Positions 1 to 64,000 of a stretch of DNA of 64,000 nucleotides are shown here, in pieces. This stretch comes from Brachycybe producta (Eukaryota; Arthropoda; Diplopoda; Playtdesmida; Andrognathidae). Each line of letters starts with the position of its first letter. Position 1 is the first letter of the stretch. Under the pieces are notes generated by a model. It was given only the letters and a program-made list of their open reading frames with translations, searched no databases and was not told where the DNA came from. The translations under genes and the position numbers were made by a program. The DNA lies in NCBI GenBank assembly GCA_036925085.1, contig JAUPFP010000029.1, positions 558,001-622,000 of the forward strand, given 5' to 3'.

Positions 1-26
1 ATTTCGTAATTAAATTTCGTTAATGG

Positions 27-543
27 TTTGCGTTCTGCCAAAACGAAAAAAATTAAAATAAAACACGAAATATGACATTTTTGGCTACAATTAAAACCTG
101 AAACAAAAAGTACCTATGTGCATTACTAAAACCAGAAATCACAACGGCGACAACAAGGGATGGAAATCGTAATAACAGCAAATAAATAAAAAGTAAAAAA
201 CAATTAAATATTATAACCTGCCTTTAACCTAACATCTGCTGCTTTTTGTTGAGTAAATTTAATACTTTCCTGGAGATTACATGCACTAATTTCTTCAAAA
301 TATTCTATCGTTTGTTTGAAGTGGGAAAAAAAAATGGCTGCTTTTTTGACCAAAATGTCAACAAACGCGCATGCGCGACTTTTTCGTGGTAACGAAATAT
401 AAGAAATGTTTCGTCACGAAAAATAGAAAAAATATCGTAACGACACTCGTAAAATTAGACTGAAAATACGAAATAATTTTAAATATATCGTATTTTTAAT
501 GTATTTCGTGTTTTCTCACATTTCGTTTTACAGTTCGCAAAGC
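27..543. repeat. Inverted-repeat (MITE-like) element
   Basis: Bases 27-73 and 498-543 are imperfect inverted copies. Each arm reads from outside to inside TTTGCG..CTG..AAAACGAAA, then AACACGAAATA. The interior is AT-rich, has no ORF and repeats ACGAAA/TTTCGT. A palindrome CGCGCATGCGCG lies at 366-377. About 517 bp with terminal arms and no coding capacity fits a non-autonomous DNA transposon. I could not define a clear target duplication, so the superfamily is open. Confidence 0.5.
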
Positions 544-667
544 ATCTATTAACTGAATAAATTGATTTTGAGATATTGTTTGTTTGCCCTTCACAGAGGG
601 CTCTGTAGAACACGTTTATTATTTAAATGCATTTAAAATATCAGGTGTGTGTGTCCTAGGTATAAGG
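536..667 (+). repeat. Dispersed repeat arm, inverted partner at 7316-7462
   Basis: This stretch (ATTAACTGAATAAA, TATTGTTTGTTTG, CACAGAGGGCTCTGTAGAAC, ACGTTTATTATTTAAATGCA, then a GTGTGT run and CTAGGTAT) recurs as its reverse complement at 7316-7462. The two are similar over roughly 125 bp. They may be two independent copies of one element or the arms of a larger 6.9-kb unit. No coding region supports the second reading. Confidence 0.6.
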
Positions 668-805
668 ATGGCTACTCTTAACGAATGCTTAGTCAAAGAT
701 AATACTAAACTCAAAGTTTAGATATCAAGTTGAATGTAAAATAGTTAATGAGTTTAGCTCTACCTTTGACTAAGCAGAGTCATATTAAAAATACAATCCT
801 GAATA
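665..805. repeat. Fold-back repeat, family D
   Basis: The left arm contains GAATGCTTAGTCAAAG and TACTAAACTCA. The right arm contains TGAGTTTAG, CTTTGACTAAGC and CATATTAA, so the 140 bp can fold on itself. Related copies sit at 9270-9380, 27384-27535 and 57730-57828. It has no coding capacity and behaves as a short MITE or fold-back element. Confidence 0.5.
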
Positions 806-2084
806 TAAGTCATCTACCTTTATTAAATAGAATATATTTATATTTTGTTAACAGTGGACGACAGCAGCAATTTGAAAAAGAACAATTAAGTTTTCTTTTT
901 CCCCTTCCGGGATTTTAAGAAAAATGGGAGGGGAAAATATGTGTCTGGGCTCTTTGTTATTTTTCGAGCCCCATTATTATGACTCTACTTTGAAATGGGT
1001 TGTTATTCTTTTTGCTAATATCACCATTTATATTTATAACACTCTTTCTCATTGGTTAATGTCATTTCATCTAATGTACTTTGTTTTCTTGATTTTTATT
1101 TGAACGCACACCAGACTATTATATCGCCTATAAGAACAGACCTATGAATAAATAAGTTAACTAGTGCATTATAATAAGTAGCCTAATAAGAATAACATAA
1201 AATGAGAGAAAGAAAACCTTGTGGACGACGGTTTCAAGAAGATTCTACATTTTTTAGCTAGGTTAAGCTCATCATCATCATCATTCTAGCCTCTTCCTCC
1301 TCCTTCTTCTTCTTCCAATGGAAGGTGTTGAAATGTGTCCTAGATTTTTGCATCTTTCTCTCCCTCTCTCTCTCTCTCTTGTGTGTGTTTTGTAATAAAT
1401 GTATATCTTTATGAGCAATATGAATTACAACTATGCTTAATGGTGGATTTGCTATTCAGTTATGAGGCCTCTGTTTATACATATTATGTGTAGGCCTTTT
1501 AAAGTAAGTTTGGAGTAATAAGTTGAAAGTATTACTCAACAAAGCAACCTCGTTACGGATACGTGTGTTGACCCTAGAATAGATCTCTAGAAAGGAGATG
1601 TTTCGGTGCGTAAGTGGGACAGAAAAATAAGAGAAATAAAATTTAAAATAAAAATTATGTTCCTACCATGAACGTATGGACTAGATCTATTGTTAAGAAT
1701 GGTCTTTTTATAATTAGTCTCCATTGCAAAATATGCTAATGAATTAGAACAATGGATTATTAAGAACAACAAAGTTTTAGAAGAGTAAATAAATTTATTT
1801 AATGGGATTCTCAGGTTTTGATATCTTGACAAAAAACGAATCTTTTCATGGTAAATTCAGATTTCTAGATTTATGGTTTTTTCTCACCCTTTTATGTTGA
1901 GCTCAAAAATGTGGAAATAATCATCAGTCGTCTCTAACATGTAAAAACTTTAAACTTTGAACTGAATAAAATTATGGATATCACATGATACAGTCTTTAA
2001 GTGATTCTTTTAGCAACTCTTCAAGTTATTAAAAAGACATTTTCTTGTTTTTTCTCCTTAAAGTTATTTACACAAAGGTGACAT
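806..2084. other. Repeat-poor AT-rich stretch, no gene seen
   Basis: About 1.3 kb of AT-rich sequence. It holds a short (TC)n tract near 1356-1378 and a pyrimidine-rich block near 1287-1320. The longest open frame (81 codons, minus strand, 1587-1832) is compositionally ordinary AT-rich translation with no recognisable motif, so I do not call it. Confidence 0.5.
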
Positions 2085-2405
2085 AATGTATATGACTGTC
2101 ATATGTCCGGAAAATGTCATACGTAGCAGTCACAAAAGCAAATTAAGAAACATATGACAAATTCTGTCATAAGTGTATCATTTGTTTGTGATTACCACGT
2201 GGTGTGGGCGCAGAAATAGGGCGCAAAGTAACTACAATAATAATACTAGGGTGGCGCCAGTTTTATTCTTGTCTAAAGCGCAAAAATGACTTAGTTAAGG
2301 TTCTGATTGGACTTACTGTACAACATAACGTAACATTATAAGGTATGACTGTCACATTTTTATAATGTTTTTTTCTTCTGTAACGAGGCTCCGGAGTTTT
2401 TGGTG
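2085..2405. repeat. Dispersed repeat, family F
   Basis: It contains repeated TGACTGTCATAT half-sites (about 2091 and 2345), CAGTCACAAAAGCAAATT, and an end with TTCTGTAACGAGGCTCCGGAG. The same order (GACTGTCATAT, CAGTCATAAAAGCAAATT, TTCTGTAGTGAGGCCGCAGA) occurs at 52060-52305, and part of it at 25665-25850. No ORF. Probably a non-autonomous DNA transposon. Confidence 0.5.
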
Positions 2406-3321
2406 ACATGTTTATTTATACAAAAGTATTTCTAGTGCTTTATAATACAGGATTATACAATGTGTCTGTATTGGAATTTTCAGTAACTGGTATCTACTTG
2501 TATCAGTAGTAGGCAGATCCTCGTCTTGGTACCAATCACATTCGATATGATGTATGGGGAGGTACATAAAGAAATATGGCTCATATGCTAGTCACGCATA
2601 TACTGTATGTGCAGCATAATATGGAAGATGCAGTACTTTACATATATATCTTGTGTCCATTACAACTAGGGTATCCGCCCCCACCCCCTTCCTCCTTACA
2701 AACATGCCACACTATTTTGAACACCACCCCATCCCACTTTCCTCCTATCAACCCCCCCCCCCTCCTTCCAATTCCCATCATTATAAGGCATGACACGTTT
2801 TCTATTAAACCTCTATACAGACATATTAATGTATGATGATGACTACCAACCAGGGTTTGGGTTTTTTGTTTCTTTATTGAATACACATTGTAGAGAGAAA
2901 TAGCATTTTGTGTTAAATTAGGGGGAAAATACAGACAAACCAACACGCACACAGATTAAAATCCTATTATATTTGACTGTGGGTGAAATTCAGATTTCAA
3001 TTTCTGAAAATTTTCCCCATTAATAATTTTCATTCGAAGATACATTACATATTTATCATTGTATGTTTGGAAAAAAAAAAGCGGGTTCGGAGTGGAAATG
3101 GAAATATTGATCATGACTGAATCCCTAGTTAGGCTTAAAAGAATATACCTTTTATTAATTGGTCAACATTTTTTTAAAGCTTATAATCATTAAGGATAGA
3201 TAATGATTATTAGGTTGATTGCTAAAATTGCGATGCACTGTTTTTTTTTTAACTGGATGAAAAGGGGAGGATGGAGACTGGTTTGAAAAGAGGACTGGAC
3301 AAAAATTCTAATGGCGTTTTT

Positions 3322-3323
<2 letters not shown>

Positions 3324-3399
<76 letters not shown>
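3324..3399. repeat. (TA)n microsatellite
   Basis: About 76 bp of uninterrupted TA dinucleotide. It is one of eight such arrays in the window. Confidence 0.97.
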
Positions 3400-3402
<3 letters not shown>

Positions 3403-4105
3403 TGCAGTATAATATTGTTGACAGACTAGAAATGAATATTAGCCTTCCTTCCTCCCATCTCCTCCTTCTAAACCTCAATTGTGTAGTAGGTATGAGTGGA
3501 ATATACATATATGAAATGAATGCACGTCCATTGCAAAGTTGAAAAGCATCGTAAAATTCTAATTGGGTTCTAATCCTTAATGTAGCATATAATGTGGATT
3601 ATTGGCTGACACAAATACACTCACTCACTCAGTGAATATTATTATTATTATTATTATTATTATTATGCATAGAGACCTCCCTACTTTTACCCTCCATACC
3701 TTGCCTTAATTAGGAACATTTGAAACCACGAACATTATTAACTTATTACAAACACAAACCAGATATACCAGAGGCTGGTTGGTTGTGGTGGTTATGGTTA
3801 AATGAATGTGTTTTTTTTGCCTTTGTTTTCTACTCTTTTTCTTTCCCTCAAGCTTTGCTTTTCATATTCTGTCCGGTCAATTTCTTAAGTAGAAATATGC
3901 AAATGAATGTTAATGGCGAGAATTACCCCCTCATTTGAATTAACTCAGCATGAGTTGCTATTGTGGTTTCCTTATCTTTACACGTTTTCTCTTGTTATAA
4001 TGAAGAAGAAAGTGTTTTCTTGTGGTATTTTTTCAAGAAAACAAGTTTTTGGGTTTCCTGAAGCGAAAATGGGGAAGGTGGAGGGCTGAGAGGGTGGTAG
4101 TACCA

Positions 4106-4107
<2 letters not shown>

Positions 4108-4153
<46 letters not shown>
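4108..4153. repeat. (TC)n microsatellite
   Basis: About 46 bp of almost perfect TC dinucleotide repeat. Confidence 0.97.
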
Positions 4154-4157
<4 letters not shown>

Positions 4158-4423
4158 CTTCACTCATATATTAAATTAGCAAATCTAAATAGTGTTGAAT
4201 TTGAGATTGTTTTTTTCTTTCTCATTATTAGTCGAACTTGATTGCAGATTAATTAGGGAGACTTCTTAGTTTCACAAATTGAGTTTTTCCTTTTATATGT
4301 TAAAATTAGGCTACTTAAGCAAGTAGTAGGTAGGCATTTAAAACCTTTATATGATACTGTACATTGGATTTTCTAGGTTTATTAACTTATTATATATTCT
4401 ACGGTAGTCAGTTACTAATTATT

Positions 4424-4718
4424 AGAGCTCGGATTTGTATGCAATATCAAGTAAACGTTTCCCAATTTGTGGCCCAAGTGCCAATTGTGAAACTGCAATT
4501 ATGCATTGTGTAAATCAAAAAGGCTGTTTAGAGACTAGATGTCTGGTTAATATCAGTTGTCAACTAGAGTTCTAGCCTCTTAACCAGGTGTTTTTGATTT
4601 AAAACAAAAACAAAACAGTTGTTGGTTGATCTAAATGGGATTGTTACTTCACAATTGGCTTTTGGGCCACAGATTGAGAAAACACTTTGGCTTGATATTG
4701 CCTAACAATTTGGGGCCT
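4424..4718. repeat. Fold-back element, family A copy 1
   Basis: The outer arms are inverted: left GAGCTCGGATTT, TGCAATATCAAG, CCCAATTTGTGGCCCAAG; right TTTGGGCCACAGATTGAG, CTTGATATTGC. An inner arm pair (CTAGATGTCTGGTTA and TCTTAACCAGG) gives a long imperfect hairpin of about 295 bp. Copies 2 and 3 lie at 18640-18926 and 47002-47234. No ORF. It is a MITE or fold-back transposon of undetermined superfamily. Confidence 0.65.
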
Positions 4719-6197
4719 AGTTATATATTCTACAGTCACTAATTATACATGGAGCACATAGGAGACACGTGACATGATTCATATCAAAAGTCAGATTGTA
4801 AATACTGCTTATCATTTCTTGCCACAACTTGCATGTAAAAAGTATTCTTAGCAAAAGTACCAAGTTAAATATAGATTTTTGCGATGCTAATACTGTATTA
4901 CAATGAGTTAGTGTGTTGATTGTCATTTGGTGTGCAATTTAAAATTGGGTATTTTTTTAAATGTACAATTCTTTATTCCCGGTATGCCATTGTGAAATGT
5001 GGTTTCCAATTAAACAGATTGCGTTATATATATATGACAATTGCACATTATTCTCTGTATGTATGTGTTGGACAACAAAACCCAACGGATGGATATAGTT
5101 TTCTCTCTTTTTGAAAAAGGGGGAAGAATTGCCATTGTATTTGGATTTAACCTATTAGTTTGTGTTGTTGTTATTGTTGCTGATAGATTAAATTTTAATA
5201 GTTGTTATTCCAGGGCTTGTCTTTTTAATTGTACTATTGTATATCAGTACAGTTTATACTGTATGTATCTATAGGATTGTTGCATAGGTCGGATTTACAA
5301 TGAATGGATATTTGATGTGTACTTAAAAAGTGGTTCTCTCTCATCCCCCCCCCCTCCTCCTTTTCCTCTTTCATTTTATAGATAGCAAAACACATACATA
5401 ACATTGTGTAATTTGAAACATGGGTCCGTCATTGCTGTTTGATTCTTGACATTGCTGTTTTTGTTGGATGTTTCATCTTACATATTGTAGTCTCTTTATA
5501 TTTGCTTGTGTTTAGGTTGTTTCCTATAGAAGATTGCTCAACAACTGTCATAAAGAAGAAGTTTTGTGCCAAACTCTAAATGAGACTCATTTCACTTGCC
5601 CTGTTTCATTGTCAAAAAGGGTTCCCCCATCTCCTCCTCCTCCTTCCCATCCTCATTTAATGTCTGATAAGGAGGTTCCTATCTATTTATATCGACAGTT
5701 GTCAATGAAGTCGAGATCCTGTTTCTTTTGTCATTTTGCCTTTTTAACTCTATATAATTGTATAACGTTTTGAGTCTTTATCTACGAGTGTGTGTATACA
5801 TGATGTACTGTAGTGACTTCATTGTTATAGGCTCATATAGTGTATATGGGCCCTATGTGACTGTCTGAAGTTTTAATTGTAAAAGTGTGAGAGGAATATT
5901 TGGTGGCTAAGTTCACATGATATTACTCTACTACAGTACATTCTGGCATTTCTAATGTTTTACATCTCAAGTAACTGTAATTGTTTGTATAACTAGATCA
6001 CACAATTCTTCTTCTTCTTTGCAAGAGTTTTATATTGTTTTAATTTTAATTGGAGTGTGTTTGTTCGTGTGAATGAATAACAACACTTTTAAATTGTAAT
6101 TGATTAAATGAAGGCGTTTATTTCCGTTTTTATTATGTATAGAAGAAACAAAATCAACAATATAAATTTAAGAACCCCCCCCCCCCCCCCCCCCCAC

Positions 6198-6271
<74 letters not shown>

Positions 6272-6543
6272 CCTCTTTCTTCCTGTAATGTATCTTTACT
6301 ATGCAAAATGAGTAAACGAATTTTCGGTTCTTATCACTTTTTTTGTGTCTACTTTATGTAGGCCTACTCTAGTTTTTAAGCATTATTGGCACTAATATAA
6401 CTTGATTGCTATATTCTTTTTGTGAGTAAAAAAAAAGTTAGGCTACATTTAAAGTGGTTTTAAATTGAGAGTGAAAAATGCTTTTGAGAGCTACTTAAAA
6501 TGCGCCCATTTTTTTTGAAGGTGTATAGTACACATCTGGGTTG

Positions 6544-6580
<37 letters not shown>

Positions 6581-7315
6581 GAGAGACACTTTTTAAACCG
6601 GGGTTCATCCCTTTTTTTTCTTTTCTATTCAATTGTCAACACTGTTTTTATATATAAAATCGACAACAAAAAGAATATAACAAGAGAAAATGTCCCCACC
6701 TCTTCTCCTTTTTTTCTCCTAAATTGAAATGCACTTTTTTTCTTGTATTTTGGATCGATGTTTTTGTTTAATCAATATGATGCAAATTCCATAGAATTCT
6801 AATGTTGTCCTTAATTTTTATCTGAAATAGCTTAGAATGTGTGTGACGCAAACTTAATATAATGTGTATGTTGTCTTGTTTGTATTTGAGTTTTCTATGT
6901 GTGGCAGCAAAGTCTTTTTCTGTTTAAAGTGAGCTTATCTTGCAAGTCATATATGATTTTGTGTTTGTTTTTACCCATTGCAAAGATAATTGGATGGAAT
7001 TAGAATAAAACGGATTATTGTAGTTAATGATGGCAAACCCGTGAAGCAAACGAAAAACATTGGTTTAATTCAGGCTTAAATTGCAGGCACTGTATTATTC
7101 ATTCAAACACATCTTATTCCATTTAGATTGAAAAGACGTTTTCAGAAGAAGAAGAAAAAATTCTTCTTTTCTATATGTGAAGAAGAACATTTAGAAAAAT
7201 GTCTTTAATTCTGTCTTTATGTTATGGTTTTAGTATGCACATTAGTATATACATTGCAATATTTAATCAATTTGGTCAAACTTTATTGTAATTCACATTC
7301 ATTATGAAGACTCTT
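4719..7315. other. AT-rich stretch with homopolymer tracts, no gene seen
   Basis: It contains a C-run (about 5345-5355), a 92-bp poly-C tract (6175-6266), a (CA)n followed by GA (6545-6588) and several poly-T runs. Short open frames have no domain-like features. I see no exon, tRNA or transposon ends here. Confidence 0.5.
6175..6266. repeat. 92-bp poly-C tract
   Basis: The tract is almost pure C, interrupted by single A or T bases near 6196-6198 and 6234. The opposite strand is poly-G with obvious G-quadruplex potential, and the C strand has i-motif potential. The open frame over it (poly-Pro) is an artefact of the repeat. Confidence 0.95.
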
Positions 7316-7462
7316 GAGGCTAATACCTAGTACACACACACACACACACACCTGATAATTTAAATGCATTTAAATAATAAACGTGTTCTACAGAGCCCTC
7401 TGTGGAGGACAAACAAACAATATGTCGTCGAATTCAATTTTTATTCAGTTAATAATCTGAAA
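7316..7462 (-). repeat. Dispersed repeat arm, inverted partner of 536-667
   Basis: This is the reverse-complement copy of 536-667: CACACA run, CTGATAATTTAAATGC, AATAAACGTGTTCTAC, AGAGCCCTCTGTGGAGGAC, then ATTCAGTTAAT. The match extends about 125-145 bp. Confidence 0.6.
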
Positions 7463-7671
7463 ATATTGAGTTAATACTTAAATATAGAAACTATTGACAT
7501 TAAAATATTCATTTAGTATTTCAATTTTTAAATTATTAATAATAAAGTCAATTTTTATTTGGTTCCTGTGTCCTTAACTGGATTCCGTATAATTCACACC
7601 TAAACACATTTAATTTGAATTCATTTAACTCATGTGTGAGTACAAGGTATTAGGGTTGGAATACACAGACT

Positions 7672-7803
7672 ACTTATTGACCACTTTTCGACAGTAAAAT
7701 GAAGTGGAAGGTGGTTGGCCAACTTGAGCTGTGGTTGTAATGTATTTTCTATGGAAATACTTAAGGTGGTCAATTTTCACAACAACCCGACTTCATTTTG
7801 CAT
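7672..7803. repeat. Short dispersed repeat, family H copy 1
   Basis: It contains TGACCACTTTTCGAC, AAAATGAAGT, GAAGGTGGTTGG, GCTGTGGTTG, TAATGTATTTT, CTATGGAAA, then AACAACCCGACTTCATTTTG. The two ends are imperfectly inverted (AAAATGAAGT and ACTTCATTTTG). A second copy at 59436-59558 keeps the same order. No coding capacity. Confidence 0.65.
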
Positions 7804-9188
7804 TCGGTAACCCGATATCTTTAAAAATCAACTTTTTTTATAGACAAAAATAAAAAAAAAATTATGGTATGCTTTAAGTTGGGTCATTTTCAAATTGATA
7901 TAAAAAGCTTATTTTGAATTATTTCCAGTTTCTAAAAGTTGACTAAACACATTTAGACTTTCTGTTCATTAATGTGACCTTGTTCAATTGAATTACCATT
8001 CTTTAATTATATATGAACATTACTTGTGATATTAATAAGTGTAATAATTGAGTTGCAATTGTGTCGTTATTCTTGTTGCAATTTTCAGTCAGCTCAAAAT
8101 GGACGATTTTTTGTCTTGTCACTTATTCTCGCAAATGAGCAATTTATGGATTTTGCAGATAGATATGGACGTGTTTAGTTAAAATTCCCCTTTTTATAAA
8201 GGATGGAGAATCCAGAAGACTGACTGACTAGATGGAGGAGATTTTATCATGGTGATGGTGATGGTGGTGGTGGTGGTGGTGGTGGCTGTTGGCCATTAAG
8301 TCAGCCAAAGAATCATTTGAACATGGTCGAGTGGTTTTCATGGTCAATGGCAGACAGGCATTAAATGCGACCAAAAATAAAAAGCATTTGTTCCACCAAA
8401 AGTATAAGTTATGACCATAAAAAATTCACAATTCCCTCAGGAGATATTTGAAGAAATCTTTGGGGTTCTTTTTGTAAGTATTGCTCGGACAATATATAAA
8501 TATAGATGGGCAAATATGAATTGGAGTTTAAAAACTTGTTTAAATATTGTCTTTTGAAGTGGATTTCAAAAAAAGATATGATGACGATGTCTTCGAGAAA
8601 CATGACTTCAAATCGAACATCAATTAATGTTCAACGAGTCAAATATAATTTCAGTTTCAGTAAATAAAAATGTTAGTCAAATGGAAGTTTAAATAACTAA
8701 AAGCCTTCAAAACCTCATCCATAGGGCCTAATAATAATAATAATAATAATAATAATACATCTTGTATATAGAAAAAATATACCATTAGTTCTAAGTTGAT
8801 ATAAAATCCATATTTTTGCTACATTTCTATTTATTTTCTGTATAGTCTAATGTATAGTCCATTAGATTATTTAGAGTCACTTTTCAAAGCATTTCTTCAA
8901 TAATATTTTTTAAAACTCTTTTTAAATGTGTTTTCTATCGATTACACAAATATTTTTAAATGTTTCTTTTTTTCTTCAGAAAACCAATAAAAAAATTAAA
9001 ATTATATTAGAAACTAGAATAGTTAAGACTGTTTAGATCAAGAAACTGTTGTATTATTAAATTTGTTGTTTTATTATTAAATTAACAAAAAATTACTTAT
9101 GAATTACTTTCATTTGTAATTGACTTTTTGAAGAAAGAAAGAAACATTCTAAATTGCATAATCTCACAAGTGACAGACAGTCTTTGTT
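7804..9188. other. AT-rich stretch, no gene seen
   Basis: It contains a (GGT)n/(GAT)n tract at 8250-8285 and an (ATA)n at 8730-8757. The rest is unremarkable AT-rich sequence without credible ORFs. Confidence 0.5.
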
Positions 9189-9390
9189 TCTCTGGCACGA
9201 ATTGAAGATGAAAACTTGGCATTTGAAGTTTAACTTTTGAACCCTCTAAGCAGGGTTTCAAGTGCTAAATTAATATTCTCAAGGTTGTATTAATGATTGC
9301 CAACTCAAAGGTAGTTTTAACCGCGAGAATTTTAGATAGGAAGTTTCATATAAAAGTTTCTGAGTTTAGCACTGGCTCAGTCTAGCCCTC
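9189..9390. repeat. Fold-back repeats, families C and D joined
   Basis: 9189-9270 has the family C signature (GAAAACTTGGCATTTGAAGT, TTTGAACCCTCTAAGCAGGG). 9270-9380 has family D features (AAGTTTCATATAAAAGTTTC, TGAGTTTAGCACTG). The same C-then-D arrangement recurs at 27253-27535, so the two may be parts of one composite element. No ORF. Confidence 0.4.
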
Positions 9391-12300
9391 AAGAAGTCTT
9401 TTGGCCGTTTTTTCTTGAAAATAAAAAAGCCAAGTTTATATAAGATAAACGTTTTTAATATTCTAGTAAGAGGATAAGTTCTATAATAAATAATAAAGTT
9501 TCATAACCTCATATTGTCATTTCTGAAATGAGAATATCATTAAATTTGTGTGATTGCATGTTTGCAATTATTTTTTGCACCATTGATGGATAGGTATTTA
9601 GACAATGTTTTATTTTGTTTGTAATTTGGCTTAGAAGTAAAATGTCGCTTTAGCTTTTAAATTTTATGATGAATTAATTGTTCATTGCTCGTTTTTCTCT
9701 AATCGTGAGGAAAGGCTATTCTCATTTAGGAACGCATATTATTAAACTGTCTGTCATAATTTCTGACTCGCTTGAAAAAGCTGAGTTTTTTTTTTCTAAT
9801 GCTGAGCAAGTACAAGTGACGCATGCGCAAAAAAGGCATCAGTTTTCAAACAGTAGTTTTTCTTCTTTAACTAAATAGCAAATGTGATAGAATATATTGG
9901 GGGGGGGGGGTTATAATGGAAGAAGAACAGCCTTTAGGGTTGCTGTATATATATAATGTATATATAGAAAAAAAAGGAGGGTAATGGATCTATTAGCGAC
10001 GTCCCACAGACAACTTAACGTCCGTATTAGAGATGGAGCCTTTCACTCTTCGGCTCAAATTAAATGTGCCAAGCTTTTGAGCTTCTTTTTTTCTCTCTTC
10101 ATTCTTCTTCACTTTTACCCTGAAAAACCACCATCACTTTATCAGACCCAGCTTTTTTCATCTTCTTCTTTGACTTCATTTGTGCTGCATTCAGCCTGAA
10201 ATCTAATTGAACATTTTGTCACTGAGAGCTCTCGCTCTCTCTCTCTCTCTATCAGCCTCTCATGGACACTCCCTTGGAGTTCTTTCATTCTTTCAATTAC
10301 ATAAGGGTTTTTTTACTAAGGGGGCCAAAGACTATCAATCTAAAGTTCCACTGTGATGCATGCATATTTAAATTATAGGAGTAATATTAAAGAGAAGTCT
10401 ATGAAAAATTGAAGTCATCTTATGAGAAAGGTGTTTATTATAATAATCTCTTTAATAGCAATAATATTTACAGTGCGATACAAAAGTCAGTTGATAAATT
10501 AGAAAAGGTTTATAGCACACCATGAAGTAATGTATCAGCAGCAATGTAAAGTCGATGTCTACTGCGCATGAGCATTTTTTAAACTTAACAACCAAAGTAG
10601 CTGAGACTTTGGTGACTGCCTTGAACATCTTGCATTGCTACTGCGTTACTTTACGATATGCGCTTTTCCTTACTGTTACTGCTTAAAATAGTTGAGATCC
10701 TGGAGGATCTATTTTGAAATAGACAAATTTAAAGTAGGCCTTATCTTAATGTCTCTGAAAAGCGACCAAGTAGGCCTACAATAAATATGCCCATACATAC
10801 GTTATGTGTAGGATATACATGTATACATATATATATATACATATATATATACATATATATTTATATATATAGCTTTTCCGTTCATAACTTCAAGTAGAGA
10901 GGCTTTTGATACTGCTGACCAAATGACCTTTTTTTTTGGTATCACGAAAAGGGAGGAGTTTTTGAGTAAGAATGTATAGGGGAAAATGTTTTTGCTGTTA
11001 AAAATAATGTCAAACATGGTTTCTCTCAATTTACGACTACAGCGGCCTCATAGTGTGTGTGTTTTTCAGGCCTTTTTTATTCTCTTCCAGCCTTCATTCA
11101 TCTAAATTGTTGGCTTGTATTTGGGGTGGAGATATAATTTCTAACCAAATTGGTTGTTTTGATGGCGAAAGCGGCCTTTTGTTACATTTTAAACAAGTAG
11201 GCGGAGGTTGATACACCAAGGGGGTTATAAGAGGGTGTAAGAAGAATTGCCCCACAGTAAATGAGTACGGGTATATATATGTGTGTGTGTGGCTTGTTAA
11301 TATTGAAAGACCACCCTAAATATTATTAACATTTTGGGTTCATCTTTCTATATAGAGTATAATAAGCTTTGAAATGTTGTCATTTCATTAAAAATGTAAC
11401 TTGTTCATTGTTAATTCAACATATCTGCATGTTACTCACACCGGGACTTTGTGTTTTTTAACCCCCTCTAAACAACACACACACACACACACTCTTTAGT
11501 AATATTATCTGTTTTCTGTGATAATATTTTTGCAATTCCATTTTTATATTAAAGTTAAAAGTGATAGGATTATATATTTCTGGTTGCCCCTGTTTTTTGT
11601 TGTTGTTGTTTTTATGCATAAATATAACATGAAGAAAAATTATCCTAATTTTCTTGTAGACATCACAGCCCTTTTTTCTGGTACTAATACTGTGTATTTT
11701 TTTACTTAATCTTTTTTATAGCTATAATATTTTCATCAAATTCGTTGCATTATTACTGAACTAATAATATTTTTTGCCTATGGCTGGAAACACTTTTTTT
11801 TAAATAAAAAATTGAGTTTTTGAGAAATGAAATTGGTGTTAAATATTTTTCTATATATATATATAAAAGATGCTCTAGCTTAAACTATAAAATTCACCGT
11901 TGTTTTGAATATATGCAGACATATGTTTTTGGTTATATTTCAATTTAGTATAGAAATTTTACCCCTCGAATGGAGGCAATCACACAATACACACGTTTTA
12001 TATTCAAAAACACCTATTTTTTTTAGGTATAAAATATTGTATTATTATCTTTAAATTCATGCATTTGGCGTCTCTTTTACATGATTTTTTTTCTCTAGTT
12101 TTTATCTTCTTTTTTTTTCTCTAGAAATAGAGCTTTTTTTTACGTGTAACTGCAATAGTATTTGAGTTTTTGGAGGGTTTCTTTTGACAATGAAATGCGA
12201 TCTTTTTTTTTTCTTTTCTAGTATCTACTACACAAGTACATTTCTTTTCTATATTACATTGAGAAAATACTTGAGAACTTTTGATCACTCCTTTAGGCTA

Positions 12301-12965
12301 ATATTTACACACTGATGATTGTACAACATTTTCAGTTAGAAATGTGTATTTATATTTCCTCCTTCAACTTTGAAACCCAATTGCACATGAGCCAAAATAA
12401 TAATAATAATAATAGAAAAAAATGCTGCTTACCTTAGAACATAAAATAAAAGTTCAAATTCCACTATTTCTATTATTTTCTTCTTAAATAGATTTCACCA
12501 AATATAACAAGAACTCCAACAACAAAACTTCCCAGTTTGTGATGCAAATCGAATCATAATTGATTTTATAATCCAATGTTTTGATTATCTTAGATTACAA
12601 GTTTGATTTTTGTTGCTGATTAATAAAATCCATTCTAGTTTTTTAAAGTAGAAATTCTGAACTTTTTACTATATTTAAAATTGAAACATTTGTTTTAGAG
12701 TTGAATTAATAAGACCGGCACAAACACACACAATACACAGAGGATACACTTATTAGAAGGCGGATATGACACAAGGATGTTTAGGGGTTAAAAAAGGGGG
12801 GTTGCATGGTTCCCATTTACCTCTTAATTTTGGTGGTTGTTTTTTTTTTTTTTTGCTGTATCGGATGAAACGCGGCTGAGTAAAATGTGCGAATGTGCGA
12901 AGAATGTGACGGCGTGTGTCTCTCTTTCTGTCTCTATGTCTGTATCTCGACTGCATCTGCCGCTG

Positions 12966-12990
12966 CCACAGCCGCCGCCGCCGCCGCCGC
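12966..12990. repeat. (CCG)n trinucleotide repeat in a CpG-richer patch
   Basis: Seven or so GCC/CCG units sit inside about 160 bp that is clearly richer in CG dinucleotides than its surroundings (12880-13045). It could be a remnant of a promoter or untranslated exon. I see no gene attached to it. Confidence 0.7.
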
Positions 12991-13982
12991 AGAATGTTAC
13001 TTTTTACAATGCGCACTCTTTCGGCATTCAATCGAACTGCTGACACATACATTCAAGCCCAGCTTTAAAAAAAATTGTTGTAAAACGGTAACATATAGTG
13101 GCAAACATACACACCCATAAAGGAAGTTCATGGCTCGGTCGATTTTAGACCATTTAGGTAGAAAAAACACACATTTTACACATTTTCCAAATTGTTATAC
13201 TTAGCTAGTCTTCTCCTAAATATATATACTGTATATACATTATATAGTTGAAATTAAAAACTCTATAACGGACATTGTAAATATCTCATGTTTCCACAAT
13301 TAACAAGTGATAAATTAGGTCATATTGTTTGACATGTTTTTTAATATTATATATACTGTATACATAGGAAATGTTTTTATAGTTTTTATAAATTATTGTG
13401 TTATTCTTTTTAATAAATCAAAATACTTGATTTTATATACGAGGTCTTTTTTAGCCCATTTTTTGATGGCGCTAACGCATGGAGCTAATTTATCTCTCTT
13501 TTTTTTGTTTAATTTATATAGAATATTTAATAACTAATATTTGTTTAGAATTTAACAGAAATCTACTAGGTAGGCTTATAAGGTTAACAGAAAAATACCG
13601 ATAGAGCTATAGGAAGAGAGAGGGAGAAAGAAATCGAAACAGAGTTCGTTAAGTGCAACTGTCTCTTTTATATTGATCTGATCCGATCAATTTAGTGGGC
13701 CCCTAAATTTACTCTTCCACTCTTTTTTTTTCCCTCTTATATAGTATGGTATATGTACACTATGTGTATGGTTGCTACAGCCCTGAAATTCGGCAATCAC
13801 TGCAAACACATTTTACGTAGCAGATAATAATATAAAGATTCTTGTGTATTAATTACACCTTGATGGATTTATTATGTTGGATTTTTGGTTGCTGTTATTC
13901 AATTTTTGTTTGTTATAATATACAGTATATAGACATACTGCATACTACAGTATTTCTTATCTTTGTTTTTATAGGACTTTTT

Positions 13983-13985
<3 letters not shown>

Positions 13986-14063
<78 letters not shown>
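13986..14063. repeat. (TA)n microsatellite
   Basis: About 78 bp of pure TA repeat, ending in the recurrent edge motif ATACTGTAT. Confidence 0.97.
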
Positions 14064-14065
<2 letters not shown>

Positions 14066-14274
14066 TGTATAAGTAGAATGTTGTATACATTTATTGAGGT
14101 GTGTTTCATTATCTCCCTTTCCCCACCCCTCAACTTGATTAGTTGGTTCGCTTTTCGTCCACAAAATTAAAATGATCGATTTTTTATTGAGATAATTTAC
14201 CTGTTTTTGTGTTGTGTTTTTTATGGAATAAAGTTCAATATATAGGTTTATATTCTAAGTGTAAAAAGAGGTGT

Positions 14275-14320
<46 letters not shown>

Positions 14321-14670
14321 GTATGTATGATGGTGATTGTGTTTTCCTTGTGAGGGAGGAAGTGGGTGAACGAGAGGCTACTTCTTCTTATCCTTTTGCC
14401 CTATTAGGCTTATACATTTTTCTTATATTTGGTGGCCATTGGTGGTGGTGTTTGATGATACAATAAATTTTGCTAAAGAAAAGGAGGACTTCAGCTTTTT
14501 TTTGGAAGTCATGGGTTAAAATTCAATCAAGCGCGGTTGTGTTTTCTCATTGGAACGCTGAGTCCGTCGTCTCAACATCGTCCTTTTTTATATAAAAGGT
14601 TCAATCAAAAAGTTCCTCGACTCTCTTGTGTTTTTACACAGACAGTCGAGGAACTTTTTGATTGACTTTT

Positions 14671-14760
14671 CGCTTCAAAATAGTTTCTTTATAGATTGAT
14701 ACACCAAAGCCACAGCTCCTGGATCTTCTTTTGTAGAACATTGTTGAGAATGCTCGTCAT
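14671..14760 (-). pseudogene. Mariner transposase C-terminal remnant, left arm
   Basis: On the minus strand from 14760 the frame reads MTSILNNVLQKKIQELWLWC, then INL, a stop, and RNYFEAK. It aligns residue by residue with the right-arm remnant (SILN.V..K..Q, W.WC, YFE). At the nucleotide level the two arms are about 80% alike over the first 45 bases. This arm keeps the frame that the other arm lost but has an in-frame stop. Confidence 0.65.
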
Positions 14761-14865
14761 TGAGGAATTTTTTTCTGGGGCCAGGATGCGATTTCTTTGC
14801 TGCTTTCAACGTTGAAAATCGTCAATTTATGTCGCTTTGACAATGTCCCTGAAAGTAAAGCCAAA

Positions 14866-14980
14866 ATGTCGAGCATTCTTAACAGTGTTCAACGAAAGGA
14901 CTTCCAGAAGCACTTTCGAAAGTCGGAAAAGAGCTTGGTTTTGGTGTATCCATCCACAAGGAGGCTACTTTGAAGTGGGA
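14866..14980 (+). pseudogene. Mariner transposase C-terminal remnant, right arm
   Basis: The reading frame from 14866 gives MSSILNSVQRKDFQKHFRKS. One frame away it continues as WFWCIHPQGGYFEVG. The pattern DFQ..F....W..C...QG.YFE is what I recognise as the C-terminal block of mariner transposases. A single-base frameshift lies near 14925-14940. Upstream sequence does not continue the transposase, so only about 40 residues remain. The terminal inverted repeat starts about 50 bp downstream, consistent with a true 3' end. Confidence 0.7.
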
Positions 14981-15053
14981 TGTACCATTAAAAAAAGAAA
15001 TAAGCGAGTCACTTTTTACACCGCCAATCCGAGAACTTTTTGAATGAACCACG

Positions 15054-17215
15054 TATATACAATATATACTGTGTGTATATATATACATAGGTATTTCTGA
15101 AGGTCCTTCAATATCTTTGTCGTTGCTTTTTTATATATATTTTGGAGTTTTTTGACGCAGTGTCTAATATATTTTTTTACTGATTCTAGATTGAGAGTGT
15201 GAGGTTATAGGCTACCACAACCGGTATCCCACTCATTCCCCACAAATATACTCTCTTTCTCCCTCTCATATTACACAAAGATGACTTTTTTCTTCTCTGT
15301 GTTTTTCTCAAACATGGTTTTAAGAAATATGTCTCACCTTTGTTTTCTTTGCCAAAAAATAAAGATAGGTGGTGGAGGAGGAGGAGGAGGGAAGAAATGG
15401 TTGTCTATATTATAGTCAATATTGACCTGAGTTGAGAGAGATTTTTTTATATTAAAAGGAAAACCTATAAATTCTTTACATTTTTGCCTACAGTGGCTGG
15501 AGTATTTGTTATGATTATCTATATCTATATAGAAAAAAGGATAAAAAAACAAAAGTTCTTGTAAGATAGAACAAGGAGAGACAGACCTCTTAAATCAACA
15601 TCCGTGGAAATTAAGGAGGCTCGTCGTATGTGTTTCTTCTTCTGTAGGCTAGAATAGAAGAGAAAGTAGATTCATAAACTCTTGTTACTTTTTGGACGTT
15701 ATTTTTTCACCAAAATGATTGATTTTTTTTGTTTTACTAAACCATTAATTTCAAAAGTAGTGAAACCTCATATATATACACTATATAGTTATTAGATATT
15801 TGTAGGTGTATACTGTATGTCACAGAAAAAAACGTCTCAAGTTTATCACCAGGGGAGCAAAATCGTTTAAAATTGAATATCTCAGAAATTATAAATGCTA
15901 CATACACGTATGTATGTTCTTCAGTTAATATCAAAATAAAAAAGTTACAATTTGTAAAAAAAAATTAAAATCTTATTGAATTTTATCTTAGATTTTTAAC
16001 AAATTCACTAAGTCCAAGATCCCAACACGCTGAAAATGAAGTTAATGAATTTATTTAAAAAAAAAAACTTTTCAAATTAACTACATTTTGAGTCAGCGTT
16101 TTCTGCGTTTTTGACCATGGCCTAACTTTTTTTTTTAATAAAATTAATCTATCAATTTATTTTATATTTTGTAATAAGTACATTTTGACATGTTGTTAAC
16201 AATCATTGTAATTTTTGGTAGCTTTGGTAGCTTTTTCTTGTTTCTGAGATAACGTATTAAAATTTGAACAATAGATTGTGCCATTTCTATCGAACCATAC
16301 TATTATATACTATGATATACACAGTATATGAAATGTAAGTGGAAAATATCTTTAAAAAAGAACCAAGAAAGGTTAGGTTAGGTTTCATTTACTGAATTAT
16401 GGTAACTGGAATAATACACTAGAAACGACTTATTTACATATAGGATGATGATCATCTTTGATACTTTTATGATGGATTACGTTCAACGAGGGGGTTTTAT
16501 ATATTATTATTTATTTTTGTAGCTGCTTTTCGTAAAGAAAGTAAATAAATATGTAGGTCAGGTTCACTTTATTTGTTGTTACATCCTACTGTCTCGGATG
16601 TTGCAAAATATAGCATCCATCCAAGTCCGCATTTCAATTTCTATGAGTAGTTTTAATATGTTGAGAGGAAGTAGGTGACTGGTGAAAACTTTTCTAAGTG
16701 ACTTTTTAGATGAATGTGTCTCTGGGTGGTCATTGGACAGTTTTCGTTTTTTTGTGTGTGTGTTTTGATGATTAATGGATGATGATGATGATGCATGCAT
16801 GAATTTAGAGATATATAATACCTTTGAAAGAGGGAGCGCTTAATGTGTGTTTAATTATTTGCATTTATGACAACAACAAAAATGAGAAAAAACTACAAAA
16901 GAATTTTTTATATTTCTTTTTTAATTTAACAAAAAATTCTCACCTTTTTTTAAATGTGGAATCATATATCATACTTATAAATTGCAACAACAAGATATTA
17001 TGCTTTTTTTTAATCGATATATCTCTTATTAAAAACGTTGGAATGAATGGATGAAGATATATAATGGCATTTCTACAATTTTGGCTGTTTTTGTAATCAA
17101 ACTTACATTATTCCTAAATAATATAGATAATTACCATCAAAGTAGATCGGGATTAGTTTATATGCATCAGGTAAACTGATATGTTGGATCTAATTAACGG
17201 CCCCATGTTAGATAT
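15054..17215. other. AT-rich stretch, no gene seen
   Basis: It holds a short TA/GT tract (15059-15090), a (GGA)n-type run near 15368-15392 and a dispersed motif at 15838-15905 (separate entry). A (GAT)n run lies near 16776-16797. No credible coding region. Confidence 0.5.
15838..15905 (+). repeat. Short dispersed repeat, copy 1
   Basis: AAAATCGTTTAAAATTG, GAATATCTCAGAAATTATAA and ATGCT recur almost base for base at 62335-62382. Similarity fades outside about 45 bp. This is probably the better-conserved core of an old repeat. Confidence 0.55.
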
Positions 17216-17219
17216 ATGT

Positions 17220-17415
17220 ATGTTATTTCCAATGTGCAAAATCAGGAATTCTGCTGATGTTCTAGGCAATGTGCAAAAGTAAATTTCCCAAGTTGACAAC
17301 ATTTTAGGTAATGCGCAAAATTTCTGGAACAATTAGACAATCTTTATGTTAACTAAAACACTGGATAATCTGCAAAATATCAACTTATTTGGGCAATGTG
17401 CATAATGATCATATT
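17220..17415. repeat. Degenerate repeats of a GGCAATGTGCAAAA motif
   Basis: Variants of GGCAATGTGCAAAA occur about five times at irregular spacing (near 17233, 17264, 17308, 17362, 17394). Related wording (TTAGGCAATGTGGC, TTCTGCACATTGAC) appears at 61750-61865. It looks like an eroded tandem or inverted repeat. Confidence 0.4.
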
Positions 17416-17439
17416 AAAAAAACACCAAACAACTAGGCA

Positions 17440-18639
17440 AAGTGAGAATTATGTTACTAATATATATCACTGTAATATGATTCGAAAGTTAATTGGCTTT
17501 AAGTTTAGTCAAGTGTAAATCTAAGACGCTGACTCAGATTTTTTTGTGGGTGAGGATGGGAGAGGGTAACCTCTATCTGATTAATAGTAATGTTTTGTGT
17601 TGAAAGATTTAACCCTGATTACATTTTTTTTAAACATCATCAGTTGGAATACCACGTTAAGAACAGTATGGAAACCTGTAAAGGTTTTTTCTAATCTTGT
17701 TTCAACAAAAATGACTATAAAATTAACAGTAATAACTTTACGGGTACTTTTAGTAGGCTGTCTTATATAAGTTGCAACACTTTTCTTGATTAGTTTTTCA
17801 AATGCTCTGGTCAAGTCTACGATCTTGGCTTATGGGCTCATGACTTATGAGAGACTGATGATTAGTGACACCAAAATGCGGTCAAATGACTTTTTGAATA
17901 AATTTATATAGAATGTTATTTTCCATAATTTTTTCTTTAATGTAATTCAGGATGTAGATTGCCGTAGCTTTAGATTTTTTCATTTTACTAAAATGTTTAA
18001 AATAATGTATACTTAAAATATAATTCGCTCGTATTATTAGTTCTTGTTCAAGAATCTGATATTAATGCAGATTAAGGTAAGGTTGTTCCGTATTTCACCT
18101 TTGCATTGTTCAAATACATTAACACAAAAGCGGATGATACGGGGGGGAGGGGGGGTGACTGTATTCTGCGCATGCGCAGTAGAGAGTTGTTTTACCTTGA
18201 CCTACATTAACTTATAGCCTTCTGCGATGTATGACCATGATCCATCCATTCATTGCGTTTTAATGTGGATGCTGAGCAAACACTTGTTTAATTACATGCA
18301 TATTTTGCTCTTTAAAGTATGCTTTTAGAAGAAGAAAAAAAGGCATAGGGAACAAATGATCGTTTTCTCTTTTGAGAAATGAATGAATGAATGCCAGACG
18401 TTATTTGGCGTGATTTTAATATTACATAAAATAATGTCTGTCAAAGTTGAGTAACTTCCAAAAGTGAGTAAATCTGGGCCAACAAAATGTGGATCCATAA
18501 TAGAAGGTGACCTTGTTCACCTTTTGTGATCGCATCTAATGAGTTTGCTGTTACTCTAATAAATCACAATGGTCATCATTAGTTCCGACTACACTAGAAA
18601 CAGTGTATTAACATACTTTTAAAAACCATTATCATAATT
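17440..18639. other. AT-rich stretch, no gene seen
   Basis: It contains a G-rich run (18140-18156) followed by the palindromic TGCGCATGCGCA (18167-18178), an NRF1-like motif, and AGTAGAGAG, which recurs after GCGC at 59626-59638. No ORF of note. Confidence 0.4.
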
Positions 18640-18814
18640 AGGACTCGGATTTTTATGCAAATTTCAAGCAGATGTTTCTCAATGTGTGGCCCAAAAGAGT
18701 CAAAAACACTTGTTTAGAGGCTATCACTCAGGTTGACAACTGATAGTAAGTAACCAGACATCTAGTCTCTACCCAGCTTTTTTGATTTGAAAATTCATAG
18801 TTTCAATTGTTCTA

Positions 18815-18853
<39 letters not shown>

Positions 18854-18926
18854 ACTGTACAACTGACACTTGGGCCACAAATTGAGAAACATATGCTTGA
18901 TATATTACATTAGAAATTCGAGTCCT
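18640..18926. repeat. Fold-back element, family A copy 2
   Basis: The arms are inverted: AGGACTCGGATTT against AAATTCGAGTCCT, CAAGCA against GCTTG, and TTTCTCAATGTGTGGCCCAA against TTGGGCCACAAATTGAGAAA. The centre carries a (GAT)n expansion at 18818-18851. It matches 4424-4718 and 47002-47234 in arm sequence and order. No coding capacity. Confidence 0.7.
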
Positions 18927-19274
18927 AGTAATTCTATAACATTTGTAATTTATAACAGAGATATTTTGCCTTCATGATTAAGAAGAAGATGGCAAAAATA
19001 TATTGTGTACAATGATTGGGGTTTGTTGAATAAACCGGTAGCTGGTGGATGTATTTGTCCTAAATATTCAGTATGTATACTGTAGCAAAACATAACCTAA
19101 TGCACTCACTCACTCTTAATATAACCACCATGTGTATGTATGTATATGTATACTTAGGGAACATGTAGGTGTGCTGTAAATGCACTTACGTTGTTTCCTT
19201 CATAATCGATTCATCATAACGTCTCTCTGAAAACCAATCAATAAAACTATGGCGTTTCCATCACAGCCAAAATG

Positions 19275-19312
<38 letters not shown>

Positions 19313-19994
19313 CAGGCTTGAAGGATGTTTTTGTGGCTTGAAATAGTTTTGCATTGAAAAATAAGCCATTTTTGGTGCTTATCACATTTATGCTATATTT
19401 TTTTTTCTATCTGTCGCTTCTTCATAATGTCCAAATGTCACCTGGTCGCCATTATCAATTTTGTCATCTTAAATAAACAATGGAAAAAGCATATGTTATA
19501 TAGTAAGTGAAGGGGAGGTGGCAAGTAAACGTGATGGAAAGAAACTCTTTAAAAGTAAATTATAAAATACATGTATACATTATTATTTTTGAAAAAGGTA
19601 ACATTACCAGCATTGGACCAATTAAAAGCTCAGACTAAAAGATATCAAAAGTAAAATGTGCATTATCATAAACAAATATACGTTTTTATGATAGATTCGA
19701 ATGATTAGATTCAAATTTATGATTAGATTCGAATTCCACATCTGTTTTCTGTAATTTAGTGGAAATTTTCCAATTTAAGCAATTGTGGTGGTGTAGGCCT
19801 ATTACATACATTTTTTTTAAGTTTACCTTTCTCCTCCTCCATCGTCTTCTTTTATTATACTTTGGCATTAATAAAACATGATAGTAAAAAATAAGTAGCA
19901 TAAAAATTCTATATACACCGTAATAGATTTATTTTTTCAAAATATATATTTTTTGGCTTTTATTATCCACATTCTACTTCTTAGACTGGATACA
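18927..19994. other. AT-rich stretch, no gene seen
   Basis: It contains (GA)n at 19276-19307 and AT-rich unique-looking sequence. No credible ORF or transposon end. Confidence 0.5.
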
Positions 19995-20235
19995 GGTTTT
20001 ATTTTGAAAGATATCAACATGAAGATAATCCTGAAGTGATTCAGCTACCCTTCTAGTTTCTAAAACACTTAAAATGAGATGTTTTTCATGATAGTTTGAA
20101 AATAACCCAACTTTAAAACATATTAAAGGGATTCAACTACCTTTCTAGTTTCTAACACACTTTCAATTTCTCCTCAGTGATGTCGACATTTTGAAACGCA
20201 CAATAATTAGATATTAGAAAATCACCTGTTCATAA
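19995..20235. repeat. Dispersed repeat, family B copy 1
   Basis: It contains TTTTGAAAGATATCAACATG, then TTCAGCTACCCTTCTAGTTT, CTAAAACACTT, and a second CTACCTTTCTAGTTTCTAA. These modules recur in the other copies (23935-24225, 45303-45530, 53030-53430). No ORF. Confidence 0.6.
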
Positions 20236-20596
20236 AACATCTTAAAGGAAAACAATAGAATGTGCGGTACTTTTCAATTTGTTTCGAGATCAATTTAAAC
20301 GTTATAAGCAGAATGTGCGCAAAATGAGAAATTTTGCGCGCACTTTCATGTTTTCGGTATTTAGATAAGAATTTCCTTTATATACAATTCTGTAGGTCTA
20401 ACCTACTACGACTACTTACTACTTATACTATTCTACTTGAGCATAAATTGCATCTATTGTCCCTAAAAACCATTGTGTCTACTATTGTATGTACATTGTA
20501 CATGTATATAAATATCTTGGTTGGATAAAATCGAAGATAGGAAACGATAATGAGGAAATAATGTAAGAGATCCCTTTTCATCTTGCACATTCATTA

Positions 20597-20745
20597 GGTC
20601 CAGGGCACAAATTCAAGAAGGAAACGTGGCACTTGAATTTCAATTTGATCGTTTCCGAGCCGAGTTCTGACAATTAAAAAAACAAGGGTTTTCCTCCAAG
20701 TTTTGAGGTTCAAATGTCAAATCTCTTGAATTTACCTGTTTTTTT
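20597..20745. repeat. Fold-back repeat, family C
   Basis: The left arm has AATTCAAGAAGGAAACGTGG and CACTTGAATTTCAATTTGA. The right arm has GAGGTTCAAATGTCAA and CTTGAATTTACC. The central part has CGAGCCGAGTTCTGA. Related copies are at 9189, 27253, 33830-34022 and 47248-47420. Confidence 0.5.
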
Positions 20746-23700
20746 GCGCAAGTTTCAAATTGGCTAGAATCTAATTCTATGCTGTAAGAGTAAGCAGTGA
20801 GCACCTACTCCCATTGTTGGTGTAAGTGCTCCGTTTTGTTAAGTGAACTTTATTCATACGAAAATTGAACACTACTTTGCTTTTTTTTTAGTAACTGCAC
20901 GTGAGGAGTATATGCAAAGCAGACACAATCATCTCGGAGTTAACTCTGTTTAGGTTAAATTAACTTCAGTTGAAACATGATTTTTATGCCAATTTTACTT
21001 AATGGTTATTAGTAAAAACAAATGTGTCAACCACATTTTTAAATGTTTATGGAGTTTTTTTCTATTGAATCACGATATTTTTTATGAACGTCATCAGACT
21101 CCACCATCAAACTACAATTTTAATTGTTTGAACTTAGTTTATAATATGTATATGTTATGCAAATTTGGATTAGGCCATTTCCCATCACTTTTGAAAAATT
21201 AATAAAATTTTCGTTTTTTCTTGAACAAAAATCTATTGTTGTTTTCAATTGAATTATAATAGAATAGGGAGGAGGAAGAGGAGGAGGAGGAGGTAGAGAA
21301 ACCTGGAGTTTCTCATTTTACAAAATGTCATCCTAATGTTTTTCACAATCAATTATAATACACACTTCCTGTTTTGTTTTTTTACTCTGAAAGTTCATCT
21401 TTTGGGTTCATAGATTCCATATGAAGTCATTTAGGATGAGTGAATCTCTCTCTTTATACAATATTAGATGCATATTTTCTCCTCACGTAACACCTAATTT
21501 AACTACAGGGGTTAAGAATCAGGGGTTTTCGCTCACTCTCTCTCTCTCTCTCTCTCTTTCTTTCTCTCTCTTCATTTTATTGTTAAGTCAGGTTCTCCAC
21601 ATGATTTGTTGAGTTTTGGCAAAGGAAATAATAACATTTTCTCAAATGTTAATAATATGCCTGTTGTATATTTGTGTGTATAACCACGAAATTATAGGTG
21701 GTTTTCTGTAGACCAATCCACATTATTGATTTTCTAGTATCATTCATTCATTTGAGAGATTTACTTCTTAAAGTAAACAAATGAAAAAGTGCAATTTACT
21801 TTCTAAGCAATGGTTATCAACTTATCACTTGCAATTGCACAAATCAAAGTCCAATTTAACTTTTTTTTGTGTGTGTTTTTCTTTTTGGAGGTTTTTCGAT
21901 TGCTTTGTGATTGTTTGGTTTTCTAGAGAAGATTCAGGAACAATTCCAACTAAATTAATCATTTATTCGGTTTCGAATGGGGTTTCGCTTGTTTGTTTCT
22001 GTTTGCTGCAAAAGGGAAACTGAGAGTGTTCTAAGTAAGTAATATGCCAACAAGAATGCCATTCGAGAAGAATCTCTCTTTTGTTTCTTTTCTTGAAATT
22101 TTCTAGATTCAATCAATACTTTAATTTTAAACCTTTTTAAAGTTATAAATATTTTTGACAAACTACTTTTTAAAATTGTTTACATTTTTAATTAATTTGA
22201 ATGGCATTGGCTGTCATTTTAAGAGGATGAAACATCTAACAGTGTTTGGCATTATGGTACGTGCAGGTAGCTCAACTCTTATGTTAGAGAAAAACGGTAG
22301 TAGATGAGAGGGCTTTAATTTTATAGTCTCTCTTCAAGGTTCTTTTTACCTTTATGGTATGGACTTGATATCATCTCGCTGGAGAAATCAATAAATAAAA
22401 AAATGTGCGGTAAATACTCCATTTAAAAAAAGGGATGAATAAACATTTTGTTTTATGTTACTTTTGTGGTACGTTTCGGCATAAACTGCGTTGAGGGTGC
22501 AATTGTATGCACATTTTATAAAGTTTATTTTAATACAGTATAGGCCTACTTTAATAATCTTTTTGTTTTTTTTCGGTTCTGTTTTAAGGCTATAAAAATG
22601 AATGAAATGATCAACGGTTGATATGGATGGTTAAAACATTTTTTTAAAAGAAAAGTGTAGAACTTATAGTTTTGCATTTCTATAATGTCTAATGTATATA
22701 TATATTCACTGAGTGACTGTATAATATGGTGGTGGAGTGGTTACTCATTGCTCTTAAGATAAGATAAGGAACAAATGATTTTAATTATTTTTGTTAAATT
22801 GCACTTTTCTTCTTTCTGTTCTTCTTTTCTCTTTTCAAGCAGAAAAAAAGCAACAAACAGAACGCATTCATTCAATTGTGTTTAGTTAAAGATTGCAACA
22901 ATGAATGTAGGTTACATATATAAACGCCATTTTCACTTACAAGTTTCCCATTTTCTCAAAATATATATATAGAAATTGCCTAAAAGTTTCATCATTCATT
23001 TTATTTAAATCTATTCTGTAAATTACCTTCATCAAAATTTTAAAACTTTTTATGTATAAAACGATAAAAGTTTACTCGATTTTTATATTATATAAATTCA
23101 AGTTGTAAATATTAATAAAATGAACTATAAACTTGTAAATGAATCTTACTAATGATATAATAAAAGTGGCCTAAAATGGAGGGTTTCTTTTTTCTGTTTA
23201 TTGGTTTATGGGAAATTCTCAAAGGTTTCGTCAGATAAGGTCATTTTATTCCGGCTTTTTTTGTTGCAAACAGAGAGAGAGAGAGAGTTAAGATTTAATT
23301 TATGGACTGATGGACCTAGTTTTTTGTATATAGTGCCTATAGTGGACGTTGGTCGGTATATAGACTTTGAGTAAGAGTAAATGGGCTTACAAGATGAGAA
23401 TAATGATCAATTATGGGTGTATGTGTGTGTGCGTGCATTTTGTGGGTTCTAAATGGGTTTCTACTTTTTTGTTCGCATTTTACTTATGTCCATTGTTTCC
23501 GGTTGTCCAGCTACTACTTTGAGGCGCATGCTTGATGGACGCTGCCACCGCAGTAGCAAACTTTCTCCATTGTCACTCTTAAGCACTGACCATTCAAAGT
23601 CTGGTTGTTATTCTTCTGTCTCTTTCACTCTCTCTTTGTATAAGAATATATATGGCTTTAGAAGATCACGTGTCCTCGTGATACGTTTTTTCTTTATGTT

Positions 23701-23934
23701 CTTAAACTCCAATGTGTCGTTACATTGGAGCTAAAAAAAAGAGCGACTTTTTTTTGGAACTCTTAAGTGATGTCAGCTGTCGTATCTTTTTAACTGGAGC
23801 TTTTCAGACGAAATTCTCCATTGATTTCTTTTGTATTTTCACTATTTTGTATCTTTAAGTCACTTTAAAATTGTTTTTTTTTTTGTTGAGATACTTCAGT
23901 TATTTTGTAGTTTTAGGTGGCAACAACGCTATAA
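20746..23934. other. AT-rich stretch, no gene seen
   Basis: It contains a (GGA)n run near 21270-21293 and (TC)n at 21535-21570. A short dispersed motif (GGTAGCTCAACTC, TGTTAGAGA, AAACGGTAG) at 22263-22310 recurs near 55968-56003. Short open frames look random. Confidence 0.5.
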
Positions 23935-24225
23935 GAAGAAATTGAAAGTGTTTATGGAAACTAGAAAAGGGGTAATTGAATCAATTAATAGTATTTTTAT
24001 GTTGAGATCTTTTTAAATAATCTATTTATACTGAACATTACATAAAATTATAAGAAAAATATCATCTGTTTAAACTGTGACTATTACCTTAATCTGTGAC
24101 CTACCCTTTCTAGTTTCTAAAAAAATATCAAGTTTTTCTTAATTTTGCTCTTCTGACAAACAAAATTAACCAAGAATTTGAGGGACGTTTACATTTTAAA
24201 ACCAGCTTTAAAGGATGGAAGAAAT
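23935..24225. repeat. Dispersed fold-back repeat, family B copy 2
   Basis: The left arm has GAAACTAGAAAAGGGGTAAT and TTTTTATGTTGAGATCTTTT. The right arm has CTACCCTTTCTAGTTTCTAA. It ends with ACGTTTACATTTTAAAACCA, GCTT, also found at 53095-53120. No ORF. Confidence 0.6.
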
Positions 24226-25664
24226 TTTCTAAACTTATTGTTGGCGTTTTTTTTTTTGTTTTTGTTTTCAATTAATTAATCTCGTTTATGAAGCTCATAA
24301 TTTTCGTTACTTTTCTTATCATAAAAGTTTGTCAACTTCTTAAGAAGAAATGTAAGAAACACATTGATGACGAGGTTTTTTACATATATAAGAGATTTAG
24401 TAGACTTAATATAGTGTGACATTGAAGATGATAAAGTGTTGATGTGTTAAATGTATATAATAGAAGAATGAATTTTGTATTTTGACACGCGGTACCTCGT
24501 ACATTCTATTATTAATAATATATTTAGAAAATATTATAAATCGAAAAAGTCAGTCAAAAAATTAACGTTGATAATTTTTTTCGAAAAAAAAAAGACAAGA
24601 AAATCTCTCTTGGTTTAAATTTTTTTCCACTTTGTGGGTTGAAAGATCGCTTTATAAACTCCACTTTATTTAGGGGGGGATTTTAGGGCTGTGAAATATA
24701 TATAACCTATTAGAAAATTAGACGACAGTTTCGATGGTCTTATGTATAATAATAAATACTCAGTGAAGAAAAACCCTCATTGAAGAAATTAATATCAATT
24801 TACATCTTTCCTATCCAATGAGCTTATATTTAAGAACAGTCAAAAGCAATTCTCACCATTGAAAAATGATGCATTCATATTGAAAGATTTATTTTAGATG
24901 TCAAATATTAAAATTTTTAGCTATAGCAAATTGGCTAAAGAAAATCCTTATCATCATCATCTCATTTTGCGCTTTTGTTGCCTGTGAGGCCTGCATGGAC
25001 CATGGACCTGGCCTGCCTGTTTGTCTGATTTGAAGCTGCATTGACTGAACTGCTCATATTTTTTTTCTTCATTGTAACGTGTTATTTCTGGTCAAAAGCA
25101 CATCTCTTATTGATTTTTTTTTAAAAAAAATAAGTAACTTAGTTTAGTCTAAACTAAGTCAGAAGAAAGTACTTGGCAAATTTTGTACTGCGATTGCGCC
25201 AAAATTGCAACATTGTGAACTTGAGGAAATCTTGCTCTGGGTTTTTTTTTCTTCCAATGTTGACTTGTGTGATAAATACCATTGTTGAACTTTTGTGCCA
25301 AACACAAAGCTAAGTCAAGAGATTAGTTTACGATTTTTCATGCATTTTTTTGCTCGTCTTTTTCTCTTTCTCTCTCTCCGTTGTTAATGCGACAAGTGAA
25401 TAAATAATTTCATTTTGTCATTTAGATCCCCTTCAATTAGGCAATCACTGCAAACACACAAACTTCACATTTTTATTTAGAAAGATAATATCGCGTTTAT
25501 AGTCGGCATTATTTTGTGATTACATTTAATTCTGATCTTTTGAGGTTTCATGACAAAACAAATCATAAAATTGCGACAGTCATACATTAGGATGTCACTG
25601 TTTATGTCTTTTATAATATACCAATTTATGACTATCATACGTGTACTGTATGTTATGTTGTACA
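24226..25664. other. AT-rich stretch, no gene seen
   Basis: The one notable item is a near-perfect dyad at 25137-25159 (11-bp arms ACTTAGTTTAG/CTAAACTAAGT around a single T). No credible ORF. Confidence 0.5.
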
Positions 25665-25850
25665 CCAAGGGGGTGTCATTACAGACTACAAACACAGATT
25701 ACAAACTACATTATAACTTCAAATATTGTCATATGACTGGTGTTGACTAGTGTACAGCATATTGTGGATTTGTGGATTTTGTGGCTGTTAAAAGGTTATG
25801 AGCAACATAATTAGAACAATTTACTGTCATATGACAGTCTTATTATCATT
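25665..25850. repeat. Dispersed repeat, family F partial copy
   Basis: It contains GTGTCATTACAGA, ATTGTCATATGACTGG and, in inverted sense, ACTGTCATATGACAGTCT near 25822-25840. It shares modules with 2085-2405 and 52060-52305. Confidence 0.45.
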
Positions 25851-26207
25851 CTATATACACTTGATAATTGCAATACATCAAATCAGATAGAATTTCATCA
25901 CGAAAAAGAAGACTGTAAATGTGGCATAACTTGTTAATTTACATGTCTGAGTACACTTTTATATTTAATGTAGTAGGCCTATTGATAATATTTATAGTAT
26001 AGTGTAATATACATTTTTCTTTAAAAAAACAGCCATTTCTTGACTGATTCGAAGTACAAAAATAGGCAGTACAAGTGTAGACTGGAATGCGCATGTTGTT
26101 GTTACCCATTTAGAAGATAATTTCATCTAAAACTCATTTTTGTCTGTGATTTTTCTTTTTTCTTGTGACACAGATTTTGTTCCGTTGAATTCTTTAACAT
26201 GTTCTCG

Positions 26208-26267
<60 letters not shown>

Positions 26268-26879
26268 TCTGTATTTGAAAAGGTTTTGGAACATTTTTAA
26301 CATTCTTTACTTTTTAGTGTTGAAAAAAAAAGTTTAGTTAGATCCATTGGACCCAACATTGAGAGTAGGAGGAGGAGAAATGGAGGTGGAGGGAATAGGC
26401 ATTGATGAGTTAAAAGTACTTAACTTTGGTTGGGGTGTCTTTCATTCTTATCAGGTTTCTCTTAGAATTTTAGCTTTTATTTTACACTCTACAGCGTTTG
26501 TGAATTCTGAATCATAAGAATTTAATTATGTATTTGTCTTTATAAGCTCCACATTGCAGATTGACAGGTGAACAAAATACAAGTGTCTTCTTACGTTACT
26601 TTCACGGTTCTGGTTGCTGTTGATGTTCAATTTGTTGTCTTAAGGGGAATTTGTTTAGTGAATTTGAGACTAAGAAAAAAAGTACATTTGTTAATTGAGC
26701 ATTAAAAAGAAGGGGATTTATCCTTTTGACATTTTCAACAGTGTGTTAATCCTTTTATCATTTTCAGTTCAGAAATAATATATTATCATGCCCGTGGTAT
26801 ATTAATTTACACTGATGCACCTTTAGGCCTACATGTATATGTCTACTGTACTGGACACCTAAATTGTGGGATTAATATA

Positions 26880-26959
<80 letters not shown>

Positions 26960-27252
26960 ATATATATATATAATTTAGAAAGGAAATTGATTGACATTTT
27001 GTATTTCTATGTGTTTGTAAATGTCAAAAAATACTAGTTTATTTAATTCTTAAGTTGTCAGTTTTGTATCGTTTTCGATTCACAATTATTTTTAATAGTT
27101 TTTAGGATAGTTATATATTTTAGTAACTCGGACAGAACATCATGTACTTACTGTATTTTACCATTAGACCAAATTTAAGATGGAATTTTGGGTCGTATTC
27201 TTCAGAATAATTTTTCTTTAAAAAAGTTTATTCAAAAAATTATTAAGATTTA
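25851..27252. other. AT-rich stretch with microsatellites, no gene seen
   Basis: It holds (CT)n at 26206-26262 and (TA)n at 26877-26972 with ATG interruptions. Open frames here are translations of those tracts. Confidence 0.5.
26877..26972. repeat. (TA)n microsatellite with interruptions
   Basis: About 95 bp of TA repeat broken by two TATG units and one AA. Confidence 0.95.
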
Positions 27253-27535
27253 CGGCTCTTAGTACTTGAACTTCAAGTCTTGAACCTTCTTCACATGGTT
27301 CAAACATAGCAAATTTTATCTTGTTCAAATGTACCTCAGTAAAACTAGGTTGGAAACCTGCTGTGATCGTTCAAAGTTGACGTTTAAGGGTCATATTAAT
27401 GCTATTTAAAGTCAAAGCTTGTGCTAAACTCATCACCTATTACATCAAACTTCATATAAAAAGTTCAGGACTTTACTTTTTTATTAGCACTGCCTTTGAC
27501 TTAGCATTCATTACGAATATGACCCCCGAATGCTA
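27253..27535. repeat. Fold-back repeats, families C and D joined
   Basis: 27253-27300 has the family C signature (TTGAACTTCAAGTC, TTGAACC). 27384-27535 is a family D fold-back: GGGTCATATTAATGCT, AAAGTCAAAGC, TGCTAAACTCAT on the left; TTAGCACTGCCTTTGACTTA, GCATTC and ATATGACCC on the right. Confidence 0.5.
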
Positions 27536-28532
27536 AAGTTCCTTCTTTAATTTGCTAATTCGCATTTTAGTCATTTTTAGGCGCATTACATTTTAACTTT
27601 TATTTTTAACCATATTTCTACTCTTGACTTTAGAAATTGATATCTATATTAATTGGCGGAGTCCCTCAATTTTAATTAGATATTCAGATTTATTAAAACT
27701 GATCGAATTTAATGAAATCCTATCTATACAATTTCCAAACCTAACTTATTATTTGAATTTGGAAGTTCTTTTTGAACTAATAAAATGAGCATAAATGTAT
27801 TAATGATTATAATTATATACATGCATGATATGAATATCATGATTAAAATAGTCGGCATTAATAATGGATTTTCATGAGTTTTGTGGGGATGTCATTTGCA
27901 TGTGCCACAAAGACAATAGTTTCTGCGGCGCATCTAAAAACAGCATTTCAATTAAACATAATATCTCTACTCTTAAATTAATAAATTTGATTCTTTTATT
28001 AATAATACTGTATTACTTTTCTGTCTAATAACAATTATGCTAGTAGTTAAAATCTGTATAATATATATTATACAGCTAAAAAAACAAGATGTGTTTTCAA
28101 CATAACCATTGTTAGCCTCCATAGACATGAAAAATATCTTTAGTAAATTTCACCATCCTCATTCAGTAAGGGGGAGGGGGTTCGGTAAAGTGGGGGAGAG
28201 ACCTAATTACACTGAAACTCAAAAGTAACTCTTGTGATTCTTCATGAATATTGAGTATTTAGGGGTGGTACAAGTAGGTGGAATGGCAATTAAAAGGGCA
28301 TAAAAAGAGTTTCACTAAATTTCTTCCTGTAATTTTATTTTCACGGCTGAAAGATGCATCGTCTTTCAACAGTTTAAGAAAAAAAAAGAAGGTTCTTTTG
28401 CCCATTAAATTTCAATTTTCTACCCAGAAGGGTTTTTTTGTTTATTGGGGCGAGGGGGGAATATGGCGTAGAGTTAAATTATTTTTGCATGAACTCATAT
28501 AATGTAAAATATTCTCTATTAGAGAGAGAGAG

Positions 28533-28565
<33 letters not shown>

Positions 28566-30191
28566 AAATGAATATTTCCTCATATATTTTGTGTCATATA
28601 ACAAGACACCTAACGCATTCCTGATTGATAAACTACCTTTCTTTGTTTTGGGGGTGGGGAACGAAGAAGACATTTTCAATTACAACGTTTTTTTTCATAA
28701 TTCTAATAGACTCTATTAGAGACAATGGACTATTCATCTCTTTTGTTATGTGTAAGTATTAAACAAGAACTCATATTCACTAAGTAGGTTTTTTTTAAAA
28801 AATTTCTTCTTCCGTAATATCATTGGAAAGTTAAATATATTTTGAAGAAAAAAAAATCTTTTAAGTAACAATTTTTAGTGTTCATTTTATATTTTAGATC
28901 TGTGATTTAATTGTTTCATTTTTAAACTGTTGTTCGCCGACAAATTGTAGATTTTAATTCTGACAGTTCTGTAGACTTGTTGTCTATGTTAGCCATTGTC
29001 ATAAAAGTATATTAAATTGAATAGGATAATTTCTATACACAATTGGAGAGAGTTGGTTTTTCTTTGTCTCTGTTAATTTATTTACAGTAATAGTAATTTG
29101 AGATTATAAACAACGGATTTTTTTTCTAGCTATTTGTTTATTATTACTCTAACTTTTTAGAAAATTTAACTTTTAAGTCTGAGGCTTATCTTATAACTTA
29201 TATACAATTAATAGTTTACGTTATGTTGATCAAATAAAATGATTCGTGGTAGCTTTGTTTTCATTATCAATGTGATGGATATTTATACCATTTCTTATTA
29301 TTATATTTCTTAATTTGTAACTCCAAATTACGTTTAAGACTTGACTTAACATCCAGTTTACAATGGTGAAGATGTTTAAATTTAGCAAACTGGTGGTACC
29401 TTTTTCAGTGAAAATACGTTGCAATATGTCGATGGCCGAATTTCTTTGTTAAAATTCTAAAGTTTGATTACACATTCTTTAGCTGCGTGTCTGTCTTTAA
29501 ATTTAGCTCTCACAATTCCTTATATATATATTTTTTAAACATTCCAACACATCTTATGAGGAATTTAATATGTTGTCGTTATATTCTTATAGAAGAAACT
29601 GAACAATTGATTTTTTCTTCTTCTTCTACCTAAAATTTGACAATGTTGGTAAAGTAATTGTTTTTGAAACATCACTGGCACGGTAGCCTACATAAAAGAG
29701 GTTATTACTATTACTTATTACTACTTTCTTAGTTTAGCTAAGTTTAAAAGTAAATTCTAAAAATATGTGGTTTTCAGAGCTCCTATAGTTGAGCCACATA
29801 CCAAAATATAACAAAATATAAGATCACCTTCACCCCACCACCCCCTGCCATGTAATTATTTTCTATACTCCGCGGAAAAGAATTTTTTTTCTTAGTTTCA
29901 GGAGACATTTCTTTGGCCTTTTTTTTCAGTTTGACATGAAGTAATGCATCATTGTCACTTCTTGTCTTTTTTTTCCCCCATTTTCTTGTACATTTTTTCT
30001 TATTTGTACACTTGTCTCTCCTAAAAGTGAACAGACTCAAAATACAGACGAAAAAAATGTCTTCTGTTGTTAGTCTCTACATTATAGTTAAATATATAAG
30101 GAATGCATTCTATCATCACATTATTTATGGAATTTATTGAGCTTCTATTTGGTTGCATTTTTACAAAAAAACTTACTTTTTTTTTCTTCTT
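27536..30191. other. AT-rich stretch, no gene seen
   Basis: It contains G-rich patches near 28168-28200, and (GA)n at 28521-28564 with two GATA interruptions. Open frames lack any domain-like pattern. Confidence 0.5.
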
Positions 30192-30194
30192 TAA

Positions 30195-30383
30195 GGCCCT
30201 GTTTCCATTTGATGTAAATTATCAAGCTGTGGAAATTTCAACTACAGAAAAATGCCAGTTTACTATTGTCTAATTAGTTACTACATTGCTATTAGTTTGA
30301 TAATAAACTGTCAAGTCTATTAGGAGAAAATGACAGTTTAAAACACATTTCCGCTATCATTTTTGTCAAGTGGAAACAAGGCC
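30195..30383. mobile_element. PIF/Harbinger-like MITE
   Basis: The 189-bp element has terminal inverted repeats beginning GGCCCTGTTTCCATTTGA on the left and, read inward, GGCCTTGTTTCCACTTGA on the right. It is flanked by TAA on both sides (30192-30194 and 30384-30386). A 3-bp TAA/TTA duplication and a terminal repeat starting GGCC are known hallmarks of PIF/Harbinger elements. There is no ORF, so it is non-autonomous. The arms have diverged, which suggests an old insertion. Confidence 0.75.
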
Positions 30384-30386
30384 TAA

Positions 30387-32457
30387 AAGAAACTTAATCT
30401 ACTTGTGCCCATTAAAGGCATTTTAGTAGTTTCTTTTTGTAGTAATTAATTGAGATAATGTTTTTTATTCTAATGATATTGAACTGTATTTTATTGCTTA
30501 ATGTATGCCTAATTATGCAAACGAAAGGAAAATTTTCAGTTTTTAAGAAGAAAAAAAAACTCACTAATAATGTAATGGATCTAATGTGACAGTCTCTTTT
30601 TTTTCTCAATATAAAAACAATTTATTTGTGTCTAAAGTTTATAACGGTATTTATATGGACTACTTAGTAACTATTTGAACCTTTCGAGGTTTTTTTTTAT
30701 AAAAAAGATTGAACAACAGATTGTGACTTATAAAGAATTACGAGCAGTCAACCAAGCAATTATTTCATACCTTATTAGGTCGTTTAGCCTCATTGCAACA
30801 GATTACATTTGCCGTGATCACAATTTGGAATATTTTACAACAAGATATGTTTGTGTGTTACCAATGGTGATAATACTCGTGCATCTTTAAATTTTTTGCA
30901 AGAAACTGTGCAAGAATTACATCAATATTTGGCTCATTTTTTAAAACTAAATTTTGCAAAGAAAAATAACCAGTGTCATCATTTGCTTTTAAATATTCTG
31001 TTAAAAATGTATGAAACTCTCATGATTATTTTCCGAAAAAGAGATGATTGCAACTTATGCAATTATTCTATTATCACATTTAGAAAATGGCAATAATGTT
31101 TTTTTTTCTGCATGGCACATAGCAGTAATATATTGTTTGCAATTTCAGATATTGCCAGTGTGGATGTTTGCAACTGTAGTTTGGAAGAAGTCTCTTTGTT
31201 ATGCGTATGTCAAAAGGCTGATTTAACCTAATAAACATTTTGGCTTCAAGAAATGAATTTTACTTAAAATGATAATTATTTGTACAATACATCATCTAGT
31301 AGGCCCTATAGACAGTGTATATAACATAATGAGCTACATATGTGTTTTTCTACTTTCTAATGTTTGGTTTCTTGCTTGGTTGCTTAATTTTTCTTGTTGT
31401 TTTCTTCTGTTTTTTTTTTTTCTTTCATACCAGAAATTTAATACTGAGTCGGTTTTGAGATAAAAGAAGAAGTAGAAGATTGAAGAAGAAGAAGGAGATA
31501 ATTAATTCATGGTGAGCTTTTAAATTTTGCTTGGATGAATTCGTGTTCGTTTATTTTTATTCCTGGTTTCACGATGTTCATCCTTACATTTAGTAAATAG
31601 CAAAAGAGATAGATATACAGATAAAAGAAATTTTCTTCCATATTTTCTTGTTGTTCCTTTGGAAATTTTCTTGTTTTACAACACAAGACGACTAGAAAAA
31701 TAAGAGAACCTCCTGACTGACTCTTCAGTTGAGTGGAGCAGTTACATAGGAATTGAGGGGCCAACTTGTCATATACAACATAAAAGATGGACCTACCCCT
31801 TACTTCATCCCAGCACGCAAACAATACATACAAACATATACACCCCCCCCCCAATGAATTCACATGTTCACATAGTTGGGTTGACTTGAGTGAAAGGACA
31901 AAACTGCATCATTAAATTTGCAAGCTTGTCTGTGTCTGTTTGTATGTTCTTGTTCTACAATTGTGTGTGTGTTCGTTTTGCTTTAAGAGAGAGTAGATTA
32001 TTTTCTTGAGAAAAAAGAAAAAGAGCTTGTAAAGTACATTCTACTTACAAGAACCATTATTCTTGAAAAAGGGAAAATAGGAGGAGGGATGAGACTGGGA
32101 GGCCCTTTTTTCTCTCTCTATATATCTGAATCCATCTCAGCCCCTTCTCTTAAACTTCTCCTCCCCCCTCACAACCACCACCAATTCTTACTATTTTTCA
32201 AACTCTTATTGTCTTTGCTTTTTCTCTTATTTTTAATGATGTCAGCTTGCTAATAATTTTTGTAGAGGATATAATTTGACGCGACGTCACTCACTTAGAA
32301 ATGGAGAGAAAAAAAAGTCTTTTCTTTTAACGTCAATTTATTTAGAGAAATTCAACGATTGATTTTTTTTAAATATAAAAAGAATTGAATGTAAGGATTT
32401 TTTTTCTTCTTTTAGATTGACAAAACGATTTCTTAACTGTTTCAAATGGTAACAATC
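30387..32457. other. AT-rich stretch, no gene seen
   Basis: Several open frames of 60-118 codons occur (the longest on the minus strand, 31507-31863). They have no recognisable motif, no homopolymer-free conserved look and no convincing splice context. A C-run lies at 31842-31851. I leave them uncalled. Confidence 0.45.
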
Positions 32458-32459
32458 TA

Positions 32460-32781
32460 AGATAGCTTATACACGATCAATTGTGGCTTGTCCATCTTGG
32501 TTTATTAATTCAGGATTGTCTCTTAAAATCGACAATAGACCTTCAAGTCATTTCTCTTTAATTTATTGTTCCTGTCATCTTTTCAAAAAATTGTTTATTA
32601 ATTCACTATTTCTCATAATATGAAACATTAAGATTTTTACACATTTTTTTTGTTTTCACGCTACAAAGGTTGTCATCCACCTCTTCCAGAATTTAAACGA
32701 AAATCTGCCTTTGCAAAAAGTTGAAATGAAGATAAAAAGCCAAGATTGACAAGCCATAATTGATCGTGTGTGTAAGCTGCC
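32460..32781. mobile_element. Tc1/mariner-like MITE, copy 1
   Basis: Terminal inverted repeats of about 42 bp: left AGATAGCTTATACACGATCA, ATTGTGGCTTGTCCATCTTG; right, read inward, AGGCAGCTTACACACACGAT, CAATTATGGCTTGTCAATCT. TA flanks both ends (32458-32459 and 32782-32783), consistent with Tc1/mariner-type target duplication. The interior of about 240 bp is AT-rich and non-coding. Copy 2 is at 49000-49439, and a single end at 60685-60725. Confidence 0.7.
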
Positions 32782-32783
32782 TT

Positions 32784-33829
32784 AAACTCTTTTCTAGCTT
32801 TTTTTTTTTGGTACCTTCGTTTTCAAACACAGGTGGAACTTTTCTTAAATGGATTCTTTTTTTTTACTTTAAATGTAGGTTAAGTTTGTGTGTTTTCATA
32901 TAGTATGTGTATGAGTATGTACTATTTGTATAAGTACGTGCTTGTGTGCGTGTTGTTCCTCCAATGGTCTTTTTTAATATGAACTAAATGTGTTCAAAGG
33001 GATTTTTGATTGAAAATGGTATTTTTTTATTATTATAATTTGTTTGTTTGTTGTTGTCGTTTTCCAATTTTCATTTAATCTGCCGAAATGGATTTCTCCA
33101 TCTTCTTTATTTATTTAGTACGGTTTTTTTTTAAAAAAATCTAAATGTTCCGAGATATAAAGAAGAGAGAATATCACGAATTTCCACCATTTCTAATCTG
33201 TTTAATGTTTGGATGTTGTTGTTTTTTTTTGGGGGGGGAGTTTTATCGACTATCGGATTATTTTTATGTGGGCATTTTTGTTCACATTACTCAACTGTTT
33301 AGATTATTAGTAAATTGGAATTCAAATAAATAAATGGATATTTATAATATTGATCATAATATTGAGCATCCATGAGCAGATTTATTCTTCTGAATAATTT
33401 TTTTAAAGTTTGTTTTTCATATTTTAACATGTTTTTAAAGATGTTTATTTAGTTTTTATTTATTGCATAATAGAAAATATATAATTAGTATTAGAAAATG
33501 CCTACCGAAAAAGCGACTGAAAACGAAAATGTTCTAATTTAATTTTATTGTTTATTCTTGTTGTTTTTCTGTCTACTTTCTGCCAAATTAATAGAATAGA
33601 AATATTTCAATTAGAGAAATTCTTTTTTTTTAGCAAAAAATAATTAGTTTTTTAGTCATGATCACTAAAGCAGAAAACGTCGACCAAAAAAGCGACTGAA
33701 ACAAAAAACACTATAAATATAAATAGTTTATTCTATTTTTGTTGTTTTTCTGCCTACTTTTTGTCAAATAAATAGAAAAGAATCATAGTATTTTCGTTTC
33801 AGTCGGCGTTTCCGGCATGTGTGATCTTG
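32784..33829. other. AT-rich stretch, no gene seen
   Basis: The phrases AAAAAGCGACTGAAAACG (33508) and AAAAAGCGACTGAAACA (33687) repeat about 180 bp apart, with CTTTTTGTCAAATAAATAGA / TTTCTGCCAAATTAATAGA downstream of each. This suggests a degenerate direct duplication (33480-33610 and 33660-33785). No ORF of note. Confidence 0.4.
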
Positions 33830-34022
33830 ACTTTGGACAAGATGACTTGATACCTGAACTTTAACTTTGAACCTTGTGAGCCAGGATTTCAAATATAGAA
33901 AAAACAACGTTCTTATAATTATAATAATCAATAAAACATTGTTTTCAAATATTGAAAAATTGTTCACTTAAGATTTAAATTGAAGTTCAAGTGCCAAGTT
34001 TCCTTCTTGAAATTGGACCTAA
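33830..34022. repeat. Fold-back repeat, family C
   Basis: The left arm has TGAACTTTAACTTTGAACC and GAGCCAGGATTTCAAAT. The right arm has AAATTGAAGTTCAAGTGCCA, AGTTTCCTTCTTGAAATT and GGACC. The arms are inverted with respect to each other. No coding capacity. Confidence 0.55.
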
Positions 34023-34261
34023 AATTTCAAAAGGGTTTTTCTTCTTGTTGTTTCTTTGTAAGGATTGTTTTTAAAAGACTTGATAGACTGCTATTAATTT
34101 ATTGTCTTTTGTCTTAATCTTGATCATATGCTAATCATTTGTCTCTCACAACTCTGGTTTTAGTTTTTGAATGTGAGAGAGAGAGATTGTCTCTTTTGTT
34201 GTTTCTTCATCATATATGCCATTAACAAATTAAAAACATGAGCTGTAAACACGAAAAGAAA

Positions 34262-34279
34262 GGGGGGGGGGGGGGGGGG
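34262..34279. repeat. 18-bp poly-G run
   Basis: An uninterrupted G homopolymer. It also creates an artificial poly-Gly open frame. Confidence 0.97.
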
Positions 34280-34701
34280 TTGGAGGCTGAAAAATGCAAG
34301 TTTCTTCTTTCTCCTTATTCACAGAGAAGTAAATTTTCCCATAATAAGTGTACCTTTTATATACATGTATATACTGTATATATGCGAATGGGCCTCAAAT
34401 ACAGACATCTTAAGACGAGGAGGAATTGCATTTGTATATATTAGACCACTTTAGAATAATTTATTTCTTTTCATTTGGATAAAAGTCTGGAAAACATATA
34501 AACGAAAACAAAATTAATTTCCATCCATGATTTGAATTCTGCATTGCATTTATTTAAATGTGAATGAATCAGTTTATGTTTGAGAAAGGGAATCGTTCTT
34601 TTTTTACTTGAAACAATTTTAACTTGTAATTTAAATATCGTATAGACATAAATAATTGTGTGTTTGTGTTTTGGGTTACTATTAGAATATATAATCTAAA
34701 T

Positions 34702-34705
34702 ATTT
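34702..34705. repeat. Target-site duplication, left (ATTT)
   Basis: ATTT directly abuts the LTR terminus TGTAAC, and the same four bases follow the other LTR at 44246-44249. A 4-bp duplication is within the range known for Ty3/Gypsy integrases. Confidence 0.75.
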
Positions 34706-35015
34706 TGTAACATCCCCGTTTCCGTAGGGTTAGTAGAGAGATCTCTACTAGCCATCTAGAAGTGTCGAATGGATGTTGATGATTAAGTCTTTCGGTCTAT
34801 TGGCTCCTGTGTTGCTACTTAACCACCAGGGACACAAGGGTCGGTACCTCAGGAGACCTGTGGTAGAGAATATTGTAGAGATGTCGTCTTACACTCGGCT
34901 GCTGGAGACTTCGTTGTCCGGTGGAAACATCGGCTACGTGGCGGCTATAATTCTAAGTCCCACTCCCATAAAATGACTGAGTCCACACATTGAATTCGTA
35001 TGTTGAAAATGCTCT

Positions 35016-35021
35016 TTTATT
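35016..35021 (-). promoter_or_regulatory. Poly(A) signal AATAAA in 3' LTR
   Basis: AATAAA on the minus strand, about 115 bases downstream of the TATA box. This copy would serve to end the element's transcript. Confidence 0.6.
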
Positions 35022-35122
35022 CAATAAACAGAGAGTCCTGTAGATTGAGAGATATCGCATCGGTCTTAAGCATAAAGACGGTTTGTCCGATCTGCCTGAT
35101 CTATCCGATCTGTCCTCTCAAT

Positions 35123-38100
35123 CTACAACCTCTTGTATTTATACTCAAAATACAATACAAACATCTGATTATGATAACAAAGGCTCCAGGTGTGTCCAAG
35201 TCTCTTGGACACACTCGGACCTAGAAGTGAACTATCACTTAACAAGAAACGAAAACATCTATAAGATGTATAAATTATAACAATACAGAAGGATCTTCGT
35301 TGATCCTTCTTCAAAAGATAACAATACAATTTAATTACGAAAAGGACTTCTGTATCCTTTTCGTCACACTTGACCGGTGTTTCACTGGCCAAAAGTTCTA
35401 TATCGTCAATTCTTCTAGGAATTATCCTATAAGAATTGACGATACAATTCATTTGCCGTCTTTTCCTCATCCTGTAGGGTAGGGAGGTATCGTCTGGATA
35501 ACCTCCCGCCCACCCCCAAGCATGAGGTGAAACCCATCGATCAAAATACTTAAAACTACAGGGTGTTTCAATACAACAACGAATTCTGACGATGAATTCG
35601 TTACACCCCCCAACTAGTTTATAAGCACGTCCCTGTGCTTCCAAAAATAAGACCTTGCAAAAATACCCGTTGGTATAAAATTTAGGCATGCAGTAAAAAT
35701 ACAAAACGAAAAGTATAAAAATACTAGAAATGTGTTCCGAATAAATGCAGGCGTGCATAAACAAAACAAGTAGGGAAATACTCAAAACGATAAACACAAG
35801 TATAAAATAGTACTTAAAAATACAAAGTCCAAGGCCTCTAGTAGTCCAAAATGGCTCATCCTTGAGCAGGATCTTCTTTGCTCCTGCGCAAGTCTCTTTC
35901 CAGAAGGATGGCGGTTTCGGCAGACCTTCGGTGACTTCGGTGACTTTTGCGTTCCTCTGCATGACTGCTGGTCTCGTCAAAAAGGATGTAGGTCCAGGAG
36001 ACGTTACAGAAGCCCTAGGACTCCCAGGAGCTTCCATGTTGCTCCTGGCGGTAGTTTTCGGCTCCGTTACTTCGACGTCGTCCTTGTATGTTGGCCCAGG
36101 CTCACGAGGGCGGACATCCTTCAGTTTTACTCGATTATTTGGCCCATGATGAGAGAAGCTGTGGATTTCCAACCTTAATTGATTCCTCAGGCCTCTGTTG
36201 AGTCGGTTTCGTTTGACGAGAGGCCTTCGTTGCCTCCAACGCCAAACTCCGCGAACCAACAGGTCTTCTGTGAGACCTGAGTTGGCAATCTCGACTGGAA
36301 GGGCAGCCCCCTTATTTTCCATAAACCGGCCATCGTAATCGCACACGATGGTAAACCAAATTTGCATAAGTAAAACAAAACTTTTGATGCTTTCCGTAAT
36401 CGAGCGATAGAAATTTTCACAATTTTCCACGATGGATGGGTGAAAACTTTTCAAAACAAAAAGATGATGAGAAATAGTGCCTGTACATGTGCTCAACACA
36501 TGGGCAAAGCTGTCAGTGATGAAGAACATAAACAATAGGACCCGGATCCATAGTGGTGCGAGGCTAGTAGACATTTCACTTAATGTATCCCTCCGCCCAC
36601 GTGTTTCTTCCATGCTTGGTAGCGTCATTGACCGCTCCCTGTTTACTTCCTCATTTGGGACGTCATTTCCATCTGTGGCGTCACTAGCATCGATATCATC
36701 GTCCATTTTTGTTGTTTCATCGATAACTTCCGCGTTTTTCACCTCCATTTGAAATTCCATCGGCGAATTTACATCTTTTTCGTCGATTTCCATCGTTTCT
36801 TCAGGAATTTCGCTGATTTCTTCAACAAATCCAATGGTTTCCATGGTAAAATTCGTCTTATTACCATATTCTCTGGTGAATTTCATCGCATCTTCGCCAG
36901 GTAAGTATGAGAATTGCTGCTGGTTATCGTCTGCTGCCATTTTTCTTCTAATTTCGACGTTACGGTCAGAATGCTTTCGGATTGCTTTCGTAATTATCTC
37001 AATTTCTTCTTCATCCTCAGAAGATTCGATCCAAGCATTTTGGCATCTGCAGTGTCCACAACATCTCTTCTTACGCGAAGGTAAGTTTTTCTTCTTGACA
37101 AACGCTGTCATTTCTTTTTCTTTTACAGGTTCCGATTCGGAGTCTTCTGGCGATGAGTTACCCATGGACTCCAGGGTGTCTCCAGTCGTTGGAACATTGG
37201 GTCCGTCCTTTTGGTAAGTCTCATATAGTGGTCTCAGGTTTGCAACGTTTACAGAGTCCTCCACTAATCTTCCAGCTCGATTCTCGTAACTCAATCGGTA
37301 TACGGTGTCCGATACTTTCGACACAATCGTATATCCCTGTCTCCATTTCGTTAAGAACTTCTTGTTCTGTCCAGGCCTGATTCGCATGTCTCGTACAAGT
37401 ACTTTCTGTCCGATTTGGTACTCGTAAGGCTTCTTATGCCTTTGGTCGTAGTACTTCTTTCGACGATCATGTGCTGCTTTCAGGTTCGTCCTGGCTGTTC
37501 TTAGTTCTTCTTCTTGGCGTTCTTCCGCCTGTTGTCGAACGTCCACGAGGTTTCCTGCCTCGTTATCCACGATAACTGGTCGTTCTGGAACTAAGGTGTC
37601 TACTTTAGTTCTGGGCTCCCTCCCAAACATGAGTCTGTACGGCGTAAACTTCGTGGATGAATGTACAGATGAGTTGTACGATTCCAGAACTTCATCCAGT
37701 TTTGTAGCCCAATCAGTCTGGTTCTTCGCAGGAGTCAGATACTTTTTCATAGTCTGAATAATGCTTTTATTCGTCCTTTCGGCGAGACCATTACTTTGCG
37801 GATGGTATGCAGTTGTTGTTTCGTGCTCTATCTTGTTTATTTTCAAGAATTCTTGAGTGTTCTTCGCAACAAACGGCGTCCCTCGATCCGAAATAAGTTT
37901 CTCTGGTATCCCGAAGATTCTCTTTACATCTTTTGCTAGGAAGTTCATTACGATTAGTGCGGTTGTGCTTTTCACTGCTTTAGCAATGCAATATCGAGTG
38001 GCGTAATCGACTGCCAACAAGATGTGCTTGTTTCCTCCAACCGACGGTACTAATGGTCCAATGAAATCCATTCCCCAGCAATCACAAGGCTTTCCAATGG

Positions 38101-41100
38101 GCATTTCTTGAAGGAACCCTTCAGGTTTCTCCGTACCCAGCTTGTGTAATTGACAAATCTCACATGAGCGCACATATTCGAATATGTCGTGCTTCATGTT
38201 ATTCCAATAAAATCTTTGCCTGGCTCGATTCCAGGTCTTAGTTTGTCCTTCATGACCAGCATCCGGCTCGTCATGGCATAATCTCATTACTTCAGGGATG
38301 AGATGTTTTGGAACCACATTCACGAGTGTGGGTACGGAACTTCCGTGAAACACACAAGCGAACAACTTGTTGTCGTAATCGCAAAACAACTTATGAAGAG
38401 GTGACTCCGGTTGGTTACGCAACTCCTCACGAATCTTCAAAATCTCTGGGTCCAATTTTTGCTCCACCTTCCAATCCCATTGTAAGGTTACATTAAAGAT
38501 CACACTGTCATCTAGGTCTTCCGCTTCTGGGATGGCCTTCCAGTTAACAGGCACTCCTGCTGGATATCTTGAGAGGCAATCGGCTTCGATGTGAAGTTTC
38601 CCCTCCTTGTAGATGATTTTGTAGTCGTACTCCTGCATTAGCAGCTGCCAGCGACCAAGTCTTCCTTCCAGACGTGCTGCAGTCTTCATGTAGCATAATG
38701 CATGGTGATCCGTCACAATTGTAAAGGGCTTCTGGAACAGGTACGGCCGGAACTTGGTGACTCCATAGATTACTGCTAGGCACTCCTTATCCGTCGTACT
38801 GTAGTTCTTTTCCGCGTCCCTTAGAATTCTGGAGACACTTCCAATGATCTCCTTTCTTCGTTTATCCTCTGACTTCTGGTAAAGCATCGCTCCAATTCCG
38901 TATCCACAGGCATCAGTATGCATAAATATTGCAGCCTTCGGATCATATACGGCAACCAATGGAGATTTCGACAACATATTCTTTAGCGTGCGGAATGCAT
39001 TCTCGCAGTCAACTGACCATTTGAACGGTATATCTTTACCCGTAAGGTCTGACATTGGCTTCGCTATGTTGGCAAATCCAGGTACATGCTTTCGATAATA
39101 ACCCGCCAATCCAAGAAAACTTCTGATTGCGGTTACATTGTCAGGAACTGGGAAGTTCTTTATGGCGACAACCTTATCTGGATCTGGCCGAATTCCATCA
39201 GGCGAGATCAGGTGTCCCAAATACTTCACTTCTTGGAATCCAAAGAAGCATTTCATTGGATGCAACTTCAGGTTTGCTGTCCTCAGCAGGTCCAAGATAG
39301 TTCTCAGTCTTTCCAAAAATTCTTCGAACGTTCTTCCAAACACTACGATGTCGTCAAGGTAGACAAGGCACGTTTCCCATTTGTGCCCGGCGAGTAGGAT
39401 GTCTAATGCACGTTGCATCGTGGCAGGAGCGTTTCGGAGTCCGAAAGGCATTCTTACGAACTCGAACAACCCTCGATGAGGTGTAAATGCGGTCTTCTCG
39501 ATGTCGCTTTCTTCCATCTCGAACTGCCAGTATCCACTCTTCATATCCAGCGTTGCGAAGTAGCATGCTCCTCTCATGGAGTCTGCCTTTGTAATCGCGT
39601 TCAACTTCCGATAATCTACACAGAAACGGTAGGAGCCATCCTTCTTCTTTACAAGGACGATGGGCGATGCATACGGCGATTTCGATGGCCTTACAACCCC
39701 AGATTTCTTCATCTCCTCTAGCGTCTCATCAATTACGATGCGTTCCCCAGGCCCGCATCTTCGTAACGTGTCTCGAACAGGTAAATTATCTCCAGTTTCG
39801 ATCTTGTGTTTGGTCAAATTCGTAGCTCCCAGGTCCTTAGATGAAAAGGCGAAGATCGGTTGGAACTCCTTCAGTAGGATCGTCAACTCTTCTCTTTGAT
39901 CATCTGTCAGTTCAGGACCAAGTTGAATTTCTTTCTCAAAATCAACGGGTGCTTCTCCGATGTCTCTAAAGTTTTCCTCTTCGGAAACTTTGCAGGCTTG
40001 CTCTTCTTCTAGTTCTTCTAGAAGTTCGAAGTGTCCAATAGTCTCGCGGTCTCCAATCCCCACGGACTCCAGTGTGGTATTCAGGAGTTGGACTTCCAGT
40101 TGTGATGTCCCATTCCCTTGTAGCACACTGCTGGCCACAACGATGCCTTTTCTATTAAAGAGACTATCGTTCGTTTCAATCATGAGTACTTCGTTTTCCT
40201 CAATGATCCGCCCTGCAGCTACTTTGAGGTTCAAAGCCTGGCCCGGATTTAACGTAATCCTTCCTTGGGCTTTTACGCAGCTTTCCTCTCTAGCTTTTAT
40301 GGCATAGGAGTTATCCAGATGGCTATTCTGAGCACATCCCTCCTCTTTTAACTCTTTGAAGAAATTCCAGGGAAGGCTACTACGCGCACTTCCTTTCTTC
40401 AACAATTCTCGTGTTCCTTCGTAGAACATCTCATTAGCAAAGTAGATCTTGGAGGTCTTCATGGAAATGATGAGATCAAACGCAGCTCCCAGGTCTCTCC
40501 CCAGCAGTGCTTCTCGTTTTCCATCTATGATGAGCATCCTTGCCGTTACTTGCTTTCCGTTCAACTCGAACGTTGGCCACAACTGACCAAGTACCTTAAT
40601 CGGTACCCCTCCTACTGCGCCTAATGCAGGTGCGTTCCGGATTGGTCCATATCGAAGTCCGTACTCTTTGGCCATTGTGCCTGACAAGATAGTGAACCCA
40701 GTTCCGCTATCCGCCAAAAATCGAACTGGTGTGCCGTCAACCTGAATGGTAATCTTGGCAACACTTTCATCGGGCGTAGTATCTCCTACCTCGATGAGTT
40801 CGCATGAGGTGAGTAGGCTGTCTACAGTGATTTCGACACTCTTTCGACAACAAGCCCTACTTCTCAACAAATCTCTAACTTCAACGGATTCAATAACCTC
40901 GCTGTTCGCAGGGATCCTGCTGGTATCATCTCCTCTACCGATAGCTGCGTTTACAATAGCCTTCTTGGATTTCTTAGCATCAGTTTCGGCCTTGCCCCAG
41001 GCAATAACATTGGATGTTACATCTTGAGGGATTTCCTGAGCAACATTGCTTATCCCCGGTATACACGCCGCAGAATTCTGTTGGGTCCTTCCCTCAATTC

Positions 41101-41710
41101 CGACTGGCACCGCAGAATTCTGTTGGGTCTCTCCCTCAATTCTGTCTTGATTAACTCCAGTTTCCATGGCTTCCACAATTCTCTTTGCTTCCTCCAAGCT
41201 ATTCGCGTAAACTACCATAGCTTTCGTAGGTGACCAGATGATGGGTTCCGGAAATATCTCCTCGATGATTTCTCCCCTTCGACCAGTATCCTTTCGCAGC
41301 TTCTTATATTTTCGTGAATTCCGTTGTCGTTTTCCATTCGTAATGCCGACTAACAACTCCGACGATTGCTCAGGGAGTCCTTGAGTGTCCAAATCACATG
41401 GTCTCTTCGGTGCTCCAGCCTTTGGTCTAGTTGTGGCGACATTCGAAATGCCGACTAACAACTCCGACGATTGCTCAGGGAGTCCTTGAGTGTCCAAATC
41501 GCATGGTCTCTTCGGTGCTCCAGCATTCCGTCTAGTTTTAGTGACATTGGTAGCTTCGCTCACGCCCCTATTCCCCCCCAACAAAGCTTTATCCACAATG
41601 TTTCGGGAATTGGCGATCGCTGTTTCGTTTCGATTTTGTCGTTTTCCAGAGGGTTTTCCGTTCTTAAAGGGCGGTAGGCCCCTCTTTACTGCCACCCTTT
41701 CTAGTTTAAA
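35123..41710 (-). CDS. pol: Pol polyprotein (protease-RT-RNase H-integrase plus C-terminal extension), expressed by -1 frameshift
   Basis: The open frame begins right after a TGA at 41711-41713 and has no ATG. Entry is by -1 slip from gag on TTTAAAC, giving a Gag-Pol of about 2,757 residues. Numbering from the GTG at 41695: aspartic protease DSG at 329-331; RT with YLDD at 779-782; RNase H with Asp928 in TDACG, the DKEC glutamate and TDHH; integrase with an HHCC zinc finger, then Asp1210, Asp1270 and Glu1306 (35 residues between the last two); a GPY/F-like C-terminal module ends near 1490. Residues 1491-2030 have no recognised domain, and 2031-2190 are encoded by the 3' LTR. Oddities: two in-frame tandem duplications in the N-terminal linker (49-118, 182-209). 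In the RT, 12 residues between Asp705 and Ser706, the conserved block that usually contains YPLP, are absent, which probably inactivates it. Confidence 0.93.
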   Translation of the reverse strand, partial: FKLERVAVKRGLPPFKNGKPSGKRQNRNETAIANSRNIVDKALLGGNRGVSEATNVTKTRRNAGAPKRPCDLDTQGLPEQSSELLVGISNVATTRPKAGAPKRPCDLDTQGLPEQSSELLVGITNGKRQRNSRKYKKLRKDTGRRGEIIEEIFPEPIIWSPTKAMVVYANSLEEAKRIVEAMETGVNQDRIEGETQQNSAVPVGIEGRTQQNSAACIPGISNVAQEIPQDVTSNVIAWGKAETDAKKSKKAIVNAAIGRGDDTSRIPANSEVIESVEVRDLLRSRACCRKSVEITVDSLLTSCELIEVGDTTPDESVAKITIQVDGTPVRFLADSGTGFTILSGTMAKEYGLRYGPIRNAPALGAVGGVPIKVLGQLWPTFELNGKQVTARMLIIDGKREALLGRDLGAAFDLIISMKTSKIYFANEMFYEGTRELLKKGSARSSLPWNFFKELKEEGCAQNSHLDNSYAIKAREESCVKAQGRITLNPGQALNLKVAAGRIIEENEVLMIETNDSLFNRKGIVVASSVLQGNGTSQLEVQLLNTTLESVGIGDRETIGHFELLEELEEEQACKVSEEENFRDIGEAPVDFEKEIQLGPELTDDQREELTILLKEFQPIFAFSSKDLGATNLTKHKIETGDNLPVRDTLRRCGPGERIVIDETLEEMKKSGVVRPSKSPYASPIVLVKKKDGSYRFCVDYRKLNAITKADSMRGACYFATLDMKSGYWQFEMEESDIEKTAFTPHRGLFEFVRMPFGLRNAPATMQRALDILLAGHKWETCLVYLDDIVVFGRTFEEFLERLRTILDLLRTANLKLHPMKCFFGFQEVKYLGHLISPDGIRPDPDKVVAIKNFPVPDNVTAIRSFLGLAGYYRKHVPGFANIAKPMSDLTGKDIPFKWSVDCENAFRTLKNMLSKSPLVAVYDPKAAIFMHTDACGYGIGAMLYQKSEDKRRKEIIGSVSRILRDAEKNYSTTDKECLAVIYGVTKFRPYLFQKPFTIVTDHHALCYMKTAARLEGRLGRWQLLMQEYDYKIIYKEGKLHIEADCLSRYPAGVPVNWKAIPEAEDLDDSVIFNVTLQWDWKVEQKLDPEILKIREELRNQPESPLHKLFCDYDNKLFACVFHGSSVPTLVNVVPKHLIPEVMRLCHDEPDAGHEGQTKTWNRARQRFYWNNMKHDIFEYVRSCEICQLHKLGTEKPEGFLQEMPIGKPCDCWGMDFIGPLVPSVGGNKHILLAVDYATRYCIAKAVKSTTALIVMNFLAKDVKRIFGIPEKLISDRGTPFVAKNTQEFLKINKIEHETTTAYHPQSNGLAERTNKSIIQTMKKYLTPAKNQTDWATKLDEVLESYNSSVHSSTKFTPYRLMFGREPRTKVDTLVPERPVIVDNEAGNLVDVRQQAEERQEEELRTARTNLKAAHDRRKKYYDQRHKKPYEYQIGQKVLVRDMRIRPGQNKKFLTKWRQGYTIVSKVSDTVYRLSYENRAGRLVEDSVNVANLRPLYETYQKDGPNVPTTGDTLESMGNSSPEDSESEPVKEKEMTAFVKKKNLPSRKKRCCGHCRCQNAWIESSEDEEEIEIITKAIRKHSDRNVEIRRKMAADDNQQQFSYLPGEDAMKFTREYGNKTNFTMETIGFVEEISEIPEETMEIDEKDVNSPMEFQMEVKNAEVIDETTKMDDDIDASDATDGNDVPNEEVNRERSMTLPSMEETRGRRDTLSEMSTSLAPLWIRVLLFMFFITDSFAHVLSTCTGTISHHLFVLKSFHPSIVENCENFYRSITESIKSFVLLMQIWFTIVCDYDGRFMENKGAALPVEIANSGLTEDLLVRGVWRWRQRRPLVKRNRLNRGLRNQLRLEIHSFSHHGPNNRVKLKDVRPREPGPTYKDDVEVTEPKTTARSNMEAPGSPRASVTSPGPTSFLTRPAVMQRNAKVTEVTEGLPKPPSFWKETCAGAKKILLKDEPFWTTRGLGLCIFKYYFILVFIVLSISLLVLFMHACIYSEHISSIFILFVLYFYCMPKFYTNGYFCKVLFLEAQGRAYKLVGGCNEFIVRIRCCIETPCSFKYFDRWVSPHAWGWAGGYPDDTSLPYRMRKRRQMNCIVNSYRIIPRRIDDIELLASETPVKCDEKDTEVLFVIKLYCYLLKKDQRRSFCIVIIYTSYRCFRFLLSDSSLLGPSVSKRLGHTWSLCYHNQMFVLYFEYKYKRL
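35136..35143 (-). promoter_or_regulatory. TATA box in 3' LTR
   Basis: TATAAATA on the minus strand, the copy of the 43776-43783 motif. In a provirus-like insertion this copy could drive transcription into flanking DNA toward lower coordinates. Confidence 0.5.
35606..35615 (-). other. Polypurine tract
   Basis: On the minus strand AGTTGGGGGG immediately precedes the 3' LTR terminus TGTAAC, the position expected for plus-strand DNA priming. The uninterrupted purine part is short (six G). It is translated within the pol frame (Val-Gly-Gly, then Cys of the LTR). Confidence 0.7.
35606..36975 (-). other. 3' coding extension of pol with hydrophobic segments
   Basis: After the integrase module the pol frame stays open for about 540 residues. 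In order: a basic-Cys cluster (RKKRCCGHCRC near residue 1550) followed by an acidic stretch; a long acidic region; a hydrophobic segment LWIRVLLFMFFITDSFAHVL near 1715-1735; a basic, Arg-rich part; then hydrophobic FKYYFILVFIVLSISLLVLF near 1960-1980 and another near 1988-2003. Two or three possible membrane segments recall the position of envelope-like genes in some Gypsy elements. I see no separate start, no furin-fusion peptide arrangement and no known envelope signature. Function unknown. It could be an in-frame accessory domain. Confidence 0.6.
41070..41153 (-). repeat. 42-bp tandem duplication in pol
   Basis: Two adjacent 42-bp copies encode EG(E/R)TQQNSA twice (pol residues about 182-209). 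The period is a multiple of three, so the frame is kept. Confidence 0.85.
41342..41551 (-). repeat. 105-bp tandem duplication in pol
   Basis: Two copies of 105 bp encode AGAPKRPCDLDTQGLPEQSS followed by ELLVGI twice (pol residues about 49-118). They differ mostly in their last third. It lies between the frameshift site and the protease, a linker likely to tolerate length change. Confidence 0.9.
41648..41710 (-). promoter_or_regulatory. Programmed -1 frameshift signal (UUUAAAC + pseudoknot)
   Basis: Gag ends GAT TTA AAC TAG, which contains the canonical heptamer T TTA AAC (41710-41704) directly before the stop (41703-41701). The pol frame overlaps gag by only these 10 bases and is in the -1 register. 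Downstream, AAAGGGTGG (41700-41692) pairs with CCGCCCTTT (41674-41666), nine pairs with one G-U. The loop hexamer AGAGGG (41685-41680) pairs with CCCTCT (41653-41648), giving an H-type pseudoknot with loops of 6, 5 and 12 bases. The spacer is 3 bases, or 6 if the three basal A-U pairs are open, which falls in the usual 5-9 range. Confidence 0.88.
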
Positions 41711-43395
41711 TCAGCCGGGTTTTCCTCTCGCAGGAACTTCTTCTGCCCGTTCTCGCTGACGACAAAATACTGCTGGCCATTTTTTCCAGTGGCCATTCCA
41801 TGTTGAACAAGTCCAACGGTTCCATCCGCAACTACTTTCTTTGGGCAGTTTCTTGAAAAGTGACCCTTCTCGTGACAGTGATAACACTCTACTGTACTGA
41901 GATCTTTCAGGGTTTTACTTCCATCTTGCGTTTGCTGACCATTGTAGTTTTTCTTCTGCGGATATCTTTGGTTCCATTTACGACCTTGTTGCTGATTCGA
42001 GTTCTGGTTGGTCTTCTGTTGCTCTTGGTTATTTGAATTTGATGGAGTCGAGTTGTTCGTTGGGTCCGCTTGATCTTGAGTAACAACCGCGTAAGAACGT
42101 CCTCCGTCCATTACTGCTTGCGTCTGTTTGGCATTTTGGCGTTGGTTATTCTTCTGTGGACCCTTGGAGACCTGGGTCGTCGTTTGTTGACCCATCGTTC
42201 CTTCCGGTATCCATAACCCATCAGCCATCAAAACTTCCTCGGTATCCTTGATATATGTCGTGTACAGCTTCAGATTGCCATTCGGTGCATTCTGTGTAGC
42301 ATTACGTATAATCGGATGAAGTTTCTGCCGAAATTCCACAATCCGGTATTTGTCGGTTACCCCAGGTAACACTTTCCTACTCAAGTCAAGGTAGCGACCC
42401 AAAAACTGATTGGTGTCCTCTCCTTTCCTTTGGAGCATGGTATCCAATCTCAGCTTCAGTTGCACTAACTCGTCTCGACGTCCAAATCTTTCAATTAACT
42501 CGCTCCGTATGAAGTCCCACGTGGTTTTCCCTCTATTCTCTTTGTAGAAATTGGATAACCAACGTACTACGTCCCCTTCTACCGCTTTACGTAGGTAGTA
42601 GGTCTTGTGGACGTTGCTCCAGTCCTCCAGATCTGCGATACTCTCGTAGTCCTCCAGAAAGGTGTATACAGACGTCAATCCTTTGAAGGTCTCCAGATTC
42701 CGGAGTGGGTGAAGACTCTTGTACTTCCCATCCAGCTCCTCACAGGTCCGATGACGATTGCAAATTGGATTTCCTTCCAGCTCTTCTACGCTGGGATCCT
42801 CACTTGTTAGGCTTTCATCCTCTAGCTGGTCAGGGTTCTCTCTCCGTAGAATAGGAGTCTCAGGTAGGCGACCTCTCTGGGTCCCTCCACTCTTCTTCAG
42901 CATGAGCGGCGTCTGGAATACATTAACCTGTCTTAGGTTTTCAGCGTGGGCCGACGAGGGCTCCCCTTCAGTGTCCAATCCAGGAATCACTGTATGACGC
43001 TGAGATTCAGCGTGGGCCGACGAGGGCTCCACTCCGGTATCCACTTCTCGGACTACCGTATGACGCTGAACTGTACTTACACCACGCCCGCTCCGGAGTA
43101 ACATCGATCCTGATGGTTGCTGGGCTTCGAACCAGGCCATCAGTCTCTCCCGTCTTTCAGCACTTAGATTTTGAAGGATACCTTCAAGTGGATCTTCTCC
43201 ACCCATTTGGTTTGTATCGTCCTTCTCCCGTGTCTTCGACTTCGATTTCGGTCTGCCTTTCTTTCCTTTACCACCTGGTGTAACTCCGACATCATTGGTA
43301 TTCTCTACTGGATCTGTAGTGAGGTACCCCGCACCTCCACCATTTTGTAACATCCCCGTTTCCGTAGGGTTAGTAGAGAGATCTCTACTAGCCAT
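41701..43395 (-). CDS. gag: Gag polyprotein (capsid-like plus CCHC zinc knuckle)
   Basis: 564 codons. A capsid-like region around residues 215-380 (LETFKGL, TYYLRKAVEGDVVRWLSNF, WDFIRSELIERFG, FRQKLHP) fits the retrotransposon Gag family. A Gln/Asn-rich linker follows, then a single CCHC knuckle CYHCHEKGHFSRNC at about 504-517, expected to bind the element's RNA. The first in-frame ATG (43395) lies 50 bases inside the 5' LTR. The next (43354-43352) is also in the LTR, so either start places the primer-binding site in coding sequence. A 66-bp tandem duplication (residues about 109-152) repeats SAHAE and QRHTV motifs. The stop TAG follows the slippery heptamer, so most ribosomes make Gag and a fraction makes Gag-Pol. 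Confidence 0.93.
   Translation of the reverse strand: MASRDLSTNPTETGMLQNGGGAGYLTTDPVENTNDVGVTPGGKGKKGRPKSKSKTREKDDTNQMGGEDPLEGILQNLSAERRERLMAWFEAQQPSGSMLLRSGRGVSTVQRHTVVREVDTGVEPSSAHAESQRHTVIPGLDTEGEPSSAHAENLRQVNVFQTPLMLKKSGGTQRGRLPETPILRRENPDQLEDESLTSEDPSVEELEGNPICNRHRTCEELDGKYKSLHPLRNLETFKGLTSVYTFLEDYESIADLEDWSNVHKTYYLRKAVEGDVVRWLSNFYKENRGKTTWDFIRSELIERFGRRDELVQLKLRLDTMLQRKGEDTNQFLGRYLDLSRKVLPGVTDKYRIVEFRQKLHPIIRNATQNAPNGNLKLYTTYIKDTEEVLMADGLWIPEGTMGQQTTTQVSKGPQKNNQRQNAKQTQAVMDGGRSYAVVTQDQADPTNNSTPSNSNNQEQQKTNQNSNQQQGRKWNQRYPQKKNYNGQQTQDGSKTLKDLSTVECYHCHEKGHFSRNCPKKVVADGTVGLVQHGMATGKNGQQYFVVSENGQKKFLREENPADLN
42941..43072 (-). repeat. 66-bp tandem duplication in gag
   Basis: Two 66-bp copies encode QRHTV..(L/V)DT..EPSSAHAE twice. 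The period keeps the reading frame. It is located in the N-terminal, pre-capsid part of Gag. Confidence 0.88.
43325..43342 (-). other. Primer-binding site, tRNA-Ala type
   Basis: Minus strand TGGTGGAGGTGCGGGGTA starts three bases after the 5' LTR. It is complementary to a tRNA 3' end TACCCCG-CACCTCC-A-CCA: CCA tail, A73, acceptor strand CACCTCC and part of the T arm. CACCTCC opposite GGGGGTG leaves U at position 70 facing G3, the hallmark of tRNA-Ala. The match stops after 18 bases, a normal PBS length. Confidence 0.8.
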
Positions 43396-43655
43396 CTAGA
43401 AGTGTCGAATGGATGTTGATGATTAAGTCTTTCGGTCTATTGGCTCCTGTGTTGCTACTTAACCACCAGGGACACAAGGGTCGGTACCTCAGGAGACCTG
43501 TGGTAGAGAATATTGTAGAGATGTCGTCTTACACTCGGCTGCTGGAGACTTCGTTGTCCGGTGGAAACATCGGCTACGTGGCGGCTATAATTCTAAGTCC
43601 CACTCCCATAAAATGACTGAGTCCACACATTGAATTCGTATGTTGAAAATGCTCT

Positions 43656-43661
43656 TTTATT
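43656..43661 (-). promoter_or_regulatory. Poly(A) signal AATAAA in 5' LTR
   Basis: AATAAA lies about 90 bases downstream of the start predicted from the TATA box, so it falls in the R region as expected for LTR elements. Confidence 0.55.
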
Positions 43662-43775
43662 CAATAAACAGAGAGTCCTGTAGATTGAGAGATATCGCAT
43701 CGGTCTTAAGCATAAAGACGGTTTGTCCGATCTGCCTGATCTATCCGATCTGTCCTCTCAATCTACAACCTCTTG

Positions 43776-43783
43776 TATTTATA
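43776..43783 (-). promoter_or_regulatory. TATA box of the element's promoter
   Basis: TATAAATA on the minus strand. Transcription would start near 43750, leaving a leader of about 355 bases before the gag ATG. Confidence 0.65.
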
Positions 43784-43830
43784 CTCAAAATACAATACAA
43801 ACATCTGATTATGATAACAAAGGCTCCAGG

Positions 43831-44242
43831 TGTGTCCAAGTCTCTTGGACACACTCGGACCTAGAAGTGAACTATCACTTAACAAGAAACGAAAACATCT
43901 ATAAGATGTATAAATTATAACAATACAGAAGGATCTTCGTTGATCCTTCTTCAAAAGATAACAATACAATTTAATTACGAAAAGGACTTCTGTATCCTTT
44001 TCGTCACACTTGACCGGTGTTTCACTGGCCAAAAGTTCTATATCGTCAATTCTTCTAGGAATTATCCTATAAGAATTGACGATACAATTCATTTGCCGTC
44101 TTTTCCTCATCCTGTAGGGTAGGGAGGTATCGTCTGGATAACCTCCCGCCCACCCCCAAGCATGAGGTGAAACCCATCGATCAAAATACTTAAAACTACA
44201 GGGTGTTTCAATACAACAACGAATTCTGACGATGAATTCGTT
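43831..44242 (-). promoter_or_regulatory. Series of short hairpins in U3
   Basis: Five inverted repeats lie in U3: 43831-43853 (TGTGTCCAAG/CTTGGACACA), 43927-43950 (AGAAGGATC/GATCCTTCT), 43977-44004 (ACGAAAAGGA/TCCTTTTCGT), 44041-44084 (TATCGTCAATTCTT/AAGAATTGACGATA) and 44218-44242 at the LTR edge (AACGAATTC/GAATTCGTT). They may be factor-binding dyads or RNA structures. In the 3' LTR the same bases lie within or just beside the end of the pol frame. Confidence 0.7.
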
Positions 44243-44245
44243 ACA

Positions 44246-44249
44246 ATTT
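44246..44249. repeat. Target-site duplication, right (ATTT)
   Basis: Matches the ATTT at 34702-34705. Confidence 0.75.
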
Positions 44250-44370
44250 GTATTTTTTTTTTAAAGGCATCTTTGTTGTTGTTGTCGTTTCCGTTAGGTG
44301 CAAATGTAGCAATTTGTCTATCGAAAATCTGTGATTCACCCGTTTTGCATTGGGTAACTTTCGAATAGAG

Positions 44371-44412
<42 letters not shown>

Positions 44413-45302
44413 GATCTGAAAACATTCCTGTATTGAGAAAGTCACTTGTCGCTCTTTCGGTTTACATTAGCGGTAACCGCCAATGTGTCGACTTTTTAGA
44501 TTATTTATTATATTCATCTATTTTAAAACATTTTCCAATAATATATAATTATATTATAAATTTTTAACTCTTTAAAAGTTGTATTGATATTAATTTTAAT
44601 TGTTTGTCGTCTAAGCAACAAGATTACAGAAAAAGGAAAGAAGATTCTTTAGACACTATTATAGAAATAATAATAGCAGTTTCTAAATTGGTGGGATTAA
44701 AAGGGGTGGAGTAGGAGGAGGTGGACAAAGAGATGTATTTCAATTCAATGTAAGGTTGAGGTGATGGGGTGGAGAAGAGCGTTGTTCGTTGGGAGTAATG
44801 ATGATGTCAAAATGCTTTTGTCGATGAATGTCTAAGTGGAACAATGAAATCTGGAAATCTCCAGAGAAAAATGCATTGCAGATTTTTTTCCTTCTTCTTT
44901 AGACTCTTTACTTCAGAAGTTTACACTCTTTGAGTCTTGACTGACCATTCACTGTGTGTGTGTGGTTGATGTTTATAGAACAAGGTTTATCATTGCCATA
45001 GATTCTAATTGGAAGCCATAAAGGCAAACTCAGGCGCATTGAGCGTGCCTCACCATAGTTTAAAGGTCACCATCCCCACCCTCACCACCACCACCACCCC
45101 CCCCCCCCCATCATCAATACAGGAGATTCTGAAGAACCATATTATGGGAATAGAAATACAATTACTGTTTTGATGATTGTTGTTTTGGTCATCAGGAGGT
45201 TTACATAAGTGGATGGGCATAAAACTAATTGAAGCTTGGAATAATATCGAACTCTGGTCATTATATCGCTCAGAAGCAAAAATGAAGAGGTACTTGAAAG
45301 GA
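44250..45302. other. AT-rich stretch, no gene seen
   Basis: It contains (CT)n at 44371-44408 and a C-run at 45098-45109. No credible ORF. Confidence 0.5.
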
Positions 45303-45530
45303 TTTTAGAAACTAGAAAGGGTGGTAGCTTGATCACTTAAAAGTATTTTCATGTTGATATCTTTTAAAATAAGCTATTTATGTCAGTTAGAAAATAATTC
45401 AAAAGAAAATGTCAAAGAATATCAGAGATATATCAGCAAGATATCAACATGAAAATATGATTAAGTTATTCGACTACCCTTCAAGTTTCTAACACTTTCA
45501 ATTGCTTGTTAGAGTAGATCCTGAAACACA
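45303..45530. repeat. Fold-back repeat, family B copy 3
   Basis: The left arm is TTAGAAACTAGAAAGGGTGG, then ATTTTCATGTTGATATCTTT, AAAATAAGC. The right arm is AGATATCAACATGAAAATAT, then CGACTACCCTTCAAGTTTCT, AACACTTTC. The arms are clearly inverted. This is the best-formed hairpin of family B. Confidence 0.65.
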
Positions 45531-47001
45531 GAGAAGAAAAAGAAAAAAACACCTTAAGCTGCTTTAAAACTGCTTAGCAACGGAATGCACCCATCTTCTT
45601 AGAATTTAACTCTTGAAGCAGCCAACAAGGCTTATGGCAGAGGGTAAAAAAATTCAAAATGCGTTCTTAAAATAAAAAAATGAAAAGCCGAATAACAATT
45701 CAATATGTTCTGAATTTTGAGTTATTCTAGTTATTAGTTCTGTTATTTTATTTTACATCTTAAAATTCTGAAGAAAATAAGGCCAAAAAAATGAAAAGAT
45801 TCCAGATTGTTCTCAACAGTTATTACTAATATTTCGTTAGTATTTTGGAGGCAAGGGATTTATGGTTGTGAATAAAATAATGGTAACAATTGGTGGGTCT
45901 GTAGTTTTGTTTGGTGGTTTTTTTTCAAGACTTGTTCCTTAACTTTTGCTTATGATGTGGTTAGAAAATATACGTCTAATACAGCAGCCACTACTGCTAG
46001 TTTTCTATTTTTTTCTGGCCTTTTTTATCCTCTCCTCCTCCTCCTCCTTCTTTTTCGTCTATATAATATATAAGTGGTTTCCACAAATATAATTCAATTT
46101 CCTCCACAAATGCTTTTCACAAAGACATTTTGTTCGCCGTAAATGTCGAATTGTAACGGGGGTGCCTCTCGCTTTCGTTTTTACGAGCTTTAAGCTCAAC
46201 AACCGGGGATGACTCAGATGGGAAGAAAAAACTGGGGGCTTGGTGTAACCTCAGTAAGCTTACAACCCCCTACACCCTTTCGCCTCCTCCGATAATGTAT
46301 GACTTTGGGACCGCATTCGTGGAACGGGTCGACAAAAATGCCACGATCATAATTTCACTAGTTTGAGGGAACAGCTAAGAGTTGGTTACACAGGGTTGAG
46401 ACTAGAAGGGGCCTTTGATGGGGAGGGAGGGGGTGAGGTGAACTTGTATCCGTTTAGTTTATATATAGAAAATAAAGAACGCAATGCGGATGAAAGAATT
46501 TCACGATATATTTATATATATATAGGTTCGCAATCGACCCAAGACGATATTTTGCGAATTCCGGTGTCCAAATTGTCTTTAATACAGGTTTTATACCAGT
46601 TTTTTTGGGGGGAATTGTAATGAATAGCTGGGAAGGGTTTCTTCTAGAGTCCTCTCAAAAACCCACAAAAGGATTCTAAAGATTTGTTATGTATAATGTA
46701 ATTTACAGGAGGAGCATGTCAATTGATCTGTTGGTTAAATCGTGGCTTACAGTTGCAGTGTGAACTAGCTCTAGACTGTTACATAATATCACACGAATGA
46801 ATAATAACCTTTTTTTTTACCATTTCTACTGTAATCTTCCTCCTTATGTTGGAACAAACTAATAAATAACTTGAATTGATTTTCAAATGACACTTTTTGT
46901 ATGTGACGAGTCACTTGAAGATTTATAAATTTTCTGGTGGTCGTTTTCCCCACTCGCAACTTGAACAAATTCGACGATTGAGGGAGGCATAAATTATTAT
47001 T
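45531..47001. other. Mostly AT-rich stretch with one GC-richer patch, no gene seen
   Basis: 46140-46440 is richer in G+C than its surroundings. It includes a G/C-rich self-complementary block (GGGGGCTTGGTGTAA..TTACAACCCCC, about 46227-46271). I cannot connect it to an ORF or known element. Confidence 0.4.
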
Positions 47002-47234
47002 AGGGCTCGGATTTTTATGCAATATAATTTAAGGATATGTTTTTCAATTTGTAAACCCAAATACCAATTGTGAAGTACATCATCATGATTAGAGTAACTG
47101 CAATTATGCTTTTTCTAACAAAAAAGGCTGATTAGAGGCTAGATATCTGGTTACTATCAAGTTGTCAACTAAAGTTCTAACCTTTAACCAGTGTGTTTGA
47201 CTGAAAAACAATATTGCATAAAAATCCGAACACT
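47002..47234. repeat. Fold-back element, family A copy 3
   Basis: The outer arms AGGGCTCGGATTTTTATGCA, ATAT and ATATTGCATAAAAATCCGAA, CACT are near-perfect inverted repeats of 24 bp. The inner modules CAATTGTGAA, AGGCTAGATATCTGGTTACT and AACCTTTAACCAG match copy 1. About 233 bp, non-coding. Confidence 0.7.
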
Positions 47235-47247
47235 AATCATAATAAAG

Positions 47248-47420
47248 TCTAAATTCAAGAAGTAAACTTGGCATTTGTAATTCAACCTAAAGTCTCTAAC
47301 CAGGGTTCAAGCATTATAAAATGTTTTTAGAAAATAATTTCAAGCTCTTGGATTGAACTGGGCTTTTTTCTATGTTGAAAACCAGGTTTAGAAAGTTGAA
47401 GTTCAAGTGTCAAATGTTTT
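47248..47420. repeat. Fold-back repeat, family C
   Basis: The left arm is AAATTCAAGAAGTAAACTTG, GCATTTG and TCTCTAACCAGGGTTCAAGC. The right arm is AAAACCAGGTTTAGAAAGTT and GAAGTTCAAGTGTCAA. The arms are inverted. It sits directly beside a family A copy and a retroposon. Confidence 0.55.
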
Positions 47421-47463
47421 TTTTTCTCTTTCTTACTGCTAAAGGTGCTTTTAAAAAAATGCT

Positions 47464-47944
47464 CATCATCATCATCATTTCCTGTACCTTATCCCGCAAG
47501 CAGCAGGGTCGGCCTTGCTGGTTCTAACTCTCCACTCGTTCCGATTTTGCACCAAGCCCCCAGTGACCCCACATGCCACCCTTGTTGTTGGTGCTGGACT
47601 CGCTTCTTTAGCCCCACCCGTCCACTGTGGGGTAGCCCTTGCCAATTTGTCACAGCCACCGGGCGTTGCAGCTGCGCGTCGCTTATGGCGGGGGACGCCC
47701 TAGCCATATTCGGAATACTATTTCGAACCAACATCATATGTTTTGGCAAATCTTTACAACCGGCTGCCAACCTGACGTCGACCCTCCACTTTTGCACCCG
47801 GGCTGGGGGACCGGCAATGGCGTGGTTTGGTTTTGGTCTGCCCTGAGTATTTTATGCCCTCAGTACCCTCCATATCTGGCGGGCATTCCCCTATCCGCCA
47901 CCTGGGGAGGCACCCGATAGGGGACCAACTACCCCCACGGGGCT
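47464..47944 (-). mobile_element. GC-rich 481-bp retroposon with 15-bp target duplication
   Basis: An isolated G+C-rich block in AT-rich DNA, flanked by exact direct repeats TTTTAAAAAAATGCT (47449-47463 and 47945-47959). Read on the minus strand it starts AGCCCCGTGGGGGTAG and ends with an (ATG)n tail, so it was inserted by target-primed reverse transcription. A simple-repeat tail is typical of RTE-type LINEs and the SINEs that use them. No A/B box tRNA-like head is obvious. A 102-codon minus-strand frame (47489-47797) has no recognisable domain. It is either a SINE-like unit or a truncated LINE. I lean to an RTE-dependent non-autonomous element. Confidence 0.7.
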
Positions 47945-47959
47945 TTTTAAAAAAATGCT

Positions 47960-48999
47960 ATTTTATTTATATTCTACTGTTATGTAATTAATTATTTATG
48001 TAGCTCTATTTTATAAGTTCAATCAAGGAAAAAAAAAGATGGAGAAGGGGGGGGGCGGGAGGTTAAAGGTGTATTTTTTTATATTCAAGTAACTTTTTTT
48101 AGCCTGAACTTCCAAGAATGGAAAAAATGTATATTCAATTTTATGCAGCGGTTTCTTTTTTTGTAAGATGAAGTCTTTAGGGGGGAGATGGTGGAATAGT
48201 CCCCTTATTTATGTAATATACGAATATAAAGTTCACTCTTGAATGAACATTTTACTCAATGGTGGCCAAACTTTCTGAAAAGTGTTTTTAAATACTGGTA
48301 GTAAGGAGTAGTAGTGGTAGTAGCTGTTGGTAGTGACTGACACAAACACACTTTCGCATATTGTATGCAAATGCAACAAAGAGGTTGTTAAATTTTTGTA
48401 TCCTTTTGAATCGCCCACTCAAAAAAATAGAGAGGAATTTTTGCTTTTTACATTATCTTCACAACGTTTTTCGCCGTTTTTTTTTTCTTCACAACATCTT
48501 GACTGAAAAACGTCACACTCGACTGACTTGGCTTTTCAGGGAAGAAAAAAAATCTCATTTGCCAGTTCCACCAAATTTTGGAGCTTTTAAAAAAGAGGAG
48601 GGAGGTTTTTTTCTCTCTTTCTATCTGTTTCTTTTCCTATCTCTCTTTTTTCATTCTTTCTGTCTCTCTTTACATGACGACGGTTTTGACTTACATACAC
48701 TTTTTTTTGCTGATTTTCTGGTCCCTTTTTTTGGTGATGGATTGAGTGATCTTGTCACCTTAACTACAGCCTGAGTTTATACTTAAGTTCATGAATATAA
48801 CAAAATAAAAAAGAGCTGACGTGTTGTATAAAGTATTGAGGTGTAATACCTGCATATGTTGTGTATATTTCAAAATAAGAAAAAAAAGAAAAAAAGGGGG
48901 GGGGGGGGGCACCGCTGTTAATGTTATTTTTCAAACATTACTTCCTGTACTATAATTTGTCCTACTTGTTATTTTAAAAATTGGAAGTCGAATTTGTGT
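47960..48999. other. AT-rich stretch, no gene seen
   Basis: It contains G runs near 48047-48060 and a 14-bp G run at 48896-48909. The plus-strand frame at 48361-48774 is rich in Phe, Leu and Ser from pyrimidine tracts. It has no motif and I do not call it. Confidence 0.5.
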
Positions 49000-49439
49000 T
49001 TGATAACGTATACACGATCAATTTCGGCTTGTCCATCTTGGCTTTTCAAAGCCACTGTGTAGGGTGTGAATTTTGTTAATTATATCATTTTTAATTGCCT
49101 TTTTGTATATTTACTGGAACAATCTATTCCGCTAGATTTTTGCTTCAATTTTTGGATGGATTGAATGGATCGTGTGTGGAGTGCATGGCAATCTTTGTAT
49201 ATGTGAGAACAACAAAATTGTTTAAAATGTAATATTTTCAATGATGGGAAAATGTGAAATAGAGAAAAATAATCCATGGAAAATTTGAAAAAAAAAATGA
49301 CAGATGCAAAATCGTAAATTCACATAAAATCTCAAAAAATCAACAGGAATTAATTGATAGAATGTGTCAATTTTAAGAGACAATGCTGGATGCATAAGCC
49401 AGAATTAACAAGTCAAAATTGACTATGTATAAGGTATCT
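49000..49439. mobile_element. Tc1/mariner-like MITE, copy 2
   Basis: The left end reads GATAACGTATACACGATCAA, TTTCGGCTTGTCCATCTTGG. The right end, read inward, is AGATACCTTATACATAGTCA, ATTTTGACTTGTTAATTCTG. Both match the 42-bp terminal repeats at 32460-32781. TA follows the right end. The interior is longer (about 355 bp) and unrelated by eye to copy 1 except near the ends. Confidence 0.6.
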
Positions 49440-49695
49440 TAGACTATACAGTATATTTGCAATAAAGAAGAAGTCAGCCACAATCTTTCCTCCTCATCCT
49501 GAATATAGGCAATCACTGCAATCACTTGTGTGTATTTTATTTCGCTGCATTGACTTACAGGGGGAGAGAAATAGATTGTGTAGGCCTATTATTATTATTC
49601 TTATTATTATTATTAATATTATTATTATTTTGTCGGCCTGTTGCCAGGAAAATACTCATCATTTGAAATTGCAACTTATTCATGTACACACATAC

Positions 49696-49786
<91 letters not shown>

Positions 49787-50465
49787 CTTCGTATGCTAAT
49801 AAGTCGTAATCGTGCCGTGCTTACGCAAACGTTTTTTAAACTTTTCTTGAAAGCTTTTTATAGTATTTTTTACTCTCTCTTCCTTTCTCTCTTTTCTTTA
49901 CATTTTTTGAATCTTGAAAAAAGTAGGGGGGAGGGGGGGTAAGTAGAGGGCGGGGGTAAAAAAAGGGGAAGAAATAGTTTAATATTTCCCTTTTTTCTTT
50001 GTGTTATTTTTCTTATATTATCTTTTTTGTCTGTTTTTTATTGCAAACTCGAAATCATCATTTTTTTTTTGGTTCTTCTTATCTTTTTTTTTCTTTAAAA
50101 AGTTCCTTCTTATTTGTGTTTTTCTTATCAGTTGTTGAATAAATATTGTACTATATAATAATTGGCTAATTCGTTTATATTTAAAAGGTAGTTTTTATTT
50201 ATTTTTTCCTATTATTATTCACAATTATTTTGTGTTTTGTGTGTGTCTGCTTTTCTGTTTTTCCTCTTCTCTTTTTCTATCTTTTCTAAATATAAATATC
50301 GACTTTTTTATTACAATATAACGTATTCTATATGTTACGAAATTACTGTTTTTTATTTTTGGCTTATAAATATACTAATTATTATCATTATTGCAATTAC
50401 CTTTTAAGCTACTATTATTTCATTAATTCTACTATAATTATTTTAAATTAATTAATTGATGAAAA
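49440..50465. other. Microsatellite-rich AT-rich stretch, no gene seen
   Basis: It holds (ATT)n at 49587-49630, (TA)n at 49696-49780 and a G-rich purine block at 49920-49970. Confidence 0.55.
49696..49780. repeat. (TA)n microsatellite
   Basis: About 85 bp of TA repeat with one AA interruption near its start. Confidence 0.96.
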
Positions 50466-50467
50466 TA

Positions 50468-50648
50468 ATCACACCTCGCTTAAAGTTACATCTGAGAATA
50501 AATACCTCGCTATAACGTAGTTGACCAAAGAAAAGCGCCTTTAATTGTGTTTTTATTCCAGTGAGGATTCGGTTAAGGATGATTCAGTTAACTATAAAAT
50601 TTATAGGAATGAATTAATGTCGTTAAGCGAGGTATAGTTATGTGGTAT
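50468..50648. repeat. Inverted-repeat element, possibly pogo/Tigger-like
   Basis: The left part has CACACCTCGCTTAAAGTTA and TACCTCGCTATAACG. The right part has GTCGTTAAGCGAGGTATAGT. ACCTCGCTTAA is inverted between the two ends, 170-180 bp apart. The CTCGCTTAACGA wording resembles ends I associate with pogo/Tigger MITEs, but this is recall, not a match. No ORF. Confidence 0.4.
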
Positions 50649-52059
50649 TGAGTTATCAGGTAAGTTTTGGCACTTCCAACCTTCATAGTTTTATACCTAA
50701 AAATTAAATTTTCATTTTTTTTTTTTTTGAAAGAGGCTACAAAATATTTTAATATCACTTCATAAGCAAATGTTCCTTTAAAAAAATGTTTCCCAGAACT
50801 TATTAGAGAACCGAATAAAACATACAACTGAAATAAACACAAATATCTGTTGTGTGGATTACTTTCTAAATTATAAATTTCACGATGTTGTTGGGGTATA
50901 CCCGAAATAAATGTGGTTCAACTGGGGATCTTTATAATTGGGGGATGATTTCTGAAACTGTCAATTTGAGTGTTTGCTTATATAAGGAGACAGGAGACTA
51001 ATGACACTTGATTGTCGATTTTTAACTTTTTTATTATTTGTTTTGTCAAACTGTGTGTGTGTGTGTGGAACTTAGAACAACAACAAAAAAATGAAACATT
51101 CCTAAGATTAATGTGAGCTATCGGGGGTTTGTTATGGAATTTGTACATCCCTTGAGTTCCATCATTATTTTTGGCTTTTCTCTTTTATTTTATCATCATT
51201 TCCTATGATACATTGTATTGAAAAGTTGAATTTTTGTTTGAAACTTCTCTATTAAATTGTGACACAATAACTGACACATTACGTGTCTACTTTTCAAAGT
51301 GTACACAGTATTTCTAGTATATGAAACACACTGTGTTTTGTTTTTTTTCTATATACCTTTTTTTCTTCTTCTGTTTTGTCAATTGGTGAGAATATTACAT
51401 TTTTGAATGTCACCCACTATGTGACAATTAATTGGAGGCTCTTTTTCACTTTTTCTATTTCTCTTTTCCACATTTGTTGATGTATTTTTAAATCGTCAAT
51501 AGAAAAATACGTTTGTCACGTAGTTAAAAGTTGCTTTCAGTATTATTTACACATGAATCTAATCAACCTCATTAAAATAAATGTGATGTGTAGGGAGACT
51601 TTGACTGAATTATGTTTTCTGGTTTCAAGTCCCAAAAGCATTAAAAATCAATCCACAGTTTTATAATTGTTGTAGTTTTTATAGGTTTTTTCCTGTGTAG
51701 ATTATTGTATTTTTCGGTTTAAAAATTACACATGTTAAATTTATACTATACAGTATGTATAATAAGTAAATATGAAGCATACAATTCAAATATTTACATA
51801 ATTACTGTTTTGCAGTTGATTGTGTTACGGACTCTTTTGTGAGTTTATGCCATTGTTGGAAAGTAATTTGAGACTTCCAAATAATGACATGACTTTTTAA
51901 AATAATTTCTTATTCACAACATTAATTAATTAGTAATTGTAATTACAATTTTATATTAAAAAATATAACTACAAATGTTATTACACTTATTATTGAATTT
52001 TTATTAGTTAAAGCTAACTCAAACCGTACTTCAGTTTTATAATTAATGTGATTCGAGAG
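50649..52059. other. AT-rich stretch, no gene seen
   Basis: It contains a short (GT)n near 51052-51067 and TACAGTATGTATA near 51748. No credible coding region. Confidence 0.5.
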
Positions 52060-52305
52060 GGGGGGTCATTACAGAAATATAGTAAGACTGTCATATCTAA
52101 CGGGTAACCTGGCAACAGTCATAAAAGCAAATTTCAAAATATTATTAGAACAACTATTGTCATTGTCAATATACAGTGCTACTATTGAATGATGTACTGA
52201 ATGATAGAGGACAGTCATAAAATAACAGCACACAAGCCAGTGACATCATGATTGTCCCAATTTGATGATTGTTTTTTTTTTCTGTAGTGAGGCCGCAGAT
52301 TTTTT
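52060..52305. repeat. Dispersed repeat, family F copy
   Basis: GGTCATTACAGAAATATAGT, GACTGTCATAT, CAGTCATAAAAGCAAATT and the terminal TTCTGTAGTGAGGCCGCAGA align in order with 2085-2405. Confidence 0.5.
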
Positions 52306-53029
52306 AAATATTAATTTGATAGTTTCAAAATTCTTTTTTATCTCTTCATCTTATTTGTAATTGAAAAGTAATTAAAAATGATTTAATTGTAATTTAAAAA
52401 AAAAATTGGATTTGTCACTAATATGATTAGTAATTTAAAATAAATAACTTGAAAATAGTAATTATTTTTCAACAATGTTGTATGCAGTTAATTTTTAGAT
52501 TGTTTTTTTACGTATGACAAAACGAACAAAAAACAAGTTCTTTTGAGAAGTGTGAATTAATTAAGAACGTGCGCATTGAGAATGATTGACAGACAGAACC
52601 TTTTTAAAAGGTGTCACTTGCAGTAAAAATGCAAATGTTGAGAAACCCATATTGTTACTTAACAAAAAAAGTGGGAGGAAGGGGGGGAGGTGAGTTCCAT
52701 TGTTTTATTATTATTATTATAATGCTATTCTTATGAAATCTTTTGAATTTCTTTCTCGTGTCATCTGTCACGACAGAAATAAAAAGTCAGTCCCCCTTTA
52801 AAAAAACTAATCTCGGCAACCAAAAGAATCCAAGTTTTGTTGTCTTTTCAACGTCAGAAGGATGTTTTTTTATTATTGATTTGAAAAAAAAAAACATCTG
52901 TATGTTTATAATATTTTTTGGTGAAATTGTGTTCGTGCATTTTCAAACATCGTTTTGTTAGGGTCCTTATAGATATTTTGCTAGTTGAGGTATGTGTTTT
53001 AACAAAACATCGAAATCTGTATAGGTATT
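52306..53029. other. AT-rich stretch, no gene seen
   Basis: A short G-run (52680-52690) and an (ATT)n tract (52707-52721) are the only notable items. Confidence 0.5.
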
Positions 53030-53430
53030 TTGAGCTACTTTTACCCCTTCTAGTTTCTAAAACACTTTCAGTAATCAAAAATTCATGAGGGGTAGCGTTT
53101 ACATTTTAAAACCAGCTTCCATGTGAGCAAAATTTAAAAAATTGTTTTAGAAACTATATGGGAAACTTAGTCACTTAGATGGATTTTTTTTTTCATGTTG
53201 ATATCGTTCAAAATAAGCTTTTTTAAGCGAGCTTGAAAATGAACCAACTTTAAGCTGACAATATTTTTTTTATCTATAAAACGTTTATTTTGAAAGATAT
53301 ATTCAACATGAAAATAACCCTTTTACTGGATGAAGTTTTAACCCCTTTTAGTTTCTAAAACACTTCCTAGTTTCTCTTAATTTTGCTTCTGTAAGACGGA
53401 ATAATCAGTTGTTGATAAACCATCTTAACT
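53030..53430. repeat. Dispersed fold-back repeat, family B copy 4
   Basis: CCCTTCTAGTTTCTAAAACA, CTTTCAGT; GCGTTTACATTTTAAAACCA, GCTT; TTTTAGAAACTA; TTTTCATGTTGATATCGTTC, AAAATAAGC; TTTTGAAAGATATATTCAAC, ATG; CCCCTTTTAGTTTCTAAAAC, ACTT. All modules of the family occur here, in two partly overlapping inverted pairs. Confidence 0.6.
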
Positions 53431-54573
<1,143 letters not shown>

Positions 54574-54581
54574 AGAAAGGT

Positions 54582-54883
54582 CAGGGCTGTAACTATAGTG
54601 GGGTTTACTGGTCCTCAAGACCAGGAGGGCCTGTCTTAAAGGATGGCCCAAAATGATAACAAAATATTAATGTATGAAAATTTTCATCAAGAATTTATAA
54701 AAGTTTTTAAACATTTTATGATTTACAAATTATTGTAACGTTTTTAAGTTGTTTGAGATTTTATTCTGTATGTTTAATTAAAACATGAAGACAGTCAAAG
54801 AAAGAGCAGAAAAAGAAGGCGCTAAAGGGGGTCGTGCAAAATATTTTGGACCATGGCCTTACTTACCTTTCGTTACGGTCCTG
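54582..54883. mobile_element. hAT-like MITE
   Basis: The left end is CAGGGCTGTAACTATAGTGG. The right end, read inward, is CAGGACCGTAACGAAAGGTA. Flanking octamers AGAAAGGT (54574-54581) and GGAAAGTT (54884-54891) match at six of eight positions, as expected for an ageing 8-bp duplication. A CAGGG-type terminus with an 8-bp duplication is characteristic of hAT elements. About 302 bp, no ORF. Confidence 0.7.
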
Positions 54884-54891
54884 GGAAAGTT

Positions 54892-57729
54892 TAAAGAAAA
54901 GGTACCATTTTGTGGTAGATAATGCGCAGGACATTCGATAGCCATTCATTCAAGACCATCTGGCGTCATTTTGACGTTTTGGAGTGCTTTTGACTAACTC
55001 AGTTTATAGTTAGCCAGAGCACTGCAATAAACTAGAGTATACTACAGTAATCAGACTATCACAAGTCACCATAATTCGCTGAATAAAAATAAGTGTGGGT
55101 TGTTTGCTGTAATTGAATAATGTGTATTCACTTTTTTTTAAAAAAAAGCTCTTGAGTTGACACAACATCATCATCAATATTTCTTCCTTTGTATGCCTAA
55201 CGTCTTACGGTAAAGAATTTTAAAAATAGAGGAATCAGGAAAGGGGTTGGGACAGTTAGGTTTTTAACAATTAATTATGTTTGTTTTGATTAGAGTTTTC
55301 TTAAGCTCTCTCTCTCTCTCTGGTGGTGGCGTTGGTCGAGAGCATTTTTGAATCCTATTGGCGATATTGCAATATAGGTTGAGCATCCCCCCTTCCCCAC
55401 AAATTGTCTATGTGAATGTTTAAAAAAGAACTTTGCGAATGTTATTCTTTTAAAAACAAAACAAGTATATGCTTAAACAATTATGTAAATTTTGTAATTT
55501 TAGGTTAAAAAGCCTGGAGAAGTAAGAGTGATAGATTACATACAGGCAGTTTGTCATTTGAATTAGAGGAGACAAGTTTATTTACTTTGTACGTGTATGG
55601 ACTTAATGTTAATATCATGTTATGCTTCCAAAAATGTGCCCTAAAGCAACAAAACATTTGCCCAATCTCGCTCTCTCTCTTTCTATTGGTAACTTTATTT
55701 AAATGTCTTACAAATAATTCACTACTGTACATGTTTATGATTGTATCTCAATCTATTGTAGGGATGTGTAGTCAGTGAGACAGAGAGAGAGAGAGAGATG
55801 CAACTTTGCAACTCTTTCAACTAAAAATGACCGTCAAAACTTCTAACCATGAGTCTTACCGATGGGTAACATGAACTTCTTTGGAAGGAAATGGATAATT
55901 GAGTGCCATCTATTGTTGTTTGATGTTATTTTAAACATAAAACGAATCAATAAATATTACAACGAGGTAGCTCAACTCCATGTTAAGAGACAAACGTGGT
56001 GAATGAGTTAGCTTTTTACCCATTCCCACAACTTAAAACCTGGAGATCAAGAAAGTGACGACAAGTTTGCAGACGACCCACTTATTGACTCTGTTTCAGT
56101 GAAAGTAAAGGGGGGAAATGGTTAACGTTCATGTCTTTTTTAATAAAAATGTTATTAAATGTTCATGGTTCATCCTAAATTTTGTTTTTCTCTTTTTAAA
56201 CCACTGTGGATCGACTTGAAACTTTGAAATTGTCATTCTGAAAAATGAACAAAAAAGGACTCTGATCGTTTTTAGCCATACCCTTTCATATTTATATTTC
56301 TAAAGAGGAACTTTTGAATATTTTGCAAGGCTTATCAGGTTTGAATAGCAAATCCATTAAATCAATTATTTAACTTAATGTAGAAGAAGTTTTGCTTTAA
56401 GTAGTTGGTGGCCCCAATCTTAATTTGTAATTTGACGTGAGCTACCTAAATGTATTTACCATAATAATTCATATTGCATTTTTGTATGTGGATTGATGGT
56501 TACATTTTTTAAGATACCATTTTTTATTGCAGTTTTTTTTGTTGTTGTTTCTCATCTGACCGGAACCATGTTTTTGGTCTATATACATTATGTGGGTTAC
56601 ATTTGTGTTTTTATGTGTGGATATTCTATAAATTCGATTGAATTGATGATATCATTGCTTCTAAAAAAAAATTCTCTCTGAAAAAAACGAACTATGATTG
56701 AAATTTTCTCATCACGTGAAGGAAGAAGAAGATACAACATTTATTCCCTTGACACGTTTTAATAAAAGACAGCAGCTAACTCGATAGAATAACAAACATG
56801 CTTTCTCAACGACTTTTCAGCTGACTTATTATTATTATTATCATCATCATCCATACTCTCCTTCCTCTTAGTTTTCCGTTTATTTTAGAAAACTTTTTTT
56901 TTTTTGCATTAGACTTATTTTTATATATAAAAATTCTAAACTTTTCTTTTTACTAGAATGTGACAAATACACTATTGTATTATTTTTTCCGTCTGTCTGT
57001 CTGTGTCTGAATGAACATTTTGTCAAGTTGTTGTTATTTTTGTCGTGTATTAAGAGGTAGACCAATGAGATGATAAGCTTTGCTCAAGACACTTTTTTAA
57101 GCCTATTCGTTTTTACAGAAAGGATGAAACTGAAGACAAAGTCTGGGCTCGTCTTTTGTTGACTTCCCAAAAAAAAAGAGCTTTTGTTTTTCAAAACATA
57201 AAGAGAAAAGGGAAGTTGAGTGAGTCAGTCAGTCCATTACTGGAATTGACTTTTTAGTTTGTTCAAACGAATTCTAGCATACTAAGTCAGTTGAAATAGA
57301 TGGACATAGGAATCATCAGTATTGAGTGGAAATGTCTTGTCTACTCCTACTCCTCCTACTTTTTTATATTATGCACTCTCTATGAAAAGTCCTTTTTTTT
57401 GAAGGGTGAAATGAATTCCAAGTTGATGGAAGTGGTAGTTAAAAAAACTACAATATTCTATTTCTTGAGTTCGTGTTTGTACAAATACATTTTTACTTTT
57501 TGTTTCTGTTCTTAAAAAGTAACTCAAAAGTTACAGACTTGAGAAAATGTACTGCAATAGAAATAAATATTTGGTATTGCCATTTAGAAGTTCACGTGTT
57601 TAGTTTCGAAATGGGAATGTTTAGAAATCTTTTTGTTAAGTGACTGTGACTAATTTAAGTATTGCTTATGAATATATAAATTCCATTAACCATTTATATT
57701 CTTAATGATAATTGCTAAGTTAAATTTAT
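54892..57729. other. AT-rich stretch, no gene seen
   Basis: It contains short (TC)n/(GA)n tracts (55305-55321, 55782-55799). A motif at 55965-56005 (GAGGTAGCTCAACTC, TGTTAAGAGA, AAACGTGG) is shared with 22260-22310. No credible ORF. Confidence 0.45.
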
Positions 57730-57828
57730 CCGGTAGTGCTAAACTCACTAACAAAGTAAATGTAAAAGGTTGATGAGTTTAGCATTAATTTTGACTACGC
57801 AGCCATTAAGAATACCACTCTTAATATT
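57730..57828. repeat. Fold-back repeat, family D partial copy
   Basis: TAGTGCTAAACTCA and, inverted, TGAGTTTAGCATTA, then TTTGACTACGCAGCCATTAA, GAATACCACT. It matches the wording of 665-805. Confidence 0.45.
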
Positions 57829-57944
57829 AAAACCATGGCTTCATGGGCTGTTTTTTTTTGTGCGAAGTTTAGCAATAATAATTGTCAAGGTGGACGACCA
57901 TTTTGAAAACTTCCATTTATAGTTCTCACATTCTTAAGTTGAAG

Positions 57945-58113
57945 CTTGTGACATCACAAGTGTTGACCAAAAATTTAGGTTTATCTGAAAAGAAAGGGAT
58001 AATGACAAAAGTTTTAAACTTTTGAAGAACTTTTTTCTGTCATCCATTTAATATTAGACAAGACAAGATTGGTTAAGTCGAACGTTTTGGTCAACCCCTA
58101 TGACGTCACGCTC
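57945..58113. repeat. Inverted-repeat element with TGACGTCA-type ends
   Basis: The left arm GTGACATCACAAGTGTTGAC, CAAAA and the right arm, read inward, GTGACGTCATAGGGGTTGAC, CAAAA match at most positions. About 169 bp, with two near-identical TTTTGAAGAAC/TTTAAACTTTTG phrases inside. MITE-like and non-coding. Confidence 0.55.
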
Positions 58114-59033
58114 TTCATTGAGGCAAATAATTATTATATTATGACTGATGATGATAAAGTATTAAATACTTAATATTACAAATGGAATGTATGACAGAAG
58201 TCTAATAGTAACTCATTATTAGAATTTACTATTTCTTTATGGATTTACTTTTTAATGTCTGTAGCATTTACTAGACTTATTTTTACACGAAGATGGACGT
58301 TTTCTTAGACACACGCAATCATTTCATTCTTTTTCTTTAGTTTTACTTAGTGTAATTGCTTACGTAATATGTTTTTTCAAACGTTCCATTTTTTTCTTAT
58401 TTTTTGCTTCTCTTCTGAATATTTCTTATTAATATTGGGTGCAATCAAAAACTAAAGATTTTTGTGTATAAGTAATCTAGAATTGTAATTTTTCCGTCCC
58501 CTAGACAGTTCTTTAAAAGGAAAGAATTACCGGATGTGCTTGATTTTGCCATTTTCTTCTCAAATATTTTCTCATTTACATATTTTTTACATTTCAGACT
58601 TTGACACTGAAGGGCGCCGCTCTATATTCAATTTAATCTTCTCTAGAAAAACCAAGTAAATAAAGTATCTGGATTGCTTTCTGGAGAAAAGGTAGGCCTA
58701 ACAATTATACAGATAATTAATAGGTTTTTTTCAGTTTTCGATTGTGCTCATTATAAGGACAATAAAACATTATTGTCTTAATATTCCTTGCAGTTGTTTG
58801 GTAAATGTGAAGAAACACTTTGTAGATTTCCGCCTTTGTCTATGTGTGTGATTGTTCATTAACTTGATTTCTTACATTATTACGAAAAACTTTTTTTACT
58901 TTTGTTTTTACGAATTCTCATTCTCAACGTAATTACCATTATTATTTATTAAATTATTAACAATAGGTAGCTTATTTGCTTATTGCGTCTCCAAAAAAAG
59001 ATTTCAGTAAATTACATGGTTCCTACTTAGTGT

Positions 59034-59093
<60 letters not shown>

Positions 59094-59435
59094 ACAGTTG
59101 TAAGTAGCCGTATGAGTGGATTTTGCATATATGTATAATAAATCCAATAACAGTTTGTTTATTCGAGTGCAAAACATAATTTCCATAAAATATGGAAATT
59201 TGAAATTAGATTAAGCTTAAATTTCAGATGCGCTAACACACAAAAAGGGCCTCTTTTTGACTGCTCCTCTTATTTTATCAATTGAAAACACAATGTAGGA
59301 GTTCCATACATTACTACAGTAATATTGAATTACAAACGCAATCACCCTGAAGCTTTTTTTTTAATTTTTCAAGCATTTAGATTGTTACTTTTGTTATTGG
59401 TTTATGATTATTTCTTGAATTTTATATACGAAAAC
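58114..59435. other. AT-rich stretch, no gene seen
   Basis: The only notable tract is (ACT)n at 59036-59092. No credible coding region. Confidence 0.5.
59036..59092. repeat. (ACT)n microsatellite
   Basis: About 19 uninterrupted ACT trinucleotides. Confidence 0.97.
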
Positions 59436-59558
59436 CACTGACCACTTTTTGACTACAAAATGAAGTCGAAGGTGGTTGGGCTGTGGTTGCAATGTATTTT
59501 TTTATGGAAAGATTCGAAGTGGTCAGTTTCAGTGACAACCCGACTTCATTTTGCAGCT
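59436..59558. repeat. Short dispersed repeat, family H copy 2
   Basis: CTGACCACTTTTTGACTAC, AAAATGAAGTCGAAGGTGGT, TGGGCTGTGGTTGCAATGTA, then GACAACCCGACTTCATTTTG: the same order as 7672-7803. Confidence 0.65.
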
Positions 59559-60684
59559 CTACTGGACAATACAGTCACTGAAGTACAATCTTTTTTGGTA
59601 TATATGTATTTGCACAAGTGGACACGCGCAGTAGAGAGTGATCTTACCTTACACTAAGTTTCTTACTTTTAAAAGTACAAAAACCGTTTTTTGTGTATTG
59701 TGTGATTGCGTACGTTCAGGGGTTTAACGTTTTGACCTATTGCACTGAGAAAGTGTGCAATAAATTCTATTTAGATTCTGTAATTAGACATAATACATTG
59801 AATGTGTTTCAAAATGTTTTCTTGATGACTTGTGTGTTTTATCTTGATTGTGTCCTCATCTTTAACAGGACTCGTTTTTTGTTGTTGTTTTAGTTAAGCC
59901 ACATGTTTTTTTTATCCAATTTTGTGAGGTCCTAATCACATTTTACCAAAAGCAAGTTAGTAGGCGTTCAATAGTAATCATTTCATTCCTTAGTGTTCTT
60001 GTCTTTAGGCGGCCCTAGCATTACATAAAATCCACTAATGTTGCTTATTAGTTGTAATAATTAGGAATGAAAGAGAAGCAGAAAAAATCTTCCCCATATA
60101 TTTATGTGTACCTATATATATATATATTATGAAAAAAGTGTGATCTTATTTTCTTTCAACTGAAAGGGAGAAAAGGCCCCAAAAAAAGGAGAGAGAAAAT
60201 GTTTCTTAATAAAAAAAAAGGCTTATGAAATATGAAATGTAATAAAGGAGGGAGATTTCTCTTGACATTTGGTCTCCATCGATCATAATTATCAGAAGAA
60301 AAAAAAGAAGAAAAATTAGAAACTTTTTGTTTCACTCTTTTCTGATCAATGATCATTAAGAACAAGTCGACTTTCGAAATTCTTATGCAATTTAGCGCTA
60401 TAATTAGGTGTCCGAATTTTACTTCAACACTCTGTTTACACTAAATATATGAAATTAATTAATGGTAAATTAATAAATTTAGAGATTTTAGGATTGTGTG
60501 TCATTGGTGATATTTTTGTTTAGTATTTAGTATTAAAGTATTAAAGGTTTACCCAGAAAAAAAGGAACAGAAAATGTTTAAAGTTGTATGTATACAGATG
60601 TTCAATTTTGTCTTGTACAATATTATTTTTCCATCATTGCAAAACATTACAATTTGAATAAATGTGTCATGTTCTCACAAATAA
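59559..60684. other. AT-rich stretch, no gene seen
   Basis: It contains a GCGCAGTAGAGAG motif (59626-59638) shared with 18170-18187 and a short TA run (60114-60126). Open frames are short and featureless. Confidence 0.5.
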
Positions 60685-60725
60685 AAAAAGGATTGACAAG
60701 CCAGGATTGATTTCTGTACCCAGCT
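60685..60725 (-). repeat. Solitary end of the Tc1/mariner-like MITE family
   Basis: On the minus strand AGCTGGGTACAGAAATCAAT, CCTGGCTTGTCAATCC aligns with the terminal repeat at 32781-32738. No partner end is seen within 1 kb. Confidence 0.5.
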
Positions 60726-60737
60726 TCAAACAGTGTG

Positions 60738-60738
<1 letters not shown>

Positions 60739-60814
<76 letters not shown>
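60739..60814. repeat. (TA)n microsatellite
   Basis: About 76 bp of TA repeat. Confidence 0.97.
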
Positions 60815-60819
<5 letters not shown>

Positions 60820-60868
60820 TATGTGATTCAACACTTGCAAGTGATGAACAATCAACTCATGTAAACGC

Positions 60869-61172
60869 TTGTTTACATTAGGCAACAAAACGTTTTAATA
60901 GGTTGCACAACAATGAGGCATACATTGCCATGGGCCATAGCTCACAAGAGAATGCCACATTTTGTGGCAGCGTCGTAGCCAATTATTAGGAAGCAAAGAT
61001 TGCTCTTCAGCAACACAAAAGAGGTGCAACTGAATGACCACCGGCCAAAATAAATAGATCTGCTACTTGTTATAACATTGTATTACAGTATAAACACTTT
61101 ATGTGGTATATCACACTGTACAACACATGTTGCACAATGTATTGCTACAGTTATGTTGTCTGATGTAAACCC
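60869..61172. repeat. Inverted-repeat (MITE-like) element
   Basis: Left TTGTTTACATTAGGCAACA against right, read inward, GGGTTTACATCAGACAACAT, about 300 bp apart. Inner modules GGTTGCACAACAATG and TGTTGCACAATGTATTG are also related. No ORF and no clear target duplication. Confidence 0.55.
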
Positions 61173-62866
61173 ACCTTTAGACACATAAATCTACATATAG
61201 ACATAACGAATTTCGTATATTTTCTGTGTACATATAAATATAATGTACCTGTGGTTTGAGATTTTACTTCAAAACAATTCTAAACTGCCTGACTATTTTA
61301 AGAAACAACATTTTTTTGAGATTATGTTTTCCATCCTTGTTGTTTCCGAAAAAAATGAAAGAACAAGTTGCAGACATGATACAATTATGTATCCAGTCTG
61401 CTTTTTTTTTCGTGATTTTAATGACAGAAACATACTTGGAAATAGGTTAGAAAAAAAACGGAAGAAGGAAAAAACACACAAGATGGCTGACTGCTAAATT
61501 GATTTCCTACTTTGTTATCTGAAAACAAAACAAAAAAAAGGTCATCGTGGTCTACTTAGTTGAGCCAGAGTTAAAGAAGAAGCCTAATATTGTATATAGG
61601 TATAAAATTGATTTCCCAGATGGCTTTAACGGATTCAATTTGTATAGAGATTTAGACTTTATGTAATGTTACAGTCAAAGTGAATAATCAGTTATTTTGC
61701 ACATTTACTGGCCAGTTAGCAAGACCACAACTTTGATATTAATTGTTAAGCGTTTTAGGCAATGTGGCTAAATGCCTAAAACAATAAACCAATCTACATA
61801 ATAACATATCGTCAATTTTATTATCTAGATTGGCTATTTGTTGTTGGCATTCTGCACATTGACTAAAACATTAGGTAAAAATGGGTAGGTTTACTAATAA
61901 TGTATTTAATTGGTGGTTTTGGACATTGGTAAGTCACCAGTGAATTTGCAGAATGACTGAATTTTCACTTTGGCAGTAAGACACTTTCATATAAAGGGAA
62001 AAGACCAATAGTGGACAATGGAAATCCTGTTCTCTTTATTATGTGGACCATATTGGAATGTGGAATTTAGTAGAAATACCCACGAGAATTTCTATTTTAA
62101 AAAAATGAATCTTTGATATATTTTTGTGTATGTTCGTATTATGGTGGTCAGAGAACGATTTCACATTTGAGAAAATAGTTTCTCTATAAATACGTTCGTA
62201 AGAAAATCATTTTTAAGATGAAATGTGAATTTTTTTACTAAAAGACCATCATGAATTGATTTTTTTTTTTCATAAAAAAAAGTAACCAAAGAAATTCTAT
62301 CTTATAATACAGTTTGTCTCTGAAGTGGTGCACTAAAATCGTTTAAAATTGTGAATATCTCAGAAATTATAAATGCTGCATATTTAAAGCCTTTCTAGCC
62401 ATTTTCTAAAAAAAAATTGTGGTCAAACTTCTAATTGAAAACATGATGCAATTTCATCTAGACATCTGAGCGAATTTAATTTAGTTCTAAAATGCTACAA
62501 TTAATTTCAGTTTCTCAAATCCAAAGAAAAGAAATAAAAAAAACTGTTCCAATTTGAACTTTTTTCTTTAAAAAAAAAGTTCATTTTAAATGAGCGGTTT
62601 TTATATATATATATATATTTAAATTGATTTCCATGTTAATGATTCAAAATATTCATCATTTTCATTGCTCTTTCTTCAGAATCTCCAATCTTTTATGAAC
62701 TTTTTTCTTTATATTATTATAAGATGGGGGTCCTTTTATTTCCTGTTTCTCACACTTAATTCTCAAGTTAAAAGCTCAGAAAAAAAGAGAAAAAATCTTT
62801 CCACACTCATCAATTTCGTGAACCGAATGAAAATCTTTTCTTGAAAAAATTAAACACGAATATATA

Positions 62867-62959
<93 letters not shown>

Positions 62960-64000
62960 ATCGTTTAGCTTAGGGTTTTTTTTATTCGGTTTTAAGATTT
63001 TCAATAACTTCTAAGTCGTTTCACTCACATGAATTCTCTCTCTATATATACATTATATAACCCTACAGAGTTCTTTTTGTGTTAAACTTTCTCCTTCATT
63101 GAGTTTATAAGAAGAAGAAGAAGAAGAAAAAAAAGTATATATATTGAGATTGAGGGGTGACAAAAGTGGAGAAGAAGAGAGGGTTAAGTTTTAACACAGA
63201 AAATTGCTCTTTTTTTTTCTAGAAAAATCAGTAAAGACTTTTTTTTTTATTATTGAACTCCTTAACTGATTTGGTGCTTCTATAATTTGTTCTACTGCAA
63301 AAATATATAGGCTATAAGCCCAGGGTTCGGATTTTTCTTTTTCAGAACGATGCCACAGAAATTTCAAATTTAATGTTTTTTAGGATTTTTCTTCTTCTTC
63401 TTGAAAAGAGTGTCAAAAGACGAAAAAGTATTGAACTCAATCATGCATTTGATTCGGTGAAACAGTTTTTCCACAGCTTCTTTTTTTTTTTTTTCATTTT
63501 CTCGTTTAATTCCGCTACAATAACTTCAAACCCACCTTCCTTCCTTCCTCTCACGTTTTCTCTTAACCTTCTGAAAATGAGAGAATTTCACCTTTTTTAT
63601 TTCTTATTTGAAGAATGTTTTGCTACAAGGAGAATTGAACTTAAAAATTCTCATTTTAATACTTATCAGTTATTTTTATTATTGGCGTTAATTGCATATT
63701 TTATTCTGAAAAGAAAAGAAAAAAAAGGAAACAACAAATCCAATGATGCTGCATTCGATGACAATGAGATTCAGGCAGATACTTGACTACAAAATCCTAA
63801 GTCCTCCCTACCCCCCTCCTCTACTTAATATATATTTCTTTCATTTTTTTATTTCACCTAAATGCTGGATAATTTTAATAAGTGATCATATGACGATTGG
63901 ACTTCAACTTACGTAAATAACAATCACCAGCAGAAATTATAAATAACAAATATACTTAAAAATATTAGCAAAATTCCTCCTTCTGCATATCTACTAAAAT
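61173..64000. other. AT-rich stretch, no confirmed gene
   Basis: It holds degenerate AATGTGC motifs (61750-61960), a short repeat at 62335-62382 (copy of 15838-15905), (TA)n at 62855-62956 and (AGA)n at 63108-63130. A plus-strand frame ending at 63786 has one hydrophobic segment followed by a Lys-rich then acidic tail (see findings). It is too weak to call as a gene. Confidence 0.4.
62855..62956. repeat. (TA)n microsatellite
   Basis: About 100 bp of TA repeat preceded by the edge motif TATATACTGTATA. Confidence 0.97.

Follow-up and report, generated by a model that had tools for sequence, protein, structure and literature searches.

A 63-nt segment at the gag-pol junction of a retrotransposon in Brachycybe producta (41710 to 41648, minus strand, of the window, i.e., the whole 64,000-nt stretch of DNA that was analysed) very probably works as a −1 programmed ribosomal frameshift signal, judging from its sequence. 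Ribosomes would translate gag up to UUA-AAC and pause at a predicted H-type pseudoknot, both tRNAs would slip back one base onto UUU-AAA, and translation would go on into pol; non-slipping ribosomes would end at the adjoining UAG. We infer that such slippage occurs with some efficiency, and its purpose would be a low Gag-Pol to Gag ratio, which is established for retroviruses and Ty elements. The signal is a well-supported case of a known kind and not a new mechanism, because −1 frameshifting is widespread among animal LTR elements. The surprise voiced in a preliminary description at such a viral-type signal in a retrotransposon was too high, since passages of Atkins et al. 2016 (PMC5009743) report a 2003 survey that placed pol in the −1 frame for 28 of 51 animal LTR elements, and classical heptamers were present in many of these.

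The element and its gag-pol junction

The element, which lies on the minus strand, carries the hallmarks of a Ty3/gypsy LTR retrotransposon (Metaviridae), namely LTRs, a target-site duplication (AAAT), a Gag zinc knuckle and the Pol order PR-RT-RNaseH-IN. The 5′ LTR (43346..44245, 900 bp, TGTAAC...GTTACA) and the 3′ LTR (34706..35605), both with ends read by eye, are 100% identical. A primer-binding-site-like stretch, TGGTGGAGGTGCGGGGTA (43325..43342), is located 3 nt past the 5′ LTR and within the gag frame. The gag ORF (41701..43395, 564 aa) has its first ATG within the 5′ LTR and encodes a CCHC zinc knuckle (PF00098, score at the gathering threshold; 41839..41889). The pol open frame (35123..41710, 2195 codons), which is −1 relative to gag and extends into the 3′ LTR, continues the domain order with aspartyl protease (PF13975, 40493..40753), reverse transcriptase (PF00078, 39212..39649), RNase H (PF17919, 38717..39019), integrase zinc-binding (PF17921, 38141..38314) and integrase core (PF00665, 37799..38089) domains. 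An in-frame deletion in the RT region is private to the window copy. The element is a high-copy, apparently young Ty3/gypsy retrotransposon. A search of Gag against 5.8 billion proteins returned 7436 candidates, none of them at E ≤ 0.001. Pol matched 4009 proteins at E ≤ 0.001; the best 120 of these showed 29–50% identity, with pseudoscorpion, crayfish, spiders, tick, fish and frog among the named sources, and included no close annotated relative.

At the junction, the gag frame reads GAT TTA AAC TAG, which places the slippery heptamer T_TTA_AAC (TTTAAAC, 41704..41710) in phase and directly against the gag stop TAG (41701..41703). The two frames overlap by 10 nt, exactly the heptamer plus the stop. 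In the −1 frame, a TGA stands directly 5′ of the heptamer and the frame is then open to 35123, and gag is open back to 43395. The junction therefore has the features of a −1 frameshift signal, an in-phase X_XXY_YYZ within the overlap and a long −1 frame downstream, and both the arrangement and the minimal overlap were as first described. By itself the heptamer is unremarkable, with 35 occurrences of TTTAAAC in the window against 37.4 expected. The description of pol as a frame without ATG was accurate for the first 164 codons only; ATGs occur at codons 165 and 182, both 5′ of the protease (approximately codon 320), and the first is approximately 480 nt past the gag stop.

Downstream stems and their conservation

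Two stems can form 3′ of the heptamer. S1 pairs its 5′ arm AAAGGGTGG (41692..41700) with its 3′ arm CCGCCCTTT (41666..41674) in 9 pairs, one of them U-G, and begins 3 nt past the heptamer (6 nt for the G-C core of S1). S2 pairs AGAGGG (41680..41685), within the S1 loop, with CCCTCT (41648..41653), 12 nt past S1, in 6 pairs. The stems follow each other in H-type order, and the loops measure 6, 5 and 12 nt. As pairing capacity, the 9-pair and 6-pair stems proposed at the outset were thus recovered, including the exact end of S2 at 41648. Added together and before loop penalties, the helix energies of S1 and S2 came to −29.9. None of 300 dinucleotide shuffles reached this value (the best was −26.6), and neither did any of 600 random 75-mers drawn from the window (the best was −20.0). 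Folding as a check thus gave a two-stem energy beyond both controls, but when only nested pairs were allowed, the best fold of these 60 nt was a different structure with the arms swapped (−17.1). No family was found with the Rfam covariance models; three sub-threshold matches (E 7.5 to 8.9) included no frameshift family. We infer that the RNA adopts the predicted H-type pseudoknot.

The genome contains 126 copies of the 55-nt site with ≤3 mismatches, and the match was exact at every place among those listed. Because copies of the window's family are identical or nearly so, covariation was not usable within it, and other families in the same genome were therefore surveyed (61 loci, the window and 60 further gypsy loci). 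In an alignment of the window, L077 and families B and C (A5), S1 was paired in 85.2% of cells, compared with 33–59% for slid versions, and pair 13-46 occurred in five types (CG, GU, AU, GC and UG). Of 500 shuffles, 4 reached the covariation score and 3 the percentage paired. Two further measures did not beat their controls: both-side-changed pairs were equalled in 348/500 shuffles and both-side cells in 32/500, and the +2 and +3 slid versions had just as many such cells (7). In families E, F and G (A3), 95.1% of cells were paired, compared with 19–42% for slid versions. Three compensatory pairs, in a stem other than the window's S1, each had both partners altered in 4 of 12 sequences, the four being close relatives. 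No shuffle among 500 reached the observed both-side cells, percentage paired or covariation score, but both-side-changed pairs (310/500) and pair types (498/500) did not exceed their controls.

Meanwhile, covariation was not above shuffles in an alignment of the window, L075, L077 and 8 B copies (A1; 100/500, and 467/500 for both-side-changed pairs), family D (A4) showed one-sided changes only, and S2 showed no covariation in any alignment tested. Conservation around the stems may be partly protein-level, because the pol linkers share residues there. The comparison across relatives, suggested in the preliminary description, thus yielded compensatory changes in S1-type stems, but S2 varied too little to be useful.

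A diverged relative, L077/L087, has 35% protein identity at the gag end, and its DNA beyond the junction is unalignable, at background identity (82/197); 35 of 45 bases of the frameshift element are kept. S1 is retained by compensation, with U-A at pair 2 and G-C at pair 3 where the window has A-U twice; the two arms of S2 are kept, and L3 is 15 nt, not 12. S1 pair 1 is lost in L077, and a search for further L077-like copies returned only L077 itself. Among the other loci, S1 is damaged in L009 (decayed, with the S2 arms kept) and in L012 (broken RT frame).

Frameshifting might be real but stimulated by S1 without S2, or by a different, nested hairpin, with S2 a chance match between G-rich and C-rich stretches; we consider this unlikely. 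The arm-swapped fold at −17.1 and the lack of covariation in S2 are in its favour, as is the distribution of S2. Both arms are kept in the window clade and L077, but the stem is down to approximately 4 bp in B (L073), and in D (L010 and L011) none was found by the pseudoknot scan under its loop limits. In C, some copies showed a 5-bp version on visual inspection, and the scan, under the same limits, gave no S2 in L013; in L014 and L043 it returned helices other than those assigned by hand. Against a chance S2 stand the two-stem energy, beyond all 300 shuffles and 600 random windows, and the retention of the S2 arms in L077 despite its differing L1, L3 and downstream sequence; the S1 compensations speak against the arm-swapped fold.

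The slip site across families

A recognisable Gag zinc knuckle was present in 46 of the 61 loci. [T/G]TTAAAC was in phase in 35 of these 46, out of phase in 5 and absent from 6; the 35 include many near-copies and represent approximately five family groups rather than 35 events. By our arithmetic, the chance of an in-phase heptamer is approximately 1% per locus. The slip site is of the G_UUA_AAC type in families C, E, F and G. The −1 relation of gag and pol reaches the RT frame in D (L010 and L011) and E/F (L014 and L015), and it was seen locally, at the junction only, in B, C and L077. In a more distant related clade, H (L017/L028), gag and pol are in one frame. A single frame in related copies had been named beforehand as evidence against a frameshift site: copies of the same family keep the site and other families have an in-phase N_TTA_AAC, but the distant clade does have the one-frame arrangement. 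On the whole, the frames, the in-phase heptamer in other families and the S1-type compensation support the original interpretation as a probable frameshift site.

Production of Pol by reinitiation or internal initiation at a pol-frame ATG, or from a spliced mRNA, appears highly improbable. The ATGs at codons 165 and 182, ahead of the protease, speak for initiation there, but the first lies approximately 480 nt beyond the gag stop. Moreover, neither initiation nor splicing needs an in-phase heptamer at the gag end, yet U/G_UUA_AAC occupies that position in 35 of the 46 loci with a knuckle, and covariation is seen in the stems that follow it.

A one-base indel in a decaying single-ORF copy, with the heptamer present by chance, would accord with the single-ORF relatives (L017/L028) and the private RT deletion of the window copy, but is refuted, with almost no probability left, because the site is common to 126 copies and the heptamer, with the frame relation where frames are intact, to other families; the identical LTRs also speak against this reading. 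Readthrough of the gag UAG in the style of murine leukaemia virus, whose layout a stop followed by a pseudoknot resembles, is hardly credible: it cannot reach pol because the gag frame meets a TAA after 4 codons, further gag-frame stops occur in each of six more loci inspected (L077, L073, L013, L010, L014 and L015), and loci differ in whether gag ends in UAG, UAA or UGA.

Relation to known signals and significance

The −1 frameshift signal proposed here has several counterparts. Animal LTR elements with −1 gag-pol, including the CsRn1-like AgCR, are similar in having gag and pol in two frames with pol in −1 (PMC5009743 and PMC2582038). As in this genome, −1 and same-frame relatives occur side by side among the CsRn1-like elements (PMC2582038). 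For AgCR, the pertinent passages of PMC2582038 give no heptamer and no covariation-tested pseudoknot, whereas here N_UUA_AAC and the stems are kept across families. PEG10 and PNMA3 (Ma3), domesticated Ty3/gypsy-derived mammalian genes, are also described as combining a −1 frameshift with a pseudoknot stimulator (PMC5009743). However, these are host genes, whereas the window element is mobile and high-copy. The PEG10 heptamer is G_GGA_AAC.

U_UUA_AAC is used by coronavirus ORF1a/1b and by HTLV-1/BLV pro-pol. These signals share the heptamer, a short spacer and a downstream pseudoknot with the junction analysed here, but the likeness is functional only; no Rfam family matches the window segment. 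The full heptamer of equine arteritis virus ORF1a/1b is G_UUA_AAC, as in families C, E, F and G, but this virus is a nidovirus, unrelated to retrotransposons. Passages of PMC5009743 place U_UUA_AAC among the most shift-prone heptamers on mammalian ribosomes and give the equine arteritis virus shift site as G_UU(A). Among the titles and abstract openings listed in literature searches, none reported UUUAAAC in a gypsy element, which does not imply its absence in print; the text of one paper on insect gypsy elements includes "uuaaac" (PMC13172572).

We lean slightly towards the view that this one genome holds an evolutionary series, with several co-resident Ty3/gypsy families that all carry a nidovirus/deltaretrovirus-class N_UUA_AAC (U or G first), each with its own compensated stimulator. 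The gag stop would follow the heptamer directly in some families and lie inside the hairpin loop, where it would pair in the pseudoknot, in E to G. To our knowledge, the case for frameshift signals in animal retrotransposons has so far depended chiefly on reading frames and heptamers. In this genome, related families add comparative evidence for slip site and stems alike, so that a stimulator can be followed, and tested with small reporters, as it evolves under coding constraint. N_UUA_AAC, a heptamer familiar mainly from RNA viruses, also turns up again in a gypsy lineage. If the series is real, then together with the related single-ORF clade it would show directly how a frameshift signal is born, drifts and is lost.

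Architecture of the element

The element carrying the gag-pol junction is an LTR retrotransposon on the minus strand. Identity between its 5' LTR (43346-44245) and 3' LTR (34706-35605), each 900 bp and running from TGTAAC to GTTACA, is 100%, with a match block of 904 bp, and the element lies between 4-bp AAAT repeats; these ends were read by eye. The gag frame (43395-41701, minus strand, 564 codons) contains a CCHC knuckle, and a second frame encodes, in Ty3/gypsy order, aspartyl protease, reverse transcriptase, RNase H, and the zinc-binding and core domains of integrase. Among the best 120 of 4009 Pol matches at E <= 0.001, identities were 29-50% and the named proteins were all from animals, which points to an animal host; no relative of Gag was found at that threshold in a search of 5.8 billion proteins.

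Several other features of the frames were observed. At the start of gag (43325-43395, minus strand), the first ATG falls within the 5' LTR, and a stretch resembling a primer-binding site sits in the gag frame (43325-43342); alternatively, Gag might start beyond it, at a later Met (codon 65). Frame-keeping direct repeats occur in gag (42940-43069; two 64-bp copies, 81% alike, 66 bp spacing) and in the N-terminal linker of pol (41335-41544; two 105-bp copies, 92% alike). The reverse transcriptase (39212-39649, minus strand) lacks about 12 conserved codons found in related families through an in-frame deletion. The exact word at the deletion junction occurs once genome-wide, so the deletion seems confined to this copy, whose reverse transcriptase is probably defective despite the identical LTRs. 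In addition, the pol frame stays open for about 700 codons beyond the integrase C-terminal region (35123-37243, minus strand), extending 480 nt into the 3' LTR, whereas the other two frames contain 29 and 50 stops there. Two hydrophobic stretches (near codons 1713 and 1969) lie in this extension, which gave no Pfam match and is possibly an extra C-terminal product.

The gag-pol junction and its predicted fold

The heptamer TTTAAAC, in gag phase T_TTA_AAC (41710-41704), directly adjoins the gag stop TAG (41703-41701). A TGA just upstream of the heptamer closes the -1 frame, which then runs open for 2195 codons; in the third frame a stop falls within the heptamer itself, and the gag frame beyond TAG reaches a TAA four codons on. 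Therefore, a -1 slip inside these 10 nt is the simple recoding into pol. This bears out the preliminary description, which placed the heptamer directly before TAG and a -1 pol frame overlapping gag by the heptamer plus stop; its further statement that pol has no ATG holds for the first 164 codons but not overall. Because an ATG is present at codon 165, production of pol by reinitiation is possible on sequence alone. Readthrough of the gag stop is excluded as the source of pol by the TAA that stops the gag frame again. A ribosomal -1 slip is the most likely course of events at the junction.

The H-type pseudoknot drawn in the preliminary description was reproduced, with a first stem, S1, of nine pairs, one of them U-G (41700-41692 with 41674-41666), a second stem, S2, of six pairs (41685-41680 with 41653-41648), and loops of 6, 5 and 12 nt. 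Stacking energies before loop penalties were -17.2 for S1 and -12.7 for S2. In an H-type scan under fixed rules, no sequence among 300 dinucleotide shuffles of this 75-nt stretch, or among 600 75-mers taken at random from the window, reached their sum. In the nested-only fold of 60 nt, which gave -17.1, the arms are paired differently: the S1 3' arm binds the S2 5' arm, and the S2 3' arm binds part of the S1 5' arm. Therefore, energy alone does not settle the choice between pseudoknot and nested fold.

Comparative evidence from co-resident families

The assembly surveyed comprises 295 Mb in 442 contigs. A 55-nt pattern covering heptamer, stop and S1 gave 126 matches at <=3 mismatches genome-wide, with 0 mismatches in every one of the matches listed. 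Because the window family was too uniform for a pairing test, other families were examined with a gypsy reverse-transcriptase pattern, built on the YLDD motif so as to omit the window family and also omitting any family that shares its base at one codon. From about 100 listed among 957 matches, 60 loci were read, all on one contig (C1), 20 for differing motif spellings and 40 more. With the window element included, 46 of 61 loci had a recognisable knuckle; [G/T]TTAAAC lay in gag phase within 300 nt in 35 of these, out of phase in 5, and was missing in 6. Three of the 15 loci with no knuckle (L049, L056 and L060) nonetheless had the motif and a family stem. Many of the 35 in-phase loci are near-copies, so the independent evidence comes from a few families. 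Searching with the slip site joined to the start of S1 gave 44 matches against 1 for the reversed control; 4 lay in loci already sampled and 18 others were read at 150 bases, 22 of the 44 in all.

Family A comprises the window element, L075 and L076, with L009 as a decayed relative; L077/L087 is a diverged relative. Family B has U_UUA_AAC then UAA, C has G_UUA_AAC then UAG, and D has U_UUA_AAC followed by one codon (UAC or UAU) and then UAA or UAG. In E/F/G, which have G_UUA_AAC, a large hairpin carries the gag stop in its loop. Pol is -1 relative to gag all the way to reverse transcriptase in D (L010, L011) and E/F (L014, L015); in B, C and L077 this relation was read at the junction only. 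The preliminary description took related copies with gag and pol in one frame as counting against it. Copies of the window family keep the site, and D and E/F keep -1; a shared frame occurs in the more distant gypsy clade H (L017, L028), where knuckle and protease lie in one frame and the layout is single-ORF with decay stops. The reverse-transcriptase tree separates the window clade, a C/D/E-G group and clade H (supports 0.83-1.0 on those splits), with a branching order that is not firm, so that frameshifting may have been either lost in H or gained elsewhere.

Covariation was assessed against shuffles and slid controls. Alignment A5 holds 12 of 32 A, B, C and L077 junctions, omitting L001-L008, which match the window exactly, the damaged L009 and L012, and also L035, L075, L076, L084 and six B copies. 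Pairing of S1 held in 85.2% of cells, compared with 33-59% when slid, with five standard pair types at one pair. Its covariation score was reached by 4 of 500 shuffles and its percentage paired by 3, but 348 matched the number of pairs with both partners changed and 32 the number of such cells; two slid versions equalled it in both-side cells. In A1 (window, L075, L077 and eight B copies; 11 sequences), the inner seven S1 pairs were intact (77/77 cells) and one alternated among C-G, U-A and U-G, with a whole-structure score not above shuffles (100/500 reached it). The E/F/G alignment (12 of 13 sequences, L057 omitted) was 95.1% paired, with both partners altered at three pairs, each time in the same 4 of the 12; percentage paired, changed cells and covariation score were each reached by 0/500 shuffles, the number of changed pairs by 310 and of pair types by 498. 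D (14 of 21 junctions) was 99% paired with one-sided changes only. Compensatory stem changes, whose absence the preliminary description named as counting against it, are present in the S1-type stems of A5 and E/F/G; S2 varies too little to be informative.

For S2, the L077/L087 relative is the most informative. The L087 gag frame ends DLN-stop and its pol frame is open across the 161 codons read, which shows the L077 locus to be a real gag-pol junction. The Gag end of this relative is 35% identical to that of the window. At the junction itself, 35 of 45 bases are identical; among aligned bases, 90 of 173 match upstream and 82 of 197 match downstream, where the figure is no higher than in 15 shuffled controls (36-48%). 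In this 45-base stretch S1 has lost pair 1 and has U-A and G-C at pairs 2 and 3 (both A-U in the window), and both S2 arms are retained, with loop L3 of 15 nt compared with 12. The retained S2 arms and compensated S1 of this one locus are the best evidence for selection on the pseudoknot. S2 is about 4 bp in B and, by eye, about 5 bp in part of the C copies; none was found in D. In E/F/G, a 5-bp S2 can form between downstream bases and the hairpin loop in which the gag UGA lies; it is complete in 11 of 12 sequences, with no changed pair among the 12. In L014, L015 and L043 (E-G), this UGA would itself pair in the second stem, which differs from the window family.

Proposed recoding and known systems

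In the proposed -1 slip, ribosomes translating gag would reach the structured RNA when UUA occupies the P site and AAC the A site. A minority would re-pair on UUU and AAA and proceed into pol, yielding Gag-Pol, and most would terminate at UAG and release Gag. Alongside the observed junction anatomy and comparative support, we infer slippage, its rate and a role in particle assembly from established cases.

Frameshifting by -1 in animal LTR elements is already a known kind. As related in Atkins et al. 2016 (PMC5009743), a 2003 survey placed pol in -1 in 28 of 51 animal LTR elements, many with classical heptamers; the same source ranks U_UUA_AAC among the most shift-prone sites on mammalian ribosomes, gives G_UU(A) for equine arteritis virus, and describes gypsy-derived frameshifting with pseudoknots in PEG10 and PNMA3. 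CsRn1-like elements mix -1 and same-frame layouts (PMC2582038). Given these precedents, what is added here is the window family, the presence of its heptamer class in several families within one genome, and the comparative evidence.
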